Shown piece after piece: positions 1-35,604 of a stretch of DNA of 35,604 nucleotides. Origin of the DNA: Actinomycetota bacterium (GTDB lineage Bacteria > Actinomycetota > Thermoleophilia > Gaiellales > Gaiellaceae). Under the pieces are notes generated by a model. It saw only the letters and a list, made by a program, of their open reading frames with translations. It was not told the DNA's origin and did not search any database. Every line of letters begins with the position of its first letter. The first letter of the stretch is position 1. The stretch is from contig OMIZ01000143.1 in NCBI GenBank assembly GCA_900299235.1, positions 1-35,604 on the forward strand, in the 5' to 3' direction. The translations under genes were made by a program, and so were the position numbers.

Positions 1-1
1 T

Positions 2-18
2 CACAGCCGAAACCTCCT
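2..18 (-). promoter_or_regulatory. Shine-Dalgarno and GTG start of next operon gene (cut by window edge)
   Basis: On the minus strand a perfect AGGAGG (plus positions 13-18) overlaps the potC stop codon and sits 8 nt before a GTG at 4-2. This is a textbook ribosome-binding site, so another gene of the polyamine operon most likely starts here and runs out of the window. Only its first codon is visible, so its product cannot be named. Confidence 0.6.
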
Positions 19-814
19 ACTCGGTACGCAGCAGGCCGCTCTCACGAGTGAGGCGCTGCGCCAGGACGACGGGAATGATGGTGACCGCGAGGACGAGCAC
101 GACCACCGCGTTCACCTCAGGCAGCGTCTGCCCGAGGCGGATGTTGCCGAAGATCCAGAGCGGCAGCGTGTTCTGCGCCCCCGCCGTAAATGTCGTGACG
201 ATCACCTCGTCGAACGAGAGGGCGAACGCGAGCAATGCGCCCGAGATCAGCGCGGTCGAGATCGCCGGGAAGGTGACGTACCGGAACGTCTGCAACCCGT
301 CGGCGCCCAGATCCATCGATGCTTCGACGAGCGAGCTCGGTGTGCGTCGCAGCCGTGCGAGCACGTTGTTGTAGACGGTGACCACGCAGAACGTTGCATG
401 ACCGACAACGACCGTCCAAAGCCCGAAGTTCACATGCCAGAAGACGAAAAACGAGTTCAGCGCCATTCCCGTGATGATCCCCGGGAGCGCGATCGGCAAG
501 ACGAAGAGGAATGACACCGACTCACGGCCGAAGAAGCGAAACCGGTGCACGCCAAACGCAGCCATCGAGCCGAGGACGATCGCGATTGCGGTTGCAAGCG
601 CGCCTGCCTTCAGTGAGAGCCAGAGTGCCTGCTGGAACGCCGGATCGTGAATCGCCGGGCTGAACCACCTCGTCGTCAGGCCTGCAATCGGCCAGCTCTG
701 CACGTTCGACGAGTTGAACGCGTAGAGCACGATCAGCACGATTGGGATCCAGAGAAACGCGAGCACAAGGCCGGTAAACACACCAAGCGCAATACGAGTT
801 GTGCGGGTCTCCAT
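17..814 (-). CDS. potC: Polyamine-type ABC transporter permease, PotC-like
   Basis: Inner-membrane permease of a spermidine/putrescine-type ABC importer, 265 aa, the usual PotC length. The first membrane segment is near residues 9-32, and several more hydrophobic segments follow. The cytoplasmic EAA loop that docks on the ATPase is visible around residues 163-182 (EASMDLGADGLQTF then a conserved P). The start ATG overlaps the stop of the upstream permease gene by ATGA, so the two are translationally coupled. It is the last fully visible gene of the aldehyde dehydrogenase-potA-potD-potB-potC run. Family assignment is firm; the exact substrate (putrescine, spermidine or another amine) is inferred. 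Confidence 0.9.
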   Translation of the reverse strand: METRTTRIALGVFTGLVLAFLWIPIVLIVLYAFNSSNVQSWPIAGLTTRWFSPAIHDPAFQQALWLSLKAGALATAIAIVLGSMAAFGVHRFRFFGRESVSFLFVLPIALPGIITGMALNSFFVFWHVNFGLWTVVVGHATFCVVTVYNNVLARLRRTPSSLVEASMDLGADGLQTFRYVTFPAISTALISGALLAFALSFDEVIVTTFTAGAQNTLPLWIFGNIRLGQTLPEVNAVVVLVLAVTIIPVVLAQRLTRESGLLRTE

Positions 815-1737
815 CAGAGCGCCTCGAATGCGCCAGAGCGCTTCGCCAAGACGAGGTAGAGCCCCATCACGAGAAGCGGCACCGTCGCGTACGCAGCGGC
901 GAACGGCACGTTGTTCGACACGCCGACGCTGTCGAAGACGACATTGCCGATGAAGTCCGACGAGGAGCCGCCAACAAGCTTCGGCGTGATGTAGTCACCG
1001 AGCGTCAGCGAGAAGGTAAAGATCGAGCCGGCGACCACGCCGGGGAGCGTCAGCGGCAGCACGATGCTGCGAAACGTCCGCGAGCCGCGCGCGCCGAGGT
1101 CGCGTGACGCTTCGAGAAACGAGTGCGGGATTCGCTCGAGTGCCGCATAGATCGGCACGATCATGAACGGCAGCCAGACGTACGAGAACACGATCCAGAC
1201 GGCGGCATTCGAGTAGGCGATGTTCGCCGAGGGAAGTCCAAGCCCGTGGAGCGTCCAGTTCAAGACGCCCTCCTTGTTCAGGATCAGACGCCACGCGTAG
1301 ACGCGCACGAGGTAGCTCGACCAGAGCGGTAGCAGCACGAGCACGAACAGGATCGACCGCGATCGCGGTCGGGCGATGCGCGCCATGAAGTAGGCGATCG
1401 GAAAGGCGACTATCGCGTCGGTGATCGTGACCGCCGCAGCGATCCCAATCGTGCGAAGCGCGATCGTGTGGTAGACGCCCTGATCCCAAAGCGTCCGGAA
1501 GTTGTCGAACGAGAAGTGCCGAATCAGCGTCCCAGCAAAGGGGTCAACCCCCCAGAACGCCGAGATGAAGAGCACTGCGAGCGCGGCGACATACACCGCG
1601 GTGAACGCGGCAACCGGTGGCGTGAACAGGCCGACGCCGCGGAGCCACGGTCGCCGGTAGAGCGCGCCGCCGATCAGGCGGCGCGCTCTCCGACCACGAC
1701 CGTTCAGCCCTTGAGGGCTGTCCAGGCCTGCTGCCAC
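814..1737 (-). CDS. potB: Polyamine-type ABC transporter permease, PotB-like
   Basis: Second permease of the polyamine-type importer, with membrane segments and an EAA loop (EASRDLGARGSRTF, then PLTLPG). The open frame extends to 1884, but that extension is the shadow of the binding-protein gene in another frame and reads as charged non-membrane sequence. I chose the GTG at 1737, which gives 307 aa (normal for PotB) and a 34-nt overlap with the potD stop region. No ATG lies in frame near the expected N-terminus and no strong Shine-Dalgarno is seen, so the start is uncertain. Its stop overlaps the potC start (ATGA). Confidence 0.82.
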   Translation of the reverse strand: MAAGLDSPQGLNGRGRRARRLIGGALYRRPWLRGVGLFTPPVAAFTAVYVAALAVLFISAFWGVDPFAGTLIRHFSFDNFRTLWDQGVYHTIALRTIGIAAAVTITDAIVAFPIAYFMARIARPRSRSILFVLVLLPLWSSYLVRVYAWRLILNKEGVLNWTLHGLGLPSANIAYSNAAVWIVFSYVWLPFMIVPIYAALERIPHSFLEASRDLGARGSRTFRSIVLPLTLPGVVAGSIFTFSLTLGDYITPKLVGGSSSDFIGNVVFDSVGVSNNVPFAAAYATVPLLVMGLYLVLAKRSGAFEAL

Positions 1738-2822
1738 TTCGTGTAGTCCAGACAGTCCTTCTTGCCATTGCCGCAGTCGGCAATCGGCGTCTTCCAGAAA
1801 TAGATGTTCTTGAAGTACGACTCGGACGCATCGGCGTGGTACTTCGCGCACGACCCGAGCTGGATCTTGTCCATCTCGGCACACGCGAGCTTGTTCACCG
1901 GTGTCTCACCGAAGTAGATCGCCTGCTGCGCCTGCACCTTCGGGGTCGAGATCCACGAGAGCCACTTGTAGGCGCAATCGAGGTTCTTCGTCTTCTTCGA
2001 GACCATCCACGTATCGAGCCAGCCTGTCGCGCCCTCCTTCGGCACGACGTCAGCAACCGGCGCGCCGGCTGCTTGCAGGGTGTTCGTCTGATACGGCCAC
2101 GAAGCGCCGATCACCGTGTCGCCGTTCTTGAACAGATCGATCTCGTCCGACGCGAGCGCCCAGTACTTCTTGATCAGCGACTTCTGCCCCTTGAGGAGCG
2201 AGATCGCAGCATCGAACTGCGTCTGGTTGAGCTCGTACGGATCCTTGATGCCGAGCGACGGCTTCGTCTTCATTAGGTACAGCGCCGCGTCAGCGATCTG
2301 GATCGGGTTGTCCGGAACGGTGACTCCGCCCTTGTACTTGGAGTCGTAGAGCGAACCCCACGAGGTCGGGGCTGGCGACACCTTCTTGGTGTTGTAGAGC
2401 AGCGTGTTCGGCCCCCACTGGAGCGACACGCCGTAGTGCTTGCCTCCCACCGTGTTGTTCGGCGGCGACTGGAACGTCTTTGTGAAGTTCTTGAAATCAG
2501 GGATCTTCGCCGGATCGATCGCCTGCACGTCACCGCCGTAGATCAGCCGGAGACTCGCGTCACCGGAGGCCGAAACCATGTCGTACTGACCACCGCCACC
2601 CGAACGCATGAGCGTGACCATCTCGTCCGAGGAGCCCGCGTACTTCGCGTGCACGGTGCAGCCACTCTGCTTCTCGAAGGGGGTGACCCATTGCGGCTGG
2701 GTGTACCCCTCCCAGGCAATCATGTTCAGCGTGCCACCCGTGCTCTTCGACACGCCAGCGGCCGGCAGCATGAGCCCGGCCGCAATCGCGGCGAGCACCG
2801 CCCAACTGCGCTTGCTCATCAT
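1704..2822 (-). CDS. potD: Extracellular polyamine-binding protein, PotD-like
   Basis: Solute-binding protein of the importer, 372 aa. A Sec-type signal peptide covers about residues 1-25 (basic MMSKR start, hydrophobic core, small residues before the cut). The mature N-terminus has the family's GTLNMIAWEGY pattern, followed by a type II periplasmic-binding fold. Two ATGs stand in tandem. An AGGAGG (plus 2824-2829) is only 1 nt from the first and 4 nt from the second, so Met2 (2819) may be the real start. The gene overlaps the potA stop by 4 nt. Substrate is inferred from family resemblance to PotD/PotF. Confidence 0.88.
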   Translation of the reverse strand: MMSKRSWAVLAAIAAGLMLPAAGVSKSTGGTLNMIAWEGYTQPQWVTPFEKQSGCTVHAKYAGSSDEMVTLMRSGGGGQYDMVSASGDASLRLIYGGDVQAIDPAKIPDFKNFTKTFQSPPNNTVGGKHYGVSLQWGPNTLLYNTKKVSPAPTSWGSLYDSKYKGGVTVPDNPIQIADAALYLMKTKPSLGIKDPYELNQTQFDAAISLLKGQKSLIKKYWALASDEIDLFKNGDTVIGASWPYQTNTLQAAGAPVADVVPKEGATGWLDTWMVSKKTKNLDCAYKWLSWISTPKVQAQQAIYFGETPVNKLACAEMDKIQLGSCAKYHADASESYFKNIYFWKTPIADCGNGKKDCLDYTKWQQAWTALKG

Positions 2823-3802
2823 CCCTCCTGTTGTTCCTGTCGTGATCCGATCATCGGAACCGCGTCGTCCTCACCCCATCCGAGGTAGACGCGGGCTCCC
2901 GGCGCAAGCCGGGCACCGTCGTTCTGCGACACAACGGTGAGTCGCTCACCCCGATCGGTGGCGACGAGGTATCGCGTGAACGCACCGACGAAGATGACGT
3001 CATCGATCGTCCCGGGCTCGCCTGCTTCTGCGAACTCGATGCGCTCGGGTCGAACGCTGTAGCGGCAGCCGTCACGCTCGACGAGGTTCGTCGTGCCGAC
3101 GAAGTCGGCGACAAACTCGGTGCGCGGGCGCTCGTAGATCTCCTTGGGTGTACCGATCTGTTCGATCTTGCCGTTGTTGAACACGGCGACCTGATCGCTC
3201 ATGGTCAGCGCTTCTTCCTGGTCGTGTGTCACGTAGACGAACGTCATCCCGAGGTCTCGTTGAAGCGACTTGAGGAACGTCTGCATCTGCTGGCGCAGTT
3301 TGAGGTCAAGTGCGCCGAGCGGCTCGTCGAGCAGCAACACCTTGGGGCGGTTGACAATCGACCGGGCGAGCGCGACGCGCTGGCGTTGTCCCCCAGAGAG
3401 CTGGACGGGCTTGCGGCCGCCGTACTCGGCGAGACCAACGGTTGCGAGTACGTCCTTGACCGCGGCATCGCGCTCCGCCCGCCCCACACCCTTGACGCGC
3501 AGTCCGTAGCCGACGTTCTCGGTAACGGTCATGTGCGGAAATAGCGCGTAATCCTGGAACACGGTGTTGACGTCACGGGAGTATGGCGGGGCGAACGTTA
3601 TGTCTTCCCCTCCGAGACTCACCGAGCCCGCGTCGGGACGTTCGAAGCCGGCGATGACGCGCAGCGTTGTTGTCTTGCCGGAACCCGACGGGCCGAGCAG
3701 CGTGAAGAAGCTCCCGTCGGGGACGGTCAGATCGACGCCGTCCACCGCAAGGACATCGCCGTAGGCCTTCGTGATCCCCCGAACGTCGACGTCAGCCGCC
3801 AA
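2819..3802 (-). CDS. potA: Polyamine-type ABC transporter ATPase, PotA-like
   Basis: Cytoplasmic ATPase that powers the PotBC permeases, 327 aa. All nucleotide-binding motifs are present: Walker A GPSGSGKTT (37-45), Q-loop in VFQDYALFPH (81-90), signature LSGGQ (135-139), Walker B LLLDE (156-160) and the H-loop His193 in THDQEEA. The C-terminal third (from about 240) holds the TOBE-type regulatory domain with the YSVRPERIEFA stretch typical of PotA/MalK-type subunits. The gene lies 36 nt after the aldehyde dehydrogenase stop and overlaps potD, so it belongs to the same operon. Confidence 0.92.
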   Translation of the reverse strand: MAADVDVRGITKAYGDVLAVDGVDLTVPDGSFFTLLGPSGSGKTTTLRVIAGFERPDAGSVSLGGEDITFAPPYSRDVNTVFQDYALFPHMTVTENVGYGLRVKGVGRAERDAAVKDVLATVGLAEYGGRKPVQLSGGQRQRVALARSIVNRPKVLLLDEPLGALDLKLRQQMQTFLKSLQRDLGMTFVYVTHDQEEALTMSDQVAVFNNGKIEQIGTPKEIYERPRTEFVADFVGTTNLVERDGCRYSVRPERIEFAEAGEPGTIDDVIFVGAFTRYLVATDRGERLTVVSQNDGARLAPGARVYLGWGEDDAVPMIGSRQEQQEG

Positions 3803-3838
3803 GCAACCCTGCCATGCGTCGTTTGCAGGTGGCGACGG

Positions 3839-5275
3839 TCATGCGTTCACCACGACAAGCCGCTCTTCCGTCATTGCCTCGACCGTCCAAGCCGGGCCTT
3901 CCTTCGTGTTGCCCGAGTCCTTGATGCCTCCGTACGGCATCTGGTCGGCGCGAAACGTGGGTGTCTCGTTCACGGTTACGCCACCAAATTCGAGGCGCCG
4001 AGCGGCCTGAAAGGCACGATCGAGCGACGGGGTAAAGATGCCCGCCTGCAGACCAAACCCCGTGCTGTTTGCCGCCTCGATTGCCTCATCAAACGTGTCG
4101 TACGGGTGCACGACCGCTATGGGGCCGAACGCCTCCTCGCAGCTCACCTTGAGGGTCGGCGGTCCGCCGACGACAACCGTCGGGCGGATGCAGCCATCGA
4201 CGACATCGCCGCCTGCGGCGATCGTCGCACCTGCCGCCCGCGCCTCGGCGATCCACTCGAGCAGCCGGTCGCGGTTCCCCGCATCGATCACAGGGCCAAC
4301 GTCGGTGGCTGGATCAAGTGGGTCACCAACAAGGAGCGCATCGACCTTCGGAACAAAGGTCGAAAGGAAATCAGCGAGAGCTGGTCGCTCAACGTAGATT
4401 CGTTGCACGGAGATGCAGCTCTGGCCGGCGAAGCCGTACGCGCTCGCGGCGAGCTTGGTCGCTGCGACGTCGAGATCCGAACTCGCCTCCACGATCACCG
4501 GGGTTGAGTTGCCGAGCTCCAGCGCAACGCGCTTTTTTGGCGCACGCGCGGCGATTCCCCAGCCGACCGGGCCCGACCCGGTGAAGGTGATCAGCTTGAC
4601 GCGTTCATCCTCGACGAGCACGTCGCCGATCTCAGCCGATGGGCCGACGACGACCGAGAGCCACCCGGCCGGCAGGCCTGCCTCATGCAGCACCTCGGCG
4701 AGGAGCAGTGCGGAGAGCGGGGTTGCCGTCGCGGGCTTCAGTACAACTGGGCAGCCGGCAGCAAAGGCTGGGCCGAGCTTGTGCGCCACGAGGTTGAGCG
4801 GGAAATTGAAGGGCGAGATCGCACCGATGATTCCGATCGGCACGCGCATCGTGAACGCGAGCTTGCCTTCCCCGGCCGGATGACTCTCCATCGGCACCAT
4901 CCGCCCGGCGAGGCGCCGTGCTTCAAGCGCCGAGAACGTGAGGGTGGAGGCTGCCCGCGTCGCCTCGACGGTGGATGCCTTGAGCGGTTTGCCGGCCTCG
5001 GCAGCGATTGTCCGCGCAGCCTTGTCGGCTCGTGCGACGAGCAGCGCAGCTGCGCGATCAAGGATCGCGGCACGCTCGTGCGCAGGGATTGGCGTCGTGA
5101 GCACGCGTGCGGCCGCATCGAGCGCGCGGCGCGTCTCGGCGGCTCCGACACGAGGAACGCGTCCGACAACCTCGCCCGAGTACGGCGATTCGACGTCGAT
5201 CCAGCTGTCGCTCGTCACCCACTCCCCATCGATCAGGAGGGCGTGATCCTTGGCGAGAAATGGAGCTGCTGCCAT
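3839..5275 (-). CDS. NAD(P)-dependent aldehyde dehydrogenase
   Basis: Aldehyde dehydrogenase superfamily enzyme, 478 aa, oxidising an aldehyde to an acid in the cytoplasm. Visible residues are PFNFP (Asn157), the cofactor-binding Lys180 in LKPA, GSGPVG (233-238), the general base Glu253 in ALELGNSTP and the catalytic Cys287 in GQSCISVQR; EEAFGPIAV follows. The glutamate motif reads LELGN instead of the common LELGG. Because the gene leads an operon with a polyamine-type importer, an amino-aldehyde or semialdehyde from polyamine breakdown is a reasonable substrate guess. A TAGGCT hexamer 8 nt before the ATG on the minus strand could be the -10 box. Confidence 0.9.
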   Translation of the reverse strand: MAAAPFLAKDHALLIDGEWVTSDSWIDVESPYSGEVVGRVPRVGAAETRRALDAAARVLTTPIPAHERAAILDRAAALLVARADKAARTIAAEAGKPLKASTVEATRAASTLTFSALEARRLAGRMVPMESHPAGEGKLAFTMRVPIGIIGAISPFNFPLNLVAHKLGPAFAAGCPVVLKPATATPLSALLLAEVLHEAGLPAGWLSVVVGPSAEIGDVLVEDERVKLITFTGSGPVGWGIAARAPKKRVALELGNSTPVIVEASSDLDVAATKLAASAYGFAGQSCISVQRIYVERPALADFLSTFVPKVDALLVGDPLDPATDVGPVIDAGNRDRLLEWIAEARAAGATIAAGGDVVDGCIRPTVVVGGPPTLKVSCEEAFGPIAVVHPYDTFDEAIEAANSTGFGLQAGIFTPSLDRAFQAARRLEFGGVTVNETPTFRADQMPYGGIKDSGNTKEGPAWTVEAMTEERLVVVNA

Positions 5276-5304
5276 GGGGCCGAAGCCTACGTCCCCGGCC
5301 GCCT

Positions 5305-5327
5305 CTCCGAAAGGGGGTTCTTTGGAG
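5305..5327 (-). terminator. Hairpin after csoR
   Basis: Between the csoR stop and the aldehyde dehydrogenase start, the minus strand reads CTCCAAAG, a 6-nt loop, then CTTT-c-GGAG: an 8-bp stem with one bulged base. It lies about 10 nt after the csoR stop. There is no U-tract, so termination strength is uncertain. Confidence 0.5.
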
Positions 5328-5336
5328 CGCCCCTGA

Positions 5337-5642
5337 CTACTTCACGCGGGAGAAGCGATGGACCGCGGCGAGCAGCTCCTTGGTCTTCGTCTCAGCCTCG
5401 CGGGCATCGCCTGAAGCAAGCGCGCCTGCAACACAGTGCTGAACGTGGCTCTCAAGAATCTGGAGCCCTACTGCGTCGAGCGCGGTCGTGACCGCCGAGA
5501 TCTGCGTGAGGATGTCGATGCAGTAGCGGTCGTCTTCGACCATCCGCTCAATTCCGCGCACCTGCCCTTCGATGCGGTGGAGGCGCTTCACGAGCGCTTC
5601 CCGGTCGGGGCTGTAGCCGTGGGACGATTCGCTGTGACTCAT
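5337..5642 (-). CDS. csoR: Copper-sensing repressor CsoR
   Basis: All-helical metal-sensing repressor of the CsoR/RcnR family, 101 aa. The Cu(I) ligand set of true CsoR proteins is present: Cys41 (in RYCID), His66 and Cys70 (in ESHVQHC). The N-terminal RLHRIEGQVRGIERM helix is the family signature. Cu(I) binding releases the protein from DNA. It overlaps the end of copA by 4 nt and is the last gene of copZ-copA-csoR, so the repressor controls its own synthesis. The perfect dyad upstream of copZ is its likely operator. Confidence 0.94.
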   Translation of the reverse strand: MSHSESSHGYSPDREALVKRLHRIEGQVRGIERMVEDDRYCIDILTQISAVTTALDAVGLQILESHVQHCVAGALASGDAREAETKTKELLAAVHRFSRVK

Positions 5643-7726
5643 CGGGCGCTCCCCTTGAAGCCGCGAAGGCGCAGGCTGTTTCCGACAACGAACAGGCTTG
5701 AGCCGGCCATCGCCGCAGCGGCGATCACGGGCGACAGGAGCCCCGCAGCAGCGAGTGGAAGCGCCGCGACGTTGTAGGCGAATGCCCAGAAGAGGTTGCC
5801 GCGGATTGTCGCGAGCGTCCGCCTCGACAGGAGAATCGCATCTGCGACGCCCCGCAGGTCGCCTGAAACGACGGTCAGATCCGACGCCTCCATCGCGATA
5901 TCTGCACCGGTTCCAATCGCGATCCCTAGGTCAGCGGTAGCAAGCGCCGGGGCGTCGTTCACACCGTCACCGACCATCGCAACGACTTCGCCCGCAGCCT
6001 GGAGTCCGCGAATCTCAGCCTCCTTCTCCTCGGGCACCACCTGCGCGAGCACTCGCCCAACACCGAGTTCGGCGGCGACCGCATCGGCAGCTTCCTTACT
6101 GTCACCCGTGAGCAGTACCGGCGTGAGGCCGAGCCCGCGCAGGGAATCGATCGCCGCGAGCGCCTCGGGCTTGATCGTGTCGGCGACCCGCACGATCGCC
6201 TCGTCGACGCCGTCGACCGCAACTGTGATGCCGTGCGCGGTGCGACGAACCGTGACGTCTGTGCCATCCACAACGCCTTCAACCCCGACACCCGGCACGT
6301 TGCGAAAGCCGGTGACCTCGGGAAGGGAGCGGTGGCGCTCGCGTGCTGCGGCGGTAATCGCGCGTCCAACCGGATGCTCGGATGCGGCTTCCACTGCCCC
6401 CGCAAGCCGCAGAATCTCGGACTCTGGCCTGGCACCAACGAGGTCGATCGCAGTGAGCTCTAGGCGCCCCGTCGTCACGGTTCCCGTCTTGTCGAGGACG
6501 ACTGTCGTGATCCGACGAGTCCGCTCGAGCACCTCCGGCCCTTTGACGAGCAGCCCGAGCTGTGCACCGCGCCCCGTACCGACGAGCAGGGCGGTCGGTG
6601 TAGCGAGCCCAAGCGCGCATGGACAGGCGACGATCAACACGGCGACAGCCGCGGTGAAGCTTCGACCCGCACCTGCTCCCGCAAGGAGCCACGCGCCCAG
6701 CGTGATCGCCGACAGCGCAATCACGGCCGGAACGAAGACCGACGCGACGCGATCAGCGAGCCGTTGAATCGGCGCCTTGCCCGCCTGGGCAGCAGCAACA
6801 AGCCGTGCGATCTGGGCAATCGTCGTATCGGCTCCGACGCTGGTGGCGCGCACCACCAAGCGGCCATAGGTATTGAGCGTGCCGCCCAGGACGGCGTCGC
6901 CGACGGCGACGTCCTCGGGTACCGATTCGCCGGTGACAACGGATCGATCGAGCGCCGATTCGCCCGTCGTGACAATCCCATCTGCCGCTACCCGCTCGCC
7001 TGGACGCACAACGAAGCAGTCTCCGATCGTGAGTTCAGCCGCGGCGATGACAACTTCGGCGCCGTCGCGAATAATCGTGACCTCACGCGGACCAAGCTCA
7101 AGCAGCATCCGCACGGCCTCACTCGAACGCCGCTTGGCGCGGCCCTCGAGCGTGCGCCCGAGGAGAATCAACACGGTGACGGCAGCGGCGACCTCGAAGT
7201 AGGTGTCGGCGGCAAGGCCAGCCAGCAGCACGACGGCCGACCACGTCCACGCCGCAAGCGTGCCGATCGAGATCAACGTGTCCATCGCGGCCGAGCCGTG
7301 CCGAGCCGCCCGGAAGGCGGCGCGATGGAACGGGAGACCGACCCAGAAGACGATCGGGGTCGCGAAGCCAAGGGCTACCCACTCCCAGTGGTTGAAGTGG
7401 CTCGCCGACACCATCCCAAGCACCACAACCGGTACGGCGAGCGCAGTAGCGACGATTAGACGCCAGGGGTGGACGGCGTCTACGGCTGGAGCAAGGCCAC
7501 GCGAGAGGCGCGCCCGATAGCCAGCGCTCTCGACCGCGGCGAGCAGCTCATCGACTGTGACGCCGTGTCCAGCATGGATGATCGCCTGCTCGAGCGCGTA
7601 GTTGACCGTCGCGTCGACACCGTCGAGCTTGTTGAGCTTCCTCTCGATCCGGGCCGCGCACGCAGCACACGTCATGCCCTCGAGATCGAGGGTCACGTCG
7701 CGAGTCTCAGGCGCAACCGCGCTCAC
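5639..7726 (-). CDS. copA: Copper-exporting P1B-type ATPase CopA
   Basis: Inner-membrane Cu(I) efflux pump, 695 aa from the chosen start. An N-terminal heavy-metal domain has GMTCAAC (17-23). The core holds TGES (265-268, actuator), CPC (368-370, transmembrane copper site), phosphorylation motif DKTGT (412-416), HP (451-452), and near the end GDGVNDAPAL, then FAYN and SS membrane motifs typical of Cu(I) pumps. The open frame runs to 7864, but its first 46 codons overlay copZ and look like noise. The GTG at 7726, 7 nt after the copZ stop, gives a standard N-terminus. The 3' end overlaps csoR. Confidence 0.94.
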   Translation of the reverse strand: MSAVAPETRDVTLDLEGMTCAACAARIERKLNKLDGVDATVNYALEQAIIHAGHGVTVDELLAAVESAGYRARLSRGLAPAVDAVHPWRLIVATALAVPVVVLGMVSASHFNHWEWVALGFATPIVFWVGLPFHRAAFRAARHGSAAMDTLISIGTLAAWTWSAVVLLAGLAADTYFEVAAAVTVLILLGRTLEGRAKRRSSEAVRMLLELGPREVTIIRDGAEVVIAAAELTIGDCFVVRPGERVAADGIVTTGESALDRSVVTGESVPEDVAVGDAVLGGTLNTYGRLVVRATSVGADTTIAQIARLVAAAQAGKAPIQRLADRVASVFVPAVIALSAITLGAWLLAGAGAGRSFTAAVAVLIVACPCALGLATPTALLVGTGRGAQLGLLVKGPEVLERTRRITTVVLDKTGTVTTGRLELTAIDLVGARPESEILRLAGAVEAASEHPVGRAITAAARERHRSLPEVTGFRNVPGVGVEGVVDGTDVTVRRTAHGITVAVDGVDEAIVRVADTIKPEALAAIDSLRGLGLTPVLLTGDSKEAADAVAAELGVGRVLAQVVPEEKEAEIRGLQAAGEVVAMVGDGVNDAPALATADLGIAIGTGADIAMEASDLTVVSGDLRGVADAILLSRRTLATIRGNLFWAFAYNVAALPLAAAGLLSPVIAAAAMAGSSLFVVGNSLRLRGFKGSAR

Positions 7727-7733
7727 GTCAGCT

Positions 7734-7943
7734 TCAGGCTGCCGCGTAGCCGGCTTCGGCGATCGCCGCACGAAGCGCCGCGTCGTCGAGCGCTTCGCCC
7801 TGAACGACAACCTGCTTCGAGTCGAGATCGACCTGGACGTCGGTGACGCCCGGGACGGCGACAAGCGCCGAGCGCACTGCGTGAACGCAGTGCTGGCAGC
7901 TCATTCCCGAGACGGTGTACTGAAATTCCGTTGACGATGACAT
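7734..7943 (-). CDS. copZ: Copper chaperone CopZ
   Basis: A 69-aa Atx1-like metallochaperone with the Cu(I)-binding MxCxxC loop as GMSCQHC (Cys16, Cys19) and the ferredoxin-like beta-alpha-beta pattern of HMA domains. It hands Cu(I) to CopA, whose own N-terminal HMA domain is similar. It is the first gene of the copper operon. The start is preceded on the minus strand by TATACT, exactly 6 nt before the ATG, so the mRNA probably begins at or next to the start codon without a leader. Confidence 0.94.
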   Translation of the reverse strand: MSSSTEFQYTVSGMSCQHCVHAVRSALVAVPGVTDVQVDLDSKQVVVQGEALDDAALRAAIAEAGYAAA

Positions 7944-7949
7944 GCGATG

Positions 7950-7970
7950 AGTATACCCCTATGGGGTATA
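7950..7970 (-). promoter_or_regulatory. CsoR operator overlapping the copZ -10 box
   Basis: A perfect inverted repeat, TATACCCC-TAT-GGGGTATA (7952-7970), matches the published CsoR box style (TACCCC near GGGGTA). It sits in the 34-bp gap between the hydrolase stop and the copZ ATG. Its copZ-proximal arm overlaps a -10-like TATACT (plus 7950-7955). Repressor bound here would cover the promoter. This is the only plausible operator in the operon, and the csoR gene lies at its end. Confidence 0.85.
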
Positions 7971-7977
7971 GCCATGG

Positions 7978-8646
7978 CTAGCGCGCCAAGATGCGTGGGA
8001 CGACGCCGTGCAGCTCCGCGCGAAACCGCTCCCACGCGCGCAGCATCCACATGTGCCCGCCCGGAAGGACAAGCTCGCGGTATTCGGCTCCCAGTTGATC
8101 TGCCGCGACGCGGCAATGCCGAACCGTCACCAGGGTGTCCGACTGACACGCGATGACAGCGGTCGGAATGCCCGCACGACGTACCACATTCATCTCGACC
8201 GTAATGTCAGCCTGATGTACGGCACGGGCAAGCCGCCGGGCATCGGCAGACGCACGAAGCAGCGCGCGCGTCGACCGGACAGCCTCGCTGCGGGGGTAAT
8301 GGCCTGCCGCTACCTGAACGCCAAACTCAGCCAGGCTCATCCGCATCGGCTTGCGCAGCGGCAGCCCCGCGGGCGACACAAGGACAAGCCGCTCGATTCG
8401 CTCCGGCCTCGCCGCCGCAGCAAGAATCGCGAGCGCTCCACCCATTGAATGCCCCGCTAGCTCGATGGGGCCGGAGCGGGCGTCGATCTCGCCGACGATC
8501 CATTGGCGGTACGCGTCGAGGAGACCCGCCATTCGACGCGGTGAAGGCGGCTGCAGCGCCGTCCACCCGTCGGGAAGGCCGGGCAGATAGAGCCGTGCGC
8601 TCGCCCCGTAGCCGGGGATAAACAGCGAATGCGATGGCGAACGCAT
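7978..8646 (-). CDS. Alpha/beta-fold hydrolase
   Basis: Small cytoplasmic alpha/beta hydrolase, 222 aa. The nucleophile elbow GHSMGG (Ser67), an acid in CQSDTLV (Asp170) and the late His198 in PGGHMW complete a plausible catalytic triad; the oxyanion region is near FIPGYG (10-14). No signal peptide is seen. The substrate cannot be read from sequence; relatives include esterases, lactonases and MhpC-like C-C hydrolases. It ends 34 bp before copZ on the same strand, but the CsoR operator between them suggests separate control. Confidence 0.85.
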   Translation of the reverse strand: MRSPSHSLFIPGYGASARLYLPGLPDGWTALQPPSPRRMAGLLDAYRQWIVGEIDARSGPIELAGHSMGGALAILAAAARPERIERLVLVSPAGLPLRKPMRMSLAEFGVQVAAGHYPRSEAVRSTRALLRASADARRLARAVHQADITVEMNVVRRAGIPTAVIACQSDTLVTVRHCRVAADQLGAEYRELVLPGGHMWMLRAWERFRAELHGVVPRILAR

Positions 8647-8685
8647 CCTGAGAGAGTGCCAGCGCGGGCCTCTCCCGGAAAGAAA

Positions 8686-10926
8686 TCAAGCCGCGAGAGC
8701 CTCGCGAACGTCGGCAAAGTCGGTCGCGGTCGCCGACCGATACGCCCTGCGGAGTTGATCAAGGGCCTTCTCCCAGCTGCGCTCGACGGCAAAGGCGCGG
8801 CCGCCAGCGCCAAGGCTCAGCCGCAGGCCGTCTGACATCGCACACCGCAGGATCGCCTCCGAAAAGGCCTCGGCGTCTTCGGGCGGCACGTGCAGCCCCG
8901 TCCAGCTGTGCTTCACAAGGTCGAGGGCGCCGCCCGCGGCCGCTGCGATCACCGGCATGCCGCTTGCTCCTGCTTCGAGTACGACCTGGCCGAACGTGTC
9001 GGTCGTGCTCGGAAAGCAGAAGACGTCTGCGCTTGCGTACAGCTCTGCGAGGTCATCGCCAAACATCTCGCCAACGAAGGTGACGCCGTCTGGGGCGTTA
9101 GCCGATAGCTCTGCGCGCGCCGGGCCGTCCCCGGCGATCGCGAGGCGCAGACCTGGGACGTTTGCTCGGGCTGAGACGAACGCGTCGAGCAGAACCGACG
9201 GGCGCTTCTCATGTGACACGCGGCCCACCGAGAGCAGGAGGATCTCGCCATCGCCAAGGAGTCGCGCGCGGAGCGCAGCGTTGCGCCGCCGGGGATGAAA
9301 CATCTCAGCGTCAACGCCACGTCCCCACAGCGCAACCTTGCCCCGGAAGCCGCGTGCATCAAGCGCCGACCGCACCGTCGCCGTCGGAGCGAGCACGAGA
9401 TTGCACTGGCGGTAAAACCAATCGACGTAGAAGGCGAACGTGTCAGCGACGAGGGCGTCACGTGTGAGGTGCAACGCGTATGGCCCAAGTTCAGTGTGGT
9501 ACGAGCCGACAAGCGGGATCCCGAGGAGCTTCGCGGCCGCCATGCCGCACAGTCCGATCGGACCAGGTGTCGCGACATGAATCACATCGGGGTTTTCGCG
9601 TTCGACGCGAGCGAGAACGCGCGTGAGGGTTGGGAAGGCGAGCTCGAGCGACTCGTACGCAGGCAGGCGCACCGACCAGTCCGGCTCCGCATAGATCACA
9701 CCCGCGGGTGCGTCTCCTCGACCTGCGGTCACAACGGCAGCGTCGATCTCACCCGCAGCACCTGCAGCAGCGAGGCGTCGCATCGTTCCGGCTACGCCAT
9801 TCGTCTCTGCGAAGGTGTCAGCGAAGACCAACGCTCGCGGTTCGCGACGAACCCGTGGGACGCCGAAGAAGCCCGTTTCGATCGACGCGATGTCGGAGCG
9901 CGTGCCCGAGTGATGGCGAAGCGAGGCAATGTAGGGCGCCTCCAGAGCTCCCGCGAATGCGAGCGACGCGAGTCGGTTGCCGAGCGTCGAGAACGAATCA
10001 AGGCTCACTCCGCCCGCACGCGCGCTCCCGCCGAGGAGTCGGGCTAGGCCCGTACTTGCATCGACGATTCGCTCGTGGCGTTCAGGGCCATCGGTCGGGC
10101 TTTCAAAGAGACCTGCGATGCCACCAGCAACAAATGGGGGTAGCTCCTTGCCGCTCGCGCGATAGGCGTTGATCGCAAGTGCGCCAACTGCATGTGCCAG
10201 CTTGACCGTCGACCCGTGCTCGCCGTGGGGGACGCACTCGCCTTGCATAATCGAGGTCAGGAACTCCTCAACCGTTGTGCCTGGCGCTTCCGTCCACGTT
10301 GTCGCGATGTCGAGCGACCCGTGATCGTCCGAGCCTCCGGTGAGTGCGATGTGCCCGTCGTTGTACGGGCCGAAGCCGTGGCGCTCAGCGAGCTTCGCGA
10401 GGTAGTCGGGGGTCGCCGCCTGAGCCAGCCGACATGCGAGCAGGTTCGACGATTCGGGCCGTGCGCCGTTGCGACCCTCCCACACACGGAAGAGCAACAT
10501 CATCTTCTCGACATGGGCGACCGTAATCGGCTTCCCCATCCGGTAGAGGGGATGCGCAAGCGCGTGGGCCAGGTTGCGATCGCGCAGGAACGCCGCGAGT
10601 TCGACAACGGAGGCCCGGTACGGCTGAAGGTCTCGGTGGTCTTCTTCAGTCAGGTTCCAGACGAGAACGTGCAGTGGAATGTCGTCCTCTTCGAACCGTG
10701 TCGTCACCTCGACCGAAAGGAACGTGCCGGGTCGGTCAGCGATGCGGAGAGCGCCATCGAGCGTGTTGTGGTCGCTGATCGTGACGAGACTCATCCCGCG
10801 CCGGCGGCACGTGTCGTAGACCCGCTCCGGCTCGGTGAACGACTCGCCAAGCCGCGCTCGACGCAACGCGAAGTTCCCGCTATCGGTGGAGAACACCGAG
10901 TGCACGTGGAGGTCGCAACGGGCCAT
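8686..10926 (-). CDS. PHP-domain phosphoesterase fused to GT4 glycosyltransferase
   Basis: A 746-aa two-domain protein. Residues 1 to about 230 form a PHP metal-dependent phosphoesterase with apparent ligands HVH (7, 9), SDHN (52-53), His86, AHP (125) and GGSDDHG (201-202). After a linker, residues from about 365 form a GT-B family 4 glycosyltransferase: NGVAGT, GSYHTE (474-479), SVGRVSHEKR, IAGDGPAR, and PSTTDTFGQVVLEA as the donor-site motif of mannosyl- or sulfoquinovosyl-transferase-like enzymes. The frame is open to 11145, but MARCDLHVHS is the natural PHP start and GGGAG lies 3 nt upstream. The PHP product pairs with the stand-alone PHP gene upstream. Exact reactions are unknown. Confidence 0.88.
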   Translation of the reverse strand: MARCDLHVHSVFSTDSGNFALRRARLGESFTEPERVYDTCRRRGMSLVTISDHNTLDGALRIADRPGTFLSVEVTTRFEEDDIPLHVLVWNLTEEDHRDLQPYRASVVELAAFLRDRNLAHALAHPLYRMGKPITVAHVEKMMLLFRVWEGRNGARPESSNLLACRLAQAATPDYLAKLAERHGFGPYNDGHIALTGGSDDHGSLDIATTWTEAPGTTVEEFLTSIMQGECVPHGEHGSTVKLAHAVGALAINAYRASGKELPPFVAGGIAGLFESPTDGPERHERIVDASTGLARLLGGSARAGGVSLDSFSTLGNRLASLAFAGALEAPYIASLRHHSGTRSDIASIETGFFGVPRVRREPRALVFADTFAETNGVAGTMRRLAAAGAAGEIDAAVVTAGRGDAPAGVIYAEPDWSVRLPAYESLELAFPTLTRVLARVERENPDVIHVATPGPIGLCGMAAAKLLGIPLVGSYHTELGPYALHLTRDALVADTFAFYVDWFYRQCNLVLAPTATVRSALDARGFRGKVALWGRGVDAEMFHPRRRNAALRARLLGDGEILLLSVGRVSHEKRPSVLLDAFVSARANVPGLRLAIAGDGPARAELSANAPDGVTFVGEMFGDDLAELYASADVFCFPSTTDTFGQVVLEAGASGMPVIAAAAGGALDLVKHSWTGLHVPPEDAEAFSEAILRCAMSDGLRLSLGAGGRAFAVERSWEKALDQLRRAYRSATATDFADVREALAA

Positions 10927-11026
10927 CGCTCCCGGTGTACGCGGGTTGCCGGACGGCCCCTGCCCGTTTTCGCTACCCGTCACCACTTCGCCACCAAAAC
11001 GGCGCAATACTGGTTCGAAATCGGCC

Positions 11027-11956
11027 TCACGCGGAGTACCAGAGCGGATTCGTCCACGCCTTCCGGCCATGTACATCGGTGACTTCGATGCGCCCAAACG
11101 GCCACGATCCGAAACGTCCGAGACGCGCCCCGCGAATGAGCCCATCGGGTGTGCGGTCGGTCACGCGAGCGGCATTCGCGCGCCCAAGTCGACCCGCCGT
11201 TACGGACGCACCGAATACCCGGAACGTTATGAGTGAGACCTGGTGCGCAGGATCACACACGACCTCGACGCCGGAGCCGTCAATCGATACGTCATGGATG
11301 AGCGGGCCGTTGGAACTGTAGAAGAGCCCTTGCTCGATCGCGTGGAGCACGGCCTCTTGAGTCCGTTCTTCGACCTTCACCCAGACCGAGCTGAAGCCAC
11401 TGTCGAACCCCGGCAAGTGGGAGTCGTCGGAAGCAATCCCAAGCCATCGCTCACCCGCCTCGAGTCCTTCGTCCCAGTGCACCGCGGAGAGACCTCGCCC
11501 GAGTTCGAGCTCACAGCCGCTGTTCCAGACCTCGACCCCCGAGAGCCCGACGCAGTTCCGAAATTCGTGACTTGTCAGTCCGCTCCAGTACGGATGAGCG
11601 ACGAATGCGAGACCGCCGCTGCCGCGGATCCAGTCCACCGTTTCTTGCAGGTTCGGGAAGGCTGCGCCCGGCTCGATTGGATCGTCGACGACCCCGAGCG
11701 CGAGCACGTGAGCGTCGCTTCCCGTTCCTTCAATCGTCGCGTTGAGCTCGATGCTCGGGATGGTGAGAATCCGTAGCGGCTGGTCGACGACGGTGCGAAC
11801 CCAATGATCGGTAACAAAGAGCACGTCATATCCCGCCTGATCGAAATGGAGCGCAAGGCGCTCGGGAGCGAGCTCGCCATCGGAGTTCGTCGTATGGGCG
11901 TGCAGGGCGCAGCGGAGCCACTCGCCGGGTGCGCGGAAGGGATTAGGAGTTTCCAT
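11027..11956 (-). CDS. Stand-alone PHP-domain metal-dependent phosphoesterase
   Basis: A 309-aa PHP-domain protein, predicted cytoplasmic hydrolase of phosphoester bonds. Motifs visible are LHAHTTNSDG (His19, His21), VTDHW (50-51), FVAHPYW (about 120) and ASDDSHL (about 175), so the metal site looks intact. The frame opens further upstream, but METPNPF at 11956 has AGGAG 9 nt before it on the minus strand. The C-terminal third resembles no domain I recognise. It is followed after about 100 nt by the PHP-glycosyltransferase fusion and is divergent from an ABC importer operon. PHP proteins include histidinol phosphatases and 3',5'-nucleotide phosphatases; which applies here is not clear. Confidence 0.85.
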   Translation of the reverse strand: METPNPFRAPGEWLRCALHAHTTNSDGELAPERLALHFDQAGYDVLFVTDHWVRTVVDQPLRILTIPSIELNATIEGTGSDAHVLALGVVDDPIEPGAAFPNLQETVDWIRGSGGLAFVAHPYWSGLTSHEFRNCVGLSGVEVWNSGCELELGRGLSAVHWDEGLEAGERWLGIASDDSHLPGFDSGFSSVWVKVEERTQEAVLHAIEQGLFYSSNGPLIHDVSIDGSGVEVVCDPAHQVSLITFRVFGASVTAGRLGRANAARVTDRTPDGLIRGARLGRFGSWPFGRIEVTDVHGRKAWTNPLWYSA

Positions 11957-12038
11957 GACGACTACTCCTACACCCCAGCTTGCGGATCTGAGCCCCGTCG
12001 CTCCACCCCGTAACGGCGTGTTCACCGCGACTCAACCC

Positions 12039-12072
12039 ACGTCGCGGAACGGCCTGCGCAGTCTTGCGACGT
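12039..12072. repeat. 7-bp inverted repeat in the divergent PHP / importer promoter region
   Basis: ACGTCGC (12039-12045) and GCGACGT (12066-12072) are perfect complements separated by 20 bp, upstream of the importer's binding-protein gene. This could be a regulator site; short repeats of this size also arise by chance in GC-rich DNA. Confidence 0.3.
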
Positions 12073-12096
12073 CTGTCTCAACGACTGGAGGAATTC

Positions 12097-13206
12097 ATGA
12101 AGCACACGCCGAGCAGGCGAGCCCTTATCGGTGGCGGGACTGCCGCCTTGACACTCGTCACCGCTGCCTTCGCCGCCGCCTCGACGCACGTTGGCCCGTC
12201 AGCCGACCTGATCGCCGCTGCGAAGAAGGAAGGCAAGCTCAACACGATCGCGCTGCCGCCGGATTGGGCGAATTACGGCGAGATCATGTCGACGTTCCAG
12301 AAGAAGTTCGGCCTCAAGATCACAAATGCGAATCCGGACGGCAGCTCTGCCGAAGAGAACCAGGCGATCGTTTCGCTGAAGGGGCAGGACCGCGCCCCGG
12401 ACGTCGTCGACGACGGCCCGGCGTTCGCGATTCAGGGTGCGTCACAGGGTCTCTTCGTTCCGTACAAGGTCAGCACCTGGTCGACGATCCCCGCATCGAT
12501 GAAGGACGCGTCGGGCAAGTGGGTCGGCGACTACTGGGGTGTCGTCTCGTTCGGCGTGAACACGAAGCTCGTGAAGGACGTTCCGCACACCTGGGCCGAC
12601 CTGCTGAAGCCCGAGTACAAGAACATGATCGCGCTGAACGGTGACCCGCGCACGTCGGGCTCGGCGCTCGCTGGTGTCTTTGCAGCGGCGCTTGGTAATG
12701 GCGGCTCGGTGTCGAACGTCGAGCCTGGAATTTCGTTCTTCGCCAAGCTGAAGTCGTCCGGCAACCTGCTTGCGGTCGACGCGACGCCAGCGACGATCGC
12801 TTCGGGCCAGACTCCGATCACGATCGACTGGGATTACCTCCAGCTCTCCTACAAGGCCGAGGCGAAGAAGCAGGGCGTCGATTGGCAGGTCGTGATTCCG
12901 TCGACCGGTCGCTACGGCGCCTTCTACGCACAGGCGATCAACGCTAACGGCCCGAATCCGAACGCCGCGAAGCTCTGGGAAGAGTTCCTCTACTCCGACG
13001 AGGGGCAGCTGCTCTTCCTCAAGGGCGGGACGCACCCGGCCCGCTTTGCCGACCTCTCGAAGCGGGGCGCGATCCCGGCATCGCTCCTGAAGAACCTGCC
13101 GCCCGCATCCTCGTACACGAACGTGACGTTCGCCAACGACAGCCAGCAGACGGCGGCCAAGGCGAAGGTTGCTGCCGAGTGGGCGACCAAGGTCTCGGGT
13201 ACCTGA
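12097..13206 (+). CDS. ABC transporter substrate-binding protein (iron/phosphonate/polyamine-type, class II)
   Basis: Extracellular binding protein, 369 aa, first gene of a four-gene importer. GGAGG at 12087-12091 lies 5 nt before this ATG, which rules out the longer frame from 12064. The N-terminus has twin arginines (SRRALIGGG) ahead of a hydrophobic stretch, so Tat export is possible. The mature part has LIAAAKKEGKLNTIAL and later WADLLKPEYKN patterns, common in the family that binds Fe(III), thiamine or 2-aminoethylphosphonate. The ligand is not determinable from sequence. Confidence 0.87.
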   Translation: MKHTPSRRALIGGGTAALTLVTAAFAAASTHVGPSADLIAAAKKEGKLNTIALPPDWANYGEIMSTFQKKFGLKITNANPDGSSAEENQAIVSLKGQDRAPDVVDDGPAFAIQGASQGLFVPYKVSTWSTIPASMKDASGKWVGDYWGVVSFGVNTKLVKDVPHTWADLLKPEYKNMIALNGDPRTSGSALAGVFAAALGNGGSVSNVEPGISFFAKLKSSGNLLAVDATPATIASGQTPITIDWDYLQLSYKAEAKKQGVDWQVVIPSTGRYGAFYAQAINANGPNPNAAKLWEEFLYSDEGQLLFLKGGTHPARFADLSKRGAIPASLLKNLPPASSYTNVTFANDSQQTAAKAKVAAEWATKVSGT

Positions 13207-14122
13207 TCTGAGCACCACCGAACCTCCTGTTCCAACGTCGGCCGCCGTCGGTGCGAGCTTCGCGCTCGCCCGACGGCGGCCGTCATTCGCGTGGCTGCCA
13301 ATCGCTCCGTTCCTGGCCTATGCGACGCTCTTTCTGCTGATTCCGGCAGGGGCGGTGCTGTTCGGTGCCGTGCAAGCCGACGGGGGTGGACTCACGACGA
13401 AGTACGTCGATGAAGTCGCTACTGGCCACCAGTACTACGCTGCGTTTCGAACCAGCATCGAACTGAGTTTCCTCTCAGCATTCGGCGGGTGCGTTCTGGG
13501 AGCTGTCCTTGCCTATGCGGTTGTCCGCGACGGAGCGCCACATGCGCTTCGTGCGGTCGTCACATCGTTCTCGGGCGTCGCGGCGAACTTCGCGGGCGTG
13601 CCGCTCGCGTTTGCCTTTATCGCAACGGTGGGGAATGTCGGACTCGTCACTCGCTGGCTCTCACACGCCGAGATCGACCTCTACGGGTCTGGCTTCTCGC
13701 TCTTTGGCTTCTGGGGACTCGTTCTCACCTACCTCTACTTCCAGGTTCCGCTGATGATCTTGGTGATCGCACCGGCGCTCGACGGCCTGCGCCCCGAGTG
13801 GCGTGACGCAGCCGAGAGCCTCGGCGGGAACGTGCGCGATTACTGGGTTCACATCGCGTTGCCGGTTCTCCTACCGTCATTTCTTGGCGGCTTCCTCCTG
13901 CTCTTTGGCAACGCGTTTTCCGCCTATGCAACCGCGTACGCACTCACTGGCGGCTTCGTCAACATCGTGCCGTTGCTCATCGGCGCCGTCTTGAACGGTA
14001 ACGTCCTTTCCGATCCGCACCTCGGTAAAGCGCTTGCGCTCGGAATGGTGTTGGTAATGACGGCAGTCGTCGCGCTATACGCCGTCCTCAACCGCCGCGC
14101 CTCGCGCTGGTCACGTCGATGA
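13169..14122 (+). CDS. ABC transporter permease (importer 2, first permease)
   Basis: Membrane permease, up to 317 aa, with about six hydrophobic segments (first near 44-64) and an EAA loop (ESLGGNVRDYWVHIALPVLLPS) docking on the ATPase. The frame starts at a TTG (13169), 38 nt inside the binding-protein gene. The only later option before the first membrane segment is a CTG at 13208, directly after the binding-protein stop. No ATG or GTG is available, so the start is unsure by 13 residues. Its stop overlaps the next permease (ATGA). Confidence 0.87.
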   Translation: MLPSGRPRSRVPDLSTTEPPVPTSAAVGASFALARRRPSFAWLPIAPFLAYATLFLLIPAGAVLFGAVQADGGGLTTKYVDEVATGHQYYAAFRTSIELSFLSAFGGCVLGAVLAYAVVRDGAPHALRAVVTSFSGVAANFAGVPLAFAFIATVGNVGLVTRWLSHAEIDLYGSGFSLFGFWGLVLTYLYFQVPLMILVIAPALDGLRPEWRDAAESLGGNVRDYWVHIALPVLLPSFLGGFLLLFGNAFSAYATAYALTGGFVNIVPLLIGAVLNGNVLSDPHLGKALALGMVLVMTAVVALYAVLNRRASRWSRR

Positions 14123-14886
14123 AGCGTCGCTTCAGTCCGTCGTCAATCGCCGTGCTGCTCGCAGGCGGCGTGTTTTTCTTTCTCCCACTCGCGGCGACGT
14201 TGGAGTTCAGTCTGCGCGCAGAACACGGGTACAGCCTCGCTGCCTACAGCGATCTCCTCTCCGACCCGCAGTTTTGGTCGACGCTCAAGCTCTCACTACG
14301 CCTTGCGGGCGAAACGGCCGTTGCGGTGCTTGCACTGCTCGTGCCGACCGCCTACTGGGTTCACCTTCGGGCCCCCCGACTCCGCCCACTCGTGACGTTC
14401 CTCTGTGTTCTTCCGTTTGTCGTACCGCCGATCGTGCTCGTCGTAGGCCTGCTCTCTGTATTCCGCAATGTCAGCTGGTTCATCTCGACACCGCAGTTTC
14501 TCGTCCCGGGCTACGTGATCCTCGCGCTCCCGTATGTGTGGTTCGCTCTCGACGCGGGACTCCGGGCAATCGACGTTCGCACGCTCTCCGAAGCGGCCCA
14601 GAGCCTCGGTGCTGGCCCTCTGCGCACGCTGTTTCAGGTGATCCTGCCCGGCCTCAGGTCGTCGATTCTTGCGGCGGGACTCCTCACAGTCGCAATCGTC
14701 CTCGGTGAATTCACGATGGCGAGTCTCTCGTTGTTCAACACATTCCCCGTCTATGTCTCGTATGTCGGACAGACCAAAGCGACTGGCGCTTCAGCCCTCA
14801 CCATCGTGAGCATCGGGTTGCTTTGGGCCGCGATGGTCGCACTCACGTTCGCGTCGCGTGGTCCCCGTCGGAAAGGAGCGGCGTAA
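14119..14886 (+). CDS. ABC transporter permease (importer 2, second permease)
   Basis: Second membrane permease, 255 aa, with hydrophobic segments throughout and an EAA-type loop (EAAQSLGAGPLRTLFQVILPGL). It is coupled to the preceding permease by an ATGA overlap, and its TAA is directly followed by the ATPase start. Having two separate permease genes is typical of the PotBC / 2-aminoethylphosphonate-type importers. Confidence 0.88.
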   Translation: MKRRFSPSSIAVLLAGGVFFFLPLAATLEFSLRAEHGYSLAAYSDLLSDPQFWSTLKLSLRLAGETAVAVLALLVPTAYWVHLRAPRLRPLVTFLCVLPFVVPPIVLVVGLLSVFRNVSWFISTPQFLVPGYVILALPYVWFALDAGLRAIDVRTLSEAAQSLGAGPLRTLFQVILPGLRSSILAAGLLTVAIVLGEFTMASLSLFNTFPVYVSYVGQTKATGASALTIVSIGLLWAAMVALTFASRGPRRKGAA

Positions 14887-15939
14887 ATGGCCGATGTCCA
14901 GCTCAACGCAATCACCCGCCTGTACGGAAATGTCATCGCTCTCGCGGGGATCTCACTCGATTTGGCAGCCGGCGAGCTCGTCTCGCTCCTCGGCCCAAGC
15001 GGCTGCGGGAAGACAACCGCCCTTCGCATCCTCGCCGGATTCGAAACGCCGACCTCTGGAACTGTCTCGATCGGCGGGAAGAACGTCACGGGGCTCACTC
15101 CGAGCCGACGGGGAGTCGGAATGGTGTTCCAGGCCTACAGCCTGTTCCCAACGATGACGGCGCTGCGGAACGTCGAGTTCGGACTTCGCGTTCGTGGAGT
15201 GAAATTATCTCGCCGCAAGAAGCTCGCTACAGACCTGCTCGAACTCGTGGGTCTCGGCCATGCTGCCCACCGGTACCCGCATCAGCTTTCGGGTGGCATG
15301 CAGCAGCGAGTGGCACTGGCGCGCGCGCTCGCCATCCAGCCGCGTGTCCTGCTCCTCGACGAGCCGCTCTCGGCGCTCGATGCGAAGGTGCGTGTCCAGC
15401 TACGCGATGAGATCCGCCGTCTCCAGACCTCCCTCGGTATCACGACCCTGTATGTGACGCACGATCAAGAGGAGGCGCTCTCTGTCTCCGATCGCGTGGC
15501 GGTCATGCGCGACGGACGTGTCGAGCAGATCGGCCCCCCGGCCGAAATCTATGGTGAGCCGGCGACGCCGTTCGTCGCCGAGTTCATCGGGACGATCAAC
15601 CGAATCGAATCGCTCATCGGAGCAGAAGGCACGGTGCTCGCCGGGTCGGCGACGTTTTGCCTCCCCGCGGCGGCCGGTCACGCGCTGGGCGATCGCGTCG
15701 TCGTACTCGTGCGTCCGGAGACGGTTGCGATCGGCACCTCCGTCAACGGGCATGGAGTGAAACTCGAGGCCACCGTCATCACCTCGACGTTCCTTGGGGC
15801 AACGACGCGCGTCCGCCTCGATACACCTGCAGGCACCTTCACAGCCGATGTACCAAGCGCAGGGAGCGGTGCGTTGACGCCCGGGTCTACGGTCCCGATC
15901 GGATTCGACCCGATCTCGGCACGCATCCTCGCGCTCTAG
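14887..15939 (+). CDS. ABC transporter ATPase (importer 2)
   Basis: Cytoplasmic ATPase, 350 aa, with Walker A GPSGCGKTT, Q-loop VFQAYSLFP, signature LSGGMQQRVALARAL, Walker B LLLDEP and H-loop VTHDQEEA, then a C-terminal TOBE domain (LVRPETVAIG). AAGGAG at 14873-14878 stands 8 nt before the ATG. It closes the four-gene operon and meets the HAD gene tail to tail. Its sequence type (PotA/FbpC/PhnT-like) does not fix the substrate. Confidence 0.92.
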   Translation: MADVQLNAITRLYGNVIALAGISLDLAAGELVSLLGPSGCGKTTALRILAGFETPTSGTVSIGGKNVTGLTPSRRGVGMVFQAYSLFPTMTALRNVEFGLRVRGVKLSRRKKLATDLLELVGLGHAAHRYPHQLSGGMQQRVALARALAIQPRVLLLDEPLSALDAKVRVQLRDEIRRLQTSLGITTLYVTHDQEEALSVSDRVAVMRDGRVEQIGPPAEIYGEPATPFVAEFIGTINRIESLIGAEGTVLAGSATFCLPAAAGHALGDRVVVLVRPETVAIGTSVNGHGVKLEATVITSTFLGATTRVRLDTPAGTFTADVPSAGSGALTPGSTVPIGFDPISARILAL

Positions 15940-15961
15940 GCCGTCTCCGACAGCCTAGAGC
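15933..15961. terminator. Bidirectional hairpin between convergent ATPase and HAD genes
   Basis: GCTCTAGGC (15933-15941) and GCCTAGAGC (15953-15961) form a perfect 9-bp stem with an 11-nt loop. One arm contains the TAG stop of the ATPase and the other arm overlaps the first base of the HAD stop triplet. It can serve as a shared terminator; neither side has a T-run. Confidence 0.6.
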
Positions 15962-16623
15962 TAGGCAACACGTGCGAGCGGACCAAAGATCCGCTCAAGC
16001 GCAGGTACGTCGAAACGGTCGAGCAGCAGATCGGCGTGGCGCAATCTCGCCGCGGGCATGGTCGTGGTGATGGCCGCGCATTGCAGGCCGGCTGTTTTGG
16101 CGGCAGCCACTCCTGCTTCGGAGTCCTCGATCGCGACCGACGCCGACGGCGCTACACCGAGGAGGCTGCACGCCCGGCGGTAGCACTCGGGATCAGGTTT
16201 GAGCGTCGAGACATCGTCAGCACATACGAGGACTGACACGAAGTCGGCAAGTCCTGCACCTGCAAGAACGGGTTCGACTTCGACACGGAATGCGCTCGTC
16301 ACGACCGCGACAGGCACAAGCTCGGCAGCCAACCTCAACGCTTGGCGAGCCTCATGAGGCACGGTCGAGCCCGCGCCAGCTGCGTGCGCATACCGCGAGA
16401 TCCGTTCGACGAGCAACACCTCGATCGACTCTGAAGCCGAAAACACGTCATCGAAGATCTCAAGGTCGCTGCGGCCGGCGAGCTCATCGACATATCGCTC
16501 ACGCGTCAACGACATGCCACGTGCGCTCGCCATCTCGGCGTAGACCTCAAAAAGCACCGACTCGTCGTCCGAGAGCGTTCCGTTGAAGTCAACGAGGAGC
16601 GCTTGAGGAGTCCTGAGGGCCAT
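15961..16623 (-). CDS. HAD superfamily hydrolase with Asn in the DxN motif
   Basis: HAD-IA-like protein, 220 aa: motif I VDFNGTLSDD (Asp12, Asn14), motif II TSAF, motif III Lys in LKPDPECYRRA, motif IV AIEDSEAG. Most HAD phosphatases have DxDxT; here the second Asp, the general acid/base, is Asn14. Loss of this residue usually weakens phosphatase activity, and phosphonatase-type HADs also depart here (Ala). The start is supported by CATGAT exactly 6 nt before the ATG on the minus strand. It is convergent with importer 2. A role in phosphorylated metabolite turnover is inferred only. Confidence 0.82.
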   Translation of the reverse strand: MALRTPQALLVDFNGTLSDDESVLFEVYAEMASARGMSLTRERYVDELAGRSDLEIFDDVFSASESIEVLLVERISRYAHAAGAGSTVPHEARQALRLAAELVPVAVVTSAFRVEVEPVLAGAGLADFVSVLVCADDVSTLKPDPECYRRACSLLGVAPSASVAIEDSEAGVAAAKTAGLQCAAITTTMPAARLRHADLLLDRFDVPALERIFGPLARVA

Positions 16624-16665
16624 GAGGTGATCATGCAGGCTCTAACCCAAAAGGGGTATGCGAAA

Positions 16666-16699
16666 TACGGCCCTGTATCGAAATCGAGACAGGACCGTA
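16666..16699. repeat. 34-bp near-palindrome upstream of the HAD gene and eamA
   Basis: TACGG-c-CCTGT-a-TCGA-AA-TCGA-g-ACAGG-a-CCGTA is symmetric about 16682.5 with only two mismatched pairs and the central AA. It lies 43 bp from the HAD start in the divergent HAD/eamA region. A DNA operator for a dimeric or tetrameric regulator fits better than an RNA hairpin, because the central TCGA arms leave almost no loop. Confidence 0.5.
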
Positions 16700-16766
16700 C
16701 CCCCCACCGCCGCAGCCCTTGCCTACCCTCACTTCACGAAGGATCCCCTCCTCTGCTTCCTTCATC

Positions 16767-16804
16767 GGCTCCGGGGGACGTCATGACCGCCGTCCCCTGG
16801 AGCC
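16767..16804 (+). promoter_or_regulatory. Leader hairpin 1 of eamA (14-bp stem)
   Basis: Arms 16767-16780 and 16791-16804 pair over 14 positions (13 Watson-Crick pairs and one G-U) around a 10-nt loop, TCATGACCGC. An in-frame ATG falls inside the loop. This is far stronger than expected by chance and lies about 110 nt before the proposed eamA start, so it probably forms in the eamA leader RNA. Confidence 0.6.
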
Positions 16805-16815
16805 CGCCGGTTTCG

Positions 16816-16848
16816 GTGTTGGGAGAGCACCGAGAGCTCTCCCAACAC
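16816..16848 (+). promoter_or_regulatory. Leader hairpin 2 of eamA (13-bp perfect stem)
   Basis: GTGTTGGGAGAGC (16816-16828) and its perfect complement (16836-16848) form a 13-bp stem with a 7-nt loop, ACCGAGA. It is not followed by a T-run on either strand, and the upstream gene runs away from it, so it is not an ordinary gene-end terminator. With hairpin 1 it suggests attenuation or ligand sensing ahead of the exporter. Confidence 0.6.
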
Positions 16849-16914
16849 GACCCTCATCTCACGTCGCAACCTCCGCTCCTGATAGAGAAGGATGATGCGA
16901 GAACGGGAGACTCA

Positions 16915-17796
16915 TTGAGCCGCCGCGGGCTACTGCTCTTCGCGTCGATGTGCGTGATCTGGGGAATCCCGTACCTGATGATCCGCGTGGCGGTGAAAGA
17001 GCTGGCGCCATCGGTGCTCGTCTTTGCGCGCACCGGGCTTTCGGCCCTCGTCCTGCTCCCGCTTGCATTCGCCCAAGGAGCAATACGGCCTGTGCTCGCA
17101 CGCTGGAAGCCGTTCCTGCTCTTCGCGTTCCTTGAGATCGCGCTGCCATGGATCTTCCTCGCGCGCGCTGAACAGAAGATCTCGAGCTCGCTCACAGCTT
17201 TGCTGATCGCAGCGGTGCCCCTTATCGGTGCGACAACCGCGTTGTTTGTCGGTGGCGACGACCGCATTGACGCGCGACGAGCGTTCGGCCTCGTCATCGG
17301 TGTGCTCGGAGTTGCAGCTCTTGTCGGACTCGACCTGCACACAACGAGCGCACTCGCGATCGTCGAAGTCGGGATCGTCGCATTCGGGTACGCCACCGGC
17401 CCACTCGTGCTCACGCGAAGCCTCTCCGACCTCCCGGGAATCGGAGTGATCGCTGCATCGCTCGGACTCTGCGCAGTCGTTTACGCACCAGCGGCAGCAG
17501 TCAACCTTCCCCCGACGTTCCCGAGCTTCAAGGTGACCGCCGCAGTACTCGGGCTGTCATTGATCTGCACCGCGCTGGCCTTCATCGTCTTCTTCAAGTT
17601 GATCGCCGAGATCGGCCCGGTGCGATCGACGGTGATCACCTACGTCAACCCGGCGGTCGCAGCAGTTCTTGGTGTCGCGCTACTGCACGAGAAGTTCACT
17701 GCCGGAATGGGCGTCGGCTTCGTGCTGATCCTCGCAGGCTCGTACCTCGCGACGCGACGCGCGCAGAAGATCCCCGCCCCCGTCACCGATCCGTAA
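16915..17796 (+). CDS. EamA/DMT-family transporter
   Basis: Inner-membrane drug/metabolite transporter, 293 aa from the chosen start, with about ten hydrophobic segments forming two EamA repeats. The first repeat begins GLLLFASMCVIWGIPYLMIRV, the family's usual opening. The frame is open from 16603, but the extra residues are hydrophilic and overlay two perfect hairpins. The TTG at 16915 has GGGAG 5 nt upstream and gives the usual family length. The alternative ATG at 16783 would add 44 residues. Family members export amino acids or other metabolites; substrate is unknown here. Confidence 0.85.
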   Translation: MSRRGLLLFASMCVIWGIPYLMIRVAVKELAPSVLVFARTGLSALVLLPLAFAQGAIRPVLARWKPFLLFAFLEIALPWIFLARAEQKISSSLTALLIAAVPLIGATTALFVGGDDRIDARRAFGLVIGVLGVAALVGLDLHTTSALAIVEVGIVAFGYATGPLVLTRSLSDLPGIGVIAASLGLCAVVYAPAAAVNLPPTFPSFKVTAAVLGLSLICTALAFIVFFKLIAEIGPVRSTVITYVNPAVAAVLGVALLHEKFTAGMGVGFVLILAGSYLATRRAQKIPAPVTDP

Positions 17797-17863
17797 CGAA
17801 AAATCTCGCTCATTGCGACATTCCGATGAGCCGACCCCTTGCGAAGTACCCCCCACCCCCGTA

Positions 17864-18029
17864 GGTTGCGTCTTGCACCGAGCACGGAGCGCGAGTAAGT
17901 CGAAGCCGCTTCCGGGGACTGTTACGCAAAGGGCCTTCGGGTCCGAGGGCGGAAGGTCAACGGAGGCGGGGGATGAAAGCGCAACCGGCTCGGTGAACCT
18001 TTTTAACCCGAAAAGGTGACGGGTTCGCC
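17864..18029 (+). ncRNA. Candidate structured RNA upstream of the receiver gene
   Basis: The 269-nt gap 17797-18065 has no gene. A long-range helix joins 17876-17892 with 17979-17995 (8 + 3 + 4 bp, interrupted by a bulged A and a small internal loop). Inside it are GTAAGTC/GACTGTTAC with a 2-nt bulge (17895-17925) and GGGCC-TTCG-GGTCC (17931-17944). Downstream, GGTGAACC (17992-17999) can instead pair with GGTTCGCC (18022-18029), competing with the long helix. ACGCAAAG just before the UUCG hairpin recalls the c-di-GMP-I riboswitch core, but other core elements do not fit well. Not assigned to a family. Confidence 0.3.
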
Positions 18030-18065
18030 CTGTACGCCTTGGCGGCCTGCCCTCACAATGCTCGT

Positions 18066-18452
18066 ATGAGCGAGGCACAGCCAGCAGCCGGGAAGGTCCT
18101 GTACGTCGACGACGAGGAAGCGCTCGCCGGACTCGCCGTGCGGGTCCTTGAACGTGCGGGCTACGCCGCTGAGTCGTACACCGCTCCGGAGGCGGCGCTC
18201 ACAGCATTCTCCGCTGACCCTGGCGCATACGCGCTGGTCATGACCGACCACAACATGCCTGGCATGTCAGGTCTCGATCTCGCAATCAAGCTTCACGAGA
18301 TTCGGTCGGAGGTACCGGTGCTGCTGTTCTCCGGGTATGTGAACGATGAGATCCGCGCGCAGGCGGTCGTGCTCGGCATCAAGGCGATCCTTGACAAGCC
18401 CACGCCCATGACGGAGCTCGTCGCTGCCGTGCGAACGCACATCCTCACGTAA
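18066..18452 (+). CDS. Single-domain response regulator (receiver only)
   Basis: A 128-aa receiver domain without an output domain. Asp15-Asp16 form the acid pocket, Asp61 (MTDHNMPGMSG) is the phosphoacceptor, Ser89 (LLFSGY) and Lys111 (LDKP) complete the switch set. The pattern resembles CheY-like or hybrid-kinase receivers, probably acting by protein contacts. CACAAT lies exactly 6 nt before the ATG, suggesting a leaderless transcript and ruling out the frame extension to 18039. It is convergent with cheY, with 73 nt between stops that contain no clear signal. Confidence 0.85.
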   Translation: MSEAQPAAGKVLYVDDEEALAGLAVRVLERAGYAAESYTAPEAALTAFSADPGAYALVMTDHNMPGMSGLDLAIKLHEIRSEVPVLLFSGYVNDEIRAQAVVLGIKAILDKPTPMTELVAAVRTHILT

Positions 18453-18525
18453 CGAGGACGGCCGCTGCGACGGCAGGCTGACGCAGACGTCCGAGACGCC
18501 CGCGACCGCAACTTCGCCCTGCCGC

Positions 18526-18885
18526 CTACCGCAGTGCCTTGCCGACGGCGTCGATGACGCGCTCGGCCTGGAACGGCTTCACGACAAAGTCGCGCGCACC
18601 GCTCTTGATCGCCTCAAGCACCTTCGACTCCTGGCCGAGCGCCGAGCACATGACAACGCGCGCGGTCGGGTCAACCGTGAGGATTTCACGAAGTGCCGAG
18701 AGACCATCGCACTCGGGCATGGTGATGTCGAGGGTCGTCACGTCGGGACGAAGCGCCTTGTAGCTGTCAATCGCCTCAAGACCGTTCGCTGCTTCGCCGA
18801 CGACCTCGTGGCCGCCGGCCGAGAGAGCGTCGCCGACCATCTTCCGCATGAATGCGGCCTCGTCAACAACTAGTACACGTGCCAT
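18526..18885 (-). CDS. cheY: Chemotaxis-type response regulator CheY
   Basis: A 119-aa CheY-type receiver: acid pocket as VVDEAAFMRKM (Asp8-Glu9 in place of the usual Asp-Asp), phosphoacceptor Asp53 in LDITMPECDG, Ser81 in CSALGQ and Lys103 in VVKPF. This matches the CheY group of Gram-positives and Thermotoga that acts on flagellar motors. The start ATG has AAGGAG about 10 nt upstream. The same frame stays open back to the TAG of the fliJ remnant, so a longer product is formally possible but the CheY start is clear. The broken fliJ directly upstream suggests a former motility operon. Confidence 0.87.
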   Translation of the reverse strand: MARVLVVDEAAFMRKMVGDALSAGGHEVVGEAANGLEAIDSYKALRPDVTTLDITMPECDGLSALREILTVDPTARVVMCSALGQESKVLEAIKSGARDFVVKPFQAERVIDAVGKALR

Positions 18886-19188
18886 CAGACTGTTTCTCCT
18901 TTGTGATCGAGGGTGGCAGCTGCCACACTCAAGGGCATGGGCGCGCGTGGCGGCGGCAAGCTCCCGCTCGCACCGCTCGGCGTAGAAGACGGCGCCCGCA
19001 AGCTCGTCGCCCGTCGCCCCCGAACCGAGGTTCATGCGGGCAGCACTGAGCCGCTCCTACGCGGAGGAGACGCGCTCGGCCGCTTCCGCTTCGGCTGCGA
19101 GAGCCTCTGCGAGACCAAGCTTCGCCTGTTCTTCGATCTGCTCACGCAGATCGCGAATCGACTCGAGCCTGAAGGAGAATCGCTTCAC
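18886..19188 (-). pseudogene. fliJ: fliJ remnant with in-frame TAG and lost C-terminus
   Basis: On the minus strand from GTG at 19188 the sequence reads VKRFSFRLESIRDLREQIEE and on through a 43-residue amphipathic helix. This is the characteristic opening of FliJ, the coiled-coil chaperone of the flagellar export apparatus. A TAG at 19057-19059 stops it. In the same frame the sequence resumes as ERLSAARMN and then a stretch ending CERELAAATRAHALE, again FliJ-like, before degenerating and running in frame into cheY. Intact FliJ is about 145 aa; here about 100 codons remain. I read this as a decayed gene, not a short functional one. Confidence 0.65.
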
Positions 19189-19250
19189 GGGGACGCGACC
19201 TTGATCGGCCAAAGCGCGTCACGTTTGAGCGGAGCCGCAGCGAACGACTG

Positions 19251-19898
19251 TTACGGACTGATTGCGATGCGCAACTCGGCGACGTTGCCGGCGTGCACGA
19301 AACGGAAGCCGCCGACCGCGGCTACCTGCGCCGTCAGCCCAAGCGGACGTACCGGCGGATTTCCTGGCGCAACGACGCGGATGACCGCTTCGCCATTCTC
19401 AACGAAGGTCGAAACGTCGACCGCAGAGGCGGAAAAGCCGGAACCTGGCGCCCACAACAGCAGCCCGAGAACTGCCTGCTTCACGGCATTTGGAATCACG
19501 GTGACAAAGACATCCTCGCCCGCGCGATAGAGCGTGGTCACCTCGATCGACCGACTCACGACGACGGTGTTGGCGAAATGCACGCTCTCCTCGATCAACG
19601 CGTCGAACACGAGGCGGCGTGCCTCGAGCGGCTCCGACACGAAATTTGAGACGAGCTTGCTCGTCGCACGAATCTCCATCGCGCAGTCCTGAATGCGATG
19701 CAACTGCTTCCCGACCGACTCGGCGTCACCGCCGATCTCGTTGACGAACTCGATCGTCCCGAGGATTGCCGAGAGCGGGTTGTTGATCTCGTGGATCAAT
19801 CCCGGGAGCAGGCTCCCGAGGGTTTCGAGCCGCAGATCCTCGAGAGCCCGCTCACCTGAGACCAGCTTTCCGTCACCACCAAGACCGGGGGCGCTCAC
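19251..19898 (-). CDS. Histidine-kinase-like protein lacking ATP-binding motifs
   Basis: A 215-aa soluble protein with a dimerisation/phosphoacceptor helix GLIHEINNPLSAILGTIEF (His36) as in HisKA kinases. The rest has the length of a catalytic domain and ends with a GGFRFVHAGN... IAISP strand like HATPase C-termini. The N-box is replaced by VLGLLLWAPG, and no DxGxG or GxG box is present, so ATP binding looks lost. It may act as a phosphotransfer or scaffold protein, or be decaying. The GTG start has GAGG 5 nt upstream. It lies upstream of the fliJ remnant and cheY and is divergent from the NarL-type regulator. Confidence 0.7.
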   Translation of the reverse strand: MSAPGLGGDGKLVSGERALEDLRLETLGSLLPGLIHEINNPLSAILGTIEFVNEIGGDAESVGKQLHRIQDCAMEIRATSKLVSNFVSEPLEARRLVFDALIEESVHFANTVVVSRSIEVTTLYRAGEDVFVTVIPNAVKQAVLGLLLWAPGSGFSASAVDVSTFVENGEAVIRVVAPGNPPVRPLGLTAQVAAVGGFRFVHAGNVAELRIAISP

Positions 19899-19912
19899 CT
19901 AGACCTCGTTTC

Positions 19913-19920
19913 GGGGGGGG
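19913..19920. repeat. Eight-G homopolymer
   Basis: A run of eight G residues lies about 15 bp upstream of the kinase-like gene's start codon (a C-run on its coding strand). Such tracts are prone to slippage during replication and during sequencing. Confidence 0.6.
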
Positions 19921-19948
19921 CGACGAATCCACGGTATCCAACTTAGTG

Positions 19949-19986
19949 GGTGATGGCATCCCCTTTCTTGGTGTGCTGCCATCACC
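19949..19986. repeat. 10-bp perfect inverted repeat between divergent signalling genes
   Basis: GGTGATGGCA (19949-19958) and TGCCATCACC (19977-19986) are perfect complements separated by 18 bp, in the gap between the kinase-like gene and the frameshifted response regulator. The spacing suits an operator read as two half-sites or a hairpin in either transcript. Confidence 0.5.
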
Positions 19987-20044
19987 GATTTGGCGTACGG
20001 TGACCTGTGGCCCTACGGTTTGTCTACTACTCTGTACGAAGCCG

Positions 20045-20667
20045 ATGTCGAACATCACCTGCCTCCTTGCCGACGATCACCCTGCGGTGATCCAGCCCTC
20101 TCGGATTACCTCGCCGCGCGCGATGTCGAAATCGTGGGAACCGCGCGCGACGGTCAGGAGGCACTCGACGTGATCGCGGCGACGAAGCCGCAGGTTGCTG
20201 TCGTCGATCTTCGGATGCCACGCGTGAGCGGCACCGAGGTCGCACGCCAGACGGCGCGCCTCTCGCCCAAGACTGCAGTGATCCTCTACACCGCCTACGG
20301 CGAGCGCTCGTTCCTCACCGAGGCACTCGACGCGGGAGCTAGCGGCTTCATTCTCAAAGAGGCGCCGCTCGCGGAGGTGCATCGCGCAATCGAGTTCGTC
20401 TCGACTGGCCGCACCTACGTCGACCCGGGCCTTGCCGGCGTCCTCTCAAGCGCTGTCGCGTCGGAGCGCACACTCAACCTCACGCAGCGTGAGCGCGAAA
20501 CGTTGCGCCTGCTCGCCGACGGCCTCTCGAATGAAGAGATCGGCAAGCAGCTCTTCATCTCGCCCGAGACGGTGCGCACGCACATCCGCAAGGCGATGGC
20601 GAAGCTCGACGCCGACACGCGGACGCAGGCCGTCGCAACCGCACTCCGCGAATCTCTGATCGCCTAG
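20045..20667 (+). pseudogene. NarL/LuxR-type response regulator split by a frameshift
   Basis: The start MSNITCLLADDHPAVIQ (ATG at 20045, with the Asp-Asp acid pocket) is in one frame, and the rest, beginning ALSDYLAARDVEIVGTARDG, continues in another. Joining them at 20095 by a -1 shift, as if one G were missing from CAG-GCC, restores a normal 207-aa protein. It has phosphoacceptor Asp (VVDLRMP), Thr/Ser and Lys switch residues, and a C-terminal LuxR helix-turn-helix (LTQRERETLRLLADG... IGKQLFISPETVRTHI). The second frame alone has a start at 19990, but that N-terminus lacks the acid pocket. This is either a real inactivating deletion or a sequencing error; no slippery heptamer is evident. 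Confidence 0.75.
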
Positions 20668-20677
20668 AGCGCTAGGG
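20661..20677. terminator. Small hairpin at convergent regulator / glcF ends
   Basis: CCTAG-AGCG-CTAGG makes a 5-bp stem that includes the TAG stops of both convergent genes; two further pairs can form across a bulge. It is weak as a terminator by itself. Confidence 0.35.
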
Positions 20678-21850
20678 CGCGTGGCGACGCGACTTCGGCT
20701 TCCAGGAGCCGGAGATCGCAGCGTCAATCAGTTCGACCGGGTGCACGACCGGTAGCGGCGTGCCCGCCCGACGGAGCGACGCGGCAAGCTGGATCGCGCA
20801 GCCGGGGTTTGCGGTCGCGACGATCTGTGGCGTCGTCGCAAGCACCGCACCCGCTTTCCGGTTACCGAGTTCGCGGGCCGCGTCGGGCTGCACGAGGTTG
20901 TAGATGCCCGCGCTGCCGCAACAGATCTCCTGATCGGCCGGCTCGAGCAATTCAAGTCCCGGGATCGACTTCAACGCTGCGCGCGGCTCCTCGCGCACAC
21001 GCTGCGCGTGGCCGAGATGGCACGACTCCTGGAACGCCACTCGATAGGGCAACGGATGCAGCTCTGGCGCGTTACCCACCGCGAGCAGTTCTGAAACATC
21101 TCGCACCGGGATATCAAGGTGTGCGTCCTTCAAGTGCGAGCCGCAGCCAGCGGCGTTCGTCACGATGAAGTCGACGCCTGCTGCCTTGAATGCCTCGTGC
21201 GTGCGTGCGGCCGCGTCATGCCCGTCCTCGCGCTGACCGGCGTGAAGTGCGAGCGCACCGCAGCACTGGTTGTACGGCGTGACGACCTCATACCCGTATG
21301 CCGCGAGCACGCGCGCGGTCGCCCTGTTGACCTCACCAAAGAGGACGCTCTGCACGCATCCGGTCACCAGTCCGACGCGGGCGATCGCTTCACCCCGTGC
21401 GGGTGTCACAGCCGGCGGCGCGACACGCTCCCGCCAGCGTGGGGCGAGCTCGGCCAGCGGCCGGAACGGGCCAGGCGCTGGCAGCGCGGCGAAGCGCAGG
21501 GCAAACGAGAGCCGCTTCGGATACGGGAACAGCGAGAAGACGACCTTACGCAGCAGCCGCTCACGGAGAGGTCGAGGCACCTCTTCCTCAACCCGCTCGC
21601 GGGCGAGCTCGATCAGCCGGTCGTACTGCACGCCCGACGGGCACGACGTCAGGCACGCCATGCAGCCGAGGCACCGGTCGAACCGCTCCGAGACCGTGCG
21701 GTCGAGCTCAAGCGTTCCGTCAACCGTCGCCTTCATCAGCCAGATCCGCCCGCGCGGCGAATCCATCTCCTCGCCCCACAGCTGGTAGGTCGGGCAGGTC
21801 GGGAGACAGAAACCGCAGTGGACGCAGTCGTCGAGCAGCTTCGCATCCAT
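20672..21850 (-). CDS. glcF: Glycolate oxidase iron-sulfur subunit GlcF
   Basis: Iron-sulfur subunit of glycolate oxidase, 392 aa from MDAKLLDDC. Two ferredoxin-type clusters are evident, CVHCGFCLPTCP and CLGCMACLTSCP, followed by two cysteine-rich CCG domains (CNQCCGAL and QEICCGSAGIYN), the arrangement of GlcF and related electron-transfer subunits. The frame opens to 21910, but the chosen ATG overlaps the glcE stop by ATGA and gives the normal N-terminus. It passes electrons from the flavin subunits towards the respiratory chain. It is the last gene of glcD-glcE-glcF. Confidence 0.93.
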   Translation of the reverse strand: MDAKLLDDCVHCGFCLPTCPTYQLWGEEMDSPRGRIWLMKATVDGTLELDRTVSERFDRCLGCMACLTSCPSGVQYDRLIELARERVEEEVPRPLRERLLRKVVFSLFPYPKRLSFALRFAALPAPGPFRPLAELAPRWRERVAPPAVTPARGEAIARVGLVTGCVQSVLFGEVNRATARVLAAYGYEVVTPYNQCCGALALHAGQREDGHDAAARTHEAFKAAGVDFIVTNAAGCGSHLKDAHLDIPVRDVSELLAVGNAPELHPLPYRVAFQESCHLGHAQRVREEPRAALKSIPGLELLEPADQEICCGSAGIYNLVQPDAARELGNRKAGAVLATTPQIVATANPGCAIQLAASLRRAGTPLPVVHPVELIDAAISGSWKPKSRRHAP

Positions 21851-22707
21851 CAGACGAGCACTCCTTCGGGATCGAGGGCGGCGCGGACGCGCTCGGCAAG
21901 CGGCGACCACGGCCGCGCGGCACCATCGCCGAACGCGAGACCTGGGCCGGGCCGGACGAGCGGGGCCTCGAACGTAAACGGGATGGGCGAGCTGCCAGCC
22001 TGGCGCTCGAGTACCTCGGCCCAGATCGCCGGATCACCCTCGTTGCCTGGCGCGGATGCGACCTGATCGGCCACTGCACGCTCGCTTCCTTCGAAGAGCA
22101 GTGCGGCCCGGCCCGGAGCGAGCAGATCGACTGCGACGGGTTCGAGCGGCGAGGTCACGAGCTGCGACCAGAACGCGGCTGGTTCGGTAACGGATGCGAC
22201 GACCGTTCGACTCGCGGCGGGAAGCGGATGCAGACGCAGCGCAACGCGCGCGATCAGGCCAAGACGTCCGGCCGAACCGGAGAAGAGCTTCGCGAGGTCG
22301 TACCCGGCGACGTTCTTAACGACCTTCCCGCCTGAGCTCGCAACCGTTCCGTCAGCGAGCACGACCGTGACACCGATCACGAGATCCCGCATCGCCCCGT
22401 AACGGTGGCGCCGGGGCCCCGAGAGGTCACCGGCGAGACACGCCCCGATCGTCGGGTCGCCAGGCGGATCGAGGGCGAACATCTGGCCGTGTGCCGCAAG
22501 CCGCTCGCGCAGCTCGGAGAGGCGAATACCGGCCTCAACGATCGCGGTTAGATCGCCTGGCTCATGCTCGAGCACCTGATTGAGACCGCGCGTCGACAGG
22601 ACGACGTCACCGCCGTCGCGCTCGATCGAAACACGAGCTCCGCTCCGCAGAATCTCGGCGGCCTCGGTGATCGAGGTCGGCTCAGAAACGGTCGGCAAGG
22701 CCTGCAC
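21850..22707 (-). CDS. glcE: Glycolate oxidase FAD-binding subunit GlcE
   Basis: FAD-binding (PCMH-type) subunit, about 285 aa, shorter than the roughly 350-aa Escherichia coli GlcE. The flavin-binding region is visible as LDPPGDPTIGACLAGDLSGP and later SGGKVVKNVAGYDLAKLF. The frame opens to 22809, but that part overlays glcD. I chose the GTG at 22707; a TTG at 22698 is equally possible, and neither has a good Shine-Dalgarno. Both overlap the glcD end by about 15-25 nt, fitting coupled translation. Confidence 0.88.
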   Translation of the reverse strand: MQALPTVSEPTSITEAAEILRSGARVSIERDGGDVVLSTRGLNQVLEHEPGDLTAIVEAGIRLSELRERLAAHGQMFALDPPGDPTIGACLAGDLSGPRRHRYGAMRDLVIGVTVVLADGTVASSGGKVVKNVAGYDLAKLFSGSAGRLGLIARVALRLHPLPAASRTVVASVTEPAAFWSQLVTSPLEPVAVDLLAPGRAALLFEGSERAVADQVASAPGNEGDPAIWAEVLERQAGSSPIPFTFEAPLVRPGPGLAFGDGAARPWSPLAERVRAALDPEGVLV

Positions 22708-24130
22708 TTTCGAGTGGATGCACGCGATACGGGCCGGGAACCTCGCCGCAGAGGCGTGGTGTCGGAAAGACCTTGCCCGGATTCGCAATCCCAGCCGGAT
22801 CGATCGCATCGCGGACGCGGAGCATCACTCCGAGGTCGTCGGCGCCAAAAAGCTTCGGCATCGAACACGCCTTGTCGACACCGACACCGTGTTCGCCTGT
22901 CAATGAACCGCCCGCCTCGATACACAGATCGAGAATCTTCACCGCGACACGCTCAGCAAGTTCCGACTGACCCTCGATTGCAGCGTCGTAGAGCACAAGT
23001 GGGTGGAGGTTGCCGTCGCCAGCATGGAACACGTTGCCGATGCGCAGGCCGTGCTCCTCCTCAAGCGCAGCGATGTTCCGCAACTCCTCGGGCAGCTTGG
23101 TGCGGGGCACGACTCCGTCCTGGACGTAGTAGTTCGGGGAGATCCGGCCAACGGCGGCAAAGGCTGACTTGCGCCCCTTCCATAGGCGGGCACGTTCGTC
23201 GGCGGTATCGGCGGCGCGGATTTCGAACGCGCCACACGCCCGACAGATCTGCTCAATCGCTGCAGAGTCATCGTCGACCTGAATCTGCGACCCGTCGACC
23301 TCAACGAGCAGCACGGCACCAGCGCCAGCTGGGTAGCCCGCCGACACGGCTGCCTCGGCCGCCTGGATCGTCAACGCGTCCATCATCTCGATTGCCGAGG
23401 GCAGGATGCCGCTGCTGATGATCTGCGACACAGCGTCGCCCGCCTTGTCAGTCGACTCGAACCCGGCGAGCCACGTACGCACGGCTTGCGGAACGCGCAG
23501 AAGTCGGAGCGTTGCCGACACGACGATGCCGAGCGTGCCCTCCGAGCCGACAAACAGGCCGAGCAGGTCGGGCCCCGAGTCATCGCGCGAGAGCGTGACA
23601 AGCTCGCCATCTGGCAGCACAACATCGGCAGAAAGCACGTGGTTGACCGTGAAGCCGTGCTTTAAGCAGTGGGCGCCACCTGAGTTCTCGGCGACGTTTC
23701 CACCGATCGTGCACACCTGTTGGCTCGACGGGTCGGGAGCGTAGTACCACCCCGCCGCCGACACCGCCTTCGTGACGGCGAGGTTCGTGACGCCTGGCTG
23801 AACAATGACGTGGCCGCGGGCAAGATCGACGTCGAGGATCTGGTTGAGGCGTGAAAGGCCGATCACCACCCCCTCGGCAACCGGCAGCGATCCGCCCGAA
23901 AGGCCCGTACCCGCTCCGCGCGCAACAAACGGCACCTCGTGGGCATGGCACAGGCGCACAGCTGCCCGAACTTCATCGGCATTCGCCGGGAGAATCACGA
24001 GTTCAGGAGTCGCCTGCCGGCCCGTGAGGCCGTCGCACTCGTAGGTGCGTCGCGACGCTTCGTCCTCAATCAGCGCGTCCGACGGCAACGCGGCGCGAAC
24101 GGCGTTCAGAAATGCGTGATCGAGAGCCAC
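22682..24130 (-). CDS. glcD: Glycolate oxidase catalytic subunit GlcD
   Basis: Flavin-linked (S)-2-hydroxy-acid oxidase subunit, 482 aa, the usual GlcD length. N-terminal FAD-binding domain with VPFVARGAGTGLSGG and TIGGNVAENSGG, C-terminal FAD-oxidase domain with HAGDGNLHP and GEHGVGVDK. It oxidises glycolate to glyoxylate; D-lactate is an alternative substrate in the same family, but the glcE and glcF partners favour glycolate. The start is a GTG; a TATCGT hexamer 8 nt upstream may be the -10 box of a nearly leaderless transcript. Confidence 0.93.
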   Translation of the reverse strand: MALDHAFLNAVRAALPSDALIEDEASRRTYECDGLTGRQATPELVILPANADEVRAAVRLCHAHEVPFVARGAGTGLSGGSLPVAEGVVIGLSRLNQILDVDLARGHVIVQPGVTNLAVTKAVSAAGWYYAPDPSSQQVCTIGGNVAENSGGAHCLKHGFTVNHVLSADVVLPDGELVTLSRDDSGPDLLGLFVGSEGTLGIVVSATLRLLRVPQAVRTWLAGFESTDKAGDAVSQIISSGILPSAIEMMDALTIQAAEAAVSAGYPAGAGAVLLVEVDGSQIQVDDDSAAIEQICRACGAFEIRAADTADERARLWKGRKSAFAAVGRISPNYYVQDGVVPRTKLPEELRNIAALEEEHGLRIGNVFHAGDGNLHPLVLYDAAIEGQSELAERVAVKILDLCIEAGGSLTGEHGVGVDKACSMPKLFGADDLGVMLRVRDAIDPAGIANPGKVFPTPRLCGEVPGPYRVHPLESAGLADRF

Positions 24131-24172
24131 CCCTCGGGACGATAGCCGCAGCGCCCTAGGGTCATCGCGAAC

Positions 24173-25522
24173 CTACGCTCGCGGAAGCACGAGGGCGATT
24201 GCGGTGCCGGCTTGGGTCGACTCAATGCGAGCCTCGCCACCATGTGCTCTTGCGATCGCGGCGACGATTGCGAGACCAAGGCCCGTGCCGCTCGTGCTGC
24301 GCGCCTCGTCAGCCCTCGTGAACCGATCGAACGCGCGTTTCGCAAACTCGGGCGAGAACCCACCACCCTCGTCGGAGACACGAAAGACGACCGAGTCACC
24401 GGCCGACTGAGCGCCGAGCTTCACCGTTCCGGCGCCATGCGTCAGCGCGTTCTCGACGAGGTTGCTCAACGCCTGCTCAACGCGGAGCGCGTCGCCACGG
24501 AAGGTGATCTCCTCGCCCGGCTCGATCGCAACCGTTCGTCCCGTGGTGTCGGCACGAGCCTGGAAGCGCGCCGCTGTGCCTTCGAGTAGCTCCCGCGCCG
24601 ATAGCTCCTCGTGGCGAACGGGCAGCGCACCCTGATCTGATCGCGCGAGGAGCAGGAGATCTTCGGCCAAACGTGTGAGACGGACGGTCTCCTCGGCGGC
24701 GGAGCGAAGGGCCGCCTCGAGCTCCTCGACCGAACGCGGACGCCGCAGCGCAAGATCGAGCTCGGTCTGCAAGAGAGCGAGTGGAGTACGCAGTTCGTGG
24801 CTCGCATCCGCGAGGAACTGCCGCTCGTGCTCGAACGAACTCTGCAGACGATCGAGCATCTCGTTGAGCGTTTCGGCGAGGCGACGTACCTCGTCGCGCG
24901 CCGCTGGAACCGGCAGACGACTATCCGGGGTTGTGGCCGAGATCGCCTGTGCACGTCGACGCATCTCCTCGACCGGACGCAGGGCCGATGCGGCGAGCAG
25001 GTAGCCAGCAAGCGTCGCCGCAAGCAGCGCAGCCGGGACCGCGAGCAGGAACCCGTGCTTGAGGTGGTCGAGTGTCTCTGCGCGCTCCCCTGCCGATCGC
25101 CCGATCGCGACAACGACAGTGCCTGACGGCCGCGCCACCGGGAAGGCGAGGATGCGCCAGGGGCCGGTAAGTGCCGGTGGATCGACGAACGTCTTGATCG
25201 TGCGTCCGCCTACAACACGCTTCACTTCGGCAGCCGAAAGCAACGGAGCTCCGAATTGTCGGGAGCTGTAGATCGGCGCTCCCGCCGCATTGAACTCCTG
25301 GGCGATCGTCGCCGACTCCAACGCATCGCGATCAAGGGGGTCTTCGCCAACGCTCACATGACGACTCGAATCGTCGCGTTGAACGCTGAGCGCAACGTCG
25401 GTCGTGCTGAGCATCGCGCGCCCAACACCGATGTACACGAACGTGCCAAGAGCCGCGAGCACTGCGAGCATCGCGAACGCAAATGGCAGCGTCAGCCTGA
25501 CGCGAATAGGGATGCGGTTCAT
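24173..25522 (-). CDS. Membrane sensor histidine kinase (HAMP-HisKA-HATPase)
   Basis: Two-component sensor, 449 aa. Transmembrane helices near 12-32 and 157-178 flank an extracytoplasmic sensor of about 120 residues. A HAMP linker follows (ALRPVEEMRRRA), then the HisKA helix with His242 in DASHELRTPL, then the ATPase domain with N-box LSNLVENALTHG, DEGGGF and GTGLGLAI. All catalytic motifs are intact. It overlaps the response regulator gene by ATGA, so the two form one unit. The signal is unknown; the architecture is like MprB/BaeS-type envelope sensors. Confidence 0.92.
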   Translation of the reverse strand: MNRIPIRVRLTLPFAFAMLAVLAALGTFVYIGVGRAMLSTTDVALSVQRDDSSRHVSVGEDPLDRDALESATIAQEFNAAGAPIYSSRQFGAPLLSAAEVKRVVGGRTIKTFVDPPALTGPWRILAFPVARPSGTVVVAIGRSAGERAETLDHLKHGFLLAVPAALLAATLAGYLLAASALRPVEEMRRRAQAISATTPDSRLPVPAARDEVRRLAETLNEMLDRLQSSFEHERQFLADASHELRTPLALLQTELDLALRRPRSVEELEAALRSAAEETVRLTRLAEDLLLLARSDQGALPVRHEELSARELLEGTAARFQARADTTGRTVAIEPGEEITFRGDALRVEQALSNLVENALTHGAGTVKLGAQSAGDSVVFRVSDEGGGFSPEFAKRAFDRFTRADEARSTSGTGLGLAIVAAIARAHGGEARIESTQAGTAIALVLPRA

Positions 25523-26187
25523 GGGACGAGGCGGTAGCCAACGCCGCGGACCGTCTCGAGCGTGGTGCGGTTAAACGGCCGGTCGATCTTCTCTCGTAAG
25601 TAGCGGACGTAGACGTCAACGACATTCGAGGTGCTCTCAAAAGCGAGATCCCACGCACCGTCGAGGAGCTGCACGCGCGTTAGTGCGACGCCAGGGTTCC
25701 GCATGAACACCTCGAGCAGGCCGAACTCCTTTGCCGAAAGGTCGATCTCCTGCTCGCCCCGCATTACTCGATGGGCCGCTGGGTCAAGCGTGAGATCGCC
25801 AACCTGAAGCAGCGTCGGCCGCTCTGAAGGGCCGCGGCGTGCAAGCGCACGGATACGCGCCAGCAGCTCCGAGAACGCGAACGGCTTGGTCAGATAGTCG
25901 TCAGCCCCTGTGTCGAGACCCTTCACGCGATCATCGATCGCATCGCGCGCGGTGAGCATCAACACGGGCGTCCAGACCTCGCGTGCACGCAGCTCGCGAC
26001 ACACAGCCATCCCGTCGAGCCCTGGAAGCATGACGTCGAGGACGATCACGTCGTACGGTGCTGCTGTCGCCATCCACAGCGCCTCGTCTCCCGTCACCGC
26101 GAGATCGGCGGCGTGTCCCTCTTCGCCGAGGCCACGCACAAGCAGCTTGCCAAGCTTCGGTTCATCCTCCACCACAAGCAGTCGCAT
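25519..26187 (-). CDS. OmpR/PhoB-family response regulator
   Basis: A 222-aa DNA-binding regulator: receiver domain with LLVVEDEP (acidic pocket), phosphoacceptor Asp51 (VLDVMLPGLDG) and Lys in TKPF, then a winged-helix domain (LTLDPAAHRVMRGEQEIDLS... VVDVYVRYLREKID). The open frame runs to 26412, but MRLLVVED at 26187 is the family start and has GAGAAT exactly 6 nt upstream. It partners the overlapping sensor kinase. Repeats of GTGAGA just upstream of the start suggest self-regulation. Confidence 0.93.
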   Translation of the reverse strand: MRLLVVEDEPKLGKLLVRGLGEEGHAADLAVTGDEALWMATAAPYDVIVLDVMLPGLDGMAVCRELRAREVWTPVLMLTARDAIDDRVKGLDTGADDYLTKPFAFSELLARIRALARRGPSERPTLLQVGDLTLDPAAHRVMRGEQEIDLSAKEFGLLEVFMRNPGVALTRVQLLDGAWDLAFESTSNVVDVYVRYLREKIDRPFNRTTLETVRGVGYRLVP

Positions 26188-26193
26188 GCACCC

Positions 26194-26227
26194 ATTCTCA
26201 CTCCTCCCACGTGAGAACGGTGTGAGA
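26194..26227 (-). promoter_or_regulatory. Promoter region with three GTGAGA half-sites upstream of the OmpR-type regulator
   Basis: GTGAGA occurs at 26211-26216 and 26222-26227, an 11-bp (one helical turn) direct repeat, and inverted as TCTCAC at 26196-26201. The last overlaps the -10-like GAGAAT (plus 26194-26199) that stands 6 nt before the start codon. Tandem sites one turn apart are typical for OmpR-family dimers, so autoregulation is likely but unproven. Confidence 0.45.
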
Positions 26228-26354
26228 CATGCCACGGAGCGTTCACTGCAACGTCGGTAGTTGCCCGAACACGCGATCCGCGTGTTTCGCGCTGCGGTGA
26301 CGCCGCCGTCGGCAGACAATGGAACCTCAGTCATCGAATGAGGGGAATAGCGCC

Positions 26355-26786
26355 ATGTCCACCATCGTCGTTGGAGCGGATGGCTCACACGGAGCCGAAG
26401 CCGCACTCGCATTTGCTGTCGACGAAGCGCGCCTGCGCGGAGCAGAGCTGCGTCTTGTCAGTGCATGGGAGATTCCTGCCGCGGTGTACGAGACTGGCTT
26501 CGCGCCCGTGCCTCTTGACGTCTCTGATTTCGAACGCCTCGCCCAAGAAGCGCTCCAACGCACCGTCACCGACCTTCGGACAGCGCATCCAAACCTGACG
26601 ATCACACCCGTCTTGCGCCGTGGCCACCCCGCCGACGTGCTCGTAGACGAGGCCCGCTCAGCCACCCTCCTCGTCGTTGGCACGCGGGGACTCGGCGGGT
26701 TCCGCGGCCTGCTGCTCGGATCGGTAAGCCAGGGTGTCGCCCATCATGCGCCGTGCCCGGTGCTGATCGTGCCAAGTCCGAGCTAG
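26355..26786 (+). CDS. Universal stress protein, UspA family
   Basis: A 143-aa cytoplasmic Usp-fold protein. Begins MSTIVVGADGS, the family N-terminus, and ends with the ATP-binding pattern GTRGLGGFRGLLLGSVSQGV (G-x2-G-x9-G-S) followed by HHAPCPVLIV. An ATP-binding type of Usp is therefore likely. The chosen ATG has GAGGGG upstream; an earlier ATG at 26319 would add 12 residues without family resemblance. Divergent from the OmpR-type regulator, so the shared region may bind it. Confidence 0.92.
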   Translation: MSTIVVGADGSHGAEAALAFAVDEARLRGAELRLVSAWEIPAAVYETGFAPVPLDVSDFERLAQEALQRTVTDLRTAHPNLTITPVLRRGHPADVLVDEARSATLLVVGTRGLGGFRGLLLGSVSQGVAHHAPCPVLIVPSPS

Positions 26787-26803
26787 ATCGACTGATCCTC
26801 CGC

Positions 26804-26818
26804 TGCGGCTTTCCCGCA
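26804..26818 (+). terminator. Weak hairpin after the universal stress protein gene
   Basis: TGCGG, a 5-nt loop and CCGCA form a small stem 18 nt after the stop codon, without a T-run. The rest of the 90-nt gap to the next gene holds no clear signal. Confidence 0.25.
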
Positions 26819-26876
26819 TCGACGAACCCGGACCTGCCCTGATGCTGCGCCTTGTTACATCGCGCACGATGCCCCC

Positions 26877-27188
26877 ATGATCGTTGCCGTTATCTGGACT
26901 GAAGTGCCTGGGGCGATCTTCGCCGGACGACTTGAGCTCCGTGACGCAACGGCAACGCTCTGGGGCCGTGAGCGAACCGGGGCGGAGCGATCTGAAAGCT
27001 TCCTCTGCCACGATCTCGTCGACATCCACATCGAACGGTTCGGCGACGATCGGCTTGAAGGACGCCCAACCTTGATCCTCGAGCATCGATCTGGACGACG
27101 GTTTGGCATCAGCCCAATCGACCGCGTTGGCGTCCTCGGCGAACTCGCCGAGCGCTTCTCCGTCCACTCAAAGCTCCTGACCGCCTGA
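26877..27188 (+). CDS. Small conserved-looking protein of unknown function
   Basis: A 103-aa protein I do not recognise. It has alternating hydrophobic strands (IFAGRLELRDATATLWG, VDIHIER, PTLILEHRSGRRFGISPI) ending in a helix (VGVLGELAERFS), a layout like small PH-like or beta-barrel domains. No signal peptide or membrane segment. CACGAT stands 6 nt before the ATG, which suggests a leaderless start. A longer antisense frame (26658-27167) was judged a shadow because it covers part of the stress-protein gene and has low-complexity acidic/arginine composition. It precedes a sensor kinase gene on the same strand. Confidence 0.6.
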   Translation: MIVAVIWTEVPGAIFAGRLELRDATATLWGRERTGAERSESFLCHDLVDIHIERFGDDRLEGRPTLILEHRSGRRFGISPIDRVGVLGELAERFSVHSKLLTA

Positions 27189-27322
27189 CACTCGGCGAGA
27201 CGCCCGGCGTGGACGTCGATCCGGAGAACTGGCCGACAATCATGGCGTCTGCCGAAACCGACGCCGGTGTCGTCTCGCGACGCACCCTCAAACGCCTGCC
27301 GAGAACGCGGTACGCTCAGCCC

Positions 27323-28972
27323 GTGAGCGTCGCAGCAACACCCGCAGCACGACTGCAAGCGCTCGTTGAGGCGGGAATGTCACTCACGTCGGAGCTTTCT
27401 CTCGACGCAGTCCTCGGCCGCCTGATCCAGACGGCTGCCGACCTCACGGGCGCGAAGTACGCCGCCCTCGGCGTCATCGATCCCACGCACTCCAAGCTCG
27501 AGCGCTTCGTGACGCACGGAATCGAAGAGTCGACCCACGCAATGATCGGCAGCCTGCCGACCGGTCACGGCATCCTCGGGCTCCTGATCAAGCACCCGCA
27601 CGCAATTCGGCTCCACGACCTCACGGAAGACCCACGCTCAGTCGGCTTTCCAGCCCACCACCCAGAGATGCGAACGTTCCTCGGCGTCCCGGTGATGTTG
27701 CGCGGAACGAACTACGGCAATCTCTACCTCTCCGAGAAGGTCGATGGAAGCGACTTCAGCGAGGAGGACGAAGAGCTCGTCACGCTCCTCGCCGGCCAAG
27801 CCGCAATCGCGATCGAAAACGCGCGGCTTTACGAGGCGTCAACGCGCTGGTCTCGGCGGCTCGAGACGCTCAACGAAGTCGGCAACGCACTCGCGACCGA
27901 GACGGATGTCGCGCTACTCCTCGACCTGATCGTCCGCCGACTGCGCGAGCTCCTCTCCGCCAAACTCGTGACGCTGTCTCTCCCCCACGGTGCCGGCGAA
28001 ATTCGTATCGCCGCGGCCGCAGGTGACGGCAGCGAAGCCCTCGTTGGGAAGATCTACCCGCAAGAGGAGACAAAGGCGGGCCGGGTCTTCCGGCGCCGCC
28101 GAAGCGAGCGTGTCGACTCAATGGTCGATGATCCAGAGGTCACCGTCGAGGGCGCGCGACTGCTTGAGCTGCACGCCGGACTGTGGGTGCCGATGATCGC
28201 GCACGATCGCACGATCGGCGTCATCGCTGCAGCCGACAAGCTCACCGCCTCCGACCATCGCTTCTCGGACGATGACCTCCGACTCGCCGAAACGTTCGCC
28301 GCGCGCGCCGCAACTGCGGTCGATATCTCTGAGCGCGTCGCCCGCGACATCCTGCGCCGCGTTGTCGATGCCCAGGAGACCGAGCGGCGCCGGCTCGCCC
28401 GTGAGCTCCACGACGAAACCGGCCAGGCGCTCACGTCGATCCTCCTCGGCCTGAAGTCCCTTGAGGAAACCGTTGCGACAAGCCCCGAAGCAGAGGTCGC
28501 GGTCGCAGGCCTCCGTGAACTCGTCGTCGCAACGCTCCAAGATGTCCGTCGACTCGCAGTCGAACTGCGGCCAAAGGCACTCGACGACTTCGGTCTCGTC
28601 GCCGCGCTCGAACGTCTGACGCACACCTACTCGGGCCAAACCGGCATCGACGTCGACTTCGAGGCAGCACTTCCCGAAGATCGCCTTCCTCCCGAGATCG
28701 AAACGACGCTCTATCGCATGGTGCAAGAGGCGCTCACCAATGTCGTGAAACACGCACGGGCAAGGCGCGTGAGTATCCTCCTCACGCAGCGGCCAAATTC
28801 GGTCGCTGCCGTGATCGAAGACGACGGGACCGGCTTCGATCCGACAGAGCCCGGTGACGGCTTCGGCCTCACCGCAATGCGGGAGCGCGTGAACATGGTT
28901 GGCGGCACGTTGACGATCGAAACCGGAGAAGGTGCGGGAACGACCATCGTGGTCGAGGTGCCGCTGCGATGA
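27323..28972 (+). CDS. Tandem-GAF sensor histidine kinase (NarL-type, DevS/DosS-like)
   Basis: Soluble sensor kinase, about 549 aa. Two GAF domains (about 20-170 and 185-335), then HisKA_3 with His363 in RRRLARELHDETGQALTSIL, and an ATPase domain with VQEALTNVVKHA, EDDGTGF and GFGLTAMRER. GAF-HisKA_3 kinases of this layout include the heme-binding DevS/DosT of mycobacteria; whether a heme is bound cannot be told from sequence. The GTG at 27323 has TACGCT exactly 6 nt upstream. The frame is open further (ATG at 27242, GTG at 27209), so the start is moderately sure. Coupled (ATGA) to the following regulator. Confidence 0.87.
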   Translation: MSVAATPAARLQALVEAGMSLTSELSLDAVLGRLIQTAADLTGAKYAALGVIDPTHSKLERFVTHGIEESTHAMIGSLPTGHGILGLLIKHPHAIRLHDLTEDPRSVGFPAHHPEMRTFLGVPVMLRGTNYGNLYLSEKVDGSDFSEEDEELVTLLAGQAAIAIENARLYEASTRWSRRLETLNEVGNALATETDVALLLDLIVRRLRELLSAKLVTLSLPHGAGEIRIAAAAGDGSEALVGKIYPQEETKAGRVFRRRRSERVDSMVDDPEVTVEGARLLELHAGLWVPMIAHDRTIGVIAAADKLTASDHRFSDDDLRLAETFAARAATAVDISERVARDILRRVVDAQETERRRLARELHDETGQALTSILLGLKSLEETVATSPEAEVAVAGLRELVVATLQDVRRLAVELRPKALDDFGLVAALERLTHTYSGQTGIDVDFEAALPEDRLPPEIETTLYRMVQEALTNVVKHARARRVSILLTQRPNSVAAVIEDDGTGFDPTEPGDGFGLTAMRERVNMVGGTLTIETGEGAGTTIVVEVPLR

Positions 28973-29607
28973 CGACCCGCGTGCTGATCGTTGACGATCA
29001 CGCCGTCGTGCGTGCCGGCCTCCGTCTGATGCTCGAGGGCGAAGCCGACATGGATCCTGTCGGCGAAGCAGGCAGCGCCCGCGAAGCCGTGCTCCAGGCG
29101 CGCTCGCTGAAACCCGACCTTGTCTTGATGGATGTCGTCATGCCCGACGGCAGCGGTATCGAAGCGCTTCCTGCTCTCCTCAAAGAACACCCCGACCTCA
29201 AAGTCTTGATCCTCTCCATGCAGGACGATCCGCGATACGTCCGCGAAGCGTTCGCGGCAGGCGCGAGCGGCTACGTCCTCAAGGAGGCCGCTGATACCGA
29301 AGTCGTCGAAGCGATCCGTGAAGTCGCCAAGGGCGGCCGCTACGTCCACCCCGAGCTCGGCGCGCGCCTCGTCGCAGCCGAGGCCGCCGCAGAGCGACGC
29401 GCTGCCGAAGACCCTCTCTCCGACCGTGAGCGCGAAGTCCTCCGTCTGCTCGCACTCGGTCACACAAATCAGGAGATCGCGAAGCAGCTGTACATCTCGG
29501 TGCGAACGGCGGAAACGCACCGGGCGCACATCATGCAGAAGCTCAACCTCGCAAGCCGCGCCGAACTTGTGCGCTACGCGCTTGCCCAGGGCCTGCTCGA
29601 GGGGTAG
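28969..29607 (+). CDS. NarL/FixJ-family response regulator
   Basis: A 212-aa regulator: receiver with LIVDDHAVVR (Asp9-Asp10), phosphoacceptor Asp55 (LVLMDVVMPDGSG) and Lys in VLKEA, then a LuxR-type helix-turn-helix near 145-205 (LSDREREVLRLLALGHTNQEIAKQL). The start overlaps the kinase stop by ATGA, so the pair forms one two-component system. The layout parallels DevS-DevR. The stop TAG is part of a bidirectional hairpin. Confidence 0.93.
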   Translation: MTTRVLIVDDHAVVRAGLRLMLEGEADMDPVGEAGSAREAVLQARSLKPDLVLMDVVMPDGSGIEALPALLKEHPDLKVLILSMQDDPRYVREAFAAGASGYVLKEAADTEVVEAIREVAKGGRYVHPELGARLVAAEAAAERRAAEDPLSDREREVLRLLALGHTNQEIAKQLYISVRTAETHRAHIMQKLNLASRAELVRYALAQGLLEG

Positions 29608-29623
29608 GGCTCAGCCCTCCCTC
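29599..29623. terminator. Hairpin between convergent regulator and M15 peptidase genes
   Basis: GAGGG-gt-AGGGC, a 3-nt loop, then GCCCT-CCCTC: ten pairs with a 2-nt bulge, spanning the TAG stop of the response regulator. Only 18 nt separate the two convergent stops, so it likely ends both transcripts. No T-run. Confidence 0.55.
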
Positions 29624-29625
29624 GC

Positions 29626-30258
29626 TTAGCCGCCCGTCGCAGAGAAGTGCTGGTAGTCGGGCGTCACGGCCCACCGGCCACCCCACTGCCAACCAACGGC
29701 GGCGAACGCAGTAATCAGCGTGCCGCCCGGAACTGCCATGCCAGGACGCACGTTGGTGCGATCGGCGTAGCCGGAGCCCACGGGCGGGAGCCAACGGCCA
29801 CCCTCGCGGTATGGGTTCTCGACGGGATTGACGTCGAGGGCGACGCCGTAGGCGTGCGCCGACCAGTGGACGGGGCCAGCGGCGACTGCCCTGCGGCAGT
29901 TGAAACCCGAGGTGTTGTCGGCGGCCATCGAGCGATCGTCGCTGCCGCGAAAGGCTGAGACCGGACGAATGCTGCGGATCGGAAACCGGTCACGGTAGAG
30001 CGCCGCAAAGGCGGCCGAAACGGCATGAGTCGCAGACCGCGCGACGACGAGATCACCAAGATGCCGGTGCCCCGCGAAGTCCCAGTAGGCGAGGTGGATA
30101 CGCACGAGCGACGGGGGTGCGACAGGGCAGCCGATGTGCCACGAGCTCCCGAGTTGCGCTCGCGTGACCCCGTGCACTGTGGCGACATACGGCGGCGCGG
30201 CCGCAACTGGCGCGCTCACGAAGACGAGCGCAGTGGCGGCAACGGCGAGCAGTCGCAT
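29626..30258 (-). CDS. Secreted M15-family peptidoglycan peptidase (VanY/CwlK-like)
   Basis: A 210-aa exported metallopeptidase. Signal peptide at about 1-20 (MRLLAVAATALVF... VAAAPP). Zinc-site residues of M15 peptidases are present: SAHAYGVALDVNP (His135, Asp142) and the late His204 in PDYQHFS; the upstream DNTSGFNCR region matches the M15C type. It probably cuts peptide cross-links of peptidoglycan (D,D-carboxypeptidase or L-Ala-D-Glu endopeptidase). The frame opens to 30600, but that part overlays the divergent transpeptidase gene. Only 13 bp separate the two starts. TACCCT 7 nt before this ATG could be its -10 box. Confidence 0.85.
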   Translation of the reverse strand: MRLLAVAATALVFVSAPVAAAPPYVATVHGVTRAQLGSSWHIGCPVAPPSLVRIHLAYWDFAGHRHLGDLVVARSATHAVSAAFAALYRDRFPIRSIRPVSAFRGSDDRSMAADNTSGFNCRRAVAAGPVHWSAHAYGVALDVNPVENPYREGGRWLPPVGSGYADRTNVRPGMAVPGGTLITAFAAVGWQWGGRWAVTPDYQHFSATGG

Positions 30259-30271
30259 AGCGTGCAGGGTA

Positions 30272-30964
30272 GTGACCCGCGCGCTACTCCTTGCCATCCT
30301 CGTCGCCGTGTTCGCGACCCCCTCGGCCTCGCCAGGAGTGTCTGCCACGGCATGCACGCCACCCAGCGGGACGGCGCCCGCGGGCGACACCCACGAGCTC
30401 GTCATCGTCTCCGCGACGAGCACCAGGTCGCAAACAGCAATCGCGGCGTTGTGGACACGCAGTGCATCGACCTGCTGGCAGCGCACGCTCGGGCCGTACA
30501 TGGCACGCGTCGGGATCAACGGCCTCGCCCGCACGCGACACGAAGGCGACGGCACAACGCCCATCGGCACCTTCGCGCTCGGGCCAACGGTGTACGGCAC
30601 CGCAGCAGATCCCGGCGTGCGGTTTCGCTACCACCGCCTTGCGTGCGGTGACTGGTGGGATGAAGACCCGTCCTCACCGACCTACAACACCTTCCGTCAT
30701 GTCCGTTGCGGCACCGTGCCGGCGTTCCGCCGAGCGAGTGAGGCGCTGTGGCTCGGCGGGCGTGCGTACACGCTCTTGGCATTCCTCGACTACAACACGG
30801 CGCCTGTCGTCGCGGGCGCAGGATCGGCGATCTTCCTGCACGCCGACAAAGGCGGGCCAACCAACGGCTGCATCTCGCTTCCCCTTCCAGACCTTGCGCG
30901 AGTGCTCACCGCGCTCCACCCGAACGAGCATCCCGCGGTGGCGATCACTGTGGGTACCGCGTAA
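30272..30964 (+). CDS. L,D-transpeptidase (YkuD family), secreted
   Basis: A 230-aa exported enzyme. Signal peptide at about 1-25 from the GTG at 30272 (VTRALLLAILVAVFATPSAS). The YkuD catalytic signature is visible near the end: His190 in FLHADKGGPTNGCIS with catalytic Cys200. Such enzymes make 3-3 cross-links in peptidoglycan, or attach proteins. The region ARTRHEGDGTTPIG is also typical. The frame opens to 30134, but those codons overlay the divergent peptidase. The GTG start has only AGGG 3 nt upstream and no clear promoter, so the start is unsure. Paired with the divergent M15 peptidase as a wall-remodelling module. Confidence 0.85.
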   Translation: MTRALLLAILVAVFATPSASPGVSATACTPPSGTAPAGDTHELVIVSATSTRSQTAIAALWTRSASTCWQRTLGPYMARVGINGLARTRHEGDGTTPIGTFALGPTVYGTAADPGVRFRYHRLACGDWWDEDPSSPTYNTFRHVRCGTVPAFRRASEALWLGGRAYTLLAFLDYNTAPVVAGAGSAIFLHADKGGPTNGCISLPLPDLARVLTALHPNEHPAVAITVGTA

Positions 30965-31003
30965 GAGTCAAGCGCACCAGTCCACGAAACGTAGGATTGG
31001 GGC

Positions 31004-32407
31004 ATGGCCACTACTCCACGCGCATCCGCTCAGTTCAGCCTGATCCTTCGCGTCACGAGCCCCGCCGCGCCGGGGCCGTTTGCTGCTCTCGTTGACGCCC
31101 TTGAGTCCGCCGGCGGTATCGTCGGCGACATCACCTTGATTCCCGGTGACGGCCCTCGCACCCGCGAGGTCGTCGTCGATGCCGCAACCGCCGACCACGC
31201 GGCGAAGCTCACAGAGATCGCCGGCAGGATCGCCGACGTCACGCTCGAAAGCGCCACCGACCGCACGTTCCTGCTGCACGACGGCGGCAAGATTGTCATG
31301 GGCGGCAAGACGCCGCTTCGCGGTCGCGACGACCTCTCGATGCTCTACACCCCAGGCGTCGCACGCGTCTCCCGGGCGGTCGCCGATGACGTCACACGCG
31401 CGTGGGATCTGACGATCAAGCGGAACACCGTGGCGGTCGTCAGCGACGGAACGGCCGTACTCGGACTTGGCGATATCGGACCCGAAGGGGCGATGCCCGT
31501 CATGGAAGGCAAGGCGCTCCTCTTCAAGGAGTTCGCTGACGTCGACTCGTGGCCGATCGTTCTCTCGACCAAGGTTCCTGATGAGATCGTCGCGACGGTC
31601 GCAGCAATTGCACCCGGGTTTGGCGGCATCAATCTCGAGGACATCTCAGCGCCGCGGTGTTTCGAAGTCGAAGAACGCCTGAAGGCAATGCTCGACATCC
31701 CAGTCTTCCACGACGACCAGCACGGCACCGCGATCGTCGTACTCTCTGCGCTTCTCAACGCGCTGAAGGTCGTCGGCAAGAAGCCCGAAGACGTCAAGGT
31801 CGTGCTCACCGGTACTGGGTCAGCGGGTGTCGCGGTCACCTACATGCTGCTCAACGCGGGGATCACGAACGTCATCGGCTGCGATGAGCACGGCTCACTG
31901 CACACTGGCCGTACCGACCTCGACCCTTGGCGCGCGCGATACGCCGAGCGGACGAATCCGACGGGATTCGTTGGCAGCGCGAACGAGGCGCTCGCAGGTG
32001 CTGACGTCTTCATCGGCGTAAGCGTGCCGGGAGCGATCTCGCGTGACGCGGTCGCAACGATGAACGACGGTGCGATCGTCTGCGCGATGGCGAACCCGAA
32101 CCCCGAGGTGATGCCAGAGGAGATCGCTGGCCTCGCCGCAGTCATCGCCACGGGCCGTTCCGACTACCCGAACCAGATCAACAATGTGCTCGCGTTCCCC
32201 GGCGTCTTCCGCGGAGCGCTTGACGTGCGCGCACGTGCAATCAACGAGGAGATGAAGCTCGCCGCGGCGAACGCCATCGCCTCGGTCATCGCCGAGTCGG
32301 AGCTCCGCCCCGACTACGTCATCCCAAGCCCGTTCGACGCACGCGTCGCTCCGGCAGTTGCCTCGGCGGTCGCCGAAGCGGCGCGGGCTACCGGCGTCGC
32401 TCGATAA
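31004..32407 (+). CDS. NAD(P)-dependent malic enzyme with N-terminal ACT-like domain
   Basis: Malic enzyme, 467 aa, converting malate to pyruvate and CO2. Residues 1 to about 90 form an ACT-like regulatory domain (FSLILRVTSPAAPGPFAALV). The catalytic core has Tyr115 in LYTPGVA, Lys in VMEGKALLFKEFADVD, acidic metal ligands in INLEDISAPRC and FHDDQHGTA, and a Rossmann GTGSAG (270-275). Choice of NAD or NADP is not certain. The ATG has TAGGAT exactly 6 nt upstream, so the mRNA is probably leaderless. Confidence 0.93.
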   Translation: MATTPRASAQFSLILRVTSPAAPGPFAALVDALESAGGIVGDITLIPGDGPRTREVVVDAATADHAAKLTEIAGRIADVTLESATDRTFLLHDGGKIVMGGKTPLRGRDDLSMLYTPGVARVSRAVADDVTRAWDLTIKRNTVAVVSDGTAVLGLGDIGPEGAMPVMEGKALLFKEFADVDSWPIVLSTKVPDEIVATVAAIAPGFGGINLEDISAPRCFEVEERLKAMLDIPVFHDDQHGTAIVVLSALLNALKVVGKKPEDVKVVLTGTGSAGVAVTYMLLNAGITNVIGCDEHGSLHTGRTDLDPWRARYAERTNPTGFVGSANEALAGADVFIGVSVPGAISRDAVATMNDGAIVCAMANPNPEVMPEEIAGLAAVIATGRSDYPNQINNVLAFPGVFRGALDVRARAINEEMKLAAANAIASVIAESELRPDYVIPSPFDARVAPAVASAVAEAARATGVAR

Positions 32408-32415
32408 CGCGAATC

Positions 32416-32454
32416 CCGGGTGGTGGATCGCGCACCGCGCTGTCCACCACCCGG
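32416..32454 (+). terminator. Strong hairpin after the malic enzyme gene
   Basis: CCGGGTGGTGGA (32416-32427) and TCCACCACCCGG (32443-32454) form a perfect 12-bp stem with a 15-nt loop, 9 nt after the stop codon. It is followed by no T-run but is strong enough to act as a factor-independent or protective 3' structure. The rest of the gap to 32543 holds no further clear signal. Confidence 0.6.
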
Positions 32455-32543
32455 CACTCGCACAGCAACAGCTCTCGCCGCTTGTGACCGCTCGCTCTGC
32501 TTGCATGAGACGAGCGGCGAGCCTCCTCGTCGAGATCCGACCA

Positions 32544-34250
32544 ATGTCAACGAACGAAGCGCCCTCCACCCCTGAGCTTGCGCCGCACCCGCGGTGGCGC
32601 GGCCTCGTCCTCCCCGCGGCCGTCGCGCTCGCAACGGCGGCCGCCGCGATCCTCTCGCACAGGGCGATCACGTGGGCGCCCCTGAACGTCGACGAGGAGA
32701 TGACCCGCTTTGTCGCCGGCCACTCGTTCTCGTCGATCCTCGACATCGTGTCGAACAAGCGTGGCGGGGGCCCGCTGCACTTCTGGCTCGTTCACGTCAC
32801 ACTCAGTACGTTCCATGGTCTCATCGGACTGCGAGGGCCGTCGCTCGCGTTCTTCGTGCTCGCACTCCCTGCAGCTGCACTCGTTGCGCGTGAGCTCGCC
32901 GATGAATGGGCTGCCGTCGGTGCCGTGATCTTGCTCGCGACATCACCGCTTGGGATGTCCTACGCATCGTTTGGCCGACCACACACGATGCTGCTCGCCT
33001 GGCTGCTCTGGTCAACCGTGCTCGCGCTACGTGCCGTACGGCTCGGCGGTCGCGTGCGCTTCGGCATCGCAGGGGCAGCGCTCGGGACATCGATCTTCGT
33101 CCACCCAACCGCCCCTCTCTACGCACTCTCAGCGGGGCTCGCGGCGGTGATCGTGTCGCCGCTCCCATGGCGCACATTGCTTCGCGACGGCTGGGTTGGT
33201 GTCGTGACGTGCTTCGTCGGTTTCGTGCCCTACGAGATCAAGACCGCGCATGTCCTCGGCGAGCGCTACGGAATCAGTGCGGGAGCCCAGCATGGTCGCA
33301 CCTTCACGCGGCTTCCCGTCTGGCACGACGCGCTCGCAACGATCGCGCCTGGCCGACACGCGTTCCTCAACGTCTTCACGATCGGCGCAGCGCTCGGAAT
33401 GCTTTCGTTGCTCGGCAAGCGGCGTCGGTCGGCCGTCGCGATGGGAATCATCATCGCGGCCCCCGTCGCCTTCTTCACATGGGTGCCTGCAAACGGCCTG
33501 GCGGCGATCTTCTTCGATCGCTACATGCTCCCCGCGCTTCCAGCGTTCCTCACGCTCGTTGCGGCCGGGGTCGCAGCATTGACCGCGCACCTTGGACGCC
33601 TGCGGCCGCTCGTGTTCGCACTCGTGATCTCCGGTGTCGCCTATGTCGGAATCCACATCGTGACCGTCCGACAAGGCCAGCTCCACGATCTCCGTCTCCC
33701 GGCCGTCGCATCTGCGATCGCCGAAGACGCCACGCATTCCGTGGTGTTCTCCGCGGCGGGCTCGACCCAGATCGGCGCCTATCCCGGGCAGTTCAGCTAC
33801 GGGCGGCCCGCTGATCTGATCGGCCGTTACGTCCAGCTCTCCCATCCTGAGATCACCCTCGTTGATGACGAGTCGTGCCAGCCCGTTGTTTCCTGGCTCA
33901 CGCTCCAACCCGAAGCGGCACACGGAGTGTGGGTCTTTTATGCGGTCCGCGACGACGAGCTCGCTCGCGCTCAGACTGCGCTCGCGCAATTCCCCGAGGT
34001 GACCGTCACGGTTCCAGCGCACCGCTATTTCCTGTTGCGGTCGAAGGATCAGCTGGCCCCGCGCGCACTCCTTGCGCTGGGCATCACACTACGACAGGCG
34101 TGGCTCAAGGCCGTACCGATGAACCCCCGGGCACAGTTGCTCATCGACGCCGATACGACCGCGCTCCATGATCCGAATGCGTGCGTCGCAACAGGCCCGC
34201 TCGGCGATCCGGGAATCTCGCCGAACTACCCCCTGACGAACGACTCGTAG
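32544..34250 (+). CDS. GT-C-fold membrane glycosyltransferase-like protein (PMT/ArnT type)
   Basis: A multi-pass membrane protein, 568 aa. A first hydrophobic helix (LVLPAAVALATAAAAIL) is followed by an acidic exoplasmic loop WAPLNVDEEMTRF (Asp50, Glu51), as in the lipid-linked-sugar transferases of families 39 and 83. About nine more membrane helices follow, and a soluble C-terminal region of roughly 190 residues. Such enzymes move a sugar from a polyprenyl-phosphate donor onto a lipid or protein outside the cell. The frame opens to 32358; the ATG at 32544 was chosen, with 32505 possible. Convergent with a sulfotransferase gene. Confidence 0.75.
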   Translation: MSTNEAPSTPELAPHPRWRGLVLPAAVALATAAAAILSHRAITWAPLNVDEEMTRFVAGHSFSSILDIVSNKRGGGPLHFWLVHVTLSTFHGLIGLRGPSLAFFVLALPAAALVARELADEWAAVGAVILLATSPLGMSYASFGRPHTMLLAWLLWSTVLALRAVRLGGRVRFGIAGAALGTSIFVHPTAPLYALSAGLAAVIVSPLPWRTLLRDGWVGVVTCFVGFVPYEIKTAHVLGERYGISAGAQHGRTFTRLPVWHDALATIAPGRHAFLNVFTIGAALGMLSLLGKRRRSAVAMGIIIAAPVAFFTWVPANGLAAIFFDRYMLPALPAFLTLVAAGVAALTAHLGRLRPLVFALVISGVAYVGIHIVTVRQGQLHDLRLPAVASAIAEDATHSVVFSAAGSTQIGAYPGQFSYGRPADLIGRYVQLSHPEITLVDDESCQPVVSWLTLQPEAAHGVWVFYAVRDDELARAQTALAQFPEVTVTVPAHRYFLLRSKDQLAPRALLALGITLRQAWLKAVPMNPRAQLLIDADTTALHDPNACVATGPLGDPGISPNYPLTNDS

Positions 34251-34258
34251 CCGCTACG
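34246..34258. terminator. Stop-codon hairpin at convergent GT / sulfotransferase ends
   Basis: CGTAG-ccg-CTACG: a 5-bp stem containing both TAG stops, which are only 3 bp apart. Weak by itself. Confidence 0.35.
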
Positions 34259-35093
34259 CAGCCGGATAGCCGAGCTCGCGAAGCACTGCGCCTGCTTCGT
34301 GCTCGACATCTGCCAACTGCTCGGGCGTCAGGTCGGAGCGGTAGCGACCAATCGATCGGCCATGTGCACGACGGAGCGCCGCCGCGAGTGCCGCCACGTC
34401 GCTGACACCGAGGAACGCCGCCACGCGTTCGGCGGTCCCGTCGGGATCAGCGACAAGCTCCTCGTACCGCAACTCGAATACTCGGTCGCTCTCGACACTC
34501 CGAGCGGCCGATACGTATCGCCGCCATGCCCAGGCGGCGCGTCTCGCGTCGCTCACCGTTGCGAATTCCTGCTCCCGGCCGGGTTCAACCCAGAAGCGCG
34601 CAGCGGCGCCGTACGAGAGGCCGGCGTCGTCGGCGTCGCGACGTGTCGCACTGAGCCAGCCGAGCTCGAGGAGCGAGCACACGACATCTCGACCATCGCG
34701 AACGATGTGGAGCGCACGTCCCTCCGGATACGCAGTGAGAGCCGCTTCGAGCGCGTACGCCGTCTCGGGGGTCTGCTCGACACCTCGTAGTCCACACGCA
34801 AGCGCGAGCAGCCGTACCCGCTCAAGGATCGCCCGGATCCGTGGAGCCGCGTCACCCGGCCGCAGATGTGAGAGCTCCGGAATCGCCGCCTTGAGCGGCG
34901 TCACTTCGGTGAGATCAACGAAGCCGGGCAGGCTCCCGATCGCCGCCGCGAAGAACGTCGTCCCCGAGCGGGGCGAGCCAACAACGAACACGATTCGCTC
35001 CTCACGCCGGTTGAGCGTCGAGAGCCCACCCGTGCGCAGGCGCACGAGAACGCGCGCAGCCGATGCTGCGTAATTGCGCGCCACGTCAATCAA
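34254..35093 (-). CDS. Sulfotransferase-family protein
   Basis: A 279-aa cytosolic PAPS-dependent sulfotransferase-like protein. The 5'-phosphosulfate loop is GSPRSGTTF (39-47), and the 3'-phosphate motif is VRDGRDVVCS (about 130-140). The mid-region and YEELVADP are typical of this family. The acceptor is unknown; the neighbouring membrane glycosyltransferase suggests a glycan or glycolipid, but this is inference. The start is a TTG at 35093; a GTG at 35084 is an alternative. The 138-nt gap upstream to 35231 holds a hairpin (35204-35228) and nothing else clear. Confidence 0.82.
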   Translation of the reverse strand: MIDVARNYAASAARVLVRLRTGGLSTLNRREERIVFVVGSPRSGTTFFAAAIGSLPGFVDLTEVTPLKAAIPELSHLRPGDAAPRIRAILERVRLLALACGLRGVEQTPETAYALEAALTAYPEGRALHIVRDGRDVVCSLLELGWLSATRRDADDAGLSYGAAARFWVEPGREQEFATVSDARRAAWAWRRYVSAARSVESDRVFELRYEELVADPDGTAERVAAFLGVSDVAALAAALRRAHGRSIGRYRSDLTPEQLADVEHEAGAVLRELGYPAA

Positions 35094-35203
35094 GCGACTG
35101 TTCCCCCCGCTCTCAGACCCGGCGTGCGCACTCCACTCGAAGGCGCCTGCCTCGTCACATCCGTTCTCCGAGAGCCACCCTACCGGGCCTGCGAGGAGGT
35201 TTG

Positions 35204-35228
35204 CGTAAGGAGGGTGTAATTCCTTGCG
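35204..35228 (-). terminator. Hairpin after the GntR-family gene
   Basis: CGTAAGGA (35204-35211), a 9-nt loop and TCCTTGCG (35221-35228) form an 8-bp stem with one G-T pair, 3 nt after the regulator's stop codon on the minus strand. No T-run. Confidence 0.45.
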
Positions 35229-35231
35229 GCG

Positions 35232-35604
35232 TTACCGCGCGCGACGCGCGTCGGAGCGCCAGCCTTGCGGTGCAATGCCAGCCTGTTCGAGGATCGTCTC
35301 GAGCAGGTTGAACGACGCGAGCACATGCTCGCGGGCAAGTTCACGCGCGCCCACCGGACTGCGTGCGGCAAGCGCGTTCCAGATCGCCCGGTGTTGGTGC
35401 TCGTTCAAGGCGTAGAGCTCGTCGATCGTCTCGTCACCAGGAGCCCAGACCGCAGGCCCGGAGAACGTGCGTCGGGCGCTCTTCGCGACCGCCTCGATAT
35501 ATGGAAGGTCGGCGACGCGGTAGATGATGTCGTGAAACCCGTGGTTTGCGCGCATCCAGTCGACCGTCAGTGACCGCCGATCGGCGCCGGGGCGGCGCGC
35601 TCGA
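35232..35604 (-). CDS. GntR-family regulator, FCD ligand-binding domain (5' truncated)
   Basis: C-terminal part of a GntR/FadR-type repressor; the N-terminal DNA-binding domain lies beyond the right edge. At least 123 residues are visible, from the window edge through WMRANHGFHDIIYRVADLPYI to the end. Helices and histidines match FCD domains: NHGFHDI and ALNEHQHRAIWNALAAR... REHVLASF, the usual metal-binding histidines. The ATG at 35555 is internal, because the frame stays open to the edge. The ligand is not known; FCD members often sense organic acids. Confidence 0.85.
   Translation of the reverse strand, partial: RARRPGADRRSLTVDWMRANHGFHDIIYRVADLPYIEAVAKSARRTFSGPAVWAPGDETIDELYALNEHQHRAIWNALAARSPVGARELAREHVLASFNLLETILEQAGIAPQGWRSDARRAR

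What the first reader, a model, noticed from the sequence alone, without database searches (positions are those of the whole stretch)
16767..16848. Two long hairpins in the leader of eamA: candidate cis-regulatory RNA
A 14-bp stem (one G-U) and a 13-bp perfect stem lie 11 nt apart, upstream of the proposed TTG start. Neither ends a gene, because the upstream gene runs the other way. An ATG sits in the first loop, in frame with the exporter, so a leader-peptide or start-choice mechanism is also possible. I know of no named riboswitch with this layout.
Basis: partly seen in the sequence, partly recalled or inferred. Interest (0 to 1): 0.62.

Follow-up and report, generated by a model that had tools for sequence, protein, structure and literature searches.

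The report
Conserved hairpin upstream of eamA's promoter
Two real hairpins lie upstream of a transporter gene in an uncultured actinobacterium, but only the first is conserved and the gene's own start signal appears to lie after both, so they look more like part of a separate small transcript or stop signals than a switch inside the gene's message.

Summary
The two hairpins exist exactly as described and are far beyond chance, but the riboswitch-like reading is only partly supported. The closest relative (91% identical EamA) has diverged so far that only 46% of fourfold-degenerate eamA sites still match. Hairpin 2 is not conserved (39%). In eamA relatives the recognisable promoter-like element lies within about 45 nt of the start. 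Here CTGATAGA sits at 16879-16886, downstream of both hairpins. It precedes a 7-codon ORF whose TGA overlaps eamA's TTG. Leaderless start signals are demonstrably common in this genome. Best reading: the eamA mRNA starts near 16895 and uses a leaderless 'coupled' mini-ORF. Hairpin 1 is probably the 3' hairpin of a separate short RNA starting near 16736, and hairpin 2 an accessory terminator-like hairpin. No covariation test is possible with two sequences, and no transcription data exist. In passing, a covarying RNA without an Rfam match was found 1 kb downstream.

The parts
15961..16623 (-). Divergent HAD-family hydrolase gene (neighbour; its 5' end bounds the region)
   Evidence: Pfam HAD_2 7e-23; -10-like CATGAT 6 nt before its ATG, CATTAT 6 nt before GTG in the relative
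16630..16635 (-). -10-like element of the HAD gene (CATGAT read on the - strand), leaderless spacing N6
   Evidence: read from sequence, counterpart in G010; genome-wide leaderless signal
16666..16699 (.). H0: upstream palindrome, core CCTGT-a-TCGAAATCGA-g-ACAGG; perfect 11-bp arms in G010; possible protein-binding site shared by the divergent promoters
   Evidence: 92% identity for 16670-16694 vs 46% at fourfold sites; fold z = -5.6; unique in the genome and found only in G000 and G010 of 41 genomes
16724..16729 (+). TACCCT, candidate -10 (P1) 6 nt before the conserved block
   Evidence: conserved in G010 with spacing 6/7; no -35 consensus; inference
16736..16812 (+). Conserved block: candidate short RNA (C-rich-loop hairpin followed by hairpin 1)
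   Evidence: 91% identity; covariance model R1 finds only G000 and G010 convincingly in 129 genomes
16738..16763 (+). Hairpin A: GAAGGA / UCCUUC stem with loop UCCCCUCCUCUGCU (anti-Shine-Dalgarno-like)
   Evidence: stem identical in both genomes; predicted fold
16767..16804 (+). Hairpin 1 of the finding, 14 bp (one G-U; A-U in the relative), no T-run behind it
16816..16848 (+). Hairpin 2 of the finding, 13 bp perfect; lineage-specific, resembles this genome's gene-end hairpins
   Evidence: (39% identity)
16879..16888 (+). CTGATAGAGA: proposed eamA promoter element (extended -10-like)
   Evidence: CTG[AG]TAGA in 6 eamA loci (own, L010, L011, L012, L013, L019), once per locus on the + strand, 8-9 nt before a start codon
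16895..16918 (+). Proposed leaderless mini-ORF MRERETH*, TGA overlapping the eamA start (TTGA)
   Evidence: G010: MRERDTQ* overlapping ATGA; same layout in L022, L048, L103, L105; 7 other such coupled mini-ORFs in 543 kb of this genome
16915..17796 (+). eamA (EamA-type transporter, TTG start)
   Evidence: Pfam EamA 8.7e-31

Best explanation
The region between the divergent HAD and eamA genes is a three-part control region rather than a long eamA leader. (1) The main eamA mRNA starts near 16895, right after CTGATAGAGA, so neither hairpin is in it. A 7-codon leaderless ORF loads the ribosome, and its stop overlaps eamA's TTG, so eamA is translated by termination-reinitiation. (2) Hairpin 1 closes a separate, short, selectively conserved + strand transcript of about 70-115 nt, starting near 16736. 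It has a small hairpin whose loop is C-rich and anti-Shine-Dalgarno-like (CCCCUCCUCU), followed by the strong G+C-rich hairpin 1 as end/terminator: a candidate small regulatory RNA, with hairpin 2 as a recently acquired second, terminator-like hairpin that also shields eamA's promoter from read-through. (3) The upstream palindrome H0 is probably the regulator site for the divergent promoters. Shown: the hairpins, the conservation pattern, the genome-wide leaderless start signal, the promoter-like motif and the overlapping mini-ORFs. Inferred: both transcription starts, termination at hairpins 1 and 2, any trans action of the short RNA, and H0 as an operator.
For: Selection: H0 92%, block 91%, 16851-16914 84%, against 46% at eamA fourfold sites and 39% at hairpin 2. 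Promoter position: leaderless start signals are common here (TANNNT 6-7 nt before candidate starts in 3.3% and 2.0%, control 0.04-0.08%), and across 44 eamA loci the recognisable promoter-like elements lie within about 45 nt of the start. CTG[AG]TAGA 8-9 nt before a start codon in six loci. Coupled mini-ORF: 5 lineages, all in the one frame whose TGA overlaps the start, plus 7 other genes of this genome; the 'coupled' RTGA class is described in mycobacteria (PMC4633059). Terminator-like: strong hairpins here are mostly in convergent and tandem gaps, rarely with T-runs. Hairpin 1 changes only G-U to A-U, and hairpin A's stem is identical.
Against: The proposed eamA -10 (TAGAGA) lacks the usual final T. 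P1 (TACCCT) has no -35 match, and one TANNNT is expected by chance in such a region. Only two genomes carry the block, so structure rests on one compatible change. Hairpin 1 has no T-run. Two promoters for eamA (one long leader, one short) are not excluded. No RNA data exist for this uncultured organism.
Confidence: 0.48

Rival explanations
1. Cis-regulatory leader: eamA is also or mainly transcribed from the TACCCT promoter near 16724, giving a leader of about 180 nt in which the C-rich hairpin and hairpin 1 act as attenuator or ligand-sensing element.
For: The block is conserved, on the eamA side, with RNA-compatible change. The upstream C-rich loop could compete with the 3' arm of hairpin 1 for its 5' arm (in a truncated G010 fragment GGAGCC pairs with GGCUCC).
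Against: A second, conserved promoter-like element lies downstream of the hairpins. No other eamA relative has a recognisable long leader. Hairpin 2 is not conserved. No Rfam match.
Confidence: 0.2
2. DNA-level operators: H0 and hairpin 1 are palindromic binding sites for regulators of the divergent HAD/eamA pair and never function as RNA.
For: H0 is a perfect palindrome in G010, centred about 53-60 bp from both proposed outer starts. Such sites are typical of divergent promoters.
Against: Hairpin 1 is too long and G+C-rich for a usual operator, and conservation runs through 30 nt of non-palindromic C-rich sequence before it. Its difference is G-U/A-U. No regulator gene is immediately adjacent.
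Confidence: 0.17
3. Alternative N-terminus or start choice: translation can begin at the ATG in the loop of hairpin 1, giving EamA a 44-aa extension, with hairpin 1 hiding a GGGGGA Shine-Dalgarno-like stretch and the ATG.
For: ATG in frame and open in both genomes (44 and 54 codons); AGGGGA/GGGGGA just upstream (and sequence).
Against: The extension scores -12 for coding potential, below all 338 genic windows; G010's scores only +1.6. No other ortholog has it. Within the first 11 codons no synonymous change occurs although fourfold sites are 54% changed.
Confidence: 0.07
4. Bidirectional terminator pair or insulator only, without a short RNA between.
For: Both hairpins resemble this genome's gene-end hairpins.
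Against: Conservation extends 30 nt upstream of hairpin 1 into C-rich sequence, which an insulator does not need.
Confidence: 0.08

Closest known systems
Leaderless 'coupled' small ORFs of mycobacteria (Shell et al. 2015, PMC4633059)
   Same: RTG just after a -10-like element; short ORF whose TGA overlaps the downstream start (RTGA class); several in the genome
   Different: Class Thermoleophilia (inferred), not Mycobacterium; downstream start here is TTG (TTGA); -10 hexamer is non-canonical; no ribosome profiling
Actinobacterial C-rich-loop small RNAs (6C RNA kind)
   Same: Short intergenic candidate RNA with a C-rich hairpin loop followed by a strong hairpin
   Different: One C-rich loop, not two; no Rfam match; present in only two genomes
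Actinobacterial terminator-like hairpins without a T-run
   Same: G+C-rich 12-18 bp stems, short loops, between genes
   Different: Located between two divergent genes, where such hairpins are rare
Riboswitch or attenuator leaders
   Same: Two structured elements upstream of a transporter gene
   Different: Probably outside the main mRNA; second element not conserved; no family match

Membership tests
Known Rfam RNA family (any of 4227) | Score above the family's gathering threshold | tested here: not met
   No gathering match in the window; best sub-threshold hits are microRNA or snoRNA chance matches
Cis-regulatory leader of eamA | Element lies inside the eamA mRNA 5' UTR | tested here: inconclusive
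   Comparative placement of the promoter-like element downstream of both hairpins argues against; no RNA data
Cis-regulatory leader of eamA | Structure conserved with compensatory changes upstream of orthologues | tested here: inconclusive
   Only two genomes carry it; 19 of 20 pairs invariant, one G-U/A-U change, no two-sided change; hairpin 2 not conserved
Leaderless coupled mini-ORF | Start codon at the mRNA 5' end, 6-9 nt after a -10 element | tested here: inconclusive
   CTGATAGAGA-N6-ATG here and in G010; hexamer lacks the final T; 5' end not measured
Leaderless coupled mini-ORF | Stop codon overlaps the downstream start (NTGA) | tested here: met
   TTGA here, ATGA in G010, and the same overlap in L022, L048, L103, L105
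6C-type small RNA | Two stem-loops each with a run of about six C in the loop | tested here: not met
   One C-rich loop (UCCCCUCCUCUGCU); no Rfam match; the defining feature itself is from memory
Intrinsic terminator (canonical) | G+C-rich hairpin followed by a T-run | tested here: not met
   Followed by CGCCGGTTTC and GACCCTCATC; most strong intergenic hairpins of this genome also lack a T-run
Small regulatory RNA | Discrete stable transcript acting in trans | not testable with these tools
   Needs RNA-seq or Northern blot

The most novel reading that the evidence does not exclude
Block 16736-16804 is a previously undescribed small regulatory RNA of a Gaiellales lineage, with an anti-Shine-Dalgarno C-rich loop, encoded between two divergent genes and controlled by the H0 palindrome.
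Probability: 0.3. Interest if true: 0.45.

Novelty: new member of a known kind. Interest (0 to 1): 0.33.

Why it matters
It shows how a convincing 'riboswitch-like' pair of hairpins can fall outside the message it seems to control once the promoter is placed comparatively. It also suggests that leaderless starts and coupled mini-ORFs, known from mycobacteria, extend to uncultured Thermoleophilia, where promoter and small-RNA biology is little explored.

Tried and rejected
Dispersed repeat or mobile element: no second copy of the region in the genome, none in plasmids, phages or viral contigs. The short hits in other genomes that I read (L040, L041) look like chance matches inside genes. Rfam at permissive thresholds: only chance microRNA or snoRNA hits. 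More relatives: genus, family and order searches by DNA, pattern and covariance model give only G010; two weak model hits (G023, G100) are unconvincing, the one printed having generic pairing only. Hairpin 2 maintained with another sequence in G010: its replacement folds no better than shuffles. First orthologue alignment was invalid because minus-strand loci were not turned; redone. Conserved small protein from the loop ATG: rejected (and codon changes). 16S 3'-end mimicry (GGAUCcCCUCCUcU) noted, but G010 lacks part of it, so not pursued.

Full report
WHAT IS THERE. The window lies in a fragmented assembly (2.1 Mb, 186 contigs). The nearest relative with the same locus is an 'uncultured actinobacterium' bin from Kiruna (G010 = CAIWTI01). 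A Gaiella genome carries a more distant eamA, which together with the relatives' grouping suggests class Thermoleophilia, order Gaiellales (taxonomy inferred, not given). eamA (16915-17796, TTG start, Pfam EamA 8.7e-31) is preceded by a HAD hydrolase gene in the opposite direction (15961-16623). Between them are the two hairpins as described: 16767-16804, 14 bp with one G-U; 16816-16848, 13 bp perfect; 11 nt apart. The fold is much stronger than shuffles (z = -4.4).

BASE RATE. In 543 kb of this genome, stems of at least 12 bp with short loops are about fifty to a hundred times commoner between genes than in shuffled intergenic DNA, and almost absent in genes. They favour convergent gaps (0.81/kb) over tandem (0.32/kb) and divergent gaps (0.31/kb), and rarely have a T-run. 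Only 3 of 59 divergent gaps contain any; this is the only one with two (gene calls were my own simple caller). So such hairpins look like this genome's gene-end signals, and a pair between two divergent genes is odd unless something is transcribed between them.

CONSERVATION. Alignment with G010 gives a footprint. eamA fourfold sites are 46% identical (84 of 183), so anything near 90% is under selection. H0 (16670-16694) 92%; 16695-16723 55%; block 16736-16812 91%; hairpin 2 region 39%, with a longer replacement that does not fold better than shuffles (z = 0.24); 16851-16914 84%. In the block the stem of hairpin 1 differs at one position, G-U here and A-U in G010, and hairpin A (GAAGGA/UCCUUC around UCCCCUCCUCUGCU) is unchanged. 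G-U here would be A-C on the opposite strand, so the change slightly favours + strand RNA. With two sequences there is no two-sided change, and no covariation test is possible. Searches by DNA, pattern and covariance model through the genus, family and order found no third convincing example.

WHERE eamA TRANSCRIPTION STARTS. The genome shows a clear leaderless signal: TANNNT ending 6 or 7 nt before candidate start codons at 3.3% and 2.0%, against 0.04-0.08% for in-gene controls. I then read the 70 nt upstream of 44 eamA loci. Where a promoter-like element can be recognised it lies within about 45 nt of the start: directly leaderless (L011, L012, L013, L019, L024, L099, L101, L121), before a 7-10 codon mini-ORF (own, L010, L022, L048, L103, L105), or with a short leader and a GAGGAGG-type site (several loci of another family). 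Others have an upstream ORF overlapping eamA. The 8-mer CTG[AG]TAGA occurs once on the + strand in each of six loci, always 8-9 nt before a start codon: eamA's own start in L011, L012, L013 and L019, and the mini-ORF start here and in L010. Here it is 16879-16886, downstream of both hairpins. It is inference from comparison, not a measured 5' end, and the hexamer TAGAGA is not canonical.

THE MINI-ORF. ATG 16895 begins MRERETH*, whose TGA overlaps eamA's TTG (TTGA). G010 has MRERDTQ* with ATGA. L022, L048, L103 and L105 have unrelated mini-ORFs with the same overlap. All five lineages use the one frame that gives the overlap; a 1-in-2 choice each time among out-of-frame options would give about 0.03, so this is suggestive only. 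Seven other genes in the sampled part of this genome have the same layout. Shell et al. (PMC4633059) define exactly this 'coupled' class in mycobacteria and show that TTG does not serve at a leaderless position, which would make coupling useful for a TTG-started gene.

WHAT THE BLOCK MAY BE. TACCCT (16724-16729) stands 6 nt (7 in G010) before the point where near-perfect conservation begins (ACGAAGGA, 16736). The block then has an exposed C-rich loop and the strong hairpin 1. That is the general outline of a small regulatory RNA with its 3' hairpin; its loop could pair with Shine-Dalgarno sequences. No -35 element was seen and no transcript is known. H0, between the HAD promoter and this candidate promoter, would suit a regulator-binding site for both. 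Hairpin 2 is either a recent, lineage-specific addition here or was lost in G010.

ALTERNATIVES. A long regulatory leader for eamA remains possible if a second promoter is used. An N-terminal extension from the loop ATG is open in both genomes (44 and 54 codons) but has poor coding statistics, is absent from other orthologues, and its nucleotide conservation is unlike a protein's.

IN PASSING. Downstream of eamA, 17871-18015 is a structured RNA: 10 of 26 consensus pairs show two-sided compensatory change in 33 sequences. It occurs in 97 genomes of the family and 9 others of the order, among 349 genomes of the class, in 1-6 copies, with no Rfam match at gathering in 20 loci and none of note even at E up to 10 for two representatives. 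It deserves its own study.

Noticed in passing
window 17871-18015 (+), between eamA and the response-regulator gene at 18066: Structured RNA of about 125-145 nt, consensus gCRCCGAGCACGGAGCGCGAGUAGGUCGAAGCC...GGACGAAAGCGCnACCGGCUCGGYGAAUUUU, closing stem followed by a U-run in most copies and a CTTGnn...TAGGTT promoter-like sequence just upstream. 10 of 26 pairs with two-sided compensatory changes in 33 sequences. 97 genomes of the family plus 9 of the same order, 1-6 copies per genome, sometimes tandem, none seen in other orders of the class. No Rfam 15 match. Neighbouring genes not consistent in a rough check, so probably a free-standing ncRNA. Candidate new RNA family of Gaiellales.
   Followed up: partly
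G000 C17:10761-10887 (-) (locus L074): Second copy of that RNA in the same genome.
   Followed up: partly
L134, L141, L143, L144: Tandem pairs of that RNA about 240-300 nt apart, each copy apparently with its own promoter-like sequence.
   Followed up: no
own genome, 543 kb sampled: Strong leaderless-transcription signal (TANNNT-N6/7-RTG) and at least 7 leaderless mini-ORFs whose TGA overlaps the next gene's start.
   Followed up: partly
L014, L015, L016, L017, L018, L020: In several relatives eamA follows another gene (by my reading of the peptide, a VKOR/disulfide-bond-type membrane protein) with an ATGA/GTGA overlap instead of the mini-ORF.
   Followed up: no
L011 (G006:C146), and G000 C26 and C30: Palindromic GGGGACTGTCCCC / CCTGTCCC-type repeats, dense beside eamA in G006 and present singly in the window's genome; possible dispersed repeat family.
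   Followed up: no
window 15933-15961: Hairpin of 13 bp (one mismatch) exactly between the convergent ABC-transporter and HAD stop codons, with no T-run: probable shared terminator.
   Followed up: no
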